DNA of 64,000 nucleotides from Schumannella sp. 10F1B-5-1. GTDB taxonomy: Bacteria; Actinomycetota; Actinomycetes; Actinomycetales; Microbacteriaceae. The notes under the pieces are model-generated. The model worked only from the letters and a program-made list of their open reading frames with translations. It made no database searches and was not told the DNA's origin. The DNA lies in contig NZ_VHQH01000034.1 of NCBI RefSeq assembly GCF_006517535.1, positions 1 to 64,000 on the forward strand, given 5' to 3'. A program made the translations under genes and the position numbers. This document shows positions 1 through 64,000 of the stretch, piece after piece; within the stretch, counting starts at the first letter, position 1, and each line of letters starts with the position of its first letter.

Positions 1-41
1 CCTACCGCACCGTCACCAACCTGCTGACCGAGTACAGCTAG
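1..41 (+). CDS. C-terminal tail of an unidentified protein (partial)
   Basis: Reading from base 3, twelve sense codons (YRTVTNLLTEYS) end in TAG at 39-41. The gene enters from the left edge. Its stop overlaps the stop of the convergent FAD oxidase gene (38-40 on the minus strand), which is a common arrangement in tightly packed genomes. The tail is too short to identify a family. Confidence 0.4.
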   Translation, partial: YRTVTNLLTEYS

Positions 42-1462
42 GGCGCGAGGCCCACGGCCCGCAGCGCCCGCAGCAGCGCGCCGTGCTCGCCGCCGCGGTG
101 GTCGGCGCGGTCGAGGGCGCGCTGCGCCGTCGTCATCGCGGCGTAGACCGCGGGCTCGGGCGGAAACGGCGCGGGCCGCTCGCGCACGACCGCGAGCTCG
201 GTCAGCTCGGTGCGCTCGCCCGCGAGCAGGTCGAGCATGACCCGCCCGGCGAAGCGCGCGGTGCCGAGTCCCGTGCCGCTGAAGCCGCCCGCGTAGACGA
301 CGCGCCCCTCGCGGGCCGTGCCGTAGTGCCCTGATCCTCGGGTGTCGCGGTCGATCGCGCCCGCCCAGCGGTGGCTGAAGCGCACGCCCTCGAGCTGCGG
401 GAAGGTCGTGAGCAGGTGGGCTGCGAGCGCGCGGTGCAGGTCGGGGCGGTCTTCGTGCGCCGCGCGCAGCCGGCCGCCGTAGTGGTACTGCGCGAAGAAG
501 CCGCCGAACACGACCCGGTCGTCGCCGGTGCGCCGCATCCAGTGCGACCGTCGGCCGAGACCGCGCAGGGCCTGCCGCCGCTCCCACGCGAGGGTCTTCA
601 TGCGCCGCGGCTCGAGCGGCTCGGTCGCGAGCGCGTACTCGTAGACGGGCAGCGTGAGCAGGCGCGCGCGACGCAGCAGCGACGGGAACGCGCTCGTCGC
701 GAGGGCGACCGCGCGGGCGCGCACCCGACCGGACGCGGTGACCACATCCATCCCGTCGGGCGTGTCGATCAGGGCGCGCACGGGGGAGCTCTCGACGATC
801 TCGACCCCGAGCTCCTGGGCGACCCGGGCCAGCTCGATCACGAGGCGCGCCGGATCGAGCGTCGCCGCATCCCGGCGCCGCCAGCTGCCGCCGAGAGCGC
901 TGGGGGAGTCGATCTCGCGGCGCACCGCCTCGGCGCCGAGCAGCACGGTGTCGGGCAGCGATCCGTCGGGGTTGGGGCGCGATCCGCGCAGCAGCTCGAG
1001 CTGGTGCGGCTCGGCGGCGACGAGCAGCTCGCCGCTGCGGTGCCAGTCGACGTCGAGGCGCAGCGACCCGACCGCGAGCTCGATCTCGTCGAGGTTCTCG
1101 CGCCCGAGGCGCTGCAGGCGCGCGGCCTCGCCGGGCCAGCGCTGCGCGGCATGGGCGCCCGCGAGCCGGGAGTCGACGATGCCGCCGCTGCGACCCGAGG
1201 CCGCCCATCCCAGCCGTTTGCCCTCGACGAGCAGGATGCGCCGCCCGGGTTCGCGCTGCGCCGCGAGCACCGCGGTCCACAGGCCGGTGAGCCCGCCGCC
1301 GACGATGCACAGGTCGGCCGACGCGTCGCCGACCAGCTCGGGGCGCGGGCGCCGCTGCGGCAGCTCGTCGAGCCAGAGCGCGGCGAGGCGGGTGTCGGCG
1401 AGGGCGGCGTCGAGCACGGCGTCGCTGGGAGGATAGCGTTCGAAGACGGTCGTGCCGGGCAC
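38..1462 (-). CDS. FAD-dependent oxidoreductase (DAO / glycine-oxidase-like family)
   Basis: This 474-residue protein resembles the D-amino-acid oxidase/gamma-glutamylputrescine oxidase superfamily. These enzymes oxidise an amine or amino acid using FAD. About 45 residues in, a dinucleotide-binding strand-turn-helix reads LCIVGGGLTGLWTAVLAA, with an acidic residue (LLVEGKR) ending the second strand. GRSGGIV follows and typically contacts the flavin. Near the C-terminus VVYAGGFSGTGLGTARFAGR is the second FAD-contact segment of this fold. I chose the GTG at 1462 (protein begins VPGTTVFERYPP) because conserved sequence begins there; the open frame extends further upstream but that part is low-complexity and overlaps the divergent GNAT gene. 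There is no signal peptide, so it should be cytosolic. The substrate is unknown. Confidence 0.85.
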   Translation of the reverse strand: MPGTTVFERYPPSDAVLDAALADTRLAALWLDELPQRRPRPELVGDASADLCIVGGGLTGLWTAVLAAQREPGRRILLVEGKRLGWAASGRSGGIVDSRLAGAHAAQRWPGEAARLQRLGRENLDEIELAVGSLRLDVDWHRSGELLVAAEPHQLELLRGSRPNPDGSLPDTVLLGAEAVRREIDSPSALGGSWRRRDAATLDPARLVIELARVAQELGVEIVESSPVRALIDTPDGMDVVTASGRVRARAVALATSAFPSLLRRARLLTLPVYEYALATEPLEPRRMKTLAWERRQALRGLGRRSHWMRRTGDDRVVFGGFFAQYHYGGRLRAAHEDRPDLHRALAAHLLTTFPQLEGVRFSHRWAGAIDRDTRGSGHYGTAREGRVVYAGGFSGTGLGTARFAGRVMLDLLAGERTELTELAVVRERPAPFPPEPAVYAAMTTAQRALDRADHRGGEHGALLRALRAVGLAP

Positions 1463-1531
1463 GCCCCCATCCTGCCGTGGATGCCCGGACGATCCTGGGA
1501 AGCGGCGCACGATCCGGACCTCCCGCGCCCG

Positions 1532-1537
1532 TATCCT
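1532..1537 (+). promoter_or_regulatory. Predicted -10 box for leaderless GNAT transcript
   Basis: TATCCT lies six bases before the GTG at 1544, so transcription would start at or next to the start codon. No Shine-Dalgarno sequence precedes this GTG. The same layout recurs at five other genes in the window. Confidence 0.55.
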
Positions 1538-1543
1538 GGGCCG

Positions 1544-2113
1544 GTGCCGCTGACCATCCGCCGAGCCGTGCCCGCCGACCTCGATGCCGTCGTCGCGATC
1601 GCGCACCTGACGTTCCCGCTCGCCTGCCCGCCCGACGCCCCCGCCGAGGAGATCGCGGCGCACCTGGCGAACGTGTTGACGCGCGAGGCCTTCGCGGCCT
1701 GGCTCGCGGACGACGACCACATCATCCTGCTCGCCGAGCTCGACGACGCCGATGCTGCCGCCGCCGCGGATGACGCCGCGCCCGAGACGGTCGGCTACAC
1801 GATGCTCGTCGCGGGTGAGCCGACGGATGCCGACGTGGCCGCCGCGATCACGGTGCGTCCCACGATCGAGCTGAGCAAGTGCTACGTGCATCCGGGGCAC
1901 CACGGCGCCGGGATCGCGCACGAGCTCATGGCCGCGACCGTGACCGCCGCCCGTGAGAGCGGCGTGGCGGGGGTGTGGCTCGGCGTCAACGACGAGAACG
2001 CGCGGGCGAACCGCTTCTACGGCAAGCACGGCTTCGAGGTCGTGGGGCGCAAGACGTTCCGCCTCGGGTCGCGCGTCGAGAACGACTACGTGCGCGAGAA
2101 GGCGCTGATCTGA
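1544..2113 (+). CDS. GNAT family N-acetyltransferase
   Basis: This 189-residue protein is a single GNAT domain that would transfer an acetyl group from acetyl-CoA to an amine. It opens with a typical N-terminus (LTIRRAVPADLDAVVAIA). The acetyl-CoA pyrophosphate loop of motif A is visible as HPGHHGAGIAHELM at about residues 112-125, preceded by the beta-4 strand IELSKCYV. Motif B is represented by ENARANRFYGKHGFEVVG. An Ala/Asp-rich insertion (DDADAAAAADDAAPE) interrupts the middle and is probably a loop. The GTG at 1544 is preceded by a -10 box rather than a ribosome binding site. The gene is divergent from the FAD oxidase. The acetyl acceptor cannot be inferred. Confidence 0.85.
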   Translation: MPLTIRRAVPADLDAVVAIAHLTFPLACPPDAPAEEIAAHLANVLTREAFAAWLADDDHIILLAELDDADAAAAADDAAPETVGYTMLVAGEPTDADVAAAITVRPTIELSKCYVHPGHHGAGIAHELMAATVTAARESGVAGVWLGVNDENARANRFYGKHGFEVVGRKTFRLGSRVENDYVREKALI

Positions 2114-2125
2114 CGCGGCGGGCGG

Positions 2126-2150
2126 GCGGCGCGCGCATCGCGCGCGCCGC
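2126..2150. terminator. Bidirectional hairpin between convergent genes
   Basis: Two perfect 11-bp arms (GCGGCGCGCGC / GCGCGCGCCGC) flank a three-base loop, between the stops of the convergent GNAT and ROK genes. There is no T-tract, as is common for high-GC actinobacterial terminators. Confidence 0.6.
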
Positions 2151-2165
2151 GGGGACGATCGCGAC

Positions 2166-3353
2166 TCAGGCGCGCACGAGCTCGTCGACCGCGTCGGGGC
2201 TGAGCGCCGCGTCGATCGCGAGCATGCTCGCGCCGTAGACGGCGGCGTGCTCGCGCGTCTGCGACAGCGTCACCTGCAGCGCGCGGGTGGCGGCCGGCGT
2301 CGAGCGGCTGTAGACGACCTCGCGCACGCCGGCGAGCAGCTGCTCGCCGATGCGGGCGAGCGACCCGCCGATCACGATGACCGAGGGGTTGATCAGGTTC
2401 ACGCAGGTGGCGAGCACCTCGCCCAGGTCGCGACCCGCCTGGCGCACCGCGGCGACGGCGCGCGCATCTCCGCCCTCGATGGCGCCGACCAGGTCGTCGA
2501 CGGTCACGACGTCGAGGCCCTCGGCGCGCAGCGCGGCCGCGAGTGCGGGCCAGGCGGCCAGCGCCTCGAGGCAGCCCTCGCCGCCGCAGGTGCAGGCGAC
2601 GCCGGCGCCGCGCGCGACGCGCACGTGGCCGAGGTCGCCGGCGGTGCCCTGGGCCCCGCGGCGCAGCTCGCCGTCGGCGACGAGGCCGAGGCCGATGCCG
2701 GTGGCGACCTTGACGAAGAGCAGGTCGGCGACCTCGGGATGCGCGTGCGAGCGCTCGCCGAGGGCGGCGAGGTTCACGTCGTTGTCGACGAAGACCGGCA
2801 CGTCGAGGCGGCGGCGCAGCAGCCCGGGCACGTCGGCGTCGTTCCAGCCGGGCATGATCGGCGGGCTGACGGGGCGTCCGCTGCCGTGGTCGACGGGACC
2901 GGGAACACCGATGCCGGCCGCGAGCAGGTCGCCGCGGGTGCGGCCGAGGCGGTCGAGCAGCTCGTCGGCGCGGTCGGCGACCCACTCGATCACGGCATCC
3001 GGGCCGTCGGCGATGCGGATGTCGGCGCTGAGTTCGGCGAGCGTCACGCCGAGCAGGTCGGTGAGGGCGATGCGCGCGTGGCTGGCGCCGAGGTCGGCGG
3101 CGAGCACGACGCGGGCGTCGGGGCGCAGCGCGATGCGGCTGGGCGGCCGACCGCCGGTCGAGACGCCGTCGTCGCCGGGGCCGACCAGTCCGGTGTCGAG
3201 CAGGGCGTCGATGCGCAGTCCGAGCGTCGACCGGGCGACGCCGAGCTGCTCGGCGAGCTCGGCGCGCGTGCGGGGGACCCCGTCGCGCAGCAGTCGCAGA
3301 AGCTCGCCCGCGCCGGTCGGCACGGGCGGCGCCGGCCGTGCGGTGATGCTCAT
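2166..3353 (-). CDS. ROK family transcriptional regulator
   Basis: This 395-residue protein joins a DNA-binding winged helix to a sugar-kinase-like ROK domain. The helix-turn-helix lies at about residues 20-65 (RTRAELAEQLGVARSTLGLRIDALL). The ROK domain begins near residue 80 with the DLG phosphate-binding strand (LAADLGASHARIAL). It contains GDLGH followed by the zinc-binding signature CTCGGEGCLEALAA, so the structural zinc site is intact. ROK regulators are usually repressors that release DNA on binding a sugar or sugar derivative. The gene is divergent from the nine-gene sugar operon at 3567-13847 across a 213-base spacer holding a perfect inverted repeat, so it is the obvious candidate repressor. 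The start is the ATG at 3353. The inducer is unknown. Confidence 0.88.
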   Translation of the reverse strand: MSITARPAPPVPTGAGELLRLLRDGVPRTRAELAEQLGVARSTLGLRIDALLDTGLVGPGDDGVSTGGRPPSRIALRPDARVVLAADLGASHARIALTDLLGVTLAELSADIRIADGPDAVIEWVADRADELLDRLGRTRGDLLAAGIGVPGPVDHGSGRPVSPPIMPGWNDADVPGLLRRRLDVPVFVDNDVNLAALGERSHAHPEVADLLFVKVATGIGLGLVADGELRRGAQGTAGDLGHVRVARGAGVACTCGGEGCLEALAAWPALAAALRAEGLDVVTVDDLVGAIEGGDARAVAAVRQAGRDLGEVLATCVNLINPSVIVIGGSLARIGEQLLAGVREVVYSRSTPAATRALQVTLSQTREHAAVYGASMLAIDAALSPDAVDELVRA

Positions 3354-3412
3354 GCGGAACAGTCAAGCACGATCCGTGCGCCGTCGGACAGATGTATGTC
3401 ACCGCCCGACGC

Positions 3413-3438
3413 ACTTCTGCTTGACCGTCGACAGAAGT
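3413..3438. promoter_or_regulatory. Candidate operator: perfect inverted repeat ACTTCTG-N12-CAGAAGT
   Basis: Seven-base arms at 3413-3419 and 3432-3438 flank 12 bases that contain the -35 box of the sugar-operon promoter. A protein bound here would block RNA polymerase, so it is a strong candidate site for the divergent ROK regulator. A separate GTCAAGC (3362-3368) / GCTTGAC (3419-3425) inverted pair also spans the spacer. Confidence 0.55.
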
Positions 3439-3449
3439 CGGACTAGCGT
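3421..3449 (+). promoter_or_regulatory. Sigma-70-type promoter of the sugar operon
   Basis: TTGACC (3421-3426) and TAGCGT (3444-3449) are separated by 17 bases. Transcription would start near 3456, leaving a leader of about 110 bases before the GTG at 3567. The remainder of the spacer shows no ORF. Confidence 0.6.
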
Positions 3450-3566
3450 CTCCCGCAGGTCGACGACGACGTCGGATGCGCGAGCCACCGCAGCAGCGGA
3501 GCGAGCGCGCACGGGCACCGCTGCCGGCCGCATCCCCCGACCGCGACCCCTCTGGAGATCGACCCC

Positions 3567-4358
3567 GTGGCTCAGCCCCTCTCCGTCCAGCTCTACACGG
3601 TGCGCGACGCCTTCGGCGCCGACCCCGTCGCCGCGCTGAAGCGCCTCGCCGACATCGGCTTCACCCAGGTGGAGCCGTTCGCCATCGCGAACTTCGCCGA
3701 CCAGCTCGCCGAGGCCCTGCCCGCATCCGGTCTCGGCGTCTCGAGCGCGCACGCCGGCCTCGTCGCCGACGACGTGGATGCGCACGAGGTGCTCGCCGTC
3801 GCGCAGCGCCTGGGCGTTCCGGTCGTCATCGACCCCTTCGTCGCCCCGGAGAAGTGGCAGAGCCGCGACGACGTGCTCGCCACGGCCGCGAAGCTCAACG
3901 AGCTCGTCGCCCCGGCCGCCGATCTCGGTCTCAAGGTCGGCTACCACAACCACGCGCACGAGCTGCAGAGCCGCATCGACGGCGTCACCGCGCTCGAGCT
4001 CTTCGCCGGAGCGCTGCACGAGGCCGTCGTGCTCGAGGTCGACACCTACTGGTCGGAGATCGGCGGCGAGAGCGCCGTCGCGCTGCTCGGCCGTCTCGGC
4101 GAGCAGGTGCAGTTCCTGCACATCAAGGACGGCCCGCGCGTCGACGACGTGAAGACCCAGACCGCGGCCGGCCGCGGCGAGATGCCGATCGCCGAGATCC
4201 TCGCGGCGGCGCCGCACGCCACCCCGGTCGTCGAGCTCGACGACCACGCCGGCGGCGACATGTTCGACGACGTGACCGAGAGCTTCCGCTACCTCACCGA
4301 GGAGCTCGGGCAGACCGCCGGCACCCGTGCCGGCGGCGCGAACGGGGCAGCGCTCTGA
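3567..4358 (+). CDS. Sugar phosphate isomerase/epimerase-like TIM-barrel enzyme
   Basis: This 263-residue protein belongs to the xylose-isomerase-like / AP endonuclease 2 TIM-barrel superfamily. It begins LSVQLYTVRDAFGADPVAAL, the usual opening of this family. Metal-binding barrel-end residues are visible in KVGYHNHAHEL, VLEVDTYW, FLHIKDG and TPVVELDDHAGG, so the metal site looks complete. Members of this family act as isomerases, epimerases, 3-keto-sugar beta-eliminases or hydratases on free sugars. The GTG start follows a GGAG motif by about 12 bases. It is the first gene of the operon, and its stop overlaps the start of the next gene by one base (TGATG). The exact reaction cannot be read from sequence. 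Confidence 0.85.
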   Translation: MAQPLSVQLYTVRDAFGADPVAALKRLADIGFTQVEPFAIANFADQLAEALPASGLGVSSAHAGLVADDVDAHEVLAVAQRLGVPVVIDPFVAPEKWQSRDDVLATAAKLNELVAPAADLGLKVGYHNHAHELQSRIDGVTALELFAGALHEAVVLEVDTYWSEIGGESAVALLGRLGEQVQFLHIKDGPRVDDVKTQTAAGRGEMPIAEILAAAPHATPVVELDDHAGGDMFDDVTESFRYLTEELGQTAGTRAGGANGAAL

Positions 4359-5464
4359 TGGCCGGCACCGGCAAGGTCGGCGTCGGGATCATCGGCGCGG
4401 GCGTCATCAGCACGCAGTACCTCGACAACCTCACCCGGTTCCCCGACGTGCAGGTGCACGCGATCGGCGACCTGTTCCCCGAGGCGGCGAAGGCGCGAGC
4501 CGAGCAGTACGGCATCGCCGAGCACGGCGCGCCCGACGTGGTGCTGAACCACCCCGACATCGAGATCGTCGTCAACCTCACGATCCCGGCGGCGCACGTC
4601 GAGGTCGCGACGCAGGCCGTGAACAGCGGCAAGCACGTGTGGAGCGAGAAGCCGTTCTCGATGGACCGCCCGAGCGGCCAGGAGCTGCTCGCGCTCGCCG
4701 CGGCGAAGGGCATCCGCCTGGGATGCGCGCCCGACACCTTCCTCGGCGCCGGACTGCAGACCGCCCGGCGCATGCTCGAGCGCGGCGACATCGGCGAACC
4801 GCAGTCGGCCTTGACGCTCATGCAGAGCCCCGGCCCGGAGTCGTGGCACCCGAACCCCGCGTTCCTGTTCCAGGAGGGCGCCGGCCCGCTGTTCGACATC
4901 GGACCGTACTACCTGACCGCGCTCGTGCAGTTCTTCGGCTCGATCGCGCGCGTCGGCGCCTTCGGCAGTCGCTCGCGCCTGACCCGCACGATCGGCTCGG
5001 GCCCCAAGGCGGGCGAGGAGTTCGACGTGACCGTGCCCACGCACGTGAGCGCGATCGCCGAGTTCGCGAGCGGGCAGACCTCGCAGTCGATCTGGAGCTT
5101 CGACTCCTTCTCGGGGCGCCCGCCGCTGATCGAGATCACCGGCACGGAGGGCGTGCTCAGCGTGCCCGACCCGAACATGTTCGACGGCGAGATCGGCATC
5201 CGCACCCGCGACGACGAGGACTGGCGCACGGTGCCCTCGGTCGGCTCGACCGACAGCCGCGGCGCCGGCGTGCTCGAGATGGCCCGCGCCATCCGCGCCG
5301 ACCGCCCGCACCGCGCGCCCGGCGAGCAGGCCTTCCACGTCGTCGACGCGATGACCGCGATCACCGAGTCGATCGACCAGAAGCGGTTCGTCGACCTCGA
5401 GAGCAGCGTCGCCCCCATCCCCCCGCTGCCGGAGGACTGGGACCCGACCGCCGAGACCCTGTAG
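4358..5464 (+). CDS. Gfo/Idh/MocA family NAD(P)-dependent oxidoreductase (first)
   Basis: This 368-residue protein has the glucose-fructose oxidoreductase / inositol dehydrogenase fold. The N-terminal Rossmann domain shows VGVGIIGAGVIST (GxGxxS/T). The family signature EKP follows in GKHVWSEKPFSM near residue 100, with its lysine at the catalytic site. GPLFDIGPYYLTAL near residue 180 carries the conserved aspartate and the tyrosine of the DxxxH/Y region. Such enzymes reversibly oxidise a hydroxyl of a sugar or inositol, often at C3. Translational coupling to the upstream isomerase (one-base overlap) implies coordinated synthesis. It is cytosolic and shares only the family fold with the next gene. 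The substrate is unknown. Confidence 0.88.
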   Translation: MAGTGKVGVGIIGAGVISTQYLDNLTRFPDVQVHAIGDLFPEAAKARAEQYGIAEHGAPDVVLNHPDIEIVVNLTIPAAHVEVATQAVNSGKHVWSEKPFSMDRPSGQELLALAAAKGIRLGCAPDTFLGAGLQTARRMLERGDIGEPQSALTLMQSPGPESWHPNPAFLFQEGAGPLFDIGPYYLTALVQFFGSIARVGAFGSRSRLTRTIGSGPKAGEEFDVTVPTHVSAIAEFASGQTSQSIWSFDSFSGRPPLIEITGTEGVLSVPDPNMFDGEIGIRTRDDEDWRTVPSVGSTDSRGAGVLEMARAIRADRPHRAPGEQAFHVVDAMTAITESIDQKRFVDLESSVAPIPPLPEDWDPTAETL

Positions 5465-5475
5465 GAGTTCCTGAG

Positions 5476-6681
5476 ATGTCGATGACCCCCCGCCGCTCCG
5501 GCGCCCCGCTGCGGGTCGCCCTGATCGGCTACGCCTTCATGGGCCGCGCTCACTCGAACGCCTGGCGTCAGGTCGCGTCGTTCTTCGACGTGCCCGCGTT
5601 CGAGCGCGCGGTGCTCGTGGGCCGGGATGCGGCGGGGGTGCAGGCGGCGGCCGACGAGCTCGGCTGGGCCGAGGCGGCCACCGACTGGCGCGAGGTCATC
5701 GCCCGCCCCGACATCGACATCGTCGACATCTGCACGCCGGGTCACCTGCACGCCGAGGTCGCGATCGCGGCGCTCGCCGCGGGCAAGCACGTGCTCGTCG
5801 AGAAGCCGCTCGCGAACACCCTCGACGAGGCCGAGCGGATGGCGGCTGCGGCCGCCGACGCCCGTCGCGATCACGGCGCGGTCGCCATGGTCGGCTTCAA
5901 CTACCGTCGCGTGCCGGCGCTCGCTCTCGCACGGCAGCTCGTCGCCGAGGGCCGCCTCGGCACGATCCGCCAGATGCGCGCCAGCTACCTGCAGGACTGG
6001 CTGGTGGATGCCGACGCGCCCATGACCTGGCGCCTGCGCAAGGAGACGGCCGGCTCGGGCGCGCTCGGCGACCTCGCCTCGCACGCCATCGACCAGCTGC
6101 TCAGCCTGAGCGGCGCATCCATCGCCGGGGTGTCGGCGCAGACCGCCACCTTCACGCCCGAGCGCCGCGGCGACCACGGCCTCGAGCGCGTCACCGTCGA
6201 CGACGCCGCCTGGGCGACGCTGACCTTCGACACCGGCGCCCGCGCCAGCCTCGAGGTCTCGCGCACCGCCACCGGGCGCAAGAACGCGCTGCAGATCGAG
6301 CTCTACGGCGACCGCGGCGCGATCCGCTTCGACCTCGAGCGCCTCGACGAGCTGCAGTTCCTCGACCTCGACGAGAGCATCACCACCCAGGGCTTCCGCA
6401 CGATCCTCGTGACCGAGCCCGAGCATCCCTACCTCGACGCCTGGTGGCCGCAGGGCCACATCATCGGCTGGGAGCACAGCTTCGTGCACGAGGTGCGCGA
6501 CCTGCTGCACGCGGTCGAGAACGGGGATGCGGTGTCACCCGACTTCGGCGACGGCCTCGCCGTGCAGCGCGTGCTCGATGCGATCGAGCGCAGCGCCGCA
6601 CAGGGAGGATCCCTCGTCGTGAACGACGTCCCCGACACCGTCGGGGTCGACGGCCGGCAGGAGGCGACCGCCTCGGCCTAG
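5476..6681 (+). CDS. Gfo/Idh/MocA family oxidoreductase (second; levoglucosan-dehydrogenase-like motifs)
   Basis: This 401-residue protein has a Rossmann start (LRVALIGYAFMGRAHSNAWR), the signature GKHVLVEKPLANTL, and a catalytic region with SYLQDW, AGSGALGDLASHAID and WPQGHIIGWEHSFVHE. The phrases FMGxAHS, NYRR, YLQDW and GSGALGD, as I recall them, are typical of the levoglucosan dehydrogenase / scyllo-inositol-like branch. I could not align them here. The first glycine motif reads GYAFMG rather than GxGxxG, as is common in this branch. The protein probably oxidises a sugar C3 hydroxyl with NAD. It starts eleven bases after the previous stop, and a 160-base spacer with a hairpin then precedes the transporter genes. 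Confidence 0.87.
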   Translation: MSMTPRRSGAPLRVALIGYAFMGRAHSNAWRQVASFFDVPAFERAVLVGRDAAGVQAAADELGWAEAATDWREVIARPDIDIVDICTPGHLHAEVAIAALAAGKHVLVEKPLANTLDEAERMAAAAADARRDHGAVAMVGFNYRRVPALALARQLVAEGRLGTIRQMRASYLQDWLVDADAPMTWRLRKETAGSGALGDLASHAIDQLLSLSGASIAGVSAQTATFTPERRGDHGLERVTVDDAAWATLTFDTGARASLEVSRTATGRKNALQIELYGDRGAIRFDLERLDELQFLDLDESITTQGFRTILVTEPEHPYLDAWWPQGHIIGWEHSFVHEVRDLLHAVENGDAVSPDFGDGLAVQRVLDAIERSAAQGGSLVVNDVPDTVGVDGRQEATASA

Positions 6682-6703
6682 CCGCAGAATCCGCACGACC
6701 GCG

Positions 6704-6732
6704 CGGGTCGACACCACGGAGGTGCCGACCCG
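6704..6732 (+). other. Intra-operon hairpin before the binding-protein gene
   Basis: Arms CGGGTCG-A-CACC and GGTG-C-CGACCCG pair around ACGGA with a single internal mismatch. It lies between the second dehydrogenase and the solute-binding protein gene. It may be a weak terminator or a processing/stability element that uncouples enzyme and transporter levels. Confidence 0.4.
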
Positions 6733-6810
6733 GGCCGCACGACAGCTCGACCCGCACGACCAGCTCCACCCCGCAACACCGGCACCACCCGCGCACCTGC
6801 ACCCCGCGCG

Positions 6811-6824
6811 GCACCACCACACAT
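6811..6824 (+). repeat. 14-base leader element shared with the chvE leader
   Basis: GCACCACCACACAT lies 17 bases upstream of the GTG of the solute-binding protein. The identical 14-mer occurs at 34846-34859 before the other binding-protein gene. The surrounding leader is rich in C and A and poor in G, so it should be unstructured. Confidence 0.5.
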
Positions 6825-6841
6825 GTGCAAGGAGGCACACA

Positions 6842-8494
6842 GTGAAACGATCCGTTCTGGCGAAGATCGCCGCGGGAATCACGGCGGCGGCCACGCTCGC
6901 CGTCCTGTCGGGATGCTCCGGGGGAGGTGCCGGATCGGGTGACGTGCTCACGATCGGCATGCCCAACGGCCCGCAGAGCAACAACTCGAACCCGTTCGCC
7001 CCGACCTCGTCGGCGAGCGTGCTCGGCTACCGGGGCATGATGTACGAGCCCCTGGCCCAGATCAACCCGACCCTCCCCGACCGCGACCCGGTTCCGTGGC
7101 TCGCCAAGGAGTGGAAGTGGTCGGAGGACTACACGTCGGTCGAGATCACCGCCCGTGACGGCGTGAAGTGGTCCGACGGCGAGAAGTTCACCGCCGACGA
7201 CATCGCCTACACCTTCGAGATGCTCGAGAAGTACCCCGCGTTCAACACCAACGCGCTGCCCTTCGACGACATCAGCGTCTCGGGCGACACGGTCAAGCTC
7301 AGCTTCGACGTGCCTGAGTTCATCAACCAGACCAAGGTCATCAACCAGTTCATCGTGCCCGAGCACATCTGGTCGAAGATCAAGGACCCGGAGAAGGACG
7401 CCAACCAGAAGCCGGTCGGCACGGGTCCCTACACGCTGAAGACGTGGACCCAGCAGGCCATCTCCTTCGTGCCGAACACGGATTACTGGGGCGGCAAGCC
7501 CAAGGTGCCCGAGGTGCGCTGGACGTCGTACACCGACAACAACGCCATGCTGACAGCGCTGCTCAACGGCCAGGCGCAGTGGAGCTACGTCTTCATCCCC
7601 GACATCGAGAAGACCTACGTGTCGAAGTCGGAGACGAACAAGAACTGGCAGCCCACCGGCCTCGGCATCGACGCGCTGTTCTTCAACACGACGACGGCGC
7701 CGTTCAACGACGTCGCGGTGCGCAAGGCCGTCAACATGGTCGTCGACCGCAAGGCCATCAACACGCAGGGCTACTCGGGCTTCAAGGGCCTCGTCGACAA
7801 CGTCAACGGGCTCCCCTCGCCGGCCGGTGACAGCTTCGCCGCCCCGGAGTACAAGGACAAGAAGGCCGAGATCGACGTCGACGGCGCCAAGAAGGTGCTG
7901 ACGGATGCCGGCTACACCTACTCGGGCGACAAGCTCATGGACCCGAGCGGCAACCCCGTCACCTTCACGCTCGTCGACCCGGCGGGCTGGTCGGACTACC
8001 TCGCGTCGCTGCAGATCATCGCCGACAACGTGAAGCAGATCGGCATCGACGCCAAGGTCGACACCGCGACCGTCGACAACTGGACCGCCGCCGTGCAGAA
8101 CGGCGACTTCCAGGCCACGCTGCACTGGACGAACACGGGCGCGACCCCGTGGGACATCTACTCCAACATCATGGACGGCACTCAGCTGAAGCCGGTCGGC
8201 ACGACCGCCAACTGGAACTTCGGGCGCTTCGACAGCCCCGAGGCGACGGCGGCGCTCGCGGCCTACGCGAACACGACCGACGACGCCGAGCGCACGACGG
8301 CCATGAACACGCTGCAGAAGATCTTCGTCGACGAGGTCCCGGCCATCCCCGTGGCCGCCGGCCCGATGGGCGCCGAGTACAGCACGAAGTACTTCACCGG
8401 ATGGCCCGACGAGAAGGACCCGTACGCGGTGTCGCAGCCCACGCAGCCCTCGGTCTCGCAGGTGCTCATGAACCTCAAGCCGGTCAAGAAGTAA
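6842..8494 (+). CDS. ABC transporter solute-binding lipoprotein, family 5 (oligopeptide/oligosaccharide type)
   Basis: This 550-residue lipoprotein starts with a basic n-region (MKRSVLAK), a hydrophobic stretch and the lipobox LSGC, so it should be lipidated at Cys 23 or nearby on the outer face of the membrane. The mature protein is a type-C (SBP_bac_5) binding domain: early [14 protein letters not shown], then [34 protein letters not shown], and [17 protein letters not shown]. Family 5 proteins mostly bind peptides, but several bind cello-oligosaccharides or other glycosides. The surrounding sugar enzymes favour a carbohydrate ligand. The GTG at 6842 is preceded by an almost perfect AAGGAGG (6829-6835). 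A strong hairpin follows the stop. It is the largest and probably the most abundant product of the operon. Confidence 0.9.
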
Positions 8495-8523
8495 GGGACC
8501 CGTCCCCCACCTTCCCGACCGCA

Positions 8524-8559
8524 CGCGGGGCCCGGTTCGTCACCGGGCCGGGCCCCGCG
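8524..8559 (+). terminator. Strong hairpin after the binding-protein gene (partial terminator / mRNA 3' stabiliser)
   Basis: A perfect 12-bp stem (CGCGGGGCCCGG / CCGGGCCCCGCG) with a 12-base loop sits between the binding-protein gene and the first ATPase gene. No T-tract follows. The placement fits the usual design in which the binding protein is made in excess over the membrane components. Confidence 0.6.
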
Positions 8560-8585
8560 TCGCTCCCGCCGTCTGCTCCGAGCGC

Positions 8586-9743
8586 ATGAGGATGCCGATG
8601 CCCACCGATGACGCCGCGCCCGCGGCACCCCAGAACACCCGCCCGCCCTCGATCCCGAACACGAGCTCCGCGACGACCCCGGTCATCGAGACCGTCGCGC
8701 TCACCAAGCACTTCCCGGTGCGCCGCGGACGCGGCACGGTCGTGCACGCCGTCGAAGGCGTCGACCTGCGTCTCGAGGCCGGCAGCGTCGTCGCCCTCGT
8801 CGGCGAGTCCGGCTCGGGCAAGTCGACCGTCGCCCGACTGATCGCGCAGCTGCTGCCGCGCACCTCCGGCGAGGTGCTGCTGCACGGCAAGCCCGTGCGC
8901 GTGCGGCTCGGCCGCAGCTTCCGGCGCTACGTGCGCAACGTGCAGATGATCCTGCAGGACCCGTTCGCGTCGCTGAACCCGATCCACACCGTGCGCTACG
9001 TGCTCACCCGCTCGGTCAGCATCCACAACCCCGGCCTCTCGAAGACCGAGCGCGAGCAGAAGGTGCGCGGTCTGCTCGAGCAGGTCGAGCTGCGGCCCGC
9101 CGAGCGCTACCTCGCGAAGTTCCCGCACGAGCTCTCGGGCGGACAGCGCCAGCGCGTCGCGATCGCCCGCGCCCTCGGCGCCACCCCGCAGGCTCTGCTC
9201 GCCGACGAGCCCGTGTCGATGCTCGACGTGTCGATCCGCATCGGCGTGCTCAACCTGCTGCAGCGGCTCAAGGAGCAGCTGAACCTCGCGATCCTCTACA
9301 TCACGCACGACATCGCGTCGGCCCGGTACTTCGCCGACGAGACCGTCGTGATGTACGCCGGCCAAGTCATCGAGCGCGGGCCGAGCGAGGAGGTCACGCA
9401 GCGGCCGCGGCATCCCTACACGCAGCTGCTGATCGCCTCCGCACCCGACGCCGACCAGCTGGCCGGCCGCGAGGAGCGCCCCGCGAAGGGCGAGCCGCCG
9501 AGCCTCATCGACCCGCCGACCGGATGCCGGTTCAACTCGCGCTGCCCCTTCGCCATGGACGTCTGCCGCCAGGAGCGCCCGCCGATGTTCGAGCTCGAGG
9601 ACGGCCAGAAGGCCGCCTGCTGGCTCTACTCCGACGACCGCGGCGCCGAGCGCGAGGCCGCGTTCGGCGCGGGCGTCGCCGCCGGGATGCCTGTCGCCGG
9701 CCCGGTCGCCGCCGGGATCACGAACGGGGGAGCGAGCGCATGA
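8586..9743 (+). CDS. ABC transporter ATP-binding protein (OppF/DppF type)
   Basis: This 385-residue ATPase of the oligopeptide-type importer carries Walker [10 protein letters not shown] near residue 78, Q-loop [10 protein letters not shown], signature LSGGQRQR, Walker [13 protein letters not shown] and H-loop [11 protein letters not shown]. After the ATPase core comes the cysteine-containing oligopeptide-transporter C-terminal domain ([21 protein letters not shown]), which binds an iron-sulfur cluster or zinc in some homologues. The first ~30 residues and an Ala/Gly-rich tail are low-complexity. I took the ATG at 8586; in-frame ATGs at 8592 and 8598 are equally possible. It overlaps the permease gene by four bases (ATGA). 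Confidence 0.88.
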
Positions 9744-10720
9744 AGTTCCTCATCCGCCGCGTGATCTTCTACGTGATCACCGCCTGGGCGGCCGTGACGC
9801 TCAACTTCTTCATCCCGCGTCTGCTGCCCGGCGACCCCGTGCAGTCGCTCATCAACAAGTACCAGGGCCGACTCTCGACCGACGCGATCCAGTCGCTCTA
9901 CGTGCTGTTCGGTCTCGACAAGGACTCCAGCCTCTGGGACGACTACGTCAAGTACTGGGCCGGGCTGTTCCGCGGCGACTTCGGCATCTCGTTCACCTAC
10001 TTCCCGACCCCGGTGAGCGAGATCATCAGCCAGTCGCTGCCGTGGACGCTGCTGCTCGTCGGCATCTCGACCATCCTCGGCTTCGTGCTCGGCACGCTCG
10101 CCGGCGTCGGCCTGGGCTGGCGGCGCGGCACCTGGGCCGACGGCCTGCTGCCGGTCGCGAACTTCTTCTCGGCCATCCCGTACTTCTGGCTCGGCCTCAT
10201 CGCGATCAGCCTCTTCGCCGTCATCATCCCGGTGTTCCCGGCGTCGGGCGGCTACGAGGGCGGACTCATCCCCGAGTTCAGCGGACAGTTCATCGGGTCG
10301 GCGATCTATCACGGCATCCTGCCGGCGCTCACGATCGTGATCTCGTCGATCGCCGGCTGGATCCTCAGCATGCGCAACATGATGGTCACCGTCTCGAGCG
10401 AGGACTACGTGACGGTCGCGCAGGCCAAGGGCCTGCCCGAGCGCACGGTCATGTTCGGCTACGCCGCCCGCAACGCGGTGCTGCCGAGCATCTCGGGCTT
10501 CGCCCTCAGCCTCGGCTTCATCGTCGGCGGCACGCTCGTGACCGAGATGGTGTTCAGCTACCCCGGGATCGGCTTCACGCTGTTCCAGGCGATCAGCTCG
10601 AAGGACTACCCGCTCATGCAGGGCATCTTCCTCATCATCACGCTGAGCGTGCTGGTGGCGAACATGGCCGCCGACTTCGCCTACGCCCTGCTCGACCCGC
10701 GCACCCGACAGGAGGGCTGA
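9740..10720 (+). CDS. ABC transporter permease (DppB/OppB type)
   Basis: This 326-residue integral membrane protein has six predicted helices. It begins with the family-typical [33 protein letters not shown]. The EAA-type coupling loop that docks on the ATPase is seen in [18 protein letters not shown], followed by [13 protein letters not shown]. The start overlaps the preceding stop as ATGA, indicating translational coupling. Only three bases separate it from the second permease. It would form the translocation pore with that permease. Confidence 0.9.
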
Positions 10721-10723
10721 GAC

Positions 10724-11731
10724 ATGTCCGTGCAGATCGATCCGGTCACCGCCGATCCCACCTCCACCGCCACCCTGACCGCCGTCGCGGTGCGCTCGAA
10801 GCGCGGCCGCCGGGTGCAGCTCGGCATCCTGCGCAACCGCAAGGCGCTCGTCGGCATCATCATCCTCGCCGTCTTCGTCGTGCTGGCGATCATCGGCAAG
10901 TGGATCGCGCCCTACAACCCCGACACCGTCAACGCCACGGCGGGTCTGCAGCCGCCCTCGCCCGACCACTGGCTCGGCACCACCGCGACGGGGCAGGACA
11001 TCCTGTCGCAGCTGCTGGTCGGCACCCAGGGCGTCATGCTCGTCGGCCTCACCGCCGGCATCGTCGCCACGCTGATCTCGGTCATCGTCGGCGTGGTCTC
11101 GGGGTTCATCGGGGGCATCGGCGACGAGATCCTGTCGCTGATCTCGAACGTGTTCCTGGTCATCCCGGCGCTGCCGCTGATCATCATCATCACCGGGCTG
11201 CTGCCGAGCGCCGGCGGGCTCACGGTCGCCTTCGTGATCGCGATCACGGGATGGGCGTGGGGCGCCCGCGTCATGCGCGCCCAGACGCTGTCGCTGCGCA
11301 AGCGCGACTTCGTCGAGGCGGCCCGCGCGAACGGCGAGCCGCTGTGGCGGATCGTGTTCTTCGAGATCATGCCGAACCTCACCGCGATCATCGCGTCGGG
11401 CTTCATCGGCACGGTGATCTTCGCGATCCTGTCGGAGGTCACGCTGGCCTTCATCGGCGTCACGAGCATCAGCGACTGGAACTGGGGCACCGTGCTGTTC
11501 TGGGCGCAGAGCTCGCAGGCGCTCGTGCAGGGCGCCTGGTGGTGGTTCGTGCCCGCGGGCCTCTGCATCGCCGCCGTCGGCACCTCGCTCACCCTCATCA
11601 ACTTCGGGATCGACGAGTTCGTCAACCCCCGACTGCGCTCCACGGCCGCCAACGCCGGCGTGCTGCGGCGCAAGAAGATCCGCGCGCGCATCGGGTTCAC
11701 GCCCGTCTACCGCGGGAAGGACAACCGATGA
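10724..11731 (+). CDS. ABC transporter permease (DppC/OppC type)
   Basis: This 335-residue protein has a cytoplasmic N-terminal extension of about 40 residues, then a first helix (LVGIIILAVFVVLAIIGKW). The OppC-type signature PPSPDHWLGTTATGQDILSQLLVGT precedes the transmembrane core. The EAA loop reads KRDFVEAARANGEPLWRIVFFEIMPN. It is the second half of the heterodimeric pore. Its stop overlaps the start of the second ATPase by four bases. Confidence 0.9.
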   Translation: MSVQIDPVTADPTSTATLTAVAVRSKRGRRVQLGILRNRKALVGIIILAVFVVLAIIGKWIAPYNPDTVNATAGLQPPSPDHWLGTTATGQDILSQLLVGTQGVMLVGLTAGIVATLISVIVGVVSGFIGGIGDEILSLISNVFLVIPALPLIIIITGLLPSAGGLTVAFVIAITGWAWGARVMRAQTLSLRKRDFVEAARANGEPLWRIVFFEIMPNLTAIIASGFIGTVIFAILSEVTLAFIGVTSISDWNWGTVLFWAQSSQALVQGAWWWFVPAGLCIAAVGTSLTLINFGIDEFVNPRLRSTAANAGVLRRKKIRARIGFTPVYRGKDNR

Positions 11732-12837
11732 CCCTGCTGGATGCGGCCACCGCCGCGACCCCGCCCCGCGAGCGCAAGCCCGTGCTCGAGATCCGCGGCC
11801 TCAGCGTCGACTACGGCTACGACGAGAACGCGGTGCACGCGCTGCAGGGCGTCGACCTGACGCTGCACGCCGGCGAGGTGCTCGGCCTCGCGGGCGAGAG
11901 CGGATGCGGCAAATCGACGCTCGCCTACGCCGCCACCCGGCTGCTGCCGCCGCCCGGCGTCATCACCGGCGGCTCGGTCACCTTCACCTCGGCCCGCGAC
12001 GGCCACGGCGGCGACCTGCTGCGCATGGGCGACGCCGAGCTGCGGGCGCAGCGCTGGCGCGACACGGCGATCGTGTTCCAGGGCGCGATGAACTCGCTCA
12101 ACCCCGTCTACACGATCGGCCGGCAGCTGATCGACGGCATCCTGGCCCACCGCGGCCGGGGGAGCGGCGCGCGCGACCGGGCACGGGCCCGGGCGCTCGA
12201 GCTGCTCGACATGGTGGGCATCCCGAAGGACCGCCTCGGCTCGTACCCGCACCAGCTCTCGGGCGGTATGCGCCAGCGCGTCATGATCGCCATGGCGCTC
12301 GCGCTCGAACCCGAGATCGTGATCATGGACGAGCCGACGACCGCGCTCGACGTGGTCATGCAGCGCCAGATCGTCGAGCAGATCATGCAGCTGAAAGACG
12401 AGCTCGGCTTCTCGGTCATCTTCATCACGCACGACGTGTCGCTGCTGCTCGAGCTCGCCGACCGCATCGCGATCATGTACGCGGGTCGCATCGTCGAGGA
12501 CGCGTCGAGCGAGGAGGTCTACCGCCGACCGCGCCACCCCTACACGGCGGGCCTGCTGCACTCCTTCCCGCCGTTGCGCGGTCCCAAGCGCGACCTGGCC
12601 GGCATCCCCGGATCACCGCCCGATCTCGTGAATCTGCCCACCGGGTGCAAGTTCCACCCGCGGTGTCCCTACGGTTTCGACGAATGCAAGCTCACCGATC
12701 CGGCCCTCGGCCCCACGCGCTTCGGCGACGCGGAGCCGCAGCGCCAGGTCGCGTGCCTCCTCAACGACGAGAAGGCGGCCCCCGGCCCCATCCCCCTCGA
12801 GCTGGGCGTGCGCCCGGAAGGAGACCGAATCGCATGA
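11728..12837 (+). CDS. ABC transporter ATP-binding protein (OppD/DppD type)
   Basis: This 369-residue ATPase partners the gene at 8586. It shows Walker [11 protein letters not shown]-loop [10 protein letters not shown], signature LSGGMRQR, Walker [12 protein letters not shown] and H-loop [12 protein letters not shown]. The C-terminal oligopeptide-type domain with clustered cysteines ([18 protein letters not shown]) follows. Residues between Walker A and the Q-loop contain an insertion ([19 protein letters not shown]) typical of OppD. Both ends overlap neighbouring genes by four bases (ATGA), so the last five genes of the operon form one coupled translational block. Confidence 0.9.
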
Positions 12838-13847
12838 CGACCAACCCGGTGACGCTGTTCACGGGCCAGTGGGCCGACCTGACCCTGGACGAGGTGGCGG
12901 GCCATGCCGCCTCGTGGGGGTATGACGGTCTGGAGATCGCGTGCTCGGCCGAGCACCTCGACGTCTGGCGCGTGGAGGAGGATCCGGGCTACCTGGATGA
13001 GCGGCGCGCGGTGCTCGACAAGCACGGCCTGACGACCTGGGCCCTGTCGAACCACCTCACCGGTCAGGCCGTGTGCGACGACCCGATCGACTTCCGCCAC
13101 AAGGCGCTGCTGCGCTCGAAGGTGTGGGGCGACGGCGAGCCCGAGGGCGTGCGTCAGCGCGCCGCCGAGGAGCTCAAGCTGACGGCGAAGGCGGCTCGCA
13201 AGCTCGGCGTGGATGTGATCACCGGCTTCACCGGGTCGTCGATCTGGCAGTACGTGGCGATGTTCCCGCCGGTCGGGCAGGACGTGATCGACGCCGGCTA
13301 CGAGGACTTCGCCCGACGCTGGAACGACATCCTGGATGTGTTCGACGGCGAGGGCGTGCGCTACGCCCACGAGGTGCACCCCTCGGAGATCGCCTACGAC
13401 TACTGGACCTGCCAGCGCGCACTCGAGGCCGTCGACCACCGGTCGGCGTTCGGCTTCAACTGGGACCCGTCGCACATGATGTGGCAGGGCATCGACACGG
13501 TCGACTTCATCGTCGACTTCGCCGACCGGATCTACCACGTGGACTGCAAGGACACGCGGATGCGCGATCGCTCGGGCCGGGCCGGAATCCTCGGCTCGCA
13601 CCTGCCCTGGGGCGACCCGCGTCGCGGCTGGGACTTCGTCTCGACCGGCCACGGCGACGTGCCGTGGGAGGACGCCTTCCGCACCCTGCGACGCGTCGGC
13701 TATACCGGCCCGATCTCGGTCGAGTGGGAGGACGCCGGCATGGACCGCATGGTCGGCGCCGAGGAGGCGCAGCGCTTCGTGCGCGGCCTGCTCTGGGACC
13801 TGCCCACCGCATCGTTCGACGCGGCGTTCTCGCACAACGCCGACTGA
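12834..13847 (+). CDS. Sugar phosphate isomerase/epimerase-like TIM-barrel enzyme (second)
   Basis: This 337-residue TIM-barrel protein of the xylose-isomerase-like superfamily is longer than and clearly different from the one at 3567. It starts VTLFTGQWADLTLDEVAGHAASWGYDGLEIAC. Candidate metal ligands appear in RYAHEVHPSEIAYD, FNWDPSHMMWQGID, IYHVDCKDTRM and ISVEWEDAGMD. Homologues of this length are generally found beside Gfo/Idh/MocA dehydrogenases, where they isomerise, eliminate or hydrate 3-keto sugars. It is the last gene of the operon and is coupled to the ATPase gene by ATGA. A 17-bp-arm palindrome follows. The specific reaction is not determinable from sequence alone. Confidence 0.85.
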   Translation: MTTNPVTLFTGQWADLTLDEVAGHAASWGYDGLEIACSAEHLDVWRVEEDPGYLDERRAVLDKHGLTTWALSNHLTGQAVCDDPIDFRHKALLRSKVWGDGEPEGVRQRAAEELKLTAKAARKLGVDVITGFTGSSIWQYVAMFPPVGQDVIDAGYEDFARRWNDILDVFDGEGVRYAHEVHPSEIAYDYWTCQRALEAVDHRSAFGFNWDPSHMMWQGIDTVDFIVDFADRIYHVDCKDTRMRDRSGRAGILGSHLPWGDPRRGWDFVSTGHGDVPWEDAFRTLRRVGYTGPISVEWEDAGMDRMVGAEEAQRFVRGLLWDLPTASFDAAFSHNAD

Positions 13848-13858
13848 CGCGGGGCAGA

Positions 13859-13893
13859 GGAGGGGCGCCGCGCGAGTCGCGCGGCGCCCCTCC
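13859..13893. terminator. Bidirectional palindromic terminator
   Basis: Perfect 17-base arms (GGAGGGGCGCCGCGCGA and its complement) surround a single base at 13876. It separates the sugar operon from the convergent SRPBCC-ArsR operon and could end both transcripts. Confidence 0.75.
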
Positions 13894-13909
13894 CTCGTAC
13901 CGCGGCTCG

Positions 13910-14368
13910 TCAGGCGGCGGCCATGCGCCCGAGCTCGGCCTCGAGCGTGTCGAAGAAGTGCGCGTAGCCCTGGCGCAGCGCCTCCTCGGCGCCCTCGGGG
14001 ATCGGCGTCTGGGTCATCGTGACCTCGGTCGCCGGGCCGGTCGCGCCGTCGGCGCCCGCGACCTCGGCGAAGTCGACGACGAGGTGCGAGCGCGCCGGGT
14101 CGTCGGGCTGGTCGGTGATCGTCAGGCGCAGGTGGCGAGGCGCATCCACCTCGACGAACTCGCCGACCCAGTGGATGCGGTTGCCGTCCGGCAGCACCAT
14201 GTCGGCCTTCCAGGCGCGGCCGAGCTCGGCGACGTAGTCGAGCGTGTCGAGGGGGACCTCGACCTGGTCGCCGCCGAACCAGGCGGAGAAGTGCTCCGCC
14301 GTGGTCCAGGCGCTCCACACGAGCTCGGCGGGGAAGGGGAAGGTGCGGGTGACGGTGAGGTCGGTCAT
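13910..14368 (-). CDS. SRPBCC (AHSA1/START-like) domain protein
   Basis: This 152-residue single-domain protein has the helix-grip fold of the activator-of-Hsp90 homologue-1-like family. It opens LTVTRTFPFPAELVWSAWTTAEHFSAWFGGD, the characteristic beta-strand and helix with the W-AWT-AE pattern. A hydrophobic ligand cavity is expected, but no ligand is known for most bacterial members. It lies four bases after the ArsR gene. The ArsR-SRPBCC pairing is widespread in actinobacteria, so the two are almost certainly co-transcribed and co-regulated. Confidence 0.88.
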   Translation of the reverse strand: MTDLTVTRTFPFPAELVWSAWTTAEHFSAWFGGDQVEVPLDTLDYVAELGRAWKADMVLPDGNRIHWVGEFVEVDAPRHLRLTITDQPDDPARSHLVVDFAEVAGADGATGPATEVTMTQTPIPEGAEEALRQGYAHFFDTLEAELGRMAAA

Positions 14369-14372
14369 GGGT

Positions 14373-14741
14373 CTATCCGTTCTGGTCGGTGTTCGTGGTG
14401 GTCTCTTCGGGCCCGGCCGTCGACGCGAGCCGGGCGAGGTAGCCGCCGAGTGCGTCGAGGCTGTCGCCCCAGAAGCGCGCGTAGTCGCCGACCCACTGCG
14501 CGGCGTCGCGCAGCGGGCGGGCGTCGAGCGTCGCGGGGCGGTACTGCGCCTCGCGACCGCGGGTGACGAGCCCGGCCTGCTCGAGCACCCGCAGGTGCTT
14601 CGAGACGGCGGCGAAGCTCATGTCGAAGGGCTCGGCGAGCTCGCCGACCGTGGCCGGTCCGCGGCTGAGCCGGGCCAGGATGTCGCGTCGGGTCGGGTCG
14701 GCGAGGGCGGCGAAGGTGCGGCTGAGCTGGTCGTCGGCCAT
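14373..14741 (-). CDS. ArsR-type winged-helix regulator
   Basis: This 122-residue repressor-like protein shows the ArsR core: LSRTFAALADPTRRDILARLSRGPATVGELAEPFDMSFAAVSKHLRVLEQAGLVTRGREAQYRP. There is no obvious metal-binding CxC pair, so it probably senses something other than metal or acts constitutively. I chose the ATG at 14741 because GGAGGA lies just upstream; a frame extension to 14783 adds only basic low-complexity residues and runs towards the operator. The operator-like inverted repeats at 14807-14835 overlap its own transcription start, indicating autoregulation. Confidence 0.9.
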   Translation of the reverse strand: MADDQLSRTFAALADPTRRDILARLSRGPATVGELAEPFDMSFAAVSKHLRVLEQAGLVTRGREAQYRPATLDARPLRDAAQWVGDYARFWGDSLDALGGYLARLASTAGPEETTTNTDQNG

Positions 14742-14806
14742 CGTGTCCTCCTCGTCGCGCCGGGTGCGGCAGGCGCCGCGCATCCTGATCTCGATCTCTC
14801 AGGTAT

Positions 14807-14835
14807 TGAACCGAATGGTTCAGAACCGATGGGTT
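14807..14835. promoter_or_regulatory. Double inverted repeat operator of the ArsR gene
   Basis: TGAACC-GAAT-GGTTCA (14807-14822) is a perfect palindrome with a four-base centre. It is followed directly by AACC-GATG-GGTT (14824-14835), a shorter copy of the same design. Both lie on or just after the predicted start of the minus-strand transcript, an ideal place for repression. Confidence 0.7.
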
Positions 14836-14836
14836 G

Positions 14837-14865
14837 AATATAGATCCGATGAGAGCCCGGGTCAA
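14837..14865 (-). promoter_or_regulatory. Promoter of the ArsR-SRPBCC operon
   Basis: On the minus strand TTGACC (14865-14860) and TATATT (14842-14837) are separated by exactly 17 bases. This is the most AT-rich promoter seen in the window. The start point would fall around 14830, inside the operator. Confidence 0.75.
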
Positions 14866-14899
14866 CCCCCTCGTGCGACGAGGTCCGCGACCCGGGCTC
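14853..14899 (-). terminator. Terminator of the oxidoreductase gene, overlapping the ArsR promoter
   Basis: Eleven-base arms GAGCCCGGGTC (14853-14863) and GACCCGGGCTC (14889-14899) enclose a second hairpin CCTCGT-GCG-ACGAGG. It lies just downstream of the stop of the minus-strand oxidoreductase gene. One arm contains the -35 box of the ArsR promoter. Confidence 0.6.
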
Positions 14900-14937
14900 G
14901 AGGCGCCGCAGCGCCGCATCGCCGAAGTGCTGCGGCT

Positions 14938-15903
14938 CTACCCCTCGCAGACCTTGAGCACGAGCTTGCCGCGCGTATGACCGCCCTCGAGCGCGCGGTG
15001 CGCCTCGGCCGCGTCCGCGAGGTCGTAGACCCCGTCGACGAAGACGCGCACGTCGCGCGACTCGATCAGCCGCGAGATCACGGCGAGGGTCGAGCCGTCC
15101 GGCGCGACCCGGTAGCCCGTCGCGCGCACGCCGGCGGCCTCCGCCTCGGTGCGCATGCTCGGCCACGACCCGGTCGGTCCGTTCACGATCAGCCCTCCCG
15201 GGCGCAGCACCGTCAGCGAGCGCGACGCGGTGTCGTCGAGCACGTTGCCGATCAGGTCGATCACCACATCCACCTCGTCGAGCACCTCCTCGAAGCGCTC
15301 GGTCGAGTGGTCGATGACCTCGCTCGCACCGAGCTCCTTGAGCCAGCGCAGGTTGCGGGTCGATCCGGTCGCGATCACGTGCGCGCCGAAGTAGGCGGCG
15401 AACTGCACCGCGAAATGCCCGACGCCGCCGGCGCCGGCGTGGATGAGCATCCGCTGCCCCTCGTGCGCCTTGGCCGTGTCGACCACCATGCCCCAGGCCG
15501 TCAGCGCGGCCAGCGGAACTCCGGCGGCTTCGACGTGCGACAGCGTCGGCGGCTTGCGCACGACGCTCAGCTCGGTGACCGTGAGGTACTCGGCGTAGGC
15601 GCCGCTCATGCGCGGCACCATGCCCATCCCGTAGACCTCGGTGCCGGGCTGCAGCGCGTGCGCCTCATACGGCGACTCGACGACGATGCCGCTGAAGTCG
15701 TTGCCCAGCACCGCCGGGAACGTCGCGATCGCGCCGAACGCCCCGCGCCCCGCGCGGGTCTTCGCGTCGATCGGGTTGACGCCCGCGGCGACGACCTTCA
15801 CGAGCAGCTCCGCGTTCGTGCGCACCGGCATCGGCACCGAGTCGAGCCGCAGGACCTCCGGCCCCCCGGCGTCCATGAACGTCATGGCGCGCATCCTGCT
15901 CAC
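14938..15903 (-). CDS. NADP-dependent alcohol dehydrogenase / quinone oxidoreductase family (MDR)
   Basis: This 321-residue medium-chain reductase is of the zinc-independent quinone-oxidoreductase type. It begins MRAMTFMDAGGPEVLRLDSVPMP, and NPIDAKTRAG is the family substrate-side motif. The cofactor site is LIHAGAGGVGHFAVQFAAYFGAHVIAT (AxxGxG). The catalytic zinc ligands of true alcohol dehydrogenases are absent. I used the GTG at 15903, which lies four bases after GGGAGG; an ATG at 15894 is an alternative. It would reduce quinones or conjugated carbonyls with NADPH in the cytosol. The physiological substrate is unknown. Confidence 0.85.
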   Translation of the reverse strand: MSRMRAMTFMDAGGPEVLRLDSVPMPVRTNAELLVKVVAAGVNPIDAKTRAGRGAFGAIATFPAVLGNDFSGIVVESPYEAHALQPGTEVYGMGMVPRMSGAYAEYLTVTELSVVRKPPTLSHVEAAGVPLAALTAWGMVVDTAKAHEGQRMLIHAGAGGVGHFAVQFAAYFGAHVIATGSTRNLRWLKELGASEVIDHSTERFEEVLDEVDVVIDLIGNVLDDTASRSLTVLRPGGLIVNGPTGSWPSMRTEAEAAGVRATGYRVAPDGSTLAVISRLIESRDVRVFVDGVYDLADAAEAHRALEGGHTRGKLVLKVCEG

Positions 15904-15998
15904 CTGGCCTCCCTGCCTCGTGTCGACCAGTGAACCCGGCGAATGAGTCGCCCGTGTTTCGCGCGCGTCACCGGGGTGGAAAACCCTGTCCGCCCCGC

Positions 15999-16004
15999 TA
16001 TGTT
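15999..16004 (+). promoter_or_regulatory. Possible -10 box for the membrane-protein pair
   Basis: TATGTT lies about 53 bases before the ATG at 16057. The -35 region is poor (GTGGAA at 17-base spacing). The call rests on the -10 alone. Confidence 0.35.
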
Positions 16005-16056
16005 CGAGTCACGACGCCGACCGCCGACCCGCTCGGCGGCTGCGGGAGGAGACCGG

Positions 16057-16749
16057 ATGCGCGCCCTGTTCGTGATCGTGAGGCTCGCCGGTGCGGCGGC
16101 CGTGATCGCCGCGATCGTGGCCCAGCTGATGCTGAGCCTGCAGGTGTGGGCGGCAGTTCCGGTACGGGATGTGCCGAACCAGATCGCGCACTTCTTCAGC
16201 TTCTTCACGATCGACTCGAACCTGCTGTCGCTCGTGTCGTTCCTGGTCGGCGCGGTCTTCCTCATCCTGAAGCGCGACGACTCGGCGGCGTGGGGCGTGT
16301 TCCGCGCGAGCGTGACCTCGTACATGGCCGTGACGGGAATCGTCTACAACCTGCTGCTGCGCGGCATCGAGCTGCCGCAGGGCAGCACGGTGGCCTGGTC
16401 GAACGAGATCCTGCATGTGGTCGCGCCGATCCTGGTCGTGCTCGACTGGTTCTTCGCGCCCGGCCGTCGCCCGCTGCGCTGGCCGGCGATCTGGGTCGTG
16501 ATCGCCTTCCCGCTGGTCTGGACGATCTACACGATGATCCGCGGACCGCTCGTCGTCGACGGCGTGACGGGCAACCCCTACTGGTACCCCTATCCCTTCC
16601 TCAACCCGAACGTCGCGCCCGAGGGCTACGTCACCGTGTTCTTCTACATGGTGCTGATCGCCGCGATCATCGGCCTGGTCGGCGCGGGCGTGATCTGGGT
16701 ATCGCGCAAGGGCGGTCGCTGGCCGCTGGCCGCGCGCGCGGCCGACTGA
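16057..16749 (+). CDS. Pr6Pr family membrane protein
   Basis: This 230-residue integral membrane protein resembles the Pr6Pr (FAR-17a/AIG1-like) family. About six hydrophobic helices are visible, starting MRALFVIVRLAGAAAVIAAIVAQLML. Conserved features include HFFSFFTIDSNLLS near residue 45, SYMAVTGIVYNLLLRG, and HVVAPILVVLDWFF. The NPYWYPYPFLNP loop precedes the last helix, as in characterised relatives. I chose the ATG at 16057 because GGAGGA lies eight bases upstream; the frame is open further 5' but that sequence is not membrane-like. The function of bacterial members is unknown. It is followed after four bases by another membrane protein gene. Confidence 0.8.
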   Translation: MRALFVIVRLAGAAAVIAAIVAQLMLSLQVWAAVPVRDVPNQIAHFFSFFTIDSNLLSLVSFLVGAVFLILKRDDSAAWGVFRASVTSYMAVTGIVYNLLLRGIELPQGSTVAWSNEILHVVAPILVVLDWFFAPGRRPLRWPAIWVVIAFPLVWTIYTMIRGPLVVDGVTGNPYWYPYPFLNPNVAPEGYVTVFFYMVLIAAIIGLVGAGVIWVSRKGGRWPLAARAAD

Positions 16750-16753
16750 CGCC

Positions 16754-17452
16754 GTGAGCCGCCGATCCGGCCTGCGCCGCGGCGCCGCCGCGCTGGGCGC
16801 GCTGCTCGCCGTGGCGGCGCTCGTCGTCATCTGGGCGGCGCGGGCGCGCATCCCGCACGACCTCTACGTGAGCGAGCTCGGCGCCGACGGCATGCCCACG
16901 GCAGGGATGTTCCGGGTCGCGTTCCTGCTGCTCGTCGCCGGGGGAGCGCTCGTCGCCGTCGCGGCGCGCGGGGTGCGCAGTCGCGCGCGGCTGCTGCGGC
17001 ACTGGCCGCCCACCGTCTCGCTGCTGGTGTCGTGCGCCTTCTTCCTCGTGGCATCCCAGGTGCCGTGCACGGCGGGATGCCCGGTGCCGGTTCCCGGGTC
17101 GGCCGCGTTCACCTGGCAGGACTTCACGCACACCTCGGCGGCGGTGCTCGCCTTCGCGGCCGCGGCGGTCGCGATGCTGCAGTGCGGCTTCGCGCTCGGG
17201 CATCCCGTGCTCGCGGTGCTGTCGCGGGCCTGCGCGATCGCGGTGGGCGGCATCGCCGCGGTCGGCGGGCTCATGTCGGTGCTGAGCTTCTACTCCTGGC
17301 TCGGCAGTCGCTTCGAGTTCGTGGCCACGACGATCGGGCTCGGCTGGGTGGCGGTGCTCGGCGTCGCGCTCGCGCTCGAGCGGCGGCGTGACGTCGCCGT
17401 CTCGCCCGGGCCCGAGGTCGAGCCGGACGCGGAGCTCAGCGCCGCCGCATGA
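16754..17452 (+). CDS. DUF998-type membrane protein
   Basis: This 232-residue protein has five or six transmembrane segments and matches the DUF998 pattern. It has an early paired helix with an extracytoplasmic SELGADGMPTAGMFR loop and a TWQDFTHTSAAVLAF segment. Two cysteines in SQVPCTAGCPVPVP on the outer side could form a disulfide. The gene starts with GTG four bases after the preceding stop, so the two membrane proteins are probably co-transcribed. Its end overlaps the convergent YqaJ gene by 17 bases. The function is unknown. Confidence 0.75.
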   Translation: MSRRSGLRRGAAALGALLAVAALVVIWAARARIPHDLYVSELGADGMPTAGMFRVAFLLLVAGGALVAVAARGVRSRARLLRHWPPTVSLLVSCAFFLVASQVPCTAGCPVPVPGSAAFTWQDFTHTSAAVLAFAAAAVAMLQCGFALGHPVLAVLSRACAIAVGGIAAVGGLMSVLSFYSWLGSRFEFVATTIGLGWVAVLGVALALERRRDVAVSPGPEVEPDAELSAAA

Positions 17453-18050
17453 GCTCGAGCAGCCGGTCGGCCATCACGACCAGGCGGTGGATCTCGCTCT
17501 CGTCGCGGTCGACCCAGCGCGACTCGGGCACCGCATCCACCGGCACGAAGTCGCGGTGCTGCTCCCACACGACGAGGGTGCGCTCGGCCCCGAGCACGTA
17601 CTGCTGCCACCAGACCTGACGCAGGTACGAGCGCGGGATGCTGCGCCACGCCTTCGAGGTCGTCTTGATCTCGCAGAGATCGAGCGCCGACCCGCGCTCG
17701 CGCACCCCGTCGGGCGTGGCCAGGTGCGCGCGCTCGCCGTCGGCGTGGAAGAGCTGCGTGCTCGGCTGCATGCCGTGCTCAGCGCGGGCCCAGCGCGCGA
17801 TCTCGGGTTCGCGGGCCCGGCCGTGGTCGGTGTAGGCGTTGCCGCCGAAGCCGGTGCCGAGCACCTTCTCCATCGCGATGCCGGCGAGCGGACGGTCGCT
17901 CGAGAAGCGGGCGACGTCGGTCGCGGTCACGCCGCGGGCGCGGGCGATCAGCCAGCCGCGCCGGTCGGTCGAGTCGGCGACCACGCGCTCGCGCCACGGG
18001 ACCGGCGGCGCATCCCAGAGGGAGAGCATCGGCTGGGCGGGCGGGGTCAC
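17436..18050 (-). CDS. YqaJ-like viral recombinase / lambda-exonuclease family nuclease
   Basis: This 204-residue protein belongs to the PD-(D/E)xK superfamily, YqaJ type. It shows GVTATDVARFSSDRPLAG near residue 40, then HGRAREPEIARWARAEHG with the conserved glutamate, and the nuclease core GSALDLCEIKTTSKAWRSIPRSYLRQVWWQQYVLG. The core contains the D-x-n-ExK signature (LDLCEIK). Such enzymes resect DNA ends for recombination and are usually phage-encoded. No phage gene, recombinase partner or integrase is nearby, so this appears to be an orphan, chromosomally fixed copy. I chose the GTG at 18050. An in-frame extension to 18233 would translate a tandem DNA repeat into Pro/Arg-rich sequence and is unlikely. 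Confidence 0.8.
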   Translation of the reverse strand: MTPPAQPMLSLWDAPPVPWRERVVADSTDRRGWLIARARGVTATDVARFSSDRPLAGIAMEKVLGTGFGGNAYTDHGRAREPEIARWARAEHGMQPSTQLFHADGERAHLATPDGVRERGSALDLCEIKTTSKAWRSIPRSYLRQVWWQQYVLGAERTLVVWEQHRDFVPVDAVPESRWVDRDESEIHRLVVMADRLLELMRRR

Positions 18051-18083
18051 GTCTCCATTGTCGCGCGGGCCGCCGACGTGGAT

Positions 18084-18168
18084 GCGCGACACGGCGCGGG
18101 GCGCGACACGGCGGGGGGCGCGACACGGCGGGGGGCGCGACACGGCGCGGGGCGCGACACGGCGGGGC
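18084..18168. repeat. Five-copy 17-bp tandem repeat upstream of the nuclease gene
   Basis: Copies start at 18084, 18101, 18118, 18135 and 18152, with exact 17-base period. The unit reads GCGCGACACGGCGSGGG with variation in only one or two G/C positions. It begins 34 bases upstream of the GTG of the YqaJ-like gene. All copies keep the CGACACGG core. Confidence 0.9.
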
Positions 18169-18253
18169 ATCCGGGGCGCCACTGGCGTGCCCGCCGTCGA
18201 GGGTGACGTAGTGTCGCCCCCAGTCCACGTCATCGTCGCCGGGAGGAGCGCGC

Positions 18254-18421
18254 GTGCCCGAGCTGATCGCCTGCCTGCCGTGGGTGCCGATCGCGCTCGT
18301 GCTGGCGCTCGGCGCGATCACGCTCGTCGGCGTCATGGCGCTGCGGCGCGACCCGGGCGACGACCGCGACGACGAACCTCTCGAGGGCTCCGTCGACCGC
18401 GCGCCGGAGGCCTCGGACTGA
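18254..18421 (+). CDS. Small single-pass membrane protein (55 residues)
   Basis: GTG at 18254 follows GGGAGGAG (18241-18248) and opens a 55-codon frame ending in TGA at 18419-18421. The product has one hydrophobic helix (WVPIALVLALGAITLVGVMAL), then RR and an acidic tail (RDDEPLEGSV). The good ribosome binding site, positive-inside arginines and clean helix support a real gene. I recognise no family. It ends 12 bases before the -35 of the ribosomal operon. Confidence 0.6.
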   Translation: MPELIACLPWVPIALVLALGAITLVGVMALRRDPGDDRDDEPLEGSVDRAPEASD

Positions 18422-18432
18422 ACCGCGCCGGT

Positions 18433-18461
18433 TTGCGTTCCGGCATCCGGAGGGGTATTCT
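18433..18461 (+). promoter_or_regulatory. Promoter of the rplJ-rplL operon
   Basis: TTGCGT (18433-18438) and TATTCT (18456-18461) are spaced by 17 bases. Transcription would start near 18468 and give a leader of about 220 bases before rplJ. Confidence 0.75.
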
Positions 18462-18467
18462 CCTCGA

Positions 18468-18614
18468 GGCCGTAGACCGCTGGTCTCCGCCGCGCACGAT
18501 CCCCGGATCGGGTGCGACGGACGAAGTCCTTCCTCGTGAAGAGACCCGCGCAGGTGTGTGAAGTGATCAGCCTTCGTGGCTCCAGCTCCGTGCGCTTGCG
18601 CCGGAGCTTTTTTT
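18468..18614 (+). ncRNA. Ribosomal protein L10 leader
   Basis: The leader between the rplJ promoter and coding sequence begins GGCCGTAGACCGCTGGTCTCC, the usual start of the actinobacterial L10 leader, with AGACC-GCT-GGTCT as its first hairpin. A second hairpin (GATCC/GGATC) and a closing region GCAGGTGTGTGAAGTGATC follow. By analogy with the known L10 leader, the L10-L12 complex would bind here to feedback-regulate its own operon. A terminator with a T-run closes the leader. Confidence 0.7.
18584..18614 (+). terminator. Attenuator terminator in the L10 leader
   Basis: AGCTCCG (18584-18590) pairs with CGGAGCT (18602-18608). An inner GCG-CTTG-CGC stem lies between them, and the run T7 ends at 18614. 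This is the only classical stem plus T-tract terminator I found in the window. Its position upstream of rplJ indicates transcription attenuation. Confidence 0.75.
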
Positions 18615-18686
18615 CGTGGCCGGACCTCTGATCCCGAACGGGATGTCCTGCGACCTGCGGCGTCGAATCCAACCACAAGGAGCGCC

Positions 18687-19202
18687 ATGGCGAACAAGGA
18701 AGCAACGGTCGCCGAGCTGACGGAGAACTTCCGCAGCTCGAACGCGGTCGTGCTCACCGAGTACCGCGGTCTCACGGTGGCCCAGCTCAAGCAGCTGCGC
18801 AACGACCTCCGTGAGCACGCGACCTATGCCGTGGTGAAGAACACGCTGACCAAGATCGCGGCCAACGAGGCGGGAATCACGTCGTTCGACGACGCCCTCG
18901 CCGGTCCCTCCGCGATCGCCTTCGTGCACGGCGACACCGTCGCCGTCGCGAAGACTCTGCGTGACTTCGCCAAGGCGAACCCTCTGCTGGTGGTCAAGAG
19001 CGGCTACTTCGATGGAGCCCCGCTGACCGCCGACGAGGTGAACAAGCTCGCCGATCTCGAGTCGCGTGAGGTGCTGCTGGCCAAGCTGGCCGGCGCCTTC
19101 AAGGCCTCGCTGTTCGGTGCCGCGTACATGTTCAACGCGCCGCTCGCGCAGGCCGTTCGCACGGTCGACGCGCTGCGCGCGAAGCAGGAGTCCGCGGCGT
19201 AA
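18687..19202 (+). CDS. rplJ: 50S ribosomal protein L10
   Basis: This 171-residue protein forms the base of the ribosomal stalk, binding 23S rRNA and L7/L12 dimers. It begins [38 protein letters not shown], the family opening. The C-terminal helix that holds L12 dimers ends in [16 protein letters not shown]. The ATG follows AAGGAG by six bases. It is preceded by the L10 leader and attenuator and followed after 39 bases by rplL. Codon use is extremely biased, as expected for high expression. Confidence 0.97.
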
Positions 19203-19241
19203 CCCGCCCGCGGCGAGACATTCAGCACTAAGGAGACAGAA

Positions 19242-19631
19242 ATGGCCAAGCTCACCACCGACGAGCTGCTCGACGCGTTCAAGGAGCTGTCGCTCATCGA
19301 GCTCAGCGAGTTCGTCAAGAAGTTCGAGGAGACCTTCGAGGTCACCGCCGCCGCCCCGGTCGCCGTGGCCGCCCCCGCCGCCGGTGGCGCGGGTGCCGCC
19401 GCCGCCGAGGAGGAGGAGAAGGACTCGTTCGACGTCATCCTCGAGTCGGCCGGTTCCGCCAAGATCCAGGTCATCAAGGAGGTCCGCGGACTCACGAGCC
19501 TCGGTCTCTCGGAGGCCAAGGCTCTCGTCGACGGCGCCCCCAGCGCCGTTCTCGAGGGTGCGAACAAGGAGACCGCCGAGAAGGCCAAGGAGGCCCTCGA
19601 GGGCGCCGGCGCCACGGTGACCCTCAAGTAA
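19242..19631 (+). CDS. rplL: 50S ribosomal protein L7/L12
   Basis: This 129-residue protein is the multicopy stalk component that recruits translation factors. The N-terminal dimerisation domain is [29 protein letters not shown]. An Ala-rich hinge with a five-glutamate/lysine end follows at about residues 40-60. The C-terminal domain has [20 protein letters not shown] and [12 protein letters not shown]-like helix [24 protein letters not shown] lies at the usual distance before the ATG. A long imperfect hairpin terminates the operon. Confidence 0.97.
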
Positions 19632-19647
19632 GGACTTCCCTTACTTC

Positions 19648-19690
19648 ACGACAGCGTCGCTCCCGGATCCGTCCGGGGCGGCGCTGTCGT
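19648..19690 (+). terminator. Terminator of rplJ-rplL
   Basis: ACGACAGCG pairs with CGCTGTCGT, and an inner CCCGGA-TCCG-TCCGGG hairpin extends the stem. It starts 16 bases after the rplL stop. Confidence 0.7.
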
Positions 19691-19741
19691 CGTTAAGCGG
19701 CACTGGCGGGGCTCACGGCGTTGCGGCCCGCGAAGAGAGTT

Positions 19742-19783
19742 GACGAGCGGGGTCCCGGTAACCAGCCGGATCCCCCGCTCGTC
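19742..19783 (-). terminator. Terminator of the LuxR-type regulator gene
   Basis: GACGAGCGGGG and CCCCGCTCGTC form an 11-bp stem around a CCGG-containing loop. It lies about 48 bases beyond the stop of the minus-strand regulator. Confidence 0.55.
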
Positions 19784-19830
19784 GGCGCGCTCGGGCGGCC
19801 GGGATCAGGGACGGCCGGGCGAGCGCCCGT

Positions 19831-21504
19831 TCATTGAATCGGATCGACCTCGGGCGGCGCAGAGTGACCGAGGGGTGATCCGGGGGTGACGTAGAGGCCG
19901 AGGGCCTGCGCCTTGCGCACCGCCTCGCCGCGGGAGCCGACGCCGAGCTTGCGGTAGATGTTGCGCAGGTGCGTCTTCATCGTGTTGCCCGAGACGAAGA
20001 GCTCCTGAGCGATCGTGGCGACGGTCTTGCCCTGCTTCAGCTGGTGCAGCACGATCGTCTCCCGCGTGGTGAGCGGGGCGAGCATGCCGCCGTCTCCGTC
20101 GGCGGAGGCGAGTCGCGCATCCATGGTCTCGCGGATGCGCGTCACCAGATCGGCGACGCCGTGCGGCTGGCGGCGCTGCGAGGCCTGCACCATGAGCTCG
20201 CGCACCATGAGCGGCGGCACGATGATGAGCGGCGTGCGGGTGCCGGTGCGGTGCATGTGGTGCAGCGCGCGGTCGCACCAGAGCGCGGACTCGGCGGTCG
20301 CGCCCCGCTCGTGCTCGATCGCGGCGCGCAGCAGCTGCACGTCGGCCAGCGTGCGGGCGGCATGCAGCTCGCCCAGGGCGTCGCAGGCCGCGAGGGCCTC
20401 GGCGGCGCCCTCGACGTCGCCGTTCACGAGGCGCAGCTGCGCGATGTAGCGACCCGGACAGAGGTCGTGGCGCTCGTCGGCGGGCAGCGTCGACAGCACG
20501 GCCCAGGCGGCGTCGCCCTGACCGTGGCGGATGAGGATCGCGGCGCGCAGCAGCTCGCCGAGGGCGGCGCCCGTGCCGGCTGGCGCCCAGGCGCGGTAGT
20601 TCTCGCCCGCGCGCCGCAGCAGCTCGAGCGCGCCCGAGAAGTCGCGCTCCATGGCGTGCAGGCGGGCCGTGGTGACCCAGCCGAAGGCCTCCCAGTCGCT
20701 GCCTTCGGCCGCGGCGGCGAGCTCGGTCGCGGACTGGTGCGCCGTGGGCGCGTCGATCCGCTCGATCGCGCTCAGCAGCTCGGCCGTGAGCGCGGGGGCG
20801 GCGAAGGGGCCGCGCAGCAACAGGGTGCCCTCGGCGGCCCGTCGCGCCCGGTCCGCGAACCCGGCGGCGTCGGCGATCTCGCCCGCCGAGAAGGCGAGCA
20901 GGGCCCGGCCGCCCAGGCACTCGACGTGCTCGGCGCGGGTCAGGTGGCGGTCGCCGAGGCCGTCGGCGAAGGCCAGGAGGGGAGCGGCGTCGTCATAGCG
21001 CCCGCGGTGCAGGTGCACCATGCCGCGCTGCAGGGCCGCGATCGCGCGCACCGTCACGCGCCATTCGATGCCCGGACCGACGGCGCTCTGCGCCTGTTCG
21101 GCGGCGAGATCGAGCGCCTCGTCGGCATCGTCGAGTCGGCCGAGCGCGCGCAGGGCGGCGGCGGACTGCAGCCGCACGATCACGGCATCGGGCGCGTCGG
21201 AGGCGAGGGTCGCGAGCGACGCCTCGAAGTAGGCGAGCGCCGACCGCGAGCGGTCGCCGCGGGCGGTGCGGTAGCTCGCGCCGAACGCGGCGGCGATCAG
21301 GGGATCGTCGCGCCAGGCGTCGTCGGGGATGGTCTCGATCAGCTCACGCAGGCCCGCCGGGGACTCGGCGGCGAGCGCGCGCCAGACGTCGTGGACGAGC
21401 GCGACGGCGCCGGGCGGATCACCCGCGTCGAGTCGGGCATCCACCTCCCGGCGGACGTCGTCGAGGGTGGTGGTTCTGGGCACGGTCTGGAGTCGCTTCC
21501 CCAC
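19831..21504 (-). CDS. LuxR-type HTH regulator with TPR-like helical repeats
   Basis: This protein of about 557 residues ends in a GerE/LuxR DNA-binding domain: LTTRETIVLHQLKQGKTVATIAQELFVSGNTMKTHLRNIYRKLGV. The remaining ~480 residues are alpha-helical with TPR-like repeats (for example RSALAYFEASLATLASDAPDA and GALELLRRAGENYRAWAP). This resembles the C-terminal half of MalT-type (LAL) regulators, but no Walker A ATPase domain is present. I placed the start at the GTG at 21504 because conserved-looking sequence begins just after it. GTG at 21483 is an alternative, and the open frame to 21828 would run into the divergent promoter region. It is divergent from an LAATG surface protein gene, which it may control. 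Confidence 0.8.
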   Translation of the reverse strand: MGKRLQTVPRTTTLDDVRREVDARLDAGDPPGAVALVHDVWRALAAESPAGLRELIETIPDDAWRDDPLIAAAFGASYRTARGDRSRSALAYFEASLATLASDAPDAVIVRLQSAAALRALGRLDDADEALDLAAEQAQSAVGPGIEWRVTVRAIAALQRGMVHLHRGRYDDAAPLLAFADGLGDRHLTRAEHVECLGGRALLAFSAGEIADAAGFADRARRAAEGTLLLRGPFAAPALTAELLSAIERIDAPTAHQSATELAAAAEGSDWEAFGWVTTARLHAMERDFSGALELLRRAGENYRAWAPAGTGAALGELLRAAILIRHGQGDAAWAVLSTLPADERHDLCPGRYIAQLRLVNGDVEGAAEALAACDALGELHAARTLADVQLLRAAIEHERGATAESALWCDRALHHMHRTGTRTPLIIVPPLMVRELMVQASQRRQPHGVADLVTRIRETMDARLASADGDGGMLAPLTTRETIVLHQLKQGKTVATIAQELFVSGNTMKTHLRNIYRKLGVGSRGEAVRKAQALGLYVTPGSPLGHSAPPEVDPIQ

Positions 21505-21627
21505 GTCGGGTGCCCGGCGCCGGACCGGATTCGGGGTCGGTCGACGCGGGGGCACGCTTCGGAGTGATGCACACCCCCGGTCGGTTCCCAGTTCCTCGCG
21601 GCGGTCTGATCTTCTCCAGGATGCTAC

Positions 21628-21664
21628 TTGCGCCGCGCAAATCGTGTCCACAATAATGGGGACA
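21628..21664. promoter_or_regulatory. Inverted repeats between the LuxR-type regulator and the surface-protein gene
   Basis: The 332-base spacer 21505-21836 has no convincing gene. It holds TTGCGC-C-GCGCAA (21628-21640) and TGTCC-N10-GGACA (21645-21664), in a locally AT-rich stretch. These are candidate binding sites for the LuxR-type dimer and probably lie near the divergent promoters. No clear -35/-10 pair could be assigned. Confidence 0.45.
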
Positions 21665-21836
21665 ACTCCGGCGACCCCCCGATCGCCCGAGGGCCGGTTG
21701 TCCCCCGCGGCCGGAACAGTACGGCCCTGTGCTGACGCGCTCATCTCAGGACTGGACGGTCTTACCCTCCGCCCAGCCCCGTCCCCCGCGAGCGTGCGCA
21801 GCACCGTGCCTTTCGATCCAGAGAGCAAACCCCCGT

Positions 21837-23912
21837 ATGCGCTCGCATGTCTCGTCCCCTGCCCGAATTCTCGATCGGGCCCTCGCGCGTCTGACGCGCC
21901 GGGGCCTGCGCACCGCTCGCGGCCGCATCGCGGCCGCGATGGCGGGCCTCGTCGTCGTCGGCCTCGCCGCCTCGGGCATCGCGCTCGTCGGCGCGTCGGC
22001 CGAGGCGCACACGCCGAACGTCAGCGCCTCCTGTTCCGCGCTCACGGTCGACCTCAAGAGCTATGCCGGTTCGAAGACCAACGACAACAACAAGCTCGTG
22101 GTCACGATCGACGGCGTCGCCCAGAACACCGCGTTCGGCAACTCCTTCTACAAGGTCTACTCCTTCGCCTCGAACTCGAAGGCCCACACCTGGCGTGTGC
22201 AGGTCACGGTGAGTGACGACCAGAAGTGGAACCTCGACAAGAGCGGCACCGCGCAGCCCTGCGCGACGCCCACTGTCAAGGTCTCCGCGACCGAGTGCAC
22301 CGTGACGGGCGGGTCGAGCGACCTCACCGCCTCGTTCGCCGGGCTCACCTCGGGTCGCAGCTACACCGCGCAGCTGCAGAAGAACGGCGACGCGAGCGGC
22401 GCCCCGCAGGTCTTCACGGCCGGCGCCACCACGGCGACCCTCACCTGGGCGAAGCAGGCCGCGGGCGCCACCTACAACGTGCTCGTCTACGAGACGGACA
22501 ACAACGACGTGCAGGCCACCAGCGCCGACGTCACCGTGATCGGCTGCCCCGGCGGCGAGAGCGACGCGCGCGTGTCGGTCGAGCAGTGCGTGGCGCCCGG
22601 TCAGGGCACCGTGCCGGCGACCGTCACGATCGACGGCCTCGTTCCGGGTCGCACCTACATCGCGCAGGCCAGCGTCAACGGGCAGAACATCGCCGGCGCC
22701 GTCGCCACCTTCCCGGCCGGCTCGTCGAGCGTCACCGTCCCGGTGCCCGTCGACACGAAGGACATCACGATCACCGTCTCGACCGGCGGCGTCAGCGTCG
22801 GCACCGTGAAGCTCGACACCGAGAGCTGCCCGATCATCCCGGCCGCCCCCGTCGTCAGCATCGCCCCGTGCACGCTCGACGCCCCCAGCGGCAAGCTCAC
22901 GGTGCAGTCGACCGGGCTGGTCGACGGCCGCGTCTACGAGGTGCGTCTGGATGGCGGCGTCGCCGACACCTTCACCGCCTCGGGCGACTACAGCACGACC
23001 TTCCCCGTCGCGGCCGGCACGCACACCGTGAAGATCGTCGACCAGGTCGCCGGTGACGCCGCGTCGTCGCCGCAGGTCTCGATCGACCAGCCGGTCTGCG
23101 CGGTGACCCCGAAGATCGCCGTCACCCCGACCGAGTGCGTCGCACCCGACGGCCAGGGCTCGCTCGGCGGCACCATCACGGGCACGGCCGTCGGCCGCAG
23201 CTACACCGTCACGCTCAGCTCGAACGGCAAGCCGGTGACCAATGGCACCAGCACCGTGCAGGGCTCGGTCGCGGGCATCCCGGTCGGCTACGACGACCTG
23301 AAGGCGGGCGAGACCTACACGCTGACGGTCGTCGACAGCGACGACTCCGACGCGACGGCGACCACCGAGGTCACGCTCGCCGACTGCCCGAAGAACGTCG
23401 ACGTGTCGGCGATCGCGGCCGGCTGCTCGGCGACCGACAAGACCTCCGACCTCGAGGTCACGCTGAGCGACCTCGCCCCCGAGAAGGAGTGGACCGTCAC
23501 GGTCGCCACCGGCTCGGACGACGCCTGGACCGTCGTCGCCGAGAAGCAGATCTCGACCGTCGGCGCCGGCGACGGCTCGGGCAGCGAGCCTCAGGTGGTC
23601 ACCTTCGACGGCGTCAAGAACGACGCCGACTACCGCGTGATCGTGAAGGACGCCGACGGCGTCTTCGAGAACAGCGCCGACGTGACGGTCAAGGACTGCG
23701 GTGTCTCCGACGAGGAGACGACGCCGCCGGGTGACAACCCGTCGACGCCGCCGACCCCGACCCGCCCGCAGGCGGGTGGCGGAACGGGCCTCGCCGCGAC
23801 CGGTGTCGACGTGCTCGTGCCCGGCCTCGCCGCACTGCTCGTGCTGCAGCTCGGCATCGCGCTGCTCGCCGTCGGAGCGATCCGTCGACGCAAGGCCCGC
23901 CAGCAGGGCTGA
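21837..23912 (+). CDS. LAATG-anchored surface protein with six cysteine-linked beta-sandwich repeats
   Basis: This 691-residue exported protein has a long basic n-region, a signal hydrophobic stretch (AAMAGLVVVGLAASGIALVG) and probable cleavage after ASAEA. About six repeats of 85-105 residues follow, resembling fibronectin type III-like modules. Each has a Cys in its first strand (ATECTVT, VEQCVAP, IAPCTLD, PTECVAP, AAGCSAT) and one at its end (VIGCPG, TESCPI, QPVCAV, LADCPK, VKDCGV), so one disulfide per module is likely. A Pro/Thr-rich spacer leads to LAATG (652-656), a transmembrane helix and a basic tail, the layout of a sortase substrate. I used the ATG at 21837; no clear ribosome site helps. 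The ligand is unknown. Confidence 0.85.
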   Translation: MRSHVSSPARILDRALARLTRRGLRTARGRIAAAMAGLVVVGLAASGIALVGASAEAHTPNVSASCSALTVDLKSYAGSKTNDNNKLVVTIDGVAQNTAFGNSFYKVYSFASNSKAHTWRVQVTVSDDQKWNLDKSGTAQPCATPTVKVSATECTVTGGSSDLTASFAGLTSGRSYTAQLQKNGDASGAPQVFTAGATTATLTWAKQAAGATYNVLVYETDNNDVQATSADVTVIGCPGGESDARVSVEQCVAPGQGTVPATVTIDGLVPGRTYIAQASVNGQNIAGAVATFPAGSSSVTVPVPVDTKDITITVSTGGVSVGTVKLDTESCPIIPAAPVVSIAPCTLDAPSGKLTVQSTGLVDGRVYEVRLDGGVADTFTASGDYSTTFPVAAGTHTVKIVDQVAGDAASSPQVSIDQPVCAVTPKIAVTPTECVAPDGQGSLGGTITGTAVGRSYTVTLSSNGKPVTNGTSTVQGSVAGIPVGYDDLKAGETYTLTVVDSDDSDATATTEVTLADCPKNVDVSAIAAGCSATDKTSDLEVTLSDLAPEKEWTVTVATGSDDAWTVVAEKQISTVGAGDGSGSEPQVVTFDGVKNDADYRVIVKDADGVFENSADVTVKDCGVSDEETTPPGDNPSTPPTPTRPQAGGGTGLAATGVDVLVPGLAALLVLQLGIALLAVGAIRRRKARQQG

Positions 23913-23992
23913 CGCCCGGCTGGTGCAGACCCGGACCCCTGGCTGATGGGACGAGAGGCCGGGGTCCGCAGCTGACGGGGACGATCAGCTGG

Positions 23993-24022
23993 CCGGGGGC
24001 GTGACATCGTTCACGCCCCCGG
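23993..24022 (+). terminator. First terminator after the surface-protein gene
   Basis: Perfect 12-base arms CCGGGGGCGTGA / TCACGCCCCCGG enclose CATCGT. A second hairpin follows 22 bases later. Confidence 0.65.
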
Positions 24023-24043
24023 TGCTCCCCGCCACAACGAGAC

Positions 24044-24085
24044 GACCGGGAGTCGGGTGCCGCGGAGGGCGCCCGGCTCCCGGTC
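24044..24085 (+). terminator. Second tandem terminator
   Basis: GACCGGGAG / CTCCCGGTC arms with an inner GC-rich stem lie between the surface-protein gene and the ABC exporter gene. Two hairpins in tandem suggest tight insulation from the downstream leaderless gene. Confidence 0.55.
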
Positions 24086-24190
24086 TTCGCTGTTACCGGT
24101 TCGGCTGCTCGCACCGAACCACTCCCACCGAGTCGCTCGCACCGCGTCGACCGCGAGCACGCGCCCCTGCGCCATGTCCTCGGCGCGGCT

Positions 24191-24196
24191 TAGGCT
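24191..24196 (+). promoter_or_regulatory. -10 box for leaderless exporter transcript
   Basis: TAGGCT lies six bases before the GTG at 24203, with no ribosome binding site in between. Confidence 0.55.
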
Positions 24197-24202
24197 CGCC
24201 GC

Positions 24203-26089
24203 GTGAGCATGCGCGGCGGAGGTGGCGGCGGAGGTGGCCGCGGCGGTCGCATCTCGTCGAGCGATGCCGCCGCGCAGCGGGCCGCGAACGCCGAGGCGCC
24301 GCGCATCCCGCACCTGATCGCGCGCATCGCCGATCTGTTCACGCCGCACCGCCGCGCGCTCGTCACGATCGTCGTGCTCGTGCTGATCAGCGCCGGCATC
24401 AGCGTGCTGCCCCCGCTGCTCACCCAGCAGGCCTTCGACCGGGGTCTGTTCCCCGCCGGCGGCCGCCCCGACGTGCCCGTGCTGCTCGAGCTCGTCGGCG
24501 CCATGGTGTTCCTCTGGGTCGCGTCGGCCGCGCTCGGCGTGTGGCAGACCTGGCTCACGGCCCGCGTCGGCAACAGCGTGATGGGGCGGCTGCGCATCCG
24601 GCTGTTCTCGCACCTCGAGGCGATGGAGCTCGGCTTCTTCACCCGCACCAAGACCGGCGTGATCCAGTCGCGTCTGCAGAACGACGTCGGCGGCGTCGCC
24701 GGCGTGCTCAGCAACACGGTGCAGAGCGTGATCGGCAACACCGTCACGGTCGCCGCCGCGCTCGTGTCGATGCTCGTGCTGAGCTGGCAGATGACGATCG
24801 TCGCGGTCGTGCTGCTGCCCCTGCTCGTGATCGCTCAGCGCCGCGTCGGGCAGGTGCGGGCGCGCATCGCGACGAAGACGCAGGAGTCGCTGTCGGAGAT
24901 GACCGCGATCACGCAGGAGGCGCTGAGCGTCTCGGGCATCCTGCTGACCAAGAGCTTCGCCCGGCAGAACGCCGAGATCGGCCGCTACCGGGCCGAGAAC
25001 GAGAACCAGATCGTGCTGCAGGTGCGGCAGGCGATGAGCGGTCAGTGGTTCTTCGCGCTGGTGAACATCTTCCTGTCGATCATCCCGGCGATCGTCTACC
25101 TCGTCGCCGCCTGGCTGATCCTCGACCGCGTCGACGTGACCGCCGGCACGGTCGTGGCGTTCACGACGGTGCAGGCGCGCCTCATGTGGCCGCTCATGGG
25201 CCTGCTGCGCGTCGCCCTCGACCTGCAGACCTCGCAGGCGCTGTTCGCGCGCATCTTCGAGTACCTCGACCTGAAGCCGGCGATCACCGAGGCCCCGGAT
25301 GCGCGACCGGTCGATGCCGCGGGGCTCGGCCGCATCGCGTTCGACGACGTCGTCTTCCGCTATCCGGATGCGCCGAGCGACGGCCCGGCGACGCTGCGCG
25401 GCGTCAGCTTCACGGTCGAGCCGGGCCAGTACGCGGCCTTCGTCGGCCCCTCAGGTGCCGGCAAGACGACCGTGTCGTATCTGGTGCCGCGCATGCACGA
25501 CGTGACCTCGGGCCGGGTGCTGTTCGCGGGCGACGACGTGCGCGAGCTGCAGCAGGCGTCCCTCGCCGAGTCGATCGGTCTCGTGAGTCAGGAGACCTAC
25601 CTGTTCCATGCCTCGATCGCCGACAACCTGCGTTACGCGAAGCCCGACGCGAGCGACGAGGAGCTGGTCGCGGCGGCGCAGGCGGCGAACATCCACACGA
25701 CGGTCGCGTCGTTCCCCGACGGCTACGACACGATCGTGGGCGAGCGCGGCTACCGGCTGAGCGGCGGCGAGAAGCAGCGCATCGCGATCGCGCGCGTGCT
25801 GCTGAAGGACCCGGCGGTGCTCGTGCTCGACGAGGCGACGAGCGCCCTCGACACGGTCAGCGAGCGCATCGTGCAGCACGCGATCGACACCGCCGCCCGC
25901 GGGCGCACGACGATCGCGATCGCGCACCGGCTGTCGACCGTCGTCGGCGCCGACGTGATCTTCGTCGTGGATGCGGGCCGCATCGTCGAGCGCGGAACGC
26001 ACGCCGAGCTGCTCGCCGCCGACGGCGTCTATGCGCGGCTGTTCGCCGAGCAGCTCGCGGCGGCCGGCCCGCGCGACGCGGCGGGCTGA
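24203..26089 (+). CDS. ABC exporter: fused transmembrane and ATPase half-transporter (ABCB type)
   Basis: This 628-residue half transporter would work as a dimer exporting lipids, drugs or peptides. A Gly-rich N-terminal tail (GGGGGGGGRGGR) precedes six membrane helices over residues ~45-330. The ATPase domain has Walker A GPSGAGKTT, Q-loop VSQETYLF, signature LSGGEKQR, Walker B AVLVLDEATSALD and H-loop IAIAHRLSTV, all intact. It stands alone rather than in a heterodimer pair. The GTG start is placed directly after a -10 box, indicating a leaderless mRNA. The substrate is unknown. Confidence 0.88.
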   Translation: MSMRGGGGGGGGRGGRISSSDAAAQRAANAEAPRIPHLIARIADLFTPHRRALVTIVVLVLISAGISVLPPLLTQQAFDRGLFPAGGRPDVPVLLELVGAMVFLWVASAALGVWQTWLTARVGNSVMGRLRIRLFSHLEAMELGFFTRTKTGVIQSRLQNDVGGVAGVLSNTVQSVIGNTVTVAAALVSMLVLSWQMTIVAVVLLPLLVIAQRRVGQVRARIATKTQESLSEMTAITQEALSVSGILLTKSFARQNAEIGRYRAENENQIVLQVRQAMSGQWFFALVNIFLSIIPAIVYLVAAWLILDRVDVTAGTVVAFTTVQARLMWPLMGLLRVALDLQTSQALFARIFEYLDLKPAITEAPDARPVDAAGLGRIAFDDVVFRYPDAPSDGPATLRGVSFTVEPGQYAAFVGPSGAGKTTVSYLVPRMHDVTSGRVLFAGDDVRELQQASLAESIGLVSQETYLFHASIADNLRYAKPDASDEELVAAAQAANIHTTVASFPDGYDTIVGERGYRLSGGEKQRIAIARVLLKDPAVLVLDEATSALDTVSERIVQHAIDTAARGRTTIAIAHRLSTVVGADVIFVVDAGRIVERGTHAELLAADGVYARLFAEQLAAAGPRDAAG

Positions 26090-26112
26090 ACGCGGGCGCT
26101 GAGCGGCCGGCT

Positions 26113-26132
26113 CTGAGGGGAAGGAGCCTCAG
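26113..26132. terminator. Short hairpin between convergent genes
   Basis: CTGAGG / CCTCAG with an eight-base loop, extendable by GGC/GCC, spans the short gap between the exporter stop and the DUF305 stop. It could serve both directions. Confidence 0.4.
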
Positions 26133-26845
26133 CCCAGCTTCTTCAGCATCTCGCGCAGGGTCGTGATCTCGGCCTTCTGCGACGCGACGATCTGGGTCGC
26201 CATCGCGACCACCTGCGATTGATCGGTGCGGTGCAGCACCGACTCGGCCATCTCGACCCCGCCCTGGTGGTGGGCGATCATCAGCGTCAGGAAGAGGCGG
26301 TCGGCGTCCTCGCCCTGCGCGGCCGTGAGCTTCGCGATCTGCTTCGCCGTCGCCATGCCGGGCATCGGCCCGCCGGCCTTCTGCGCCGAATCCGCCGAGC
26401 CCGACGCTCCGCTCGCGGCGTGCCCGTGGTCGCCGCCGCTGCCGTCGATGGTCGGATACGACATCCACGTCATGCGCGGCTGGGCCGAGGCCTGCGGCAG
26501 GTTCCAGGCATCGAGCAGGCCGTACATCTGGCCGGCCTGGGCGCCCTGCCCGGTCGCGATGTCGTACGCCAGCAGGCGCACGGCGTCGTCATCGCTGCGG
26601 TCGCGCACGAGCATCGACATCTGCACGGCCTGCGCGTGGTGCACCTGCATGTCGCGCAGGAACCCGGCGGCCGCGCTCTCGCTCGTCGGGGTCGCGGGGG
26701 CGGCGCCGACGCGGCCGAGCAGGATGCCCGTCGCGAACAGCAGCAGCGCCACGGCCGCGGCGACGATCCACCAGGGGCGTCCCGGGCGGCGGCCCGCGCC
26801 GACGGCGGTGGTCGCGGACTCGGGGTCGCGCGCGTCGCTTCTCAT
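26129..26845 (-). CDS. DUF305 protein, membrane-anchored
   Basis: This 238-residue protein has one N-terminal transmembrane anchor (WWIVAAAVALLLFATGILLG) and an extracytoplasmic four-helix DUF305 domain. The two paired-histidine motifs of the family are present: DMQVHHAQAVQMSMLV and LMIAHHQGGVEMAES. A His/Met-rich linker (GGDHGHAASG, GGPMPGMATA) lies between them. Many DUF305 genes sit in metal, especially copper, contexts, and the His-Met content fits metal binding, but no function is proven for this protein. It lies 40 bases after the DUF3105 gene on the same strand and is likely co-transcribed with it. Confidence 0.85.
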   Translation of the reverse strand: MRSDARDPESATTAVGAGRRPGRPWWIVAAAVALLLFATGILLGRVGAAPATPTSESAAAGFLRDMQVHHAQAVQMSMLVRDRSDDDAVRLLAYDIATGQGAQAGQMYGLLDAWNLPQASAQPRMTWMSYPTIDGSGGDHGHAASGASGSADSAQKAGGPMPGMATAKQIAKLTAAQGEDADRLFLTLMIAHHQGGVEMAESVLHRTDQSQVVAMATQIVASQKAEITTLREMLKKLG

Positions 26846-26885
26846 CGGCTCATGCTCTCACCGTCGCCCGGACCGACGTCGGCGC

Positions 26886-27575
26886 TCAGCCCACCTTGCC
26901 CGGAGCGTCGAGCCCGCCGGTGCACGGGGCGCCCGGCTCGGGCGCGTTCGGCGAGCGCCAGTAGTCCTCGATGAACTGCGCGACCTTCGCGTTCTCGGGG
27001 TTCGAGAACTTGATCTGCGCGCCCCAGGCCGAGGCGGCCATCGGCGCGTTCAGCCCCGGGTAGGGCGAGAGGGTGGCATAGCTGTCGGGCATGATCGCCT
27101 TCAGCGCGTCGAGCTTCACGCCCGAGACGCGGTCGGGGTCGTAGGTGAACCAGATCGCCCCGTGCTCGAGGTCGTGCACCGCGTTCTCGTTCGGCACCGG
27201 CTGGTCGTAGACGCCGCAGTTGAGCCAGGTGGCGTTGTGCGGGCCGCCGGCCGGGGGAGACATGCGGTAGTCGACGGTCTTGTTGGTGTGGGTCGACGAG
27301 AGCCCGCTCCAGGTCTGCACCTCGTTGAGCTTCGCCGGCGCCGCGGCGTTCCCGCCCCCGGCGCTCAGCGGCAGCACGATCGCGAGCGTGATCGCCACGA
27401 TCGCGGCGACGCCGGCCGTGATGCCGCCGCCGATCGCGAGCCGGCGGTTGCGGCGGCGGGCGACCTCCTTCTTCTTGAAGGCGGCGACCTTGGCCTCACG
27501 CTGGGCGGCGCGCTGCTGCTTGGTGGTGGCCGGGGCGCCGGCGTTCGAGCGGGGGGCGGATTCGTCGCGGGGCAC
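26886..27575 (-). CDS. DUF3105 membrane-anchored protein
   Basis: This 229-residue protein has a basic cytoplasmic N-terminus with a helical KQQRAAQREAKVAAFKKKE stretch, one membrane helix (LAIGGGITAGVAAIVAITLA) and an outside DUF3105 domain. The domain shows VDYRMSPPAGGPHNATWLNCGVYDQPVPNEN followed by HDLEHGAIWFTY, with conserved histidines and cysteine. The GTG at 27575 is preceded by GAGGAG; the frame continues upstream but without support. DUF3105 and DUF305 genes often occur together. The function is unknown. Confidence 0.85.
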   Translation of the reverse strand: MPRDESAPRSNAGAPATTKQQRAAQREAKVAAFKKKEVARRRNRRLAIGGGITAGVAAIVAITLAIVLPLSAGGGNAAAPAKLNEVQTWSGLSSTHTNKTVDYRMSPPAGGPHNATWLNCGVYDQPVPNENAVHDLEHGAIWFTYDPDRVSGVKLDALKAIMPDSYATLSPYPGLNAPMAASAWGAQIKFSNPENAKVAQFIEDYWRSPNAPEPGAPCTGGLDAPGKVG

Positions 27576-27658
27576 GGTTCTCCTCGGGCGGCGGATGCGC
27601 TCCTCGAGCGCGGACGGCAGGTGCAGGTCGACGTCGTCGTCAGGTGGGGCAGGACGGT

Positions 27659-27676
27659 GACAGGACACATCCTGTC
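27659..27676. promoter_or_regulatory. Palindrome GACAGGA-CACA-TCCTGTC between DUF3105 and cbs
   Basis: Seven-base perfect arms around a four-base centre sit in the 186-base divergent spacer, 83 bases upstream of the DUF3105 start and 73 bases before the cbs -10 box. It is a candidate operator of either transcript. The rest of the spacer shows no gene. Confidence 0.5.
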
Positions 27677-27748
27677 CTCAACAACCTGACAACAGACCCG
27701 GGCCTGCCGGGCATTCCCAGCCACGCGTAACAGCCTCGGCGCCGCCGG

Positions 27749-27754
27749 TACCCT
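27749..27754 (+). promoter_or_regulatory. -10 box for leaderless cbs transcript
   Basis: TACCCT ends seven bases before the ATG of cbs, and there is no ribosome binding site. The -35 region is not recognisable. Confidence 0.5.
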
Positions 27755-27761
27755 CGACACC

Positions 27762-29123
27762 ATGGAATACGCGGAGTCCGTGCTCGACCTCGTCGGGAAC
27801 ACCCCGCTCGTCAAGCTCACGAAGGTGACCGAGGGCATTCAGGCGACCGTGCTCGTCAAGGTCGAGTACGTGAACCCCGGCGGCTCGTCGAAGGACCGCA
27901 TCGCGGTGCGCATCATCGACGCGGCCGAGGCCGAGGGCAAGCTGAAGCCCGGCGGCACGATCGTCGAGCCCACGAGCGGCAACACCGGCATCGGCCTGGC
28001 GCTGGTCGCCCAGCAGCGCGGCTACCGCTGCGTGTTCGTCTGCCCCGACAAGGTGAGCGCCGACAAGCGCGCCACCCTGCAGGCCTACGGGGCCGAGGTC
28101 GTCGTCTGCCCGACGGCGGTCATGCCCGACGACCCGCGCTCGTACTACAGCGTGAGCGACCGGCTGGCCCGCGAGATCCCGGGCGCGTTCAAGCCCGACC
28201 AGTACTCGAACGTCAACGGCCCGCGCAGCCACTACGAGACCACCGGTCCCGAGATCTGGCGCGACACCGACCAGAAGGTCACGCACTTCGTCGCCGGCGT
28301 CGGCACGGGCGGCACGATCAGCGGCGTCGGGCGCTACCTCAAGGAGGTCAGCGACGGCCGCGTGCAGGTCGTCGGCGCCGACCCCGAGGGCTCGGTCTAC
28401 TCGGGCGGCACCGGCCGTCCGTACCTGGTCGAGGGCGTCGGCGAGGACTTCTGGCCGACCGCCTACGACCCGAGCGTGGTCGACGAGATCATCGCCTCGA
28501 GCGATGCCGAGAGCTTCGACCTGACCCGCCGCCTCGCCCGCGAGGAGGGCCTGCTGGTCGGCGGCTCGAGCGGTCTCGCCGTCGCGAGCGGTCTCAAGGC
28601 GGCCCGCCGTCTCGGCCCCGACGACGTCATGGTGATCCTGCTGCCCGACGGCGGCCGCGGCTACCTGGCCAAGGTCTTCAGCGACGAGTGGATGGGCACT
28701 CACGGCTTCCTGCCCGCCGGCGAGGGAGCGACCATCGGCGAGGTCGTCGGCCGCAAGGGCGACAGCATCCCGGCGCTCGTGCACGTGCATCCCGACGAGA
28801 CCCTCGCGACGGCGATCTCGATCCTCGGCGAGTACAACGTCTCGACCATGCCGGTGCTGAGCGCCGAGCCGCCGGTCGTGCTGGGCGAGGTGCTCGGCGC
28901 GATCGACGAGCGCACGATCCTCGCGGCGCTCGCCGGGGGAGCCGCCCTCGACGCCCCGGTGCGGGAATTCGTCGGCCCGGCGCTTCGTTCCGTGGGGATG
29001 AGCCAGCCGGTCGACGTCGCCACGGCGGCGCTGACCGACGTGGATGCGCTGCTCGTGCTCGACGAGGGCAAGCCCGTCACGGTGCTGACCCGCCACGACC
29101 TCCTCGACTTCCGCGACGCCTGA
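27762..29123 (+). CDS. cbs: Cystathionine beta-synthase
   Basis: This 453-residue PLP enzyme condenses serine (or O-acetylserine) with homocysteine to cystathionine, the first step of reverse transsulfuration. The PLP lysine is Lys 44 in NPGGSSKDRIA, the substrate loop is EPTSGNTGIGLA, and the phosphate-binding loop is GVGTGGTISGVGRYLK. Two C-terminal CBS modules occupy residues ~340-450 (VGRKGDSIPALVHVHPDETLATAIS and the second ending LDEGKPVTVLTRHDLLDF). That distinguishes it from plain cysteine synthase. No heme-binding N-terminal extension is present. It is followed after 90 bases by metB, forming a methionine-to-cysteine module. Confidence 0.92.
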   Translation: MEYAESVLDLVGNTPLVKLTKVTEGIQATVLVKVEYVNPGGSSKDRIAVRIIDAAEAEGKLKPGGTIVEPTSGNTGIGLALVAQQRGYRCVFVCPDKVSADKRATLQAYGAEVVVCPTAVMPDDPRSYYSVSDRLAREIPGAFKPDQYSNVNGPRSHYETTGPEIWRDTDQKVTHFVAGVGTGGTISGVGRYLKEVSDGRVQVVGADPEGSVYSGGTGRPYLVEGVGEDFWPTAYDPSVVDEIIASSDAESFDLTRRLAREEGLLVGGSSGLAVASGLKAARRLGPDDVMVILLPDGGRGYLAKVFSDEWMGTHGFLPAGEGATIGEVVGRKGDSIPALVHVHPDETLATAISILGEYNVSTMPVLSAEPPVVLGEVLGAIDERTILAALAGGAALDAPVREFVGPALRSVGMSQPVDVATAALTDVDALLVLDEGKPVTVLTRHDLLDFRDA

Positions 29124-29213
29124 GTCGCGGCCGGCCCGGGTCTCCCGACTCCGAGCCGACCGCTCCGGCACGACCGGCGACCGCATCCGCGAACCGACCC
29201 GAAAGACCTGAGC

Positions 29214-30380
29214 ATGTCCGACTTCCTCACGCCCGACTCCGCCCTCGAGACCCGCGCGATCCACGCGGGCCAGGGCTTCGACCCGGCGACCGGCGCGGTC
29301 AACCCGCCCGTGCACTTCAGCTCGACCTTCGTGCAGGACGGGATCGGCGGCTTCCGCGGCGGCTACGAGTACGCGCGCGGCGGCAACCCGACCCGCGACC
29401 ACCTGCAGGAGCTGCTGGCCTCGCTCGAGGGCGGCGAGGTCGCCTACAGCTTCGCGTCGGGGCTCGCCGCCGAAGACGCGCTGCTGCGCGCCGTGCTGAA
29501 GCCCGGCGACCACGTGGTCATGGGCAACGACGTCTACGGCGGCACCCACCGCCTGGTGAACCGCGTGTTCGTGCCCTGGGGGGTGCACCTCGACACGGTC
29601 GAGATGGGCGACCTGGATGCGGTGCGCGCGGCCGTCAAGCCGGGCGAGACCCGCGTGCTGTGGGTCGAGACGCCGAGCAACCCGCTCATGAAGGTCACCG
29701 ACATCGCGGGCCTGGCTCAGATCGGCCGCGACGCCGGCGCGATCGTCGTGGTCGACAACACCTTCGCCTCGCCCTACCTGCAGCAGCCGCTGTCGCTCGG
29801 CGCCGACGTGGTCGTGCACTCGACCACCAAGTACCTGGGCGGCCACAGCGACCTGCTCGGCGGCGCCGTCATCCTGAAGGACCGCGAGCTGGCCGAGAAG
29901 GTCGGCTTCATCCAGTTCGGCGTCGGCGCGGTGTCGTCGCCCTTCGACGCCTGGCTGACGATGCGCGGCATCAAGACGCTGCCGGTGCGCATGGACCGCC
30001 ACTCGACGAACGCGCAGGCGCTGGCCGAGCGCCTGGTCGGCCACGCGAAGATCGACCGCGTCTACTACCCGGGTCTGCCCGAGCACCCGGGCCACGACAT
30101 CGCGGCGAAGCAGATGCGCTCCTTCGGCGGCATGATCTCGCTCGGCCTGACCGGCGGCGGGGATGCGGCCCGCAAGCTGGCCGAGTCGACCCGCCTGTTC
30201 CAGCTGGCCGAGTCGCTCGGCGGCGTGGAGTCGCTGATCGGCTACCCGACCGAGATGACCCACGCCTCGGTCAAGGGCACGGCGCTCGAGGTGCCCGACA
30301 ACATCGTGCGCCTCTCGGTCGGGCTCGAGAACCTCGACGACCTGACGGCCGATCTGCTCGGCGCGCTCGATCGACTCTGA
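29214..30380 (+). CDS. metB: Cystathionine gamma-synthase/lyase (Cys/Met metabolism PLP enzyme)
   Basis: This 388-residue enzyme belongs to the Cys/Met metabolism PLP-dependent family. It shows ETRAIHAGQ at the start, YEYARGGNPTRDHLQ, the SGLAA phosphate-binding turn, VVVDNTFASPYLQ and the PLP lysine Lys 206 in HSTTKYLGGHSD. The C-terminal SLGGVESLIGYPTEMTHAS carries substrate-carboxylate contacts. Annotation as MetB follows the actinobacterial convention. With cbs directly upstream, the lyase direction (cystathionine to cysteine) is just as plausible, and sequence alone does not separate the two. A CGAAAGACCTGAGC leader lacks a strong ribosome site. Confidence 0.88.
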   Translation: MSDFLTPDSALETRAIHAGQGFDPATGAVNPPVHFSSTFVQDGIGGFRGGYEYARGGNPTRDHLQELLASLEGGEVAYSFASGLAAEDALLRAVLKPGDHVVMGNDVYGGTHRLVNRVFVPWGVHLDTVEMGDLDAVRAAVKPGETRVLWVETPSNPLMKVTDIAGLAQIGRDAGAIVVVDNTFASPYLQQPLSLGADVVVHSTTKYLGGHSDLLGGAVILKDRELAEKVGFIQFGVGAVSSPFDAWLTMRGIKTLPVRMDRHSTNAQALAERLVGHAKIDRVYYPGLPEHPGHDIAAKQMRSFGGMISLGLTGGGDAARKLAESTRLFQLAESLGGVESLIGYPTEMTHASVKGTALEVPDNIVRLSVGLENLDDLTADLLGALDRL

Positions 30381-30383
30381 GCC

Positions 30384-30437
30384 CGCGCATCCGGTCGCCG
30401 CACCCGCGCTGAGCGAGACCGGGAGGCCGGATGCGCG
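30384..30437 (+). terminator. Long-loop inverted repeat after metB
   Basis: CGCGCATCCGG (30384-30394) and CCGGATGCGCG (30427-30437) are perfect 11-base complements with a 32-base loop, just after the metB stop. Both arms contain the hexamer GCATCC/GGATGC that is frequent throughout the window. Confidence 0.45.
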
Positions 30438-30450
30438 TGGTTACGTGATC

Positions 30451-30470
30451 GTTGCGTTCACAGGTTGACG
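30451..30470 (+). promoter_or_regulatory. ROK-type operator/promoter element, copy 1
   Basis: The 20-mer GTTGCGTTCACAGGTTGACG matches copy 2 at 31731-31750 at 19 of 20 positions. Its last six bases (TTGACG) form a -35 box. A CACAGT box lies 18 bases later (30489-30494), seven bases before the ATG at 30502. The element therefore overlaps the promoter of the ROK gene itself. Confidence 0.7.
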
Positions 30471-30501
30471 ACAAGACGGCGCGTGGGGCACAGTGAACGC
30501 C

Positions 30502-31695
30502 ATGAGGACGACGGGGCTCTCTGAGGCAGAGCGACGCCCGCGTCCCGGATCCCAGAGTGCCCTGCGCGGCCGCAATCGACAGCGCATCGTCGACGCGCTG
30601 CGCGAGGCCGGGCCGCTGACGCAGGCCGAGCTGTCGCGACGCACCGGACTCAGCGCCGCGACGATCTCGAACATCGTGCGCCTGCTCGCCGACGAGGGCG
30701 CCGTCAGCACCGACACGACCACGAGCTCCGGCCGCCGGGCGACCTCGGTGCGGCTCTCCGACGACGGGCGCCTCGTCGTCGGCCTCGACTTCGGCCGGCG
30801 CCACGCCCGCATCGTGCTGGTCACCCCCGGCTACGAGGTCGTCGCCGAACGGGCGATCGAGCTGCCCCGCGGCTACCCGGCGCTCGAGGGCGTGCGGGCC
30901 GTCCGCGACGTGCTCGACGACCTCATGGCCGAGCGCGGCGTGCGCCGATCCGCCGTGCTCGCGGCCGGCCTCGGCATGCCCGGCCCGATCGACCGGCGCA
31001 GCGGCACGGTCGTGCAGGGCACGATCCTGCCCGAGTGGATCGGCGTGACCGCCGACGACCTGAGCGAGCAGCTCGATATCCCGGTTCTGCTCGACAACGA
31101 CGCCAATCTCGGGGCTCTCGCCGAGGTGAGCTGGGGCGCCTACAGCGAGGTCGAGAACCTCATGTTCGTCAAGATCGGCTCGGGCATCGGCTCGGGGCTG
31201 ATCATCAACGGCAAGCCCTATTACGGCAACATCGGCGTGACGGGCGAGATCGGGCACACGACGATCAACGAGCAGGGCGCCGTGTGCCACTGCGGCAACC
31301 GCGGCTGTCTCGAGACGGTCGCCTCGACCGTCGTCATGCTCGAGCTGCTCTACCGCCGGGCTCCCGGCAGCCGCGGCACGGCCGACATCGTGCGGCGCGC
31401 GCTCGAGGGAGATCCCGGCACGCTGCGTGTGCTCGAGGATGCCGGGGCCGCGATCGGCGCCGCGCTCGGCAACACCGCGAACCTGATCAACCCCGAGGTG
31501 ATCCTGATCGGCGGGCCGCTGGCCCCGATCGGGCCGGCGTTCCTCGAGCCGATCGCGCGCTCGTTCGGTCGGCACGCGGTGCCCCGCGTCGGCGATTCGA
31601 CGGCGATCGCGATGGGCTCGCTGGGCGACCGGGCCGAGGCCCTCGGCGGGGCGTCGCTGGCGCTGCGTCACGTCGACGCCCTGGCGTTGCTCTAG
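30502..31695 (+). CDS. ROK family transcriptional repressor (XylR/NagC-like)
   Basis: This 397-residue protein has a winged helix at residues ~25-80 (LTQAELSRRTGLSAATISNIVRLLADEGAV) and a ROK domain from ~95 (VGLDFGRRHARIVLV). The zinc site GHTTINEQGAVCHCGNRGCLETVAS and the sugar-binding LDNDANLGAL are intact. I chose the ATG at 30502, which a leaderless transcript from the TTGACG promoter would place at its 5' end; GTG at 30493 is the alternative. It lies just upstream of, and in the same direction as, the mmsA-mmsB-chvE importer. Its own promoter shares a 20-base element with that operon, so it probably represses both itself and the importer in response to a sugar. Confidence 0.88.
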   Translation: MRTTGLSEAERRPRPGSQSALRGRNRQRIVDALREAGPLTQAELSRRTGLSAATISNIVRLLADEGAVSTDTTTSSGRRATSVRLSDDGRLVVGLDFGRRHARIVLVTPGYEVVAERAIELPRGYPALEGVRAVRDVLDDLMAERGVRRSAVLAAGLGMPGPIDRRSGTVVQGTILPEWIGVTADDLSEQLDIPVLLDNDANLGALAEVSWGAYSEVENLMFVKIGSGIGSGLIINGKPYYGNIGVTGEIGHTTINEQGAVCHCGNRGCLETVASTVVMLELLYRRAPGSRGTADIVRRALEGDPGTLRVLEDAGAAIGAALGNTANLINPEVILIGGPLAPIGPAFLEPIARSFGRHAVPRVGDSTAIAMGSLGDRAEALGGASLALRHVDALALL

Positions 31696-31730
31696 CCGCA
31701 CCACGTCTCTCGGGCATTCGTGACCGAACC

Positions 31731-31750
31731 GTTGCGTTCACAAGTTGACG
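31731..31750 (+). promoter_or_regulatory. ROK-type operator/promoter element, copy 2
   Basis: GTTGCGTTCACAAGTTGACG precedes the importer operon, with TTGACG (31745-31750) as -35 and TACAGT (31770-31775) as a possible -10 at 19-base spacing. The leader up to 31869 is CAC-rich and G-poor and ends in a strong ribosome site. Confidence 0.7.
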
Positions 31751-31869
31751 GCGGGCGCGAGATCCGCGTTACAGTAGTGCCCGCACCACCCGCACCACCA
31801 CCCGCGACGGCGTCGTCCGCACCCTCGGACACGCCGGCACCACTGCCGTTGCCCCGAGGAGGACTATCC

Positions 31870-33423
31870 GTGGTCGACGCCCCCTTCATCCTCGAGATGC
31901 GCGGCATCACGAAGCGCTTCCCCGGTGTCATCGCTCTCGACGACGTCACCCTGCGCGTGCGCGCCGGCGAGATCCACTCGATCTGCGGTGAGAACGGCGC
32001 CGGCAAGTCGACCCTCATGAAGGTGCTCTCGGGCGTCTACGGCTACGGCACCTACGAGGGCGACATCGTCTGGGAGGGCGAGGTGGCGCGCTTCCGCGAC
32101 ATCCGCCAGAGCGAGGCCGCGGGCATCGTGATCATCCACCAGGAGCTCGCGCTCATCCCCGAGCTCTCGATCACCGAGAACATCTTCCTCGGCAACGAGC
32201 CCAAGACCCCCTTCGGCTCGATCGACTGGTCGACGGCCCGCCTCCGCGCCCGTGAGCTGCTGCAGCGCGTCGGCCTGCGCGACGACCCCGACACGCAGAT
32301 CAAGAACATCGGCGTCGGCAAGCAGCAGCTGGTCGAGATCGCCAAGGCGCTCAACAAGAACGTCAAGCTGCTCATCCTCGACGAGCCCACCGCCGCGCTC
32401 AACGAGAACGACTCGCAGCACCTGCTCGGCCTGATCCGCGACCTGCGCGACAAGGGCGTCACGAGCATCATGATCAGCCACAAGCTCAACGAGATCGAGG
32501 CGATCAGCAACTCGATCACGATCATCCGCGACGGTCACACGGTCGAGAGCCTGGATGTGAAGGCCGACGGCGTCGACGAGGACCGCATCATCCGCGGCAT
32601 GGTCGGTCGCACCCTCGAGAACCGCTTCCCCGAGCACGATGGCTCGGGCATCGGCGACGTCTTCTTCGAGGTGCGCAACTGGACCGTGCAGCACCCGCTG
32701 ACCACCGAGCGCCTGGTCGCCAAGAACTCCCACTTCACCGTGCGCCGCGGCGAGGTCGTCGGCTTCGCCGGCCTCATGGGCGCCGGTCGCACCGAGCTGG
32801 CGATGAGCATCTTCGGCCAGAGCTACGGCACCGTGCTCTCGGGCGAGATCTACAAGGACGGCCAGGAGATCAAGGTGCCCAACGTGGCCGCCGCGATCAA
32901 GCACGGCATCGCCTACGTCAGCGAGGACCGCAAGGCGCTCGGCCTGAACCTGCTCGACGACATCAAGACCTCCGTCGTGTCGGCCAAGCTGTCGAAGATC
33001 GCCCCCGCCGGCGTCGTCGACGACCTGCAGGAGCGGGAGATCTCGGAGAACTACCGCAAGGAGCTCCGCATCAAGACCCCGACGGTCGACGAGGGCGTCA
33101 ACAAGCTCTCGGGCGGCAACCAGCAGAAGGTCGTGCTGGCGAAGTGGATGTTCACCGACCCCGACCTGCTGATCCTCGACGAGCCGACCCGCGGCATCGA
33201 CGTGGGCGCCAAGACCGAGATCTACGGCATCATCCGCAAGCTCGCCGAGTCCGGCGCCGGCGTGATCCTCATCTCATCGGAGCTGCCCGAGCTGCTCGGC
33301 GTCGCCGACCGCATCTACACGATCTTCGAGGGCACCATCACGAGCGAGATCCGCGCGAAGGATGCCGACCCCGAGACCCTCATGAAGAGCATGACCTCCG
33401 ACAAGAAGAAGGACGCCGCCTGA
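31870..33423 (+). CDS. mmsA: Monosaccharide ABC transporter ATP-binding protein
   Basis: This 517-residue protein has two tandem ATPase domains, as in the RbsA/XylG/MglA family. The first has Walker [10 protein letters not shown], signature [13 protein letters not shown] and Walker [13 protein letters not shown]. The second has a degenerate Walker A (GLMGAGRTE), as usual, with signature [10 protein letters not shown] and Walker [15 protein letters not shown] chose the GTG at 31870 because GAGGAGGA (31856-31863) lies six bases upstream; the frame is open another 50 codons but that stretch is Pro/Ala-rich and contains the promoter. The gene is coupled to the permease gene by a one-base overlap. 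Confidence 0.92.
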
Positions 33424-34787
33424 TGACCGACACCGCAGCCGCCCCGAAGAAGTCGGGCGGCATCCGCGACCTGGGCAAGATGTTCGGCGGCGGGCAGTCG
33501 AGCCTGCGCCAGTTCGGCATCCTCGGCGCCCTGATCGTGATCATCCTCTTCTTCGAGGTCGCGACCGGGGGGCAGACGCTCAAGCCGGGCAACGTGATCA
33601 ACATCGTCAACCAGAACGCCTACGTGCTGATCCTGGCGATCGGCATGGTCATGGTGATCATCGCCGGCCACATCGACCTCTCGGTCGGATCGGTCGCCGC
33701 GTTCACCGGCATCGTGGTGGCGATCGCCATGAACCGGGGCGGCCTGCCCTGGTGGCTCGGTGTGCTCATCGGCCTCGGCATCGGCGCCGTCGTCGGCGCC
33801 TGGCAGGGGTTCTGGGTCGCCTACGTGGGCGTGCCCGCGTTCATCGTGACCCTGGCGGGCATGCTGATCTTCCGCGGCGCCAACCAGTTCATCGGCAACG
33901 CGACCACCGAGCCGGTCAAGGACGACGTGTTCCTGCAGATCGGCGGCGGCTACCTGCCCGACCCCGACCTCGGCCTGCCCTACAACGTCCCGACCCTGAT
34001 CCTGGGTCTGGTCGCCGTCGCGCTCGTCGTCTTCGCCGAGTTCCGCGGCCGCGCCCGCCGCCGCAAGGTCGGCGCCGAGGCGGTGCCGCTGTGGGTCAGC
34101 CTGGTCAAGGTCGTGCTGCTCGCCGCGGTCATCCTCTTCGCCGCGTTCCTGTTCGCCGGCGGCCGCGTCGGCACCAGCTTCCCGATCCCCGGCGTCATCC
34201 TCGTCGCGCTCGTCGTGATCTACGCCTTCGTGACCAACAACACGGTCACGGGCCGCCACATCTACTCGGTCGGCGGCAACTGGCACGCGGCCGAGCTGTC
34301 GGGCGTCAAGATCAAGCGCATCAACTTCTTCGTGATGATGAACATGTCGATCCTGGCCGCGGTCGCCGGCATGGTCTTCATCTCGCGCTCGGCGGCCTCC
34401 GGCCCCGGTGACGGCACCAGCTGGGAGCTCGACGCGATCGCGGCGGTCTTCATCGGCGGCGCGGCCGTCTCGGGCGGCATCGGAACCGTCATCGGCTCGA
34501 TCGTCGGCGGTCTCGTGATCGCGGTGCTCAACAACGGCCTGCAGCTGCTGGGCGTCTCGAGCGACCGCGTGCAGATCATCAAGGGCCTCGTGCTTCTGCT
34601 GGCCGTCGGCATCGACGTCTGGTCGAAGCGCTCGGGCGGCCGCTCGATCATCGCCCGGTTCTCGCGCCCCAAGAAGGTCAGCGCGACCGACGACAACATG
34701 ACCTACCCCCTCAACCGTCCTCTGGTCGAGCCCGGCGACAGCGCCGAGTCGAGCAGCCGACCCTCGAGCACTACGCCGAACGCCTGA
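33423..34787 (+). CDS. mmsB: Monosaccharide ABC transporter permease
   Basis: This 454-residue membrane protein of the RbsC/XylH type has about ten helices. Characteristic segments are NVINIVNQNAYVLILAIGMVMVIIAGHIDLSVGSVAAFTG, VPAFIVTLAGMLIFRG and GNWHAAELSGVKIKRINF, the cytoplasmic coupling loop. The middle carries a hydrophilic EFRGRARRRKVGAEAVP loop found in the longer MmsB/GguB branch. The tail after the last helix is Ser/Thr-rich and disordered. Its ATG overlaps the ATPase stop by one base. Confidence 0.92.
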   Translation: MTDTAAAPKKSGGIRDLGKMFGGGQSSLRQFGILGALIVIILFFEVATGGQTLKPGNVINIVNQNAYVLILAIGMVMVIIAGHIDLSVGSVAAFTGIVVAIAMNRGGLPWWLGVLIGLGIGAVVGAWQGFWVAYVGVPAFIVTLAGMLIFRGANQFIGNATTEPVKDDVFLQIGGGYLPDPDLGLPYNVPTLILGLVAVALVVFAEFRGRARRRKVGAEAVPLWVSLVKVVLLAAVILFAAFLFAGGRVGTSFPIPGVILVALVVIYAFVTNNTVTGRHIYSVGGNWHAAELSGVKIKRINFFVMMNMSILAAVAGMVFISRSAASGPGDGTSWELDAIAAVFIGGAAVSGGIGTVIGSIVGGLVIAVLNNGLQLLGVSSDRVQIIKGLVLLLAVGIDVWSKRSGGRSIIARFSRPKKVSATDDNMTYPLNRPLVEPGDSAESSSRPSSTTPNA

Positions 34788-34845
34788 CGATCAGGTCGAG
34801 CGCACGTCGTAGCCATCCCCCCATCGCAGCGTCGCTGGGGAACCT

Positions 34846-34859
34846 GCACCACCACACAT
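34846..34859 (+). repeat. 14-base leader element shared with the family-5 binding-protein leader
   Basis: GCACCACCACACAT lies 22 bases before the ATG of chvE and is identical to 6811-6824. The 94-base spacer between mmsB and chvE otherwise shows only a CAGCG/CGCTG hairpin core near 34827-34837. Confidence 0.5.
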
Positions 34860-34881
34860 CACAACGAAAGTGACGGAACAC

Positions 34882-35973
34882 ATGCGAAAGATCGCACTCA
34901 CCACCACGGCCGTCGCCGCGGTCGCGCTGCTGGCGCTCTCCGGATGCTCCAGCCGCTCGGCCGACACCGGCAGCGGTGACGCGTCGGGCTTCGAGAAGGG
35001 CTCGCTCATCGGCGTCGCGCTTCCGGACAAGACCTCGGAGAACTGGGTGCTCGCGGGCGACCTGTTCACGTCGGCGATCGAGGACGCGGGCTTCAAGGCC
35101 GACGTGCAGTACGCCGGTCAGAGCACCCCGGTTCCCGACCAGCAGTCGCAGATCAGCTCGATGACCACCAAGGGCGCGAAGGTCATCATCATCGGCGCCA
35201 AGGACGGCGGCCAGCTCGGCACCCAGGTCAAGGACGCGAAGGCCGCCGGTGCGACCGTCATCGCCTACGACCGTCTGCTGACCGACACCAAGGACGTCGA
35301 CTACTACGTCGCCTTCGACAACTACAAGGTCGGCGAGCTGCAGGGCCAGGCCCTGCTCGACGGCCTCAAGGCGAAGTTCCCCGACAAGAGCACCTACAAC
35401 ATCGAGCTCTTCGCCGGCGACCCGGGTGACGCCAACGCCCCCACCTTCTTCGACGGCGCCATGTCGGTGCTGAAGCCGGAGATCGAGAAGGGCACCCTCA
35501 AGGTCGTCTCGGGTCAGACCGAGTTCAAGCAGGTCTCGACGAAGGACTGGCTCGCCCAGAACGCGCAGAACCGCATGGACACCCTGATCCAGGGCAACTA
35601 CGCCAGCACCGACCTCGACGGCGTCCTGTCGCCGAACGACACGCTGGCCCGCGCGATCCTGCAGTCGGTCTCGAGCGCCGGCAAGCCGGACATCGTGGTC
35701 ACCGGTCAGGACTCGGAAGAGGCCTCGATCCCGCTCATCATGTCGGGCAAGCAGTACATGACCATCTACAAGGACACCCGCGAGCTGGTCAAGAAGGCCA
35801 TCGACATGACCACGCAGCTCTCTGAGGGCGGCAAGGCCGACACCACCACGACGACCGACAACGGCGTCAAGAAGGTTCCGACCTACTACCTCGACCCGGT
35901 CATCGTCACCAAGGACAACGCGGCCGAGGCCTACAAGAACAACCCCGACCTCGAGGCGCTGACCAAGCAGTAA
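34882..35973 (+). CDS. chvE: Monosaccharide ABC transporter substrate-binding lipoprotein
   Basis: This 363-residue type-I periplasmic-binding-fold lipoprotein has lipobox LSGC at residues ~19-22 after a typical signal. The mature domain begins GSLIGVALPDKTSENWVLAGD, with the sugar-binding pattern QSQISSMTTKGAKVIIIGAKDGGQL and ELFAGDPGDANAPTFFDGAM, which match the ChvE/multiple-monosaccharide group (xylose, arabinose, glucose, galactose). The ATG at 34882 is taken; an in-frame GTG at 34870 would only lengthen the n-region. It is the last gene of the operon, whereas many relatives encode it first. A strong terminator follows. Confidence 0.9.
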   Translation: MRKIALTTTAVAAVALLALSGCSSRSADTGSGDASGFEKGSLIGVALPDKTSENWVLAGDLFTSAIEDAGFKADVQYAGQSTPVPDQQSQISSMTTKGAKVIIIGAKDGGQLGTQVKDAKAAGATVIAYDRLLTDTKDVDYYVAFDNYKVGELQGQALLDGLKAKFPDKSTYNIELFAGDPGDANAPTFFDGAMSVLKPEIEKGTLKVVSGQTEFKQVSTKDWLAQNAQNRMDTLIQGNYASTDLDGVLSPNDTLARAILQSVSSAGKPDIVVTGQDSEEASIPLIMSGKQYMTIYKDTRELVKKAIDMTTQLSEGGKADTTTTTDNGVKKVPTYYLDPVIVTKDNAAEAYKNNPDLEALTKQ

Positions 35974-36017
35974 GCACCCCGGGTCCGCGAGCGCTGCACC
36001 GCTCGCACCTCACCACG

Positions 36018-36052
36018 GCGAAGGCCGCTCGATCCGATCGGGCGGCCTTCGC
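36018..36052 (+). terminator. Terminator of the monosaccharide importer operon
   Basis: GCGAAGGCCGC and GCGGCCTTCGC form an 11-bp stem around a 13-base loop containing GATC-CGATC. It starts 44 bases after the chvE stop. Confidence 0.75.
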
Positions 36053-36141
36053 TGCGTCAGGGGCGCTGTGTCATAGCCGGCCCACAGCGTTCGTCGGGAT
36101 GCGCACAGGATCGCCCTGCGGCCGCCATAGCGGGCGGTCGG

Positions 36142-37503
36142 ATGCTCGGACGCATGACTTCCGACGGCACGACCGCTCACGGCACCCGGCCCGTCGCATC
36201 CACGGTCTCGGCGGATGCGGCCGGTTCGGCCCCGCTGCTCGAGATCGTGGTGCCCGTCTTCGACGAGGAGCGCTCGCTCGAGCAGAGCATCCGCACGCTG
36301 CACGCGGCGCTGCGCGGGCAGTTCGGCGATCGCTGGCTGCTGACGATCGCCGACAACGCGTCGACCGATGCGACGCCGGCGATCGCTGACGCCCTCGCCG
36401 CCGAGCTCGAGCGGGTGCGCGCCGTGCACCTCGCCGAGAAGGGGCGGGGCCGCGCCCTCAAGCAGGTGTGGCTGGCGAGCGAGGCCGAGGTCGTCGGCTA
36501 CCTCGACGTCGACCTGTCGACCGACCTCGCCGCGCTCGCGCCGCTCGTGGCGCCGCTGCTCTCGCGCCACTCCGACCTGGCGATCGGCACCCGGCTCTCC
36601 GCCGACGCGCGGGTCGTGCGCGGAGCGAAGCGCGAGATCGTCTCCCGCGGCTACAACGCGCTGCTGCGGGCGACCGGCCTGCGCGCCTCCGACGCCCAGT
36701 GCGGCTTCAAGGCGATGCGCAGCGACGTCGCCCGGCGCATCCTGCCCTTCGTCGAGGACACCGGCTGGTTCTTCGACACCGAGGTGCTGATGATCGCCGA
36801 GCGGTCGGGGCTGCGCATCCACGAGGTCCCCGTCGACTGGGTGGATGACGAGGACAGCAAGGTCGACATCGTCGCCACCGCGCTCGCCGACCTGCGCGGT
36901 GTCGTGCGCGTGCTGCGCGGGATCGGCTCGCGGCGCATCCCGGTCGAGGCGATCTACGCCGAGCTGGGGCGTCGGCCCTTCGAGCCCGCGCACCGCCCCG
37001 GATTCTTCGGCCAGGTGCTGCGGTTCGGCCTGATCGGCGGGGCGTCGACCGTCGCCTACGCCGTGCTCTACCTGCTGCTGCAGCTGGCGATCGCGCCGCA
37101 GGTCGCGAACTTCGCGGCGCTGCTCGTCACCGCGGTCGCGAACACCTGGGCCAACCGTCGCATCACCTTCGGGGTGCGCGGGCGGCCGGGGATCGTCGGC
37201 GACCAGCTCAAGGGGCTGCTCGTCTTCCTCCTGGCCTGGTGTCTCACGAGCGGGTCGCTGCTCGTGCTGCACGCCGCACGACCCGAGTCGGGTGCGGTCG
37301 CCGAGCTCGTCGTGCTGACCGTCGCCAACCTCGTCGCCACCGTGCTGCGCTTCGTGCTGCTGAGGGCCTGGGTGTTCCGCCGCGCGCGCCGCGGAGTCGC
37401 GTCCGCCGCGCTCGACCCGGCGGCCGACGCCGCCACTGCCATCCCCACCTCGCGTCGCGCCGATGATGCCGACGCCGCTCTGCAGAAGGAGGCCGCCGCA
37501 TGA
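36142..37503 (+). CDS. Glycosyltransferase family 2 fused to a GtrA-like membrane domain
   Basis: This 453-residue protein combines a dolichol-phosphate-mannose-synthase-like GT2 domain (residues ~30-265) with a GtrA domain (~285-420). The catalytic domain shows EIVVPVFDEERSLEQSIRTL, ADNASTDAT, YLDVDLSTDL (DxD) and GFKAMRSDVARRILP. The GtrA part has four helices and starts FFGQVLRFGLIGGASTVAYAVLYLLLQ with the conserved ANTWANRRITFGVRG. It probably makes polyprenyl-phosphate sugar at the inner face and helps move it outward for the GT39 enzyme encoded directly downstream (ATGA overlap). I used the ATG at 36142; 36154 is also possible. Both genes may glycosylate cell-surface components. Confidence 0.85.
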   Translation: MLGRMTSDGTTAHGTRPVASTVSADAAGSAPLLEIVVPVFDEERSLEQSIRTLHAALRGQFGDRWLLTIADNASTDATPAIADALAAELERVRAVHLAEKGRGRALKQVWLASEAEVVGYLDVDLSTDLAALAPLVAPLLSRHSDLAIGTRLSADARVVRGAKREIVSRGYNALLRATGLRASDAQCGFKAMRSDVARRILPFVEDTGWFFDTEVLMIAERSGLRIHEVPVDWVDDEDSKVDIVATALADLRGVVRVLRGIGSRRIPVEAIYAELGRRPFEPAHRPGFFGQVLRFGLIGGASTVAYAVLYLLLQLAIAPQVANFAALLVTAVANTWANRRITFGVRGRPGIVGDQLKGLLVFLLAWCLTSGSLLVLHAARPESGAVAELVVLTVANLVATVLRFVLLRAWVFRRARRGVASAALDPAADAATAIPTSRRADDADAALQKEAAA

Positions 37504-39671
37504 GCGCCACCACGACGACCAGCACCACGACCCATCCCGTCGGCGTCGCCGACGACGCACCCGGCGCGCGCCTGCGAGCGGGGCTGCGCGAGCGCGCCCG
37601 CGCCCTCGTGCTCGGCCGCCGCGGCGCGCTGGTCTGGGAGCGCCCGGCGCTGCTCGGGCTGCTCGCCGTGACCGCCGTGCTCTACGTCTGGAACCTCGGC
37701 GCGAGCGGCTGGGCCAACTCCTTCTACTCCGCGGCCGTGCAGGCCGGCAGCGTGGACTGGGAGGCCTTCTTCTACGGCTCCAGCGACGCCGCCAACTCGA
37801 TCACGATCGACAAGCCGCCGGCGAGCCTCTGGATCATGGCGCTCTCGGTGCGGCTGTTCGGGCTGAGCTCGTGGAGCATCCTGCTGCCCGAGGCGATCAT
37901 GGGCGTCATCACGGTCGCGATCATCTACGCCACCGTGCGGCGGCGCTTCAGCGCGCCGACCGCGCTGTTCGCCGGCGGGGTGCTGGCGATCACGCCGGTC
38001 GCGGCCCTGATGTTCCGCTTCAACAACCCGGATGCGCTGCTCGTGCTGCTGCTCAGCCTCGCCGCGTACTTCACGATCCGCGGCATCGAAGACGGCCGCG
38101 TCCGGTGGGTGCTGTGGGCCGGGGCGATGATCGGGCTCGGCTTCCTGACCAAGCAGCTGCAGGCCTTCCTGCTGCTGCCGCCGCTCGCGCTCGTCTACCT
38201 GTGGGCGGCGCCGCGTCCGCTGCGCACCCGACTCCTGCACTCGCTCGCCGCGCTCGGCGCCGTGATCGTGTCGGCCGGCTGGTGGGTCGCGATCGTCGAG
38301 CTCGTGCCCGAGTCGTGGCGGCCCTACATCGGCGGCTCGCAGACGAACAGCTTCCTCGAGCTGACCTTCGGCTACAACGGCCTCGGTCGCCTCACCGGCG
38401 ACGAGACCGGCAGCGTGACCGGCGGCGGAGGCGGCACGACGACCGGCGGCATGTGGGGGTCGACCGGCATCACGCGCCTGTTCGACGGCGAGATCGGCGG
38501 GCAGATCACGTGGCTGCTGCCGGCGGCTCTCGTGCTGGGCGTGATCGGCCTCATCCTGCTGCGGCGGGCCCCGCGGGTGTCGGTGCGGCGGGCGATCCTC
38601 GTGCTGTTCGGCGGGTGGATGCTCGTCACCGGTCTCGCCTTCAGCTTCATGGCCGGCATCTTCCACGCCTACTACACGGTCGCGCTCGCTCCGGCGATCG
38701 CGGTGGTCGTCGCGATCGGCGCGACCATGCTCTGGGAGCGTCGGGCCGCGGTGTGGGCGCGGGTCGTGCTCGCCGCGGTGCTGCTCGGCAGTGCCGGGTG
38801 GGCCTACGCCCTGCTGACGCGGCCGAGCGAGTGGATGCCCTGGCTCAAGTTCGTCGTCGTCGGGCTCGCCGTGATCGGGGCCGTGCTCCTGCTGCTGCCG
38901 CCGCTCGGACGTCGCATCGCCGCCGCCACGGCCGCGGTGTCGCTGCTCGCGGCGCTCGCCGCGCCGGCCGCGTACTCGCTGCAGACGGTGTCGACGGCGC
39001 ACACGGGATCGATCGTCACGGCGGGACCGAGCGTGTCGTCGGGCGGGATGGGCGGCATGGGCGGATTCGGCGGCGGCGGCCAGGGCGGCCCGGGCAGCGG
39101 CCAGGGTGGCACCCCGCCGCAGGGCTTCGGTCAGAACGGCGGAACGGGCACCGGCAACGGCACGCCGCCGGGCTTCGGCCAGAACGGCTCGACCGGCGGC
39201 CAGACCGGGCAGAACGCGACCGGAAACGGCGGAACCGGCACGGCTCCGACCGGCGGCTTCGGCGGCGGCCAGGGCGGCCCCGGCGGCACCGGCGGCACCG
39301 GCGGCGGGGGAGCGGGCGGCCTGCTCGGCTCGAGCACGGTCAGCGACGAGCTCGCCGCGGCGCTGACGAAGGACGCCTCCGACTACACCTGGGTCGCGGC
39401 GACGATCGGCTCGAACAGCGCGTCGGGCTACCAGCTCGCGACCGAGCTGCCCGTCATGGCGATCGGCGGATTCAACGGCAGCGACCCGTCGCCGACCCTC
39501 GCCGAGTTCAAGGCCCTCGTGAAAGAGGGGAAGATCCACTGGTTCATCGCCAGCGGCGTGAGCGGTCGGTCGAACGGCGGCTCGGATGCGGCGAGCTCGA
39601 TCTCGAGCTGGGTCGAGGAGAACTTCGAGTCGACCACGGTCGACGGGGTCACCCTCTACGACCTGAGCTGA
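37500..39671 (+). CDS. GT39/ArnT-like membrane glycosyltransferase
   Basis: This 723-residue polytopic enzyme resembles the PMT/ArnT (GT-C) superfamily, which transfers sugars from polyprenyl-phosphate carriers on the outer face of the membrane. The first outer loop holds the typical substrate motif NSFYSAAVQAGS and DAANSITIDKPPASLWIMAL with the catalytic-type acidic residue. About 11-12 helices extend to residue ~500. Then comes a Gly/Gln/Asn-rich low-complexity stretch of roughly 110 residues (GGMGGMGGFGGGGQGGPG, repeated GFGQNG), and a C-terminal globular domain ending LYDLS. It overlaps the GT2-GtrA gene by four bases, so donor synthesis and transfer are coupled. A hairpin terminator follows. 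Confidence 0.85.
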   Translation: MSATTTTSTTTHPVGVADDAPGARLRAGLRERARALVLGRRGALVWERPALLGLLAVTAVLYVWNLGASGWANSFYSAAVQAGSVDWEAFFYGSSDAANSITIDKPPASLWIMALSVRLFGLSSWSILLPEAIMGVITVAIIYATVRRRFSAPTALFAGGVLAITPVAALMFRFNNPDALLVLLLSLAAYFTIRGIEDGRVRWVLWAGAMIGLGFLTKQLQAFLLLPPLALVYLWAAPRPLRTRLLHSLAALGAVIVSAGWWVAIVELVPESWRPYIGGSQTNSFLELTFGYNGLGRLTGDETGSVTGGGGGTTTGGMWGSTGITRLFDGEIGGQITWLLPAALVLGVIGLILLRRAPRVSVRRAILVLFGGWMLVTGLAFSFMAGIFHAYYTVALAPAIAVVVAIGATMLWERRAAVWARVVLAAVLLGSAGWAYALLTRPSEWMPWLKFVVVGLAVIGAVLLLLPPLGRRIAAATAAVSLLAALAAPAAYSLQTVSTAHTGSIVTAGPSVSSGGMGGMGGFGGGGQGGPGSGQGGTPPQGFGQNGGTGTGNGTPPGFGQNGSTGGQTGQNATGNGGTGTAPTGGFGGGQGGPGGTGGTGGGGAGGLLGSSTVSDELAAALTKDASDYTWVAATIGSNSASGYQLATELPVMAIGGFNGSDPSPTLAEFKALVKEGKIHWFIASGVSGRSNGGSDAASSISSWVEENFESTTVDGVTLYDLS

Positions 39672-39710
39672 GCATCCCGAACCGGCACGATCCCGAACCG
39701 ACGCGATCCC

Positions 39711-39744
39711 GAGCCCCGCGCCGACCTCATCCGGTGCGGGGCTC
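39711..39744 (+). terminator. Terminator after the glycosyltransferase pair
   Basis: GAGCCCCGC and GCGGGGCTC form a 9-bp stem extended by CCG/CGG near the loop. It starts 39 bases after the stop of the GT39-type gene. Confidence 0.65.
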
Positions 39745-39905
39745 GCGCGTGCTCTCGCCGATCTGCGAAGATCTGACGGTCGTCAGGGAATAGCGGGCCG
39801 CGAGCGCCGTTGCACCACGGCAGCGGCGCCACCGGATGCGGGGCGGCCGGATCACCACGACGCCATCCGCGTCACCGCCACCACCACCTTCCGGAGCGCC
39901 CAGCC

Positions 39906-41132
39906 ATGTCCGCCCTCGTGCACCCCGGCGACGCGATGTCGCGGGGTCAGCGCATCCTGCACATCATCCTGCTCGGCGCCCTCGTCGGTCTGGGTCCGTT
40001 CACGATCGACCTCTACCTGCCGGCGTTCCCGAGCGTCGTCAAGGAGCTGTCGACGACCGAGGCGGCCGTGCAGCTGACGCTGACCGCCACCACGGTCGGC
40101 TTCGGGCTCGGCCAGCTCGTCGTCGGACCGTGGAGCGACCGGGTCGGTCGGCGGTTGCCGCTGCTGCTCGCGACGGCGCTGCACGTCGGCGCGAGCATCG
40201 GCGTCGCGCTCGCGCCCGACGTGATGTGGGTCGGCGTGTTCCGCGTGCTGCAGGGCATCGGCGCGGCGGGCGGCGGCGTCGTGGCGATGGCGATGGTGCG
40301 CGACCTGTTCTCCGGTCACGCGCTCGTGCGCACGCTCGCGCGCATGGCGCTCGTGACCGGGCTCGCGCCCGTGCTGGCTCCGCTGATCGGCTCGCAGATG
40401 CTGCGCGTCGTCGACTGGCGCGGCATCTTCGTCGCGCTGGCGATCTACGGCTTCGTGTCGGTCGTCGTGGCCGCGTTCCTGATCGCCGAGACGCGCCCGC
40501 GCGGGGCGCACATCCCCTCCGCGTCGACGACGACGCGTCAGCGCTACCGCGCGCTGTTCACCGACCGTGTGTTCATCGGCGTCGCGATCATCGGCGGCAT
40601 GCAGTTCTCGGGGCTGTTCGCCTACCTGTCGGCGTCGTCGTTCCTGCTGCAGGACGTCTACGGACTCAGCGCTCAGACCTACGGGATCATGTTCGGCGTC
40701 AACTCGCTCGGGCTGGTGATCTCGTCGCAGCTCGCCTCGCGACTCATGCGGCGCGTGGGACCGCAGTGGATCCTGGCGGTGGCGGTCGGCATCATGCTGC
40801 TCGCGTCGACGTCGATCGCGATCACGGCGCTGCTCGGCGGTGCGCTCGTGCCGATCCTGGTCGCGCTGTTCTTCATGCTCGCGGCCTGCGGACTCGCCTT
40901 CCCGAGCGTGCAGGTGCTCGCGCTCGCGCACCACGGCAGCGAGGCCGGCACCGCCGCGTCGCTGCTCGGCGCCGTCAACTTCGGTCTGGCGGGCGCGATC
41001 TCGCCCATCGTCGGCGTGCTCGGCATCGACTCGGCGCTGCCGATGGCGGCCGTCATGATCGGCTGCCACGTCGTCGCGAACGTGGTGCTGTGGACGATCG
41101 TGCGGCCGACGACGGTGCCGTCGATCGAGTAG
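39906..41132 (+). CDS. MFS multidrug efflux transporter (Bcr/CflA family)
   Basis: This 408-residue major facilitator has 12 helices. It carries the Bcr/CflA opening GALVGLGPFTIDLYLPAFPSV, the MFS motif A GPWSDRVGRRLPLL between helices 2 and 3, and motif C-like FRVLQGIGAAGGGVVAMAMVRD. The aspartate in TIDLYLPAFP is the family hallmark for proton/drug coupling. GGAG lies 9 bases before the ATG at 39906; the frame upstream is Pro/His-rich and untranslated-looking. Its natural substrates are unknown. Confidence 0.9.
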   Translation: MSALVHPGDAMSRGQRILHIILLGALVGLGPFTIDLYLPAFPSVVKELSTTEAAVQLTLTATTVGFGLGQLVVGPWSDRVGRRLPLLLATALHVGASIGVALAPDVMWVGVFRVLQGIGAAGGGVVAMAMVRDLFSGHALVRTLARMALVTGLAPVLAPLIGSQMLRVVDWRGIFVALAIYGFVSVVVAAFLIAETRPRGAHIPSASTTTRQRYRALFTDRVFIGVAIIGGMQFSGLFAYLSASSFLLQDVYGLSAQTYGIMFGVNSLGLVISSQLASRLMRRVGPQWILAVAVGIMLLASTSIAITALLGGALVPILVALFFMLAACGLAFPSVQVLALAHHGSEAGTAASLLGAVNFGLAGAISPIVGVLGIDSALPMAAVMIGCHVVANVVLWTIVRPTTVPSIE

Positions 41133-41190
41133 CGGATCGGGTCACCCCCGGATCGCCCGCGACACCCCTGAAAGGGGGGGTGGACCGGGC

Positions 41191-41220
41191 ATGGCACGCG
41201 ACCTGTGCGCTGGCTATGGT
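41191..41220 (+). promoter_or_regulatory. Possible promoter of the 1096-residue surface protein
   Basis: ATGGCA (41191-41196) and TATGGT (41215-41220) are separated by 18 bases. The start would fall near 41227, with a short leader containing GGAGG before the ATG at 41250. Confidence 0.45.
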
Positions 41221-41249
41221 GAGCAGGCTTCATCTCGCCGGAGGGTTCC

Positions 41250-44200
41250 ATGCCGCGTACGTCCCGTCTCCTCAGCGTCGCCGTCGCGGGCGTCGCCGCC
41301 CTGTCGCTCGCGCTCGCTCCCGCGGTGGTCGCCGTCGCCGCGCCCACGGGGTTCGTCGCGCTGACCCTCACCGGCTCGGGTGCCCCGGTGCCCGGCAGCA
41401 TGGTCACCCTGCGGGTCAACGGCAGCATCGATCAGACCCAGTTCACCGACCCGGATGGTCTGCTGACCTTCACGGGTGTGCCGGCCGGGCAGATCGATCT
41501 CGACGCCGGTGCCGATCGTCAGGGCTGGACCCCGCAGCGCTCGACGGTGGATGTGGTGGCCGACGCGACATCGCAGGTGTCGATCGACCTCGTGCCCAGC
41601 CCCGACTTCGTCGTCACGGGGCTCGTCACCGGCCCGGACGGCGCGCCCCTCGTCGGAGCGTCCGTGACGCTGACCGCGCCGTGGGACGGCATCTACGACT
41701 CCTGGGGAACGCAGACCGACGAGAGCGGTCGCTACCGGCTCGACGGGATCTGGACTCCCGTCGCCCAGCTCATGGTGACCCCCGTCGACGCCGCGCTCGT
41801 GCCGTTCTCCCAGACCATCGACACCACCGTCGGCGGGCGGGACGTGCAGCTCGCGGCCGCGGCGACCGGCACCGCCCGGCTCTCGGGCCGGCTCGTCGAC
41901 CGTGCGACCGGCGAACCCATCGAGGGCGCCTCGGTGTCGGTCGGCGCGATGAGCGCGAACGGCGGATGGTTCTCGCGCTCGGCGACGACGACCGCCGACG
42001 GGCGCTACGACCTGACGGCGCTGCCGGCGGGCGAGTACTCGATCAACGTCTGGGTGCCCGTGCTGCCGGGCGAGACCCCCTGGACTCCGTACTCCTCGCG
42101 CATCACGCTGGCCGACGGGCAGGACCGCGCCCGCGACATCTCGATCAAGCGGGTGCGCACCGGCACCGCATCCATCTCGGGTCATCTGCGTGATGACGCC
42201 GGCAACCCCCTCCCCAACGTCTGGATGTCGCTGGCCGGGGCCTTCAGCTCGGTGACGACGGATGCCGAGGGCGCGTACACGATCCCGAACCTCGTCGCCG
42301 GGCGGTACACCGTCGTGGTCGGCAGCATCGGCGAGCGGTTCAAGCCGCTCGACTGGGCGACCAGCGCCGTCACGGTGCCCACCGACTCGAGCGCGGTCGA
42401 GCGCGACTTCACCCTCACGCGCTGGCCAGTGGGGCAGCGCACCGTCTCGGGTGTCGTCACCGACGACCGCACGGGAGCGGCGGTGGCGGGCGCCCAGGTC
42501 GGGCTCTACCCGGTCGAGTCGGGCACGGCTCCCTACCGCAACACGACGGCGGATCCGAATGGGCGCTGGAGCTTCACCGACGTCGCCGCCGGCGACTACC
42601 GCGTGAGCGTCAACGCGCCGAACGGCGGCGGCAACTGGGCCTGGTCGGCGCCGAGCGACGTCGTGACGGTCGGCGCGACCGACGTCACCCTGCCGCTGCA
42701 CCTGACCTCGGTCGTCGCGGGCGTCGGCGGAGTCCAGGGCCGGGTCGTCGACGCCGACACCCACCTGCCGATCGCCGGGGTGGAGCTCGCCGCGACCCGC
42801 AGCCAGGGCGGGTGGAACGCGCAGACCACCAGCGACGCGCAAGGACGCTACGCGCTCGCTCAGCTGCCGGCCGGCGAGTACTACCTCTCGGCGCAGAGCG
42901 ACGGGCGACAGGTGCGCGGCGGCGGTGTGCAGGTCTCGATCGCCGACCGCGTCGAGCGCGTCAGCATCCCGATGATCGCCGCGCCGAGCCAGGTCGGCGG
43001 CGACGGTCTCGCCGAGGTCAGCGTCGTCGACGCGGCAGGTGATCCGATCACCGGCGCCTCGGTCTGGGTCACGACGCCCCGCGGAGACTGGGTGGCGACG
43101 AACGGCTCCTCCTCCGACAGCGACGGCCTCGTCGAGCTCGCGAACCTGCCGGTCGGCGAGGAGCTGATCGTGCACTCCCGCTCGGGCTGGATGGGCGGCA
43201 ACGATCTCGTCGGATCGGCGCGGCTCACGGTCGCTCCCGGTGATGCCGCGACCGCGCTGACGCTCACCCTCGCCGCGTCGAGCACGATCGCCGGCGCGGT
43301 GGACGCGGCCGGCGTCGAGGGCGACCTGATCGTCGCGGCGCTCTCGGGTGACGGCAGCATCCTCGGCACCTCGGCTGTCGAGGACGACGGCACGTATCGC
43401 ATCGTCGGCCTCGAGCCGGGTTCGTATCGGGTCATGCTCACCGGCGACTCGCTCAGGTTCTCGGGCGAGGCGGGTGAGGCGATCAGCGACGAGCTCGTCG
43501 CCGGTCAGCGCTTCTGGTCGTCGAGCTCCGTCACCGGTGTCGCGGCGATCTCCGACGCGGATGCGGTGCCGGTGACCGCCGACGAGGTCAGTCTCGGTCA
43601 CGACTTCCGCGCGGTGCTCGGCGGAACGATCGCCACGACCGTGCGCGTCAGCACCGGCGACGGCGTCGCCGACCTGCCGGCGGGCAAGTTCCTGCGCGTC
43701 GCGGTCTTCGAGCGCCTCGGCGCGACGTGGTCCGAGCGCACGGACTCGGAGACCTGGGTCGCCGCGACGTCGGGCGGTCAGCTGCTCGTGCGCGCGCTTC
43801 CCGACGGCGACTACAAGCTCCGTATCGAGGACTCGGTGCAGGGCAACCGCGCGCTCGCGACGGTCTGGAACGGCGGTGCCGCGTCGCGCTCGGCGGCGGC
43901 GGTCATCCACGTCACCGGCGGTCACGTCACGCGACCCGACACCACCGTCATGGAGGTCGCCCGACCCGGTGACGACCCCGAGGCGATCGACCTCGACGAC
44001 TACGACGGCGAGGTCGTGGCCGGACTCGAAGGCGGGGTCGACGCGCCCGCATCCGTGTCCGAGGGCCAGAAGGTCTCGGTCGACGTCGGCACCGAGTTCG
44101 CCGGCGAATGGGTCGCCGTCTGGGCGAACTCGACGCCCACGCTCGCCGCCGACTGGGTGCAGGTGCAGGCCGACGGCACGGTGGCCGTGCGAGTGCCCGC

Positions 44201-44540
44201 CGGGCTCACGTCGCAGGGATCTCAGCACCGGCTGGTCGTGCAGGATGCCGATCAGACAGCGATCGGCTGGGCCCCCGTGACCGTGTCGGCGACGCCCGGC
44301 GGCGGTTCCCTGCCGGGTTCCGGTGGCGGGACGATCCCCGGCTCGGTCGGAGACGGGTCGTCGGCCGCACCCGTCGGCGGCGGTATCGGCGCGACGGCGG
44401 CATCGGCGCGGGCCTCGCGTCTGGCCGCCACCGGGGTCGAGGGGTCGGGTGACCTCGCGCTCGCGGCGCTGGCGACCGCGGTGCTCGGTGCTGCGCTGCT
44501 GATCATGGGACGCCGTCGGCGACGGAGCGCGCGCGTCTGA
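41250..44540 (+). CDS. LAATG-anchored surface protein with carboxypeptidase-regulatory-like repeats
   Basis: This 1096-residue exported protein has a clear signal peptide (LLSVAVAGVAALSLALAPAVVAVAA). The body is a series of about ten 80-100 residue beta-sandwich modules of the carboxypeptidase regulatory-like (CarboxypepD_reg / prealbumin-like) type. Each module opens with a G-x-V-x-D/T-x-x-G-x-P-V-x-G-A pattern (for example VTGLVTGPDGAPLVGASVTLT, LSGRLVDRATGEPIEGASVSV, VSGVVTDDRTGAAVAGAQVGL). Each module closes with a Y-x-L-x-x-L-P-A-G-x-Y turn (YDLTALPAGEYSINV, YALAQLPAGEYYLSA). A Gly/Ser-rich stalk then leads to LAATG (1058-1062), a transmembrane helix and GRRRRRSARV, the layout of a sortase substrate. 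GGAGG precedes the ATG. It is probably a rod-like wall protein. Confidence 0.88.
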   Translation: MPRTSRLLSVAVAGVAALSLALAPAVVAVAAPTGFVALTLTGSGAPVPGSMVTLRVNGSIDQTQFTDPDGLLTFTGVPAGQIDLDAGADRQGWTPQRSTVDVVADATSQVSIDLVPSPDFVVTGLVTGPDGAPLVGASVTLTAPWDGIYDSWGTQTDESGRYRLDGIWTPVAQLMVTPVDAALVPFSQTIDTTVGGRDVQLAAAATGTARLSGRLVDRATGEPIEGASVSVGAMSANGGWFSRSATTTADGRYDLTALPAGEYSINVWVPVLPGETPWTPYSSRITLADGQDRARDISIKRVRTGTASISGHLRDDAGNPLPNVWMSLAGAFSSVTTDAEGAYTIPNLVAGRYTVVVGSIGERFKPLDWATSAVTVPTDSSAVERDFTLTRWPVGQRTVSGVVTDDRTGAAVAGAQVGLYPVESGTAPYRNTTADPNGRWSFTDVAAGDYRVSVNAPNGGGNWAWSAPSDVVTVGATDVTLPLHLTSVVAGVGGVQGRVVDADTHLPIAGVELAATRSQGGWNAQTTSDAQGRYALAQLPAGEYYLSAQSDGRQVRGGGVQVSIADRVERVSIPMIAAPSQVGGDGLAEVSVVDAAGDPITGASVWVTTPRGDWVATNGSSSDSDGLVELANLPVGEELIVHSRSGWMGGNDLVGSARLTVAPGDAATALTLTLAASSTIAGAVDAAGVEGDLIVAALSGDGSILGTSAVEDDGTYRIVGLEPGSYRVMLTGDSLRFSGEAGEAISDELVAGQRFWSSSSVTGVAAISDADAVPVTADEVSLGHDFRAVLGGTIATTVRVSTGDGVADLPAGKFLRVAVFERLGATWSERTDSETWVAATSGGQLLVRALPDGDYKLRIEDSVQGNRALATVWNGGAASRSAAAVIHVTGGHVTRPDTTVMEVARPGDDPEAIDLDDYDGEVVAGLEGGVDAPASVSEGQKVSVDVGTEFAGEWVAVWANSTPTLAADWVQVQADGTVAVRVPAGLTSQGSQHRLVVQDADQTAIGWAPVTVSATPGGGSLPGSGGGTIPGSVGDGSSAAPVGGGIGATAASARASRLAATGVEGSGDLALAALATAVLGAALLIMGRRRRRSARV

Positions 44541-44634
44541 CGCCGCGTTCGCGTCGTGTGATCCGCGTCGTGCGATCCGCGTCGGCGGCGGCGATTCGGG
44601 TCGGTCACTCGCGGCAGCGCCGTGACCCGCTCGC

Positions 44635-46062
44635 TCAGAAGGGCGCGGGCTCGCGCGTAGGTGCGGCTGACGCTGACACGTCGCGCGATGTCCCGTTGTC
44701 GGGTGGGTCGTCGGGGTGGGCGGCGTCGTAGGTCCAGTCGGGTCCGGGATCGGGCACTCGGTAGGGGACGAACGCGACCGGTGAGATGGGGGCGTCTTCG
44801 CGGTAGATGCGGCCGGTCGGGGAGGTCCATTCCAGGTGACCGTGGGTCTTCTGCTTCACCGTCCACGGCGTGAACTGCTTCATCGAGTGATGCCGCTGGC
44901 ACAGATGCGCGAGGTTGCTCAGCGCCGTCGGCCCGCCGAGGGCGTGGTCGTGGGTGTGGTCGAGTTCGCAGCGGATCGCCGCCATCCGACATCCCGGCCA
45001 GCGACAGTGCTGATCCCGCGCCCGCAGATGCCGACGCTGCGCCCACGCGGGACGGTAGGTGTCGACGGCGAGGACGGTGCCATCGGCGGGGTCGGTGAGC
45101 ATCCGCGTCAACGACGGGGCGTTGCGGGCGAGGGTTCGGGCGGTGGCCGCGTCGATCGGGGCGCGGCCGATCAGGTCGGCGGGAGTGTCGTCGTGGCCGA
45201 TGATCGACAGCGCCGACACCACGACCTGCACCTGCGCCCGGATCGCACCCAGCGCACCCTCCCCATCACCGTGCGCGGTGGGGTCGAGGGCGGGCGTGCC
45301 GGCGAGGAGGAGATCGGCGAACACATCGGCGCGCACCTGATCCACCGTCCGGCGATCCGCCGAGGAGGGATCTGCCGGATCGGGTTCACGCGCATCGACG
45401 ATGACCTGCGCCTGACGTGTCAGGCGGTCGAGGATGCCGTCGCCGATCACGGTCGGGACCGTCGCGACGATGTCGCACATCCCATCCCGCCCGAGCACGA
45501 GACGCACACCCCGGCCCCGCGCCGCCTCGTCGTGGCGCTCGGTCAGCGTGCGGTCGGTGAGACGTTCGGCGAGCAGTTCGAGAGCGGCCCGCACCCGATT
45601 CGGGGTCTCGGACAGGCAGCGGTCGATCGCGGAGAGCTCGAACCGCTCCCGCACCTCGATCGGCACGATCCGCCCCGCATCCACGATCACCCGCACGTGC
45701 CCGCGGGTGATGCGGCCGTCCTCCCATGCGGCGAGGGTGGTCGGGAAGCACTCGACGAGCTCGCGGGCTTCGCCGATGCGCGCCTGCACGGTCCGGTCGG
45801 TGATCCGCAGCACACCACCGAGCTCCGCCGCGATCGACCTCAGGGCCATGTCATGCGACCGCACATTCGCCGACGCACCCGCAGCATCCAGCTCGGCCAG
45901 CTGTCCGGCGCGGGCGAGCATCCGCACCTCCGCGACCTGCGCCGCCGACACCGCCGCCGCGACGCTATCGGCCTCGCCCACGAGCACTCGCAGCGCATCC
46001 ACCGACGCCCCGAGCACGACGGAAGAGCCGTCGCCTCGAGGTGTCGTCGCGGTTGCTTTCAT
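44635..46062 (-). CDS. DUF222 domain / HNH endonuclease (13E12-type)
   Basis: This 475-residue protein belongs to the 13E12-repeat family common in Microbacteriaceae and mycobacteria. The alpha-helical DUF222 region covers residues ~20-330. The HNH nuclease follows at ~350-400: CRWPGCRMAAIRCELDHTHDHALGGPTALSNLAHLCQRHHSMK, with the Cys and His pairs of the zinc site and the catalytic DH. The C-terminal tail is Pro/Asp-rich and disordered. These genes are multicopy in many actinobacteria and may move as homing-like elements. No repeats or target-site duplication could be recognised at the ends here. No clear promoter is visible upstream, and the 239-base spacer to the PAP2 gene shows no other gene. 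Confidence 0.88.
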   Translation of the reverse strand: MKATATTPRGDGSSVVLGASVDALRVLVGEADSVAAAVSAAQVAEVRMLARAGQLAELDAAGASANVRSHDMALRSIAAELGGVLRITDRTVQARIGEARELVECFPTTLAAWEDGRITRGHVRVIVDAGRIVPIEVRERFELSAIDRCLSETPNRVRAALELLAERLTDRTLTERHDEAARGRGVRLVLGRDGMCDIVATVPTVIGDGILDRLTRQAQVIVDAREPDPADPSSADRRTVDQVRADVFADLLLAGTPALDPTAHGDGEGALGAIRAQVQVVVSALSIIGHDDTPADLIGRAPIDAATARTLARNAPSLTRMLTDPADGTVLAVDTYRPAWAQRRHLRARDQHCRWPGCRMAAIRCELDHTHDHALGGPTALSNLAHLCQRHHSMKQFTPWTVKQKTHGHLEWTSPTGRIYREDAPISPVAFVPYRVPDPGPDWTYDAAHPDDPPDNGTSRDVSASAAPTREPAPF

Positions 46063-46289
46063 GACTTCATCGTGGCAACGACCAGCGACATCCCGGGGTA
46101 CCGGTCACTACCGTCACAACCGCAGGTCAGGGCACGATGTAACGGCCCGGGAAACATGGGGTCCGGCTACTCAGAAGCGACCCCGAGGCAGCCGGATGGC
46201 AGCACCGCCAGCTCAGACGATCGGCTGCGACGTCCGTCTTCGAGCCGTCCGCGCGCTGTGCGATCGGCGGTCGGCGCGGCGGCGCCCGC

Positions 46290-46295
46290 TAGCGT
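46290..46295 (+). promoter_or_regulatory. -10 box for leaderless PAP2 transcript
   Basis: TAGCGT lies six bases before the ATG at 46302; no ribosome binding site is present. Confidence 0.5.
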
Positions 46296-46301
46296 GACGG
46301 G

Positions 46302-47084
46302 ATGCCGCCCGCACCCGCCGAACGACCGCATCCCGTCGCGGCGGTGCAGCGCCGCACCCCGATGTTCGCGGCTCTCGTGGTGCTCGGCATGGCCTTCGGT
46401 CTCGGCGCGCTGCTCGCGGTGCGCGGCGCGCAGCCGCCGGGATTCGACCGCGAGTGGATGGCCGAGATCATCGAGCACCGCAACCCGATCTGGGAGGCGC
46501 CGTCGCTGCTGTTCAACGCGATCGGCGGCGGCTGGTTCGCCGTGTTCGTCGTGCCGCTCGGGGTGCTCGCCGTGCTGCTCATCGTGCGCCGACCGTGGGC
46601 GGCGCTCTACTGGGCGCTCGCCTGCGGCGTCAGCGCGCTGCTCGTGCAGGTGCTCAAGGCGCTGTTCGGGAGGGCGCGGCCGGAGGACATCCTGGTCGCC
46701 GTCGATCCCGGCTCATTCCCCTCGGGGCATACGGCCAACGCGGCGACGCTCGCGGTCGTGCTGGGCATCGTGATCGGGCGGCGCTGGGTCGGGGTGCTCG
46801 GCGTCGTCTACACCGTGGCGATGATGCTGAGCCGCACCTACCTCGGCGCCCACTGGATGACCGACACGCTCGGCGGCCTGCTCATCGGCGTCGCGGTCGG
46901 GCTGCTGGGATGGGCGGCGCTCGCCGGTCCGCTGGAACGCGAGCGGGCGCGCCGACGCGAGATCGCGGCGGCGCGGTTCGCGGGCGCGGCGGGTGCCTCG
47001 GCTGCCGCGTCATCGGCGTCGTCCAGTCCGTCCGCGACCTCGACCTCGAATCCGCCCTCGCCTGACGACGGAGTCGCGCGCTAG
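46302..47084 (+). CDS. PAP2-type phosphatase (undecaprenyl-diphosphatase-like)
   Basis: This 260-residue membrane phosphatase has five or six helices. The three catalytic motifs are present: KALFGRARP (KxxxxxxRP) near residue 122, PSGH near 144 and SRTYLGAHWMTD (SRx5Hx3D) near 178. Family members dephosphorylate polyprenyl diphosphate or phosphatidic acid on the outer leaflet. The tail after the last helix is Arg-rich and then Ser/Ala-rich. Its stop codon TAG (47082-47084) is also the first half of the -10 box of the next gene. Confidence 0.88.
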   Translation: MPPAPAERPHPVAAVQRRTPMFAALVVLGMAFGLGALLAVRGAQPPGFDREWMAEIIEHRNPIWEAPSLLFNAIGGGWFAVFVVPLGVLAVLLIVRRPWAALYWALACGVSALLVQVLKALFGRARPEDILVAVDPGSFPSGHTANAATLAVVLGIVIGRRWVGVLGVVYTVAMMLSRTYLGAHWMTDTLGGLLIGVAVGLLGWAALAGPLERERARRREIAAARFAGAAGASAAASSASSSPSATSTSNPPSPDDGVAR

Positions 47085-47087
47085 CCT
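47082..47087 (+). promoter_or_regulatory. -10 box for leaderless transcript, overlapping a stop codon
   Basis: TAGCCT lies six bases before the ATG at 47094, and its TAG is the PAP2 stop. No Shine-Dalgarno sequence precedes the ATG. Confidence 0.5.
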
Positions 47088-47093
47088 CCCGGC

Positions 47094-48443
47094 ATGAGCG
47101 ATGCGAGCGCCGCGAGCGACCCGAGCGACGACCTGACCACCCGCCCGATGCGCATCCTGCTGGTCGGGGCCGGCGGCGTCGGCGACGCCTTCGCGCGCAT
47201 CGCCGCGCGCCGTGCGTTCTACGAGGCGATCGTCGTGACCGACTACGACGCGGCACGGGCCGAGCGCACCGTCGCGTGGATCCGCGAGCGGCACGGCGAT
47301 GAGGTCGCGGCGCGCTTCACGGCGGCGCGCATCGACGCCTCAGACCCGGCCGACGTCACCCGCGTGGCGCAGGAGCACGGCGCGACGCATGTGATGAACG
47401 CCGTCGAGCCGAAGTTCGTGCCGACGATCTTCCGCGGCGCGCTGGATGCCGGCGTCGACTATCTCGACATGGCGATGTCGCTGTCGGAGCCGCATCCCAC
47501 CGACCCCTACGGCACGACCGGCATCAAGCTGGGCGACGACCAGTTCGCGCAGGCGCCCGACTGGCAGGCCTCGGGTCGGCTCGCGCTCGTCGGCATGGGC
47601 GTCGAGCCCGGGCTCTCGGACGTCTTCGCGCGCTACGCCTCCGACCACCTCTTCGACACGATCGACGAGCTCGGCACGCGCGACGGCGCGAACCTGGTCG
47701 TGCGCGACGAGGCCGGCAACGAGATCTTCGCCCCGTCGTTCTCGATCTGGACGACGATCGAGGAGTGCCTCAACCCGCCCGTGGTCTTCGAGAAGGACAA
47801 GGGCTGGTTCACGACCCCGCCGTTCAGCGAGCCGGAGACCTTCACGTTCCCGGAGGGGATCGGCGAGGTCGAGTGCGTCAACGTCGAGCACGAGGAGGTG
47901 CTGCTCATGCCGCGCTGGCTCGACGCGCAGCGCGTGACCTTCAAATACGGCCTCGGCGACGAGTTCATCGGCGTGCTCAAGACCCTGCACCTGCTCGGTC
48001 TCGACTCGACGTCGCCGATCCGCGTGCGCAGCGCATCCGGCCCGGTCGAGGTGGCCCCGCGTGACGTCGTCGCGGCGGCGCTGCCCGACCCCGCGACCAT
48101 CGGACCCCGGATGACCGGCAAGACCTGCGCGGGCGTGTGGGTCACGGGACTCGGCGCGGAGGGCACCGAGTTCGCCGGCCGCCCGCGCGAGGCCTACCTG
48201 TACCACGTGAGCGACAACGAGTGGACGATGGCCGAGTACGGCGCCCAGTGCGTCGTCTGGCAGACGGCGCTCAACCCCGTCATCGCGCTCGAGCTGCTCG
48301 CCACCGGCGTCTGGTCGGGGCTCGGCGTGCTCGGCCCCGAGGCCTTCGACGCGGCGCCCTTCCTCGAGCTGATGGCGCGCCCCGTCGCCGACGGCGGCTA
48401 CGGCCAGGCATGGGGTCTCGAGGAGCGCACGCCCGCGAGCTGA
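47094..48443 (+). CDS. Saccharopine dehydrogenase family protein
   Basis: This 449-residue protein has an N-terminal Rossmann fold (MRILLVGAGGVGDAFARIAARR) and the saccharopine-dehydrogenase-like order DYDAARAERTVAWI, VMNAVEPKFVPTIFRGALDAGVDYLDMAM, and ALVGMGVEPGLSDVFARYA. Relatives include saccharopine/carboxynorspermidine dehydrogenases and many uncharacterised actinobacterial proteins. The C-terminal domain (LNPVIALELLATGVWSGLGVLGPEAF) matches the latter. No lysine-catabolic partner genes are nearby, so the substrate is unknown. Only nine bases separate it from the PAP2 gene. Confidence 0.83.
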   Translation: MSDASAASDPSDDLTTRPMRILLVGAGGVGDAFARIAARRAFYEAIVVTDYDAARAERTVAWIRERHGDEVAARFTAARIDASDPADVTRVAQEHGATHVMNAVEPKFVPTIFRGALDAGVDYLDMAMSLSEPHPTDPYGTTGIKLGDDQFAQAPDWQASGRLALVGMGVEPGLSDVFARYASDHLFDTIDELGTRDGANLVVRDEAGNEIFAPSFSIWTTIEECLNPPVVFEKDKGWFTTPPFSEPETFTFPEGIGEVECVNVEHEEVLLMPRWLDAQRVTFKYGLGDEFIGVLKTLHLLGLDSTSPIRVRSASGPVEVAPRDVVAAALPDPATIGPRMTGKTCAGVWVTGLGAEGTEFAGRPREAYLYHVSDNEWTMAEYGAQCVVWQTALNPVIALELLATGVWSGLGVLGPEAFDAAPFLELMARPVADGGYGQAWGLEERTPAS

Positions 48444-48553
48444 CGCCTCGTCGTCGAGCGCGGGATGCGCGGGCGAAGGCGGCTGCGACGGGCGAGGGCT
48501 CGAGGAGAGCGCCCCAGGCCGCCTGACCGCGGCCGGCCCGCCGCAGCCGCCGC

Positions 48554-51500
48554 TCAGCTCGCGCTGCCGCCGTGGCCGCGCCCGCCGAGGCGAGGCGTGC
48601 GGGCCCGACGCCGGGCGAGCACGAGCCCGCCGGCGCCGAGCACCATCAGCAGCAGTGCGAAGAGCAGGGGCAGCCCGCCGTCGACGCCGGTGCCGGCGAG
48701 CCCGCCGGAGCCCGTGCCGCCCGTGCCGGGCGCACCCGGAGTGCCGGGGTCACCGGGCGCGGTCGGAGCGCCCGGGCCGTCGATCGTGAGCACGGCCTGC
48801 GACAGCGTGCCCGCCTGGTCGGCCACCTGGTAGCCGATGCTGGCGACGCCGCGGAAGGCGGGGTCGGGCGTGAAGGTGATCGTGCCGTCGGGGTTGGCGA
48901 CGTAGACGCCGACGCCCGCGACCTCGACGCGCTGCACGGCCGCGCCGCTGACCGGGTCGATAAGGCGCAGCGAGCTGCGCACGAACGGCGAGGCTCCCGG
49001 CTGGTCGTTGCCGAGCACGTCGACCGTGACCGGCTGACCGTCGCGGGCCGAGGCCCGGTCGTCGACGGCCTTCGGCGGCGTGACCGACACGGTGAGCGTG
49101 GATGCGGTGGTCACTCCGTTGCCGTCGGCCACCCGGTAGGGCGTGGTGACCGAGCCGGTGAACCCGGCCGCGGGCGTGAAGGCGATCTCGCCGGCGACGA
49201 CCTCGAAGACGCCCTGCGGCACCTCGAGGCGGGTGACCGGGTTGCCGTCGCCGTCGAGCAGCACGAGGGTGGCCGGGTCGAGCGGCGAACTCGTCGCGGT
49301 GTCGTTGGCGAGCACATCCACGGTCACGGCGACACCGGGATCGGTGCTGGCGCTGTCGGGCTGCGCGGCCGGCGGGGCGAGCACGGTCGGGGTCAGCGTC
49401 GCCTCGGCGGTGCCGCCGATGCTGGTGCCGACCCGGTAGGTGATCGGGGTGCCGGCGCCGACGAAGCCGCTGACGGGCACGAAGCGCACCGTGCCCGCGG
49501 CGGTGTCGACCGTGTAGGTGCCCTCGCCCGCGACCGTGAGCGTGGTGACCGGGTCGCCGGTGGCCGGGTCGATCAGCACGAGCGTCGACGGCACGAACGT
49601 GACGTCGGGGTCGCCGGTCGCGTCGTTCGCCAGCGGGCTGAAGTCGACCGGGCTGCCGACGGGCGCCGAGGCGACGTCGTCGTTGGCGGCCGGCTGGCCG
49701 GGCTCGAGCACGGTGACCGTGATGGTCGACGTGGCGGCGGTTCCGAAGGTCGTCGCGGCGCTGTAGCCGACGGGGCTGGTCTGCCCGACGAAGGTGTTCA
49801 GCGGCGTGAAAGTGACCTGGTTGCCGGCGACGCTCCAGGTGCCCTGGTTGGGCACGATGAGCGTCGTGACGGAGTTGCCGCCGCCGTCGAGCAGGCGCAC
49901 GCCCGCGTCGACGAAGGTCGACTGCGCCGAGCCGGTGCTGTCGTTCGTCGTCGGGTCGAGGGTGACGGCCGTGTCGAACGGCGTGGTGCGCTCGTCGGCA
50001 CGTCCGGTCGGCGCGGCGCCCGGGGTGACGGTGATCGTCAGCTGGGCGGCGGCGGTGCGACCGAGGGTGTCGGCGGCCTGGTAGCCGACCGGCGCCGCGG
50101 TGCCGCTGAAGCCGGGCACCGGCGTGAACCGGATGCCTCCGGCGACGACCGCGTAGTCGCCCTGCCCGGCGACGGTCAGCGCGGTGACCGGCGTGGTGCC
50201 GTCGAGCAGGCGCAGCGTGCTCGCGTCGAAGCGGGCGGCGGGGTTGTCGGTGTCGTTCGCGAGCACGTCGGTCGTGACCCCGACGCCCTGCGGCGTCGTG
50301 TTCTGGTCGTCGGCCGCGCTGGGCGCCGGCGGGGCGCCGACGGTGACCGTGATGGTCGACGCGGCGGTGCGCCCGAAGGTGGTCGTGGCGCGGTAGCCGA
50401 TCGGGTCGGCCTGGCCGGTGAACGAGGCGCGCGGGCTGAAGGTGACGACGCCGTTCGCGACGGTCCAGGTGCCCTGGTCGGCGACCATGACGGTCGTCGC
50501 GGGCTGACCGCCGGCGTCGATCAGCCGCACGCTCGAGGCGACCCAGGTGGCCGTCGGGGCGCCGGTCGCGTCGTTGTCGGTGGGGCGCACATCCACGCTC
50601 GTGTTCCAGGGGGTGGATGCGGTGTCGGGCTGCGCGATCGGAGCGTCCGCCGCCGTCACGGTGACGGTGACGGTCGAGGTCGTGCTGCGGCCGAGGCCGT
50701 CGCCGACGCGGTAGCCGACAGGGGTGCCGACTCCGGCGAACTCGGGCACCGGAGCGAAGCGCACCGCGCCGTTCACGACCGAGTAGGTGCCCTCACCGGT
50801 GATCGTGCGGGTGCTCACGGCCTGGCCGTCCGCGTCGATCAGCACGAGGGTCGCGGGGTCGAGCGGCGCCGCCGGGGTGGCGGTGTCGTTGTCGAGCACC
50901 GGCACCGTGATCGGCGTGTTCTCGGGCGTCGTGGCCGTGTCGGGCTGGGCGCTCGGCGCCGGCGGCGCGCCGACGGTGATCGTCAGCGTCGAGCTGACGG
51001 TCGTGCCGAGGTTCGTCGCGGCCGTGTAGGTGACGGCCGGGGCGGCGCCGCGGAACGCGGGATCGGGGTCGAACGACACCGTGCCGTCGGTCGCGACCGT
51101 GTACACGCCGACGCCCGCGACCTCGAGGGTCGTGACGGGGGCGTCGCCGTTCGCGGCGTCGATCAGGCGCAGCGTGGTCGGGTCGAACGTCGCGTTCGCC
51201 GCGCCCGTGCTGTCGTTGCCCAGCACGGCGATGCCGGTGACCGTCGTGTCGTAGGGCGTGGTCGCCGTGTCGGCCGTGCCCGTGGGCGCGGCGGCCGGCG
51301 TGACCGTGTCGGTCAGCGTGGTGCTGGCGAAGCGGCCTAGTCCGTCGGTGACGCGGTAGGTGACGGGCGCGGCCGGGCCGGTGAAGGTCGGCACCGGCGT
51401 GAAGCGGATCTGCCCGTCGACGACCTCGTAGAGGCCCTGGCCGGTCACGTTGAGCGACGCGGCCCAGGTGTCCGGTCCCGTCTGCAGCTCGAGCGAGTCG

Positions 51501-54500
51501 GGGTCGAACACCGCGGCCGGGTTGTCGCTGTCGTTCGCGAGCACGTCGGTCGTCACGGCGACGCCCTGCGGTGTCGTGTCGGTGTCGGGGTCGGCGGTCG
51601 GCGCCGGGGGCGCATCCACGGTGATCGTGATGGTCGAGCCGACGGTCTTGCCGAAGTTCGTCTGCACGCGGTAGTCGACCGGCGCGGTCTCGCCGCTGTA
51701 GGTCTCGACCGGCGTGAAGTCGACCGTGTTGTCGCTGGTGTCGACGACGTAGGTGCCGACGCCGGGCACGACGAGCGAGGTGACCTCGGTGCCGGAGCCG
51801 TCGACGAGCACGAGCGAGCCGACGACGAAGGCGGCGGCCGTCGAGCCCGGCGACGCGCTGTCGTTGGCCGTCGGGGTGACGGTCACGGGCGTGTTCCACG
51901 GCGTGCCCTGGGTGTCGGGCGCGGCCGTCGGGTCGGCGGCCGCCGTCACGGTGGGCGTGTAGCGCGAGGTGGCGACGCGGCCCTTCGTGTCGGAGACCTG
52001 GTAGGGCACGCCGCTGGTCGTGCCGGTGTAGGTCGGCAGCGGGGTGAAGCGGATGCTGCCGGCCGGCACGGTGCCGCCGACCGAGTAGGTGCCCTGCCCG
52101 GCGATCGTGCGCGAGGTGCCGGTCGTGCCGTCGGGGAAGCGCAGCAGCACCGATCCCGGCACGAGCTCGGCATCGGCGGCGTCGGTGTCGTTGCCGACCA
52201 CGTCGGTGGTCACGGCGACGCCCTGCGCGGTGGTGTCGATGTCGGGGCTGGCCGCGGGGCCGCCCGTCTCGCCGACCTGGATCGTGATGGTCGACTGCGC
52301 GGTCTGGCCGAAGGTCGTGTCCTCGCGGTAGGTGACCGGGGTCGTGGTCGCCCCCGCGAAGGTCGACAGCGGCGTGAACACGGCGCGGCCGTTCGCGATC
52401 GTCCAGGTGCCCTCGTTCGCGACGACGAGCGTGGTCGACTCGACGCCCGCGGCGTTGACGTAGCGCAGCGTCGAGGCGACGAAGGTCGCGGCCGTCGAGC
52501 CCGGGTCGTCGTTCGCGGCCGGGTTCAGGTTGACCGCCGTGTTGTAGGGCGTCAGGCGCGTGTCGGGGTTGCCGGTCGGCGCCGCGGCCGGCACGACCGT
52601 GTCGACGAGGGTCGCGCTGGCGTAGCGGCCGAGGCTGTCGGCGACGCGGTAGGTGACGGCGGATGCGGTGCCCGAGAACGTGGGCAGCGGCGTGAAGCGG
52701 ATCTGCCCGTTCACGACGTCGTAGGTGCCCTGGTTCGCGACGGTCAGGGTCGACGCCCAGGTGCCCGGTCCGGTCTGCAGCTGCAGGGTGCCCGCGTCGA
52801 AGCGCGCGGCCGGGTTGTCGGTGTCGTTGGTGAGCACGTTCGTGGTCACCGGCACGCCCTGCGGGGTCGAGTCGGAGTCGTTCGCGGCGGTCGGCGCCGG
52901 GGGCGCATCCACCGTGATCGTGATGGTCGACTGTGCGGTCTTGCCGAACGTGGTCGTGGCGCGATACGGCACGGCCGTGGCGACGCCCGAGAAGGTGTCG
53001 ACCGGCGTGAATCCGACGGTGCCGTCGGCGTTCACGACGTAGCTGCCCTGCCCGGCGACCGTGAGCGACTTGACCGGGTTGGCGCCGTCGAGCAGCACGA
53101 CCGAGCTCGCGACGAAGCTCGCGGCGGTCGATCCCGGGTTGTCGTTGGTCAGTGGAGAGACGCTGGTGGCGGTGTTCCACGGCGTCGACTTCGTGTCGGG
53201 GGTCGCGGTGGGCGCGGGTGCCGGCGTGACGGTGATCGTCAGCGTCGACTGCGCCGTGCGGCCGAGCGAGTCGGCGACACGGTAGGGCACCGAGGTGGCC
53301 GTGCCGCTGAAGGTCGGCAGCGGCGTGAAGCGGATCTGGCCGCTCACCACGTCGTAGGTGCCCTCGCCCGCGATCGTGCGGGTCGCGACGGCGTTGCCGG
53401 CCCCGTCGAGCAGGGTGAGGCTCGAGCTCTGCAGCGGGAACGCGGCGGGCGCGGTGTCGTTGGCGAGCACGTTCGAGGTGATCGCGACGCCCTGCGGCGT
53501 GGTGCCGGTGTCGCTGTTGGCGACCGGCAGCGGCGGCTCGCCGACCGTGATCGTGATGGTCGACTGCACGCTGCGGTTGAACGTGGTGGTGGCGGTGTAG
53601 TTCACCGCGGTCGCGGTGCCGCGGAACGACGCGAGCGGCGTGAAGGTGACGATGCCGGTGGTCGTGTCGACCGAGTACGAGCCCTCGTTCGCGACCGTCA
53701 GCGACGTGACCGGGGTCGAGCCCTGCAGCAGACGCACGCTCGACTTGGTGAACGATGCCGCCGTCGAGCCGGGGTTGTCGTTCGCGGTCGGGTCGACCGT
53801 GGTGGCGGTGTTGTACGGGGTCGACTTCGTGTCGGGCGTCGCGGAGGGCGCGCCCGCCGCGGTGACCGTCGGCGTGATCTTGGCGGCGTTCGAGGTGTGG
53901 CCGAGCGAATCCTGCACGGTGTAGCTCGGCGGCGTCGAGACGGTGCCGGTGAAGGTCGGGAGGGGCGTGAAGACGACCTGGCCGCTCTGCACCGTATAGG
54001 TGCCCTGCCCGGCGACCGTGACGGTGCTGCCGGTGGCGCCCGAGACCGGGTCGATGAGCGTGATGGTCGACGCGTTGAGCGTGCCGGCGCGGGCGGTGTC
54101 GTTGCCGATCACGTTGATCGTGACGGGCGTGCCCTGCGGGGTCGTCGCCGTGTCGTCGGCGGCCAGCGGCGGCAGGTTGATCGTGAACGGCGTCGGGTCG
54201 GTCGTGCCGGCGACCGCCGGGTCGTCGGAGGTGACCGTCTGCGAGCCGTACTGCACCGTCGCGGTGTTGGTGTTCGATCCATTCGTCGCCGTGGCGCCGA
54301 CGAGCGCCTTCGCGGTGAAGGTCAGCTTGCCGGCGCTGGCCCTCGGCACCGTGATCGAGGGGATGCTGAGGGTGCGCCCGCCGTTCGAGATCGCGGGCGT
54401 GCCGCCGCCGGGCTGGGCGGGCGAGACGCCGCCGCTGACCCAGGTGAGGCCGGTCGGCAGGGTGTCGAGGAAGTTGATCGCCGACACCGACTGCGCCGTC

Positions 54501-55477
54501 GGGTTCGACAGCTGGAACGTGAAGGTGAGCTGATCGCCGACGGTCGCGATCGAGGGCGAGACCGACTTGCCGAGCGTCGCCGGCAGGCAGGCGGTGGCGT
54601 CGAAGGCGCCGAGGCCGGTCTGCGGGATCGCGCCGAGGTCGGTCAGCACCCGGGCGCTCGGGTCGAACTTCCAGATGTGTCCGGTGCCCGTTCCCGGCGT
54701 GTCGCGGTTCTGGTAGTAGTACAGGTTGCCGAGCGCGTCGCTCCACGAGCCGCCCGCGCGCCGGGTCGGCGAGAGCAGCTGCGGGGCCGCCGACATGGTG
54801 ACCTTGCCGATCGTCGGACCGCCGGCCGCATCCAGGTCAATGTCCCACATCTGACCCGCGTCGTCGGGGGCGTAGAGGTGGCCGTCGTAGGGGTTGAACG
54901 AGACGTCGTCGAGCTGCGAGGTCGGCAGCGTGCCGGCGACGGTCGGCGTCAGCGTCTGGCTCGTGCCGACCTTGGTGCTCACGTTGAGCTTGGTGATCTG
55001 CGTGTTGTCGGTCGACACCCAGATGAGCTGGTTCTCGTCGTCGATGACGCCGTTCAGCGGCTGGCTCTGCTTCGGGGCGGTGCCCTGGTAGGTGGGCGCG
55101 CCGATGTCCTCGAGGTCGCTGCCGTAGCCCGCGCCGAAGCGCAGGATGTGCCCGGCGGTGGCGCCCGTGCCGGTGTCGATGCCGTAGACCAGCCCGTCGT
55201 TGACGTTGTAGCCGATCGCGTTCATCGGCCGCGTCAGCGTCACACCTGGCGTGAAGGTCAGTGTTCCGCCGTTGTTGGAGATGCGCGACACGACCGCGTT
55301 GGTCGTCGTGCTGGCCGCCGACACGGTGATGCCGGCGTCGGTGCACGGGATGGCCGCGGGCGCCGCATAGGCGGGCTGCGCGGTCTCGACGGTGCCGATG
55401 ACGACGAGCGCCGTCGCAGCGACCGCCGTGGCGGTGAGGATGGACAGCCCCCGGAGGGCAGGACGATGCGAGGACAT
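48554..55477 (-). CDS. Giant LAGTG-anchored adhesin-like protein with 17 CshA-type fibril repeats
   Basis: This 2307-residue protein has a signal peptide (ILTATAVAATALVVIGTVETAQPAYAAP). An N-terminal domain of ~260 residues (NAIGYNVNDGLVYGID, DVSFNPYDGHLYA, GGSWSDALGNLYYYQN) has propeller-like repeats. A DUF11-like domain follows at ~300-420 (SVSPSIATVGDQLTFTFQLSN), then 17 repeats of ~105 residues at 435-2233. I assign them to the CshA-type fibril repeat family from patterns such as VTTDVLANDTDNPAARFD, VAGQGTY, IRFTPLPTFSG and YRVADSLGR. A Gly/Pro stalk, LAGTG (2260-2264), a helix and an Arg-rich tail form a sortase substrate. It adjoins a paralogue of the same architecture at 55758. A role in adhesion or fibril formation is inferred from the family. 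Confidence 0.9.
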   Translation of the reverse strand: MSSHRPALRGLSILTATAVAATALVVIGTVETAQPAYAAPAAIPCTDAGITVSAASTTTNAVVSRISNNGGTLTFTPGVTLTRPMNAIGYNVNDGLVYGIDTGTGATAGHILRFGAGYGSDLEDIGAPTYQGTAPKQSQPLNGVIDDENQLIWVSTDNTQITKLNVSTKVGTSQTLTPTVAGTLPTSQLDDVSFNPYDGHLYAPDDAGQMWDIDLDAAGGPTIGKVTMSAAPQLLSPTRRAGGSWSDALGNLYYYQNRDTPGTGTGHIWKFDPSARVLTDLGAIPQTGLGAFDATACLPATLGKSVSPSIATVGDQLTFTFQLSNPTAQSVSAINFLDTLPTGLTWVSGGVSPAQPGGGTPAISNGGRTLSIPSITVPRASAGKLTFTAKALVGATATNGSNTNTATVQYGSQTVTSDDPAVAGTTDPTPFTINLPPLAADDTATTPQGTPVTINVIGNDTARAGTLNASTITLIDPVSGATGSTVTVAGQGTYTVQSGQVVFTPLPTFTGTVSTPPSYTVQDSLGHTSNAAKITPTVTAAGAPSATPDTKSTPYNTATTVDPTANDNPGSTAASFTKSSVRLLQGSTPVTSLTVANEGSYSVDTTTGIVTFTPLASFRGTATAVNYTATTTFNRSVQSTITITVGEPPLPVANSDTGTTPQGVAITSNVLANDTAPAAFPLQSSSLTLLDGAGNAVATRTIAGEGTYDVVSGQIRFTPLPTFSGTATSVPYRVADSLGRTAQSTLTITVTPAPAPTATPDTKSTPWNTATSVSPLTNDNPGSTAASFVASSVVLLDGANPVKSLTVAGQGSYVVNADGTVGFTPVDTFSGVATAVPYRATTTFGKTAQSTITITVDAPPAPTAANDSDSTPQGVPVTTNVLTNDTDNPAARFDAGTLQLQTGPGTWASTLTVANQGTYDVVNGQIRFTPLPTFSGTASAVTYRVADSLGRYASATLVDTVVPAAAPTGNPDTRLTPYNTAVNLNPAANDDPGSTAATFVASTLRYVNAAGVESTTLVVANEGTWTIANGRAVFTPLSTFAGATTTPVTYREDTTFGQTAQSTITIQVGETGGPAASPDIDTTAQGVAVTTDVVGNDTDAADAELVPGSVLLRFPDGTTGTSRTIAGQGTYSVGGTVPAGSIRFTPLPTYTGTTSGVPYQVSDTKGRVATSRYTPTVTAAADPTAAPDTQGTPWNTPVTVTPTANDSASPGSTAAAFVVGSLVLVDGSGTEVTSLVVPGVGTYVVDTSDNTVDFTPVETYSGETAPVDYRVQTNFGKTVGSTITITVDAPPAPTADPDTDTTPQGVAVTTDVLANDSDNPAAVFDPDSLELQTGPDTWAASLNVTGQGLYEVVDGQIRFTPVPTFTGPAAPVTYRVTDGLGRFASTTLTDTVTPAAAPTGTADTATTPYDTTVTGIAVLGNDSTGAANATFDPTTLRLIDAANGDAPVTTLEVAGVGVYTVATDGTVSFDPDPAFRGAAPAVTYTAATNLGTTVSSTLTITVGAPPAPSAQPDTATTPENTPITVPVLDNDTATPAAPLDPATLVLIDADGQAVSTRTITGEGTYSVVNGAVRFAPVPEFAGVGTPVGYRVGDGLGRSTTSTVTVTVTAADAPIAQPDTASTPWNTSVDVRPTDNDATGAPTATWVASSVRLIDAGGQPATTVMVADQGTWTVANGVVTFSPRASFTGQADPIGYRATTTFGRTAASTITVTVGAPPAPSAADDQNTTPQGVGVTTDVLANDTDNPAARFDASTLRLLDGTTPVTALTVAGQGDYAVVAGGIRFTPVPGFSGTAAPVGYQAADTLGRTAAAQLTITVTPGAAPTGRADERTTPFDTAVTLDPTTNDSTGSAQSTFVDAGVRLLDGGGNSVTTLIVPNQGTWSVAGNQVTFTPLNTFVGQTSPVGYSAATTFGTAATSTITVTVLEPGQPAANDDVASAPVGSPVDFSPLANDATGDPDVTFVPSTLVLIDPATGDPVTTLTVAGEGTYTVDTAAGTVRFVPVSGFVGAGTPITYRVGTSIGGTAEATLTPTVLAPPAAQPDSASTDPGVAVTVDVLANDTATSSPLDPATLVLLDGDGNPVTRLEVPQGVFEVVAGEIAFTPAAGFTGSVTTPYRVADGNGVTTASTLTVSVTPPKAVDDRASARDGQPVTVDVLGNDQPGASPFVRSSLRLIDPVSGAAVQRVEVAGVGVYVANPDGTITFTPDPAFRGVASIGYQVADQAGTLSQAVLTIDGPGAPTAPGDPGTPGAPGTGGTGSGGLAGTGVDGGLPLLFALLLMVLGAGGLVLARRRARTPRLGGRGHGGSAS
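48776..54175 (-). repeat. Coding repeat array: 17 fibril modules in alternating A and B subtypes
   Basis: Modules 1-14 alternate without exception. Subtype A begins around TPQG and closes with a Y-R-V-x-D-x-L-G-R pattern. Subtype B begins around TPWN or TPYN and closes with A-T-T-F-G-x-T-x-x-S-T-I-T. Modules 15-17 are a distinct terminal set (starting SAPVGSP, STDPGVA, SARDGQP). Boundaries are approximate. Confidence 0.8.
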
Positions 55478-55586
55478 CGAGCGCTCTTTTCCCTGATCAG
55501 GAAGGGTCCGACGGTGGTGAGTCGCCCGGCCGCACCTCGCCCCCGCGAAGTTCGTTGACAGCCGTGAAGGATCCCCCTTGCGAGGG

Positions 55587-55615
55587 AGCGTAATGGAGAA
55601 CCCCTTGCCTGCCTA
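55587..55615 (-). promoter_or_regulatory. Possible promoter of the 2307-residue protein
   Basis: On the minus strand TAGGCA (55615-55610) and TACGCT (55592-55587) are 17 bases apart. The transcript would start near 55580 and carry a leader of about 100 bases. Confidence 0.45.
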
Positions 55616-55698
55616 CCCCGTCAGTGAGAGCCACTCACCCGGGTGACGAGGGGTGTCTGCGGCCGTGCCCGAGCGTGTCCGTTCGCCGCCGGACGCAC

Positions 55699-55735
55699 GG
55701 GAGGGCGGGACCGACCGTGTCGATCCCGCCCTCCC
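55699..55735 (-). terminator. Terminator of the 1883-residue protein gene
   Basis: Perfect 12-base arms GGGAGGGCGGGA / TCCCGCCCTCCC with a 13-base loop lie 22 bases beyond the stop of the minus-strand gene at 55758. It insulates the two giant genes from each other. Confidence 0.75.
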
Positions 55736-55757
55736 ACGGTGCTCAGCGTGCCTCGGC

Positions 55758-58700
55758 TCAGCTCGCGGCGTCACCCTCCGCGCGGCGGCGGCGCAGCTGC
55801 AGGCTGAGCAGCGCGAGCGCGCCCGCGAGCAGCAGCGACAGCGACACCGTGAGGCCGGCGATCGGGCTCACCCCCGTGGCCGCGAGGCCGCCGGCGCCCG
55901 AGCCGGATCCGGCGGGAACCGCATCCGGGCCCTCGATCAGGATGACCGACTCCGACAGCACCCCCGCCTCATCCTCGACCTGGTAGCCGATGCGGTAGTC
56001 GCCGGTGAAGCCGGCGACGGGCACGAAGGTGACGGTGCCGTCGGCGTTGACCGAGAACACGCCCACGTTCGGCACGTCGACGCGCGTGACCGGCGCGTGC
56101 GTCGTCGGGTCGAGCAGACGCAGCGTGCTGCGCACGAAGGGCGTGCGGCCCGGGGTGTCGTTCGCGAGCGGGTCGATCGTGACCGGGCGACCGGCCTCGA
56201 CCTTGACGACGTCCTGCGTCGACTCCGGCTCCTTCACGGTGACGGTGACGGTGGATGCGGTGGGCACCCCGTTCTCGTCCTCGACCTGGTACGACGCCAC
56301 GGCCTTGCCGGTGAAGCCCTGCGCCGGCGTGAAGACGATCTCGCCCGCGACCACCTCGAAGACGCCCTGCGGGGTCTCGAGGCGGGTCACCGGCTTGCTC
56401 TCCGCATCCAGCAGCACCAGGGTGCTCGTGTCGAGCGGCGAGGTGGTGGCCTCATCGTTGTCGAGCACGTCGACCGTGACCGCGCGGCCCGGGTCGGTGA
56501 CGGCCGTGTCGGCCTTCGCCACCGGGGGAGCGAGGATCGTCGGCACCAGGCGCGAGCCCGTCTCGTCGCCGAAGCTGGTCTCGACCGTGTAGGCGACCGC
56601 GTCGGCCGTGCCGACGTAGCCGGCGACCGGCGTGAAGGTGACCTCGCCGGTGGTGCGGTTCACGCTCCAGGTGCCCTGGTCGGCGACGGTGACCTCGGTC
56701 ACGGGGTCGCCGGTCTTCGGGTCGGTGAGCGACAGGGTGTCGAGCTTCCAGCTCGCCGCCGGCACGCCGGTGCTGTCGTTGCTCAGCGGCGTGAAGACGA
56801 TCGGCTTCTCGAAGGGGCCGCTCTTCTCGTCGATGCTGGCCGTCGGAACGCCCGGTCGGCCGACCTTCACGTGGATGGTCGAGTCGGCCGTGGTGCCCAG
56901 GTTCGTCGTCGCGCGGTAGCCGACGGCGTCGGCCGTGCCGGTGAAGTCGGCGTCGGGCGTGAAGGTCACGACGCCGTTCTCGATGGTCCAGACGCCCTGG
57001 CCGGCGACCTCGACGCGGTCGGTCGGAACCGGGGTCGCGTCGCGGCTGAGCAGCACGGTCTTCGACGTGTCCCAGGTCGCGTAGGGCGAGCCGAGGTCGG
57101 TGTCGTTGGCCGTCGGGGTGATCGAGACCGGGGTGTCGTAGTCCGTCGACGTCTCGTCCTTGACCGCCGCGGGCGCATCCGCTGGCGTCACCGTGATCTG
57201 CACGGTGTCGCTCACGTCGCGGCCCAGCGCGTCCTGGGTGACGTAGGTGAGCTTCGTGCCGGTGCCCGAGAAGGTCTTCGCCGGGGTGAAGACGACGTCG
57301 CCGTCGATGACCTCGTAGATGCCCTCGTCGAGCACGACCTTCGTCTTCGCCACGTCATCCGCCGGGTCGACGAGCTTCAGCTTCGAGCCGTCGAGCGGCG
57401 CCGCCGGGGTGGCGGTGTCGTCGCCGAGCACGTTCACTGTGACCGAGGTGCCCTGGTCGATCGTCTGCGCGTTCGGCTTCGTCGTCGCGACCGGCGGGAT
57501 GCCGACGGTCGGGGTGATCGTCGAGCTGATCGGCTCGCCGAAGGTCGTCGTGGCCGAGTAGCCGATGCCCTCGTCGGGGGTGCCGGTGAAGGAGGCGTCG
57601 GGCGTGAAGGTGACCTCGTCATCCGCGTTCACGGAGTAGGTGCCGACGCCCTGAACGTAGACCGCGTCGCGGGTCGGGCCGTTCGGTCCGGCCAGCATCA
57701 GGCTGTTCTTCACGAAGCCCTTCGCGGTCGACGTCGACTCGGGAGCCGGGTCGTCGTTCGCGAGCGGCGAGAGCGTGACCGCCGTGTTCCAGTCGGTCGA
57801 CGGGGTGTCGGCCGTGGCCTTCGGCGCGGCGGCGGGGTCGACGCTGACGACCACCGTGGATGCCACGGTGCGGTTCAGCGTGTCGGTCACCCGGTAGTCG
57901 ACGGCCACGCCGGCGCCCGTGTAGGTGGGCAGCGGAGCGAACTCGACCGTGTCATCCGCGGTCACCGTGTAGGTGCCGACGCCCTCGATCGTGACGCTCT
58001 TCGCCCACGTCGTGTCGGCGCCGTCGGTCTTCTTCAGCTCGAGCGTGCCCTTCTTGGGCGGGTTCGCGGGGGTGAAGGGGTCGTCGGCGAGCACGTCGAC
58101 GGTCTTCTTCACACCCTGCGGGGTGCTGTCGCTGTTCGGCAACGCGACCGTGGCGGCCGGGGCCGAGACGGTCACGTCGATCGTCGTCGTCGCGGACTTG
58201 CCGTAGGTCGTCGAGGCGGTGTACTTCACCTGCGTGGCCGCGCCCGAGAAGGTGTCGAGCGGGGTGAAGGTGACGCGGCCGTCGGCGCCGACGGTCCAGG
58301 TGCCCTCGTCCGCGACCTCGAGGGTCGTGACGGGCTGCGCCGGGTCGCCGTTCTTCAGCAGCTTCACGCTCGTGGCGACCCAGGTCGCGCCGGTCGCGCC
58401 GGTGTCGTCCTTGCCGGCCCCGTCGGCATCCCCGTTCAGCACGTCGAGCGTGATGGCGGTGTCATAGGGGGTCGTGCCCGAGTCGGGCTTCGCGACGGGG
58501 TTCGGCGCGGCGACGACCGTGTCGGTCAGGCTCGCGGAGGCCGTGCGGCCGAGCGAGTCCGTCACGCGGTACGGGATCGTCGTGCCCTCGCCGGTGAACG
58601 TCGCGACCGGCGTGAAGGTGATCTGCCCGTCGGCGGTCGTCTCGTAGACGCCCTCGTTCGGGATCGTGACCTTCGTGCCCCACGCGTTCGTCGCCGGGTC

Positions 58701-61409
58701 CTGGATCTGCAGGGTCGTCACGTCGAAGCGCGCGGCGGCGTAGTCGGTATCGTCGGCGAGCACCTTCGTGGTCACCGGCGTGTTCTGCGGCGTCTCGTCG
58801 GTGTTCGCCTTCGCGGAGGGAGTCGGCGGGGCGCCGACCGTGATCGTGATGGTCGAGCCGGTCGTGCGGCCGAAGCTCGTGCCGACCTCGTAGGAGACGG
58901 CCGTGGCCGGGCCGGTGAAGCTGTCGAGCGGCGTGAACTTCACGACGTCGTTGCCATCGCCGTCGACCACGACCTCGTAGGTGCCCTGGTTCGCGACGAC
59001 GAGCTTCTTCGTGGTGCGGGTCGCGCCGCTGCCGTTCGGGTCGACGAGCACGAGACTGCCGGGGGTGAAGGTCTCGACGGTCGAGCCGGTCTTGTCGTTC
59101 GCGAGCGGGTTCACGGTCGTGGCCGTGTTCCAGTCGGTGTCCTTCGTGTCGGCCTGCGGCGCGGGAGCCGGGGCCGGGTCGACCGTGACCTTGACGGTCG
59201 AGACGTTCGACCACTGGCCCAGGCTGTCCTTGACGCGGAAGCTCACCGCGCCCGGGTCGCCGGTGAAGGTCGCGACGGGGGTGAAGACGACCTTGCCGTC
59301 CTTCACCTCGTAGGTGCCCTTGCCGTCGATCGTGATCTTGCTGACGTCGGCGTTGCCGTTCGCGGTGTCGACGAGGGTCAGGGTGCTCGCCGCGATCGTC
59401 GCGGCGGAGCCGCCCGTGGTGGCGTCGGCCAGCACATCCACCGTCTTCGCGACGCCCTGCGGCGTCGTGTCGGCGTGCGACTTCGTGGTCGGCGGGGCCG
59501 GTTTGCCGACCGTGATCGTGATGGTCGAGCTCAGCGGGGCGCCGAAGTTCGTGGATGCCGTGTAGGTCACCGCGGTCGCGGTCTTGCCGGCGAAGCTCGC
59601 GAGCGGCGCGAAGGTCACGACCCCGTCGACGACCTTGTAGGTGCCCTCGTTCGGGATGCTCAGGGTCGTCACGGGCGCGTTGCCGTTGTTCGGGTCGAGC
59701 AGCTTGACGCTCGAGGCGTCGGCGGTCTCGTTCGTACGCAGCGGCACGTCGTTCGCGAGCGGCGAGACGCTCACCGCCGTGTTGTAGGCGGTGTCCTTCG
59801 CGTCCGGCGTGGCCGTCGGCGCGCTGCCGGTCGCGGCGGTCACGGTCGGGGTGATCGTGGCCTGGTTCGACTCACGACCCGCGGTGTCCTTGACCGTGTA
59901 CTTCGCCGGCTTCGTGACCGTGCCCGTGAAAGTGCCGGCGGGGGTGAACACGACCTCGTTCGACACCACCGTGTAGGTGCCCTCGCCGTCGACCGCGACG
60001 GTGTTGTTCGTCGCGGCGGTGCCGTCGGGGTTGTAGAGCGTGATGGTGGCGGGGTCGATCGGGCTGGTGCGGGCCGTGTCGCCGGTGCGTACCGGGATGC
60101 TGACGGCCTTGCCCTGCGGCGTCGTCGCGGTGTCGTCGTTCGCGAGCGGCGGCATGACGAGCGTGAACGGGGTGCCGTCCTTCTCGCCGAGCTGGTTCGG
60201 GTCGTCGGAGGTCACGGTCACGTCGCCGGTCGGCGTCGTGTAGATGACGCTCGCCTGGTTGATGTTCGTGCCGGCGGCAGCGGTGTAGCCGACCTTCGCC
60301 TGCGCCGTGATGACGGTGCGTCCGTCGCGCGCGCGGGGCACCGGGATGTTCCCGCTGACGGAGAGGGTCCGACCCGAGATCGAGGCGGTCGCCGAGGCCG
60401 GCACGCCGGTCACGCTGCCGGCCACCCAGGAGAGCCCGCTCGGGAGGGTGTCGGCGAAGGCGTGGGCGTTGGTGGCCTGGTTGGTGGGGTTGCTGATCGT
60501 GAACGAGAACGTCAGCGTGTCGCCGACGGTCGCCGAGCTCGGCGACACCGTCTTCGACATGGTCGGCGGGAGACAGGCCGTGGCGTCGAACACCGAGGCG
60601 GCGGCGATCGCTCCCATGTCGGTGTAGGTGGCGGTGCTCGGGGCGTATTTCCAGAGGTGATGCTGGGCGGCGAGGTTCTGGTAGAAGTACATGTTCCCGA
60701 CCGAGTCGCTCCACGATCCACCGGCTCGGCCGTTCGGTGCGCCGGGGCTGTTGAACGCGGGCGTGGTCAGGGCCAGCGTCGCCTCGGCCGTCGTCGGATC
60801 GATCTTGAGCATTCCGCTGTCGGTCAGGGCGTAGAGCGAGTTGCCGTACGGGTCGAACGAGATGTCGTCGATCTGCGGCACCGTGCCGGTGATCTTGGTC
60901 GAGGTCGCAGTGCGCGAAGCGCCCGTGGCGAGCGAGACCTTCGAGACCCACGCGTTGCTGTTGTTGTTGCGGACGATGAAGTACATCGTGTTCGTGTCGT
61001 CGACGACACCGTTGAGCAGCTGAAGCGTTCCGACGCCGGAGATGTTCCAGTTGATCAGGCCGAGGTCCTCCTCGCCGGAGCCGTAGTCGCTGCCGAACCG
61101 CACCAGATGCCCGGCCGAGTTGACGCCATAGACGAGGCCGTCCATCACGTTGTAGCCGATTCCGTTGACGTTGTCGTTCAGGGTGCCGACCGCCTCGAGC
61201 GCACCCGTCGTGTTGTTCACCCGCGAGACGGTGCTCGGGTCGCCGGCGGCGTTGGCCGAGACGGTGATTCCGGCCGTGGTGCAGGTCACCGGCGTCGCCG
61301 CCTGCGCGGCCTCGGGTGCGGCGATCGCGCCGAGCACGGCGAGGCTGGACGCGGCGAGCGCTCCGGCGGTCAGGGTCGCCAGGGCACGGATGGGCGTACG
61401 GGTGCGCAC
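55758..61409 (-). CDS. Giant LAATG-anchored adhesin-like protein with 13 CshA-type fibril repeats
   Basis: This 1883-residue paralogue of the neighbouring 2307-residue protein has the same domain order. Signal peptide: ALATLTAGALAASSLAVLGAIAAPEAAQA. The N-terminal domain keeps NGIGYNVMDGLVYGVN, DDISFDPYGNSLYAL and GGSWSDSVGNMYFYQN. DUF11-like: SKTVSPSSATVGDTLTFSFTISN. Thirteen ~107-residue fibril repeats span ~419-1827. Then SGAGGLAATG (LAATG at 1842-1846), a helix and RRRRAEGD. I placed the start at the GTG at 61409, preceded by GGGGAG at 8 bases; the frame is open to 62858 but that part is antisense to the HerA-like gene. It probably arose with its neighbour by tandem duplication, followed by gain or loss of repeat pairs. 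Confidence 0.9.
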   Translation of the reverse strand: MRTRTPIRALATLTAGALAASSLAVLGAIAAPEAAQAATPVTCTTAGITVSANAAGDPSTVSRVNNTTGALEAVGTLNDNVNGIGYNVMDGLVYGVNSAGHLVRFGSDYGSGEEDLGLINWNISGVGTLQLLNGVVDDTNTMYFIVRNNNSNAWVSKVSLATGASRTATSTKITGTVPQIDDISFDPYGNSLYALTDSGMLKIDPTTAEATLALTTPAFNSPGAPNGRAGGSWSDSVGNMYFYQNLAAQHHLWKYAPSTATYTDMGAIAAASVFDATACLPPTMSKTVSPSSATVGDTLTFSFTISNPTNQATNAHAFADTLPSGLSWVAGSVTGVPASATASISGRTLSVSGNIPVPRARDGRTVITAQAKVGYTAAAGTNINQASVIYTTPTGDVTVTSDDPNQLGEKDGTPFTLVMPPLANDDTATTPQGKAVSIPVRTGDTARTSPIDPATITLYNPDGTAATNNTVAVDGEGTYTVVSNEVVFTPAGTFTGTVTKPAKYTVKDTAGRESNQATITPTVTAATGSAPTATPDAKDTAYNTAVSVSPLANDVPLRTNETADASSVKLLDPNNGNAPVTTLSIPNEGTYKVVDGVVTFAPLASFAGKTATAVTYTASTNFGAPLSSTITITVGKPAPPTTKSHADTTPQGVAKTVDVLADATTGGSAATIAASTLTLVDTANGNADVSKITIDGKGTYEVKDGKVVFTPVATFTGDPGAVSFRVKDSLGQWSNVSTVKVTVDPAPAPAPQADTKDTDWNTATTVNPLANDKTGSTVETFTPGSLVLVDPNGSGATRTTKKLVVANQGTYEVVVDGDGNDVVKFTPLDSFTGPATAVSYEVGTSFGRTTGSTITITVGAPPTPSAKANTDETPQNTPVTTKVLADDTDYAAARFDVTTLQIQDPATNAWGTKVTIPNEGVYETTADGQITFTPVATFTGEGTTIPYRVTDSLGRTASASLTDTVVAAPNPVAKPDSGTTPYDTAITLDVLNGDADGAGKDDTGATGATWVATSVKLLKNGDPAQPVTTLEVADEGTWTVGADGRVTFTPLDTFSGAATQVKYTASTTYGKSATTTIDVTVSAPAATVALPNSDSTPQGVKKTVDVLADDPFTPANPPKKGTLELKKTDGADTTWAKSVTIEGVGTYTVTADDTVEFAPLPTYTGAGVAVDYRVTDTLNRTVASTVVVSVDPAAAPKATADTPSTDWNTAVTLSPLANDDPAPESTSTAKGFVKNSLMLAGPNGPTRDAVYVQGVGTYSVNADDEVTFTPDASFTGTPDEGIGYSATTTFGEPISSTITPTVGIPPVATTKPNAQTIDQGTSVTVNVLGDDTATPAAPLDGSKLKLVDPADDVAKTKVVLDEGIYEVIDGDVVFTPAKTFSGTGTKLTYVTQDALGRDVSDTVQITVTPADAPAAVKDETSTDYDTPVSITPTANDTDLGSPYATWDTSKTVLLSRDATPVPTDRVEVAGQGVWTIENGVVTFTPDADFTGTADAVGYRATTNLGTTADSTIHVKVGRPGVPTASIDEKSGPFEKPIVFTPLSNDSTGVPAASWKLDTLSLTDPKTGDPVTEVTVADQGTWSVNRTTGEVTFTPVAGYVGTADAVAYTVETSFGDETGSRLVPTILAPPVAKADTAVTDPGRAVTVDVLDNDEATTSPLDTSTLVLLDAESKPVTRLETPQGVFEVVAGEIVFTPAQGFTGKAVASYQVEDENGVPTASTVTVTVKEPESTQDVVKVEAGRPVTIDPLANDTPGRTPFVRSTLRLLDPTTHAPVTRVDVPNVGVFSVNADGTVTFVPVAGFTGDYRIGYQVEDEAGVLSESVILIEGPDAVPAGSGSGAGGLAATGVSPIAGLTVSLSLLLAGALALLSLQLRRRRAEGDAAS
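55928..60156 (-). repeat. Coding repeat array: 13 fibril modules in alternating A and B subtypes
   Basis: Modules 1-10 alternate A-B like those of the neighbouring gene. Modules 11-13 match the terminal trio of that gene (starts SGPFEKP, VTDPGRA, KVEAGRP; the last two share SPLD and PFVRSxLRL). Sequence divergence between modules is high, so this is an old array. Boundaries are approximate. Confidence 0.8.
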
Positions 61410-61510
61410 GAAGAGTTCTCCCCCTGACGCTCCACCGGGTTTCGGGGCCATCGCGTGCGGTCGCCCATCGGGGTCGGGCGGTCGGGGGCACGCGCAGGAG
61501 CGTCTCCAGC

Positions 61511-61516
61511 AGGCTA
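61511..61516 (-). promoter_or_regulatory. Possible -10 box of the 1883-residue protein gene
   Basis: On the minus strand TAGCCT (61516-61511) would start transcription near 61504, giving a leader of about 95 bases. The -35 region is weak (CTGGAA or TGGAAT). Confidence 0.4.
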
Positions 61517-61570
61517 TCCGACGGACATTCGGATTCCAGCCCCGTTTTGAGGGTGATCCGGTCGGTTTCC

Positions 61571-61588
61571 GGGGTACGCGCGTACCCC
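61571..61588. promoter_or_regulatory. Perfect 18-bp palindrome upstream of the HerA-like gene
   Basis: GGGGTACGCGCGTACCCC is self-complementary throughout. It lies between the divergent giant-protein and HerA-like genes and is a candidate operator for either. Confidence 0.5.
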
Positions 61589-61606
61589 GCGAGGCGGTGG
61601 ATGCGG

Positions 61607-61622
61607 CCTGTCGCGGGACAGG
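61607..61622. promoter_or_regulatory. Inverted repeat CCTGTC-GCGG-GACAGG at the HerA-like promoter
   Basis: Six-base arms sit in the expected -35 region of the TAGGCT promoter (61632-61637). A bound protein would cover the polymerase site. Confidence 0.5.
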
Positions 61623-61631
61623 TCCGCTCAA

Positions 61632-61637
61632 TAGGCT
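61632..61637 (+). promoter_or_regulatory. -10 box for leaderless HerA-like transcript
   Basis: TAGGCT lies six bases before the ATG at 61644, with no ribosome binding site. Confidence 0.55.
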
Positions 61638-61643
61638 GAGCCC

Positions 61644-63464
61644 ATGAGTGACGCCGAGGACAAGGTCGCGGCCGCCCGCAAGGCGCTCGAGGAGGCGCAG
61701 GCGGCGCTCGCCGCCGCCGAGGCGGAGTCGGCGGCCCCGGCGGCGCCCGCCACCCCTGCCGCCCCCGAGCCCGTCGTATCCGACGCCCTCGAGCCCGCGG
61801 CGCCCGCGGCCGACGCCCCCGCCGGCCCGCTCGCCCCCGAGCAGATCGACGTGATCCGCGCGGGCTACGCCTTCGACGGGCCCGCCCTCGAGATGGGAGC
61901 CCTCGTGAACGGGGATGCGCTGGCTGATGTGCCCGTGCGCATCCCGCTCGGCATGACCAACCGCCACGGCCTCGTCGCCGGCGCCACCGGAACCGGCAAG
62001 ACCAAGACCCTGCAGGTGCTGGCCGAGCAGCTCAGCGCCAACGGCGTGCCCGTCTTCGCGGCCGACATCAAGGGCGACCTGTCGGGCATCGCCAGCCCCG
62101 GCGAGGGCAACGAGAAGCTGCTCGCCCGCACCAAGGGCATCGGGCAGGACTGGACGCCGCAGGCCGCGCCGACCGAGTACTACACGCTCGGCGGACTCGG
62201 CACCGGCATCCCGATCCGCGCGACCGTGTCGAGCTTCGGCTCGCTGCTGCTCAGCAAGGTGCTCGGCCTCAACCAGACCCAGGAGTCGAGCCTCGCGCTC
62301 GTCTTCCACTACGCCGACCAGGCCGGCCTGCCGCTGCTCGATCTGAGCGACCTGCGCGCCGTGCTCACCTTCCTCACGAGCGACGACGGCAAAGACGAGC
62401 TGAGCCAGCTCGGCGGACTCTCGAAGGCGACGGCCGGGGTCATCCTGCGCGAGCTGATCGGCTTCGCGGATGCGGGGGCCGACGTCTTCTTCGGCGAGCC
62501 CGAGATCGACACCGCCCAGTTCCTGCGCACCGCGACCGACGGACGCGGAATCGTGAGCCTGCTCGAGGTGCCGAGCGTCGCCGACCAGCCGGCTCTGTTC
62601 TCGACCTTCCTCATGTGGCTGCTCGCCGACCTGTTCAACGATCTGCCCGAGGTCGGCGACCTCGACAAGCCGAAGCTCGTGTTCTTCTTCGACGAGGCAC
62701 ACCTGCTCTTCAAAGACGCGTCGAAGGACTTCGTGGCGCAGATCACGCAGACCGTGCGCCTCATCCGCTCGAAGGGCGTCGGCATCTTCTTCGTCACGCA
62801 GACCCCGAAGGACGTGCCCTCGGATGTGCTCGCCCAGCTGGGCAGCCGGGTGCAGCACCAGCTGCGCGCCTTCACCCCCGAGGATGCGAAGGCGCTGCGC
62901 GCCACCGTCACCACCTACCCGAACAGCGGCTACCAGCTCGGGGACGTGCTGCAGTCGCTCGCGACGGGCGAGGCGATCGTGACGGTCATGAACGAGAAGG
63001 GCGCGCCGTCACCCGTCGCCTGGACCCGTCTGCGCGCCCCGCAGGGGTTGATGTCGCCGACCCCGCACGAGCAGATCGCCGCGAGCGTGAACGCCTCGCC
63101 CCTGCTCGAGCAGTACGGCACCGCGATCGACCGCGAGTCGGCCCGCGAGATCCTCGCCGCGAAGATGGAGGCCGCGGCGGCCGCCGACCGCGCCGCCGAG
63201 GAGAAGGCCGAGGCCGAGGCCGCCGCCGCGCAGAAGGCGAAGGACGACGCGAAGGCGCAGCGCGACTACGACAGGGCGCTCGCCGACGCACGCAGGGCGC
63301 AGGGGCGCACGACGACGACCCGCACGACCGCGAGCCGCGCATCCACCCGAACCTCGACGAAACGGCAGAAGACCGTCGTCGAGGAGGTGCTCGGCTCGAC
63401 GACCGGGCGCACCGTCATCCGCGAGATCGTGCGCGGCATCTTCGGCACGCTGAAGCGCAACTAG
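61644..63464 (+). CDS. HerA-like / DUF853 ATPase
   Basis: This 606-residue protein belongs to the HerA-FtsK superfamily of DNA-associated ATPases, DUF853 branch. An N-terminal Ala/Glu coiled coil (residues ~5-30) and a Pro/Ala linker precede the motor. Walker A is GATGTGKTKT at 113-122, followed by FAADIKGDLSGIA. Walker B is KLVFFFDEAHLLF at about 345, with VRLIRSKGVGIFFVTQTPKDVPSDVLAQLGSRVQHQLRAF containing the sensor and arginine regions. A charged coiled coil (~510-560) and a Thr/Arg-rich basic tail complete it. Family members are annotated as helicases, but the cellular role of DUF853 proteins is undefined. No NurA nuclease is adjacent. It has its own leaderless promoter. Confidence 0.88.
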   Translation: MSDAEDKVAAARKALEEAQAALAAAEAESAAPAAPATPAAPEPVVSDALEPAAPAADAPAGPLAPEQIDVIRAGYAFDGPALEMGALVNGDALADVPVRIPLGMTNRHGLVAGATGTGKTKTLQVLAEQLSANGVPVFAADIKGDLSGIASPGEGNEKLLARTKGIGQDWTPQAAPTEYYTLGGLGTGIPIRATVSSFGSLLLSKVLGLNQTQESSLALVFHYADQAGLPLLDLSDLRAVLTFLTSDDGKDELSQLGGLSKATAGVILRELIGFADAGADVFFGEPEIDTAQFLRTATDGRGIVSLLEVPSVADQPALFSTFLMWLLADLFNDLPEVGDLDKPKLVFFFDEAHLLFKDASKDFVAQITQTVRLIRSKGVGIFFVTQTPKDVPSDVLAQLGSRVQHQLRAFTPEDAKALRATVTTYPNSGYQLGDVLQSLATGEAIVTVMNEKGAPSPVAWTRLRAPQGLMSPTPHEQIAASVNASPLLEQYGTAIDRESAREILAAKMEAAAAADRAAEEKAEAEAAAAQKAKDDAKAQRDYDRALADARRAQGRTTTTRTTASRASTRTSTKRQKTVVEEVLGSTTGRTVIREIVRGIFGTLKRN

Positions 63465-63517
63465 GAGCGCGTCGGCGCCGACGGTCGACTCCGCTGCGCG
63501 CGGCGGGACGTGCGGGC

Positions 63518-64000
63518 TCAGCGCCCGAACATCTGCTCTCCGCCGAGCGTGAGCATCGCCCCGGCGGCGACGCCGAGCGCCAGCAGTCCGGCACCCAGGA
63601 TCGCGGCGACGCGCAGCCAGGGCTTGTTCTCGAACCAGTACTCCGAGCCGGGGTAGGTCGAGAAGAACAGCTTGGCCGGGATCGGCTCGGCGACCACCTG
63701 CACCGGAACCGGCATGGCCGCGGCGATCCGCTCGAGCAGACCGTCTTCCCAGAAGTTGCCGCGCAGGCGGAAGAGCCGACGCCCGTTCTCGTCGCGAACC
63801 AGCAGCTGCTGCACCGGATCCGGCGCCGCGCCGATGAAGATCGGCACCACCAGCACCTCGTGCACGTCGTCGAGGTCGACCCGCACCATCGGGCTGAAGA
63901 TGCCGTTGCCGCTCAGCTCGGTCTCGGTCAGGCGGGTGTGGATCGTCAGCTGGCGCAGCCCCAGCGACACGCACGTGGCGATCGCGACGACCTCGACGAT
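63518..64000 (-). CDS. Membrane-anchored protein of unknown function (partial at its 5' end)
   Basis: The frame is open from the right edge. The last 30 bases add ten sense codons (IVEVVAIATC) before an internal GTG at 63970, and the sequence reads smoothly across, so the true start is probably outside the window. The visible 160 residues contain a beta-rich region (LGLRQLTIHTRLTETELSGN, MVRVDLDDVHEVLVVPIFIG) and one C-terminal transmembrane helix (WLRVAAILGAGLLALGVAAG) ending MFGR. No family is recognised. It is convergent with the HerA-like gene. The 53-base gap holds CGTCGGCGCCGACG (63470-63483), a small palindrome. Confidence 0.65.
   Translation of the reverse strand: MVEVVAIATCVSLGLRQLTIHTRLTETELSGNGIFSPMVRVDLDDVHEVLVVPIFIGAAPDPVQQLLVRDENGRRLFRLRGNFWEDGLLERIAAAMPVPVQVVAEPIPAKLFFSTYPGSEYWFENKPWLRVAAILGAGLLALGVAAGAMLTLGGEQMFGR

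Follow-up and report, generated by a model that had tools for sequence, protein, structure and literature searches.

Two adjoining giant surface-protein genes, 280 bases apart on the minus strand, encode long arrays of CshA modules in which two subtypes, A and B, strictly alternate up to a trio of modules near the wall end. They lie in the 64,000-nucleotide stretch of Schumannella sp. 10F1B-5-1 DNA analysed here (contig NZ_VHQH01000034.1, positions 1 to 64,000; the window). Alternating stalks were also encountered in other bacteria, which raises the possibility that unlike domains meet at specialised joints. Bacterial stalks are usually viewed as strings of equivalent domains; alternating arrays, together with arrays having a period of four modules, are higher-order repeats in Ig-like fibres. 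Alternating CshA stalks let one test if selection sees junctions instead of modules, and they offer natural two-module pieces (A-B, B-A, A-A and B-B) usable for measuring stiffness and folding of the joints.

Table 1. Features of the two surface-protein genes, in window coordinates.
Feature	Position	Strand	Remarks
Gene 1, surface protein with 17 CshA modules	48554..55477	-	2307 aa, ATG start
Gene 1 head	54704..55297	-	DUF6923 (PF21959) match, 60.5 bits
Gene 1 DUF11 domain, between head and stalk	54236..54571	-	Pfam match
Gene 1 modules 1-14, seven A-B pairs, strict alternation	49709..54172	-	HMM cut, profiles, tree
Gene 1 terminal trio, modules 15-17	48782..49693	-	In tree, 15 with B, 16 and 17 with A
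Gene 1 LAGTG motif, hydrophobic stretch and Arg-rich tail	48557..48700	-	Sortase-type anchor, by eye
Gene 2, surface protein with 13 CshA modules	55758..61409	-	1883 aa, GTG start
Gene 2 DUF11 domain	60219..60557	-	Pfam match
Gene 2 modules 1-10, five A-B pairs, strict alternation	56862..60152	-	HMM cut, profiles, tree
Gene 2 terminal trio, modules 11-13	55935..56846	-	HMM cut, profiles, tree
Gene 2 LAATG motif, hydrophobic stretch and Arg-rich tail	55761..55886	-	By eye

The initial annotation had given the positions of the genes and the lengths and module numbers of their products correctly (table 1). The curated profiles CshA_repeat (PF19076) and TIGR04225 mark 17 stretches in the product of gene 1 and 13 in that of gene 2, with scores of 652.3 and 405 bits for PF19076 (cut-off, 27) and of 661.1 and 428.4 bits for TIGR04225 (cut-off, 60), and an independent iterative HMM cut yielded 30 modules with the same 17 + 13 distribution. 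Both proteins are thus members of the family as defined by tandem modules of approximately 100 residues scoring above the cut-off of a curated profile, and the structure of a Streptococcus gordonii CshA repeat (PDB 6szc) was matched by sequence. Inspection by eye revealed a signal-like N-terminal start in both proteins, and the region formed by the head and the DUF11 domain is 51% identical between the two. The head of gene 1 finds only weak matches outside its own genome, being detected in five of the 299 family genomes including its own; a head model was poor (pLDDT 57.3) and was left out of the analysis. Sortases of class E recognise LAxTG motifs, and two sortase matches were found in the genome. 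Both products would be cell-wall-anchored fibrillar proteins, with a head and DUF11 region, a CshA rod and an LAxTG anchor, and they are probably adhesins. At lower coordinates than both genes, the window also encodes a 1096-residue surface protein (41250-44540, plus strand) that contains seven CarboxypepD_reg stretches and terminates in an anchor-like LAATG region.

The tests of alternation cover the modules that precede the trio, namely 14 in gene 1 and 10 in gene 2. For these 24 modules the mean identity is 0.462 within a type versus 0.368 between types, a gap that was reached in none of 20 000 label shuffles. Leave-one-out HMM profiles typed 24/24 modules correctly with margins of 28-67 bits, and a repeat of the procedure gave 14/14 for gene 1 and 10/10 for gene 2; with three non-alternating control arrays, which were chosen by the analyst, only 3/16, 3/10 and 4/16 modules were assigned correctly. 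The strict alternation claimed in the initial annotation is therefore confirmed, as is the outcome expected of the module tree it had called for, in which A and B fall on separate sides across both genes. In the maximum-likelihood tree, the 12 B modules and the first module of each trio (T1) lie on one side of a branch with support 96/91, and the 12 A modules with both T2 and both T3 modules lie on the opposite side. One motif column suffices to tell the types apart: it holds Gln in 11 of the 12 A modules, Glu in the remaining one, and an aromatic residue in all 12 B modules.

Judged by the tree, the trio is no third kind of module, T1 being of B type and T2 and T3 of A type in both genes. Thus, the seven and five pairs plus a trio of the initial annotation were found again, with the correction that the trio is not a separate kind; the order becomes A B ... 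A B B' A' A'', and in both proteins alternation is broken close to the wall-side end, at B-B'. The difference of exactly two pairs between the genes was also addressed. In module-string alignments, the best solutions drop gene 1 modules 13-14 together with either 10-11 or 9-10 (sum, 6.622 each), and the next drops 13-14 and 7-8 (6.616). The tree anchors that link gene 1 and gene 2 modules (1 with 1, support 100/98; 12 with 10, 97/87; 11 with 9, 89/66) agree with this alignment. The length gap would be best explained by two separate insertions or deletions of one pair each. A pair-breaking solution that drops modules 7, 9, 13 and 14 is nearly tied (6.602 versus 6.622), so that gain or loss of whole pairs, although fitting the data as the initial annotation had implied, is supported and not proven.

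Recent copying was considered as the origin of the pattern and found to be unsupported. The top identity between two modules of one protein is 0.69, and at fourfold-degenerate sites no pair of window modules is nearly identical, the highest values being 0.83 (gene 1 module 17 and gene 2 module 8, 23 sites) and 0.82 (module 5 of gene 1 and of gene 2, 33 sites; gene 1 modules 8 and 14, 38 sites); there is thus no sign of very recent copying. The mean at these sites, 0.59, is above the 0.486 expected from the pooled composition, and therefore full saturation is not shown. From these values the window modules are taken to be old copies.

Information on where the two types differ was obtained by ranking the 104 model columns by mutual information with module type. 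The strand limits were taken from an AlphaFold2 model of modules 3-6 (A-B-A-B; pLDDT 97.2, pTM 0.75), in which the modules are nearly all-beta, with an Ig-like beta-sandwich, and the A and B types are equally well folded. The first Foldseek matches of the model were an RTX adhesin tetra-tandem repeat, then axonemal, contactin, sidekick and cadherin chains, with TM-scores of up to 0.33 among the 50 matches listed. Strand order would place the AB turn (columns 12-16) at a module's C-terminal pole and the FG loop (columns 87-91) at its N-terminal pole, so that the two are expected to meet at junctions. In the window, the top ten columns are 13, 87, 21, 14, 89, 85, 33, 15, 27 and 19; five of them fall in the AB turn or FG loop, which comprise 10 of the 104 columns (hypergeometric p 0.0006, to be read with the fact that the AB and FG motifs had been spotted by eye prior to the test). 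In the AB turn, Gln in A modules is opposed to Tyr, Trp or Phe in B modules.

The same columns were ranked in arrays outside the window, which are designated here by L (locus) and G (genome) codes, P0001 and P0002 being the window arrays. In L071, and in a clan of arrays to which it belongs (see below), positions 13 and 91 are the top two columns, and three of the top ten are in the AB turn or FG loop (p 0.054 each), rising to five of ten when the linkers are added to the set (p 0.0073 each). A rank-sum test of the AB turn and FG loop over all columns gave p values of 0.054 for the window, 0.020 for L071 and 0.11 for the clan. No such enrichment was found in L087 or in Flavobacteriia arrays (one of ten top columns each). 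Column ranks correlate between window and L071 (rho 0.34), window and clan (0.28) and L071 and clan (0.44; all p<=0.0044), and are uncorrelated between window and L087 (0.14, p 0.17) and between window and Flavobacteriia (-0.06). The pairwise interlock between unlike modules that the initial annotation had put forward as an explanation is thus consistent with where A and B differ: the differences lie on surfaces that should come together, a pattern seen in the window and, to a weaker degree, in L071 and the clan.

A survey of 31 arrays with at least seven modules, the window arrays included, was carried out on a non-random sample, many of its members having been gathered with an A-B pair profile. 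Arrays of the genus and family were collected with TIGR04225 and those of the class and order with the pair profile. The family search matched 35 of 299 genomes (E 1e-8), 19 of which were taken in together with three genus mates and 12 left out. The class search matched 10 of 394 genomes (G302 left out), the order search 19 of 396 (G977, G994 and G1030 left out) and a phylum search with TIGR04225 four of 296 (E 1e-12; the new G1116 and G1143 left out); named genomes searched with a second pair profile contributed 16 loci. The period count leaves out arrays of fewer than seven modules, L040-L042 (weak Ig-like repeats), the uncut plasmid arrays L069 and L070, and L084, which is on the same contig as L052.

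Taking the best of up to five periods, with p values uncorrected for this choice, a period of two was found at permutation p<=0.01 in eight of the 31 arrays: L087 (Arthrobacter bussei), L071, P0001, both L072 genes, L052, L091 and L073. Five more reached p<=0.05, namely P0002 (0.0125), L094, L051, L064 and L092. A period of four was present in G130 (55 modules) and L086 at p<=0.01 and in L065 at 0.04, and 15 arrays had no period at 0.05. Alternation is a minority pattern among the 12 plain TIGR04225 arrays outside the window, where it was detected in L052 (p<=0.01) and L051 (p 0.02); one of the others has a period of four (G130) and nine have no period at 0.05. The alternating arrays can be long, with at least 34 modules in L087 and 29 in L071, and leave-one-out typing recovers the parity of 29/29 modules in L071, 33/34 in L087, 11/11 in L052, 9/9 in L091, 11/12 and 8/9 in the L072 genes and 11/12 in L073. 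In L085, from the Actinomycetota metagenome-assembled genome (MAG) PROP3, parity was recovered for 12/17: motif and tree indicate that B modules 10 and 11 are adjacent, as are A modules 14 and 15, in an otherwise alternating array. Strict pairing as a general law, implied by the initial annotation, is contradicted by these same-type neighbours, by the period-4 arrays G130 and L086 and by the aperiodic 15 of 31.

Closer to the window, among the five genomes of the genus that were covered (its own included), two carry other stalks of 16 modules, one has four modules and one has none; no period of two was detected in the two 16-module stalks. Microbacterium sp. K24, from the same family, has an 1856-residue protein with an array of 11 modules. 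The locus G130:C1:22000-61999 (L043 and L044) is one open frame of 8594 residues, whose 55 CshA modules form a higher-order repeat of period 4, identity being 0.56 at offset 4 and 0.39-0.44 at offsets not divisible by 4. L086, from a Deinococcales MAG outside Actinomycetota, is at least 4843 residues long, and its eight CshA-like modules follow a period of four. In L073 (G711), modules 8 and 9 nearly duplicate modules 4 and 7 of the same gene, a recent change in which the A/B register was kept.

Whether one split or several underlie the alternating arrays was addressed by a cross-array test, in which the two type profiles of one array are used to type another; it replaced the typing of modules of other species with the window A and B profiles, which had given small margins. 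Seven arrays form a clan (L071, both L072 genes, L073, L052, L064 and L085) in which the phase agrees in all 42 ordered comparisons, with margins of 16 to 122 bits and p<=0.058. They come from family codes f1, f4 and f9 and from a metagenome-assembled actinomycete, that is, from at least three families. The window split has the expected sign in 17 of 28 comparisons with the clan, the lowest p value (0.004) being obtained with L071, and it has the contrary sign with L052 (p 0.035 and 0.052); on profile scores, therefore, the window would be tied to the clan split only weakly. The two Flavobacteriia arrays have a separate split in common (117 and 84 bits, p 0.006 and 0.056). In a joint cross-species tree of 127 rows with few columns, the 57 A and 57 B rows required two label changes each, against shuffled means of 38.3 and 38.2 (none of 500 as low), the phase, and with it the labels, having been chosen once for each array with the help of the Gln/aromatic motif. 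At least two label changes are imposed by strong branches, so that the split either arose twice or can no longer be resolved with such short modules. For L052 and L064, which belong to one genus, modules 1, 2, 5, 6 and 7 of 7 are paired position by position in the tree.

Covariation across junctions was compared with a null obtained by shuffling A modules among A and B among B within each array. In the alternating set (149 junctions of 11 arrays), covariation links the AB turn of one module (i) to the FG loop of its successor (i+1; z 2.2, p 0.007), and none was found for the reverse pair of blocks (z 0.2, p 0.416); among 289 block pairs the two rank 29th and 166th, respectively, and the first rank belongs to the AB turn paired with loop 21-34 of the following module (z 4.1). 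The other set (20 arrays, 247 junctions, some arrays being weakly periodic) gave a forward z of 6.4 (rank 19) and a reverse z of 4.1 (rank 73, p 0.005), with a mean block z of 3.1. The forward-minus-reverse difference has p values of 0.092 in the alternating set and 0.060 in the other, related arrays not being independent in this test. As far as sequences can tell, junction covariation leans towards the forward direction, which is not proof.

By taking into account these observations, the reading tentatively preferred, at somewhat less than an even chance, is that of specialised junctions between unlike modules in arrays that grow by pairs of neighbours. The rod would be a hetero-repeat of Ig/cadherin-like modules, with two versions of one fold by turns and hence A-to-B as well as B-to-A junctions, each built from complementary unlike surfaces (AB turn of a module against FG loop of its successor). 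Array length would change mainly by neighbouring pairs, and mispaired neighbours would be selected against yet not forbidden. Pairing is not obligatory, since period-4 arrays and the slipped homologue L085 exist. This reading is favoured by the alternation with its two-sided tree, by alternation elsewhere and the shared split, by the lack of near-identical module pairs in the window, by the peak of A/B differences at the AB turn and FG loop with the forward lean of covariation, by the column ranks that correlate between window, L071 and clan, and by the well-folded A-B-A-B model. It is weakened by the p values of 0.06-0.09 for the forward-minus-reverse difference, the modest forward ranks and the significant reverse covariation of the other set, by the lack of enrichment in L087 and Flavobacteriia, by fourfold-site values that do not show saturation, by the period-4 and aperiodic arrays, the same-type neighbours of L085, the basal B-B' step and the identical modules of L074 (see below), and by the window split matching the clan in sign in only 17 of 28 comparisons and running contrary to L052. 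The proposal that the CshA rods of Actinobacteria are two-component heteropolymers, in which the poles are co-adapted, only unlike neighbours dock well, length changes pairwise and a Gln/aromatic code of AB turn and FG loop is older than the split of several families, is unlikely when taken as a whole.

Close behind the specialised junctions comes a history frozen in the arrays, a reading that is possible without being probable: an ancestral pair of neighbours would have been duplicated repeatedly and the copies would have drifted, leaving alternation as a fossil with no present function. A shared duplication history of neighbours was sought in nine arrays with Mantel tests. It is evident in L071 when read as B-then-A pairs (r 0.50, p 0.001), with no sign of it in the A-then-B register (r 0.01, p 0.47), in both registers of L087 (r 0.57, p printed as 0.000, and r 0.33, p 0.012), in one register of L091 (r 0.88, p 0.038, four pairs) and in P0002 as B-then-A (r 0.77, p 0.041, four pairs only); P0001 shows a trend in the latter register (r 0.49, p 0.112), the first L072 gene leans to A-then-B (r 0.79, p 0.108), and no shared history was detected in the second L072 gene, L073 or L052. 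The view of the initial annotation that the pair is the unit of evolution thus holds for some of the nine arrays, but in L071, and as a trend in the window, the unit is B-then-A and not the A-then-B dimer envisaged. Besides the neighbours' shared history in L071, L087, L091 and P0002, a frozen history would account for period-4 units elsewhere, which fit a copied unit of variable size, for the near copies within L073 and for the position-by-position pairing of L052 with L064, which indicates that module order can simply be inherited. Three observations speak against it: the differences are uneven, being concentrated in the AB turn and FG loop of the window arrays and, to a lesser extent, of L071 and the clan; one split persists across families; and junction covariation leans forward.

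Third in order, and improbable, is the possibility that dissimilarity of neighbours is itself what matters, with unlike neighbours averting domain-swapped misfolding or slippage and recombination proceeding via the similar i+2 copies, so that any period of at least two would work. PMC9704523 discusses misfolding among tandem domains of high similarity, and neighbouring modules resemble each other less than other module pairs do in 18 of the 31 arrays, at p<=0.05 in L071, L087, L091, L052, the second L072 gene, L085 and L095; in the window the values are 0.416 versus 0.443 for P0001 (p 0.0525) and 0.332 versus 0.350 for P0002 (p 0.14). Against this, neighbours in the period-4 array G130 are as alike as the rest (0.419 versus 0.420), neighbours are more alike than the rest in six arrays, five neighbours are identical in L074, and the window differences peak at turns instead of being spread throughout. 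That A and B differ in binding surface or firmness, with sites or hinges spaced two modules apart and no special junction, is very doubtful: stalk binding would be compatible with all data, and S. gordonii CshA is reported to mix folded and partly folded repeats (PMC9704523), but the model shows A and B folded equally well and, as a weak point from the model, the top discriminating positions appear to be turns at the poles and not one exposed face.

Among known systems, the closest are the CshA_repeat stalks themselves (PF19076, TIGR04225; S. gordonii CshA, 6szc), with the same module family, a long stalk and a wall-anchor-like end. PMC10952558 describes 17 repeats in S. gordonii CshA and, for the CshA adhesin proper, an NR1/NR2/NR3 head with a CshA_NR2 domain. 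The window proteins differ from it in their alternating subtypes, in an LAxTG-like instead of LPxTG motif and in the head, which in gene 1 is of the DUF6923 type, with DUF11 in both proteins; CshA_NR2 is absent from the Pfam matches of both up to E 0.01. In stalks of DUF11 and DUF7507 (CLIPPER), two types of Ig-like domain often alternate in tandem (PMC12617251); they are two separate families, likely with isopeptide bonds, whereas the window has two subtypes of one family. The rods of SasG and Aap also have two domain types by turns, E and G5, whose interfaces give length and cooperativity (PMC4458895), and by analogy the window rod may work in a like manner, no homology being claimed. However, E and G5 are different domains with single-layer sheets, and E folds only with its neighbour; the window rod is not SasG-like in this respect, both of its types belonging to one family and both being modelled as folded. 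Embp, a giant surface protein, was first described with alternating FIVAR-GA repeats, a domain picture later revised (PMC9302970), and these repeats are unrelated to CshA modules. Periscope proteins, whose stalk repeats include CshA_repeat among their folds (PMC9704523), have very similar repeats that vary in number among strains, and the window modules, at most 69% identical within a protein, are not of this kind. No description of alternating CshA subtypes was found in the literature searched, which does not prove absence from print, and a paper on a 51-domain Mobiluncus adhesin contains no word beginning with 'alternat'. The novelty claimed in the initial annotation is thus upheld for CshA repeats within that literature, but alternation as such is in print for DUF11/DUF7507.

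At L074 (G770:C1:3296500-3305500), five consecutive CshA modules are identical in protein, the opposite extreme to the window arrays. On plasmid NZ_CP045321.1 of Roseivivax sp. THAF197b (L070, 4235-12815), the annotation splits an Ig-like array into successive separate coding sequences, several of them of 321 or 957 bases and each overlapping the next by 4 bases, and strain THAF40 (L069) has one long coding sequence where L070 has many, which would reflect either frame errors or real coupling.
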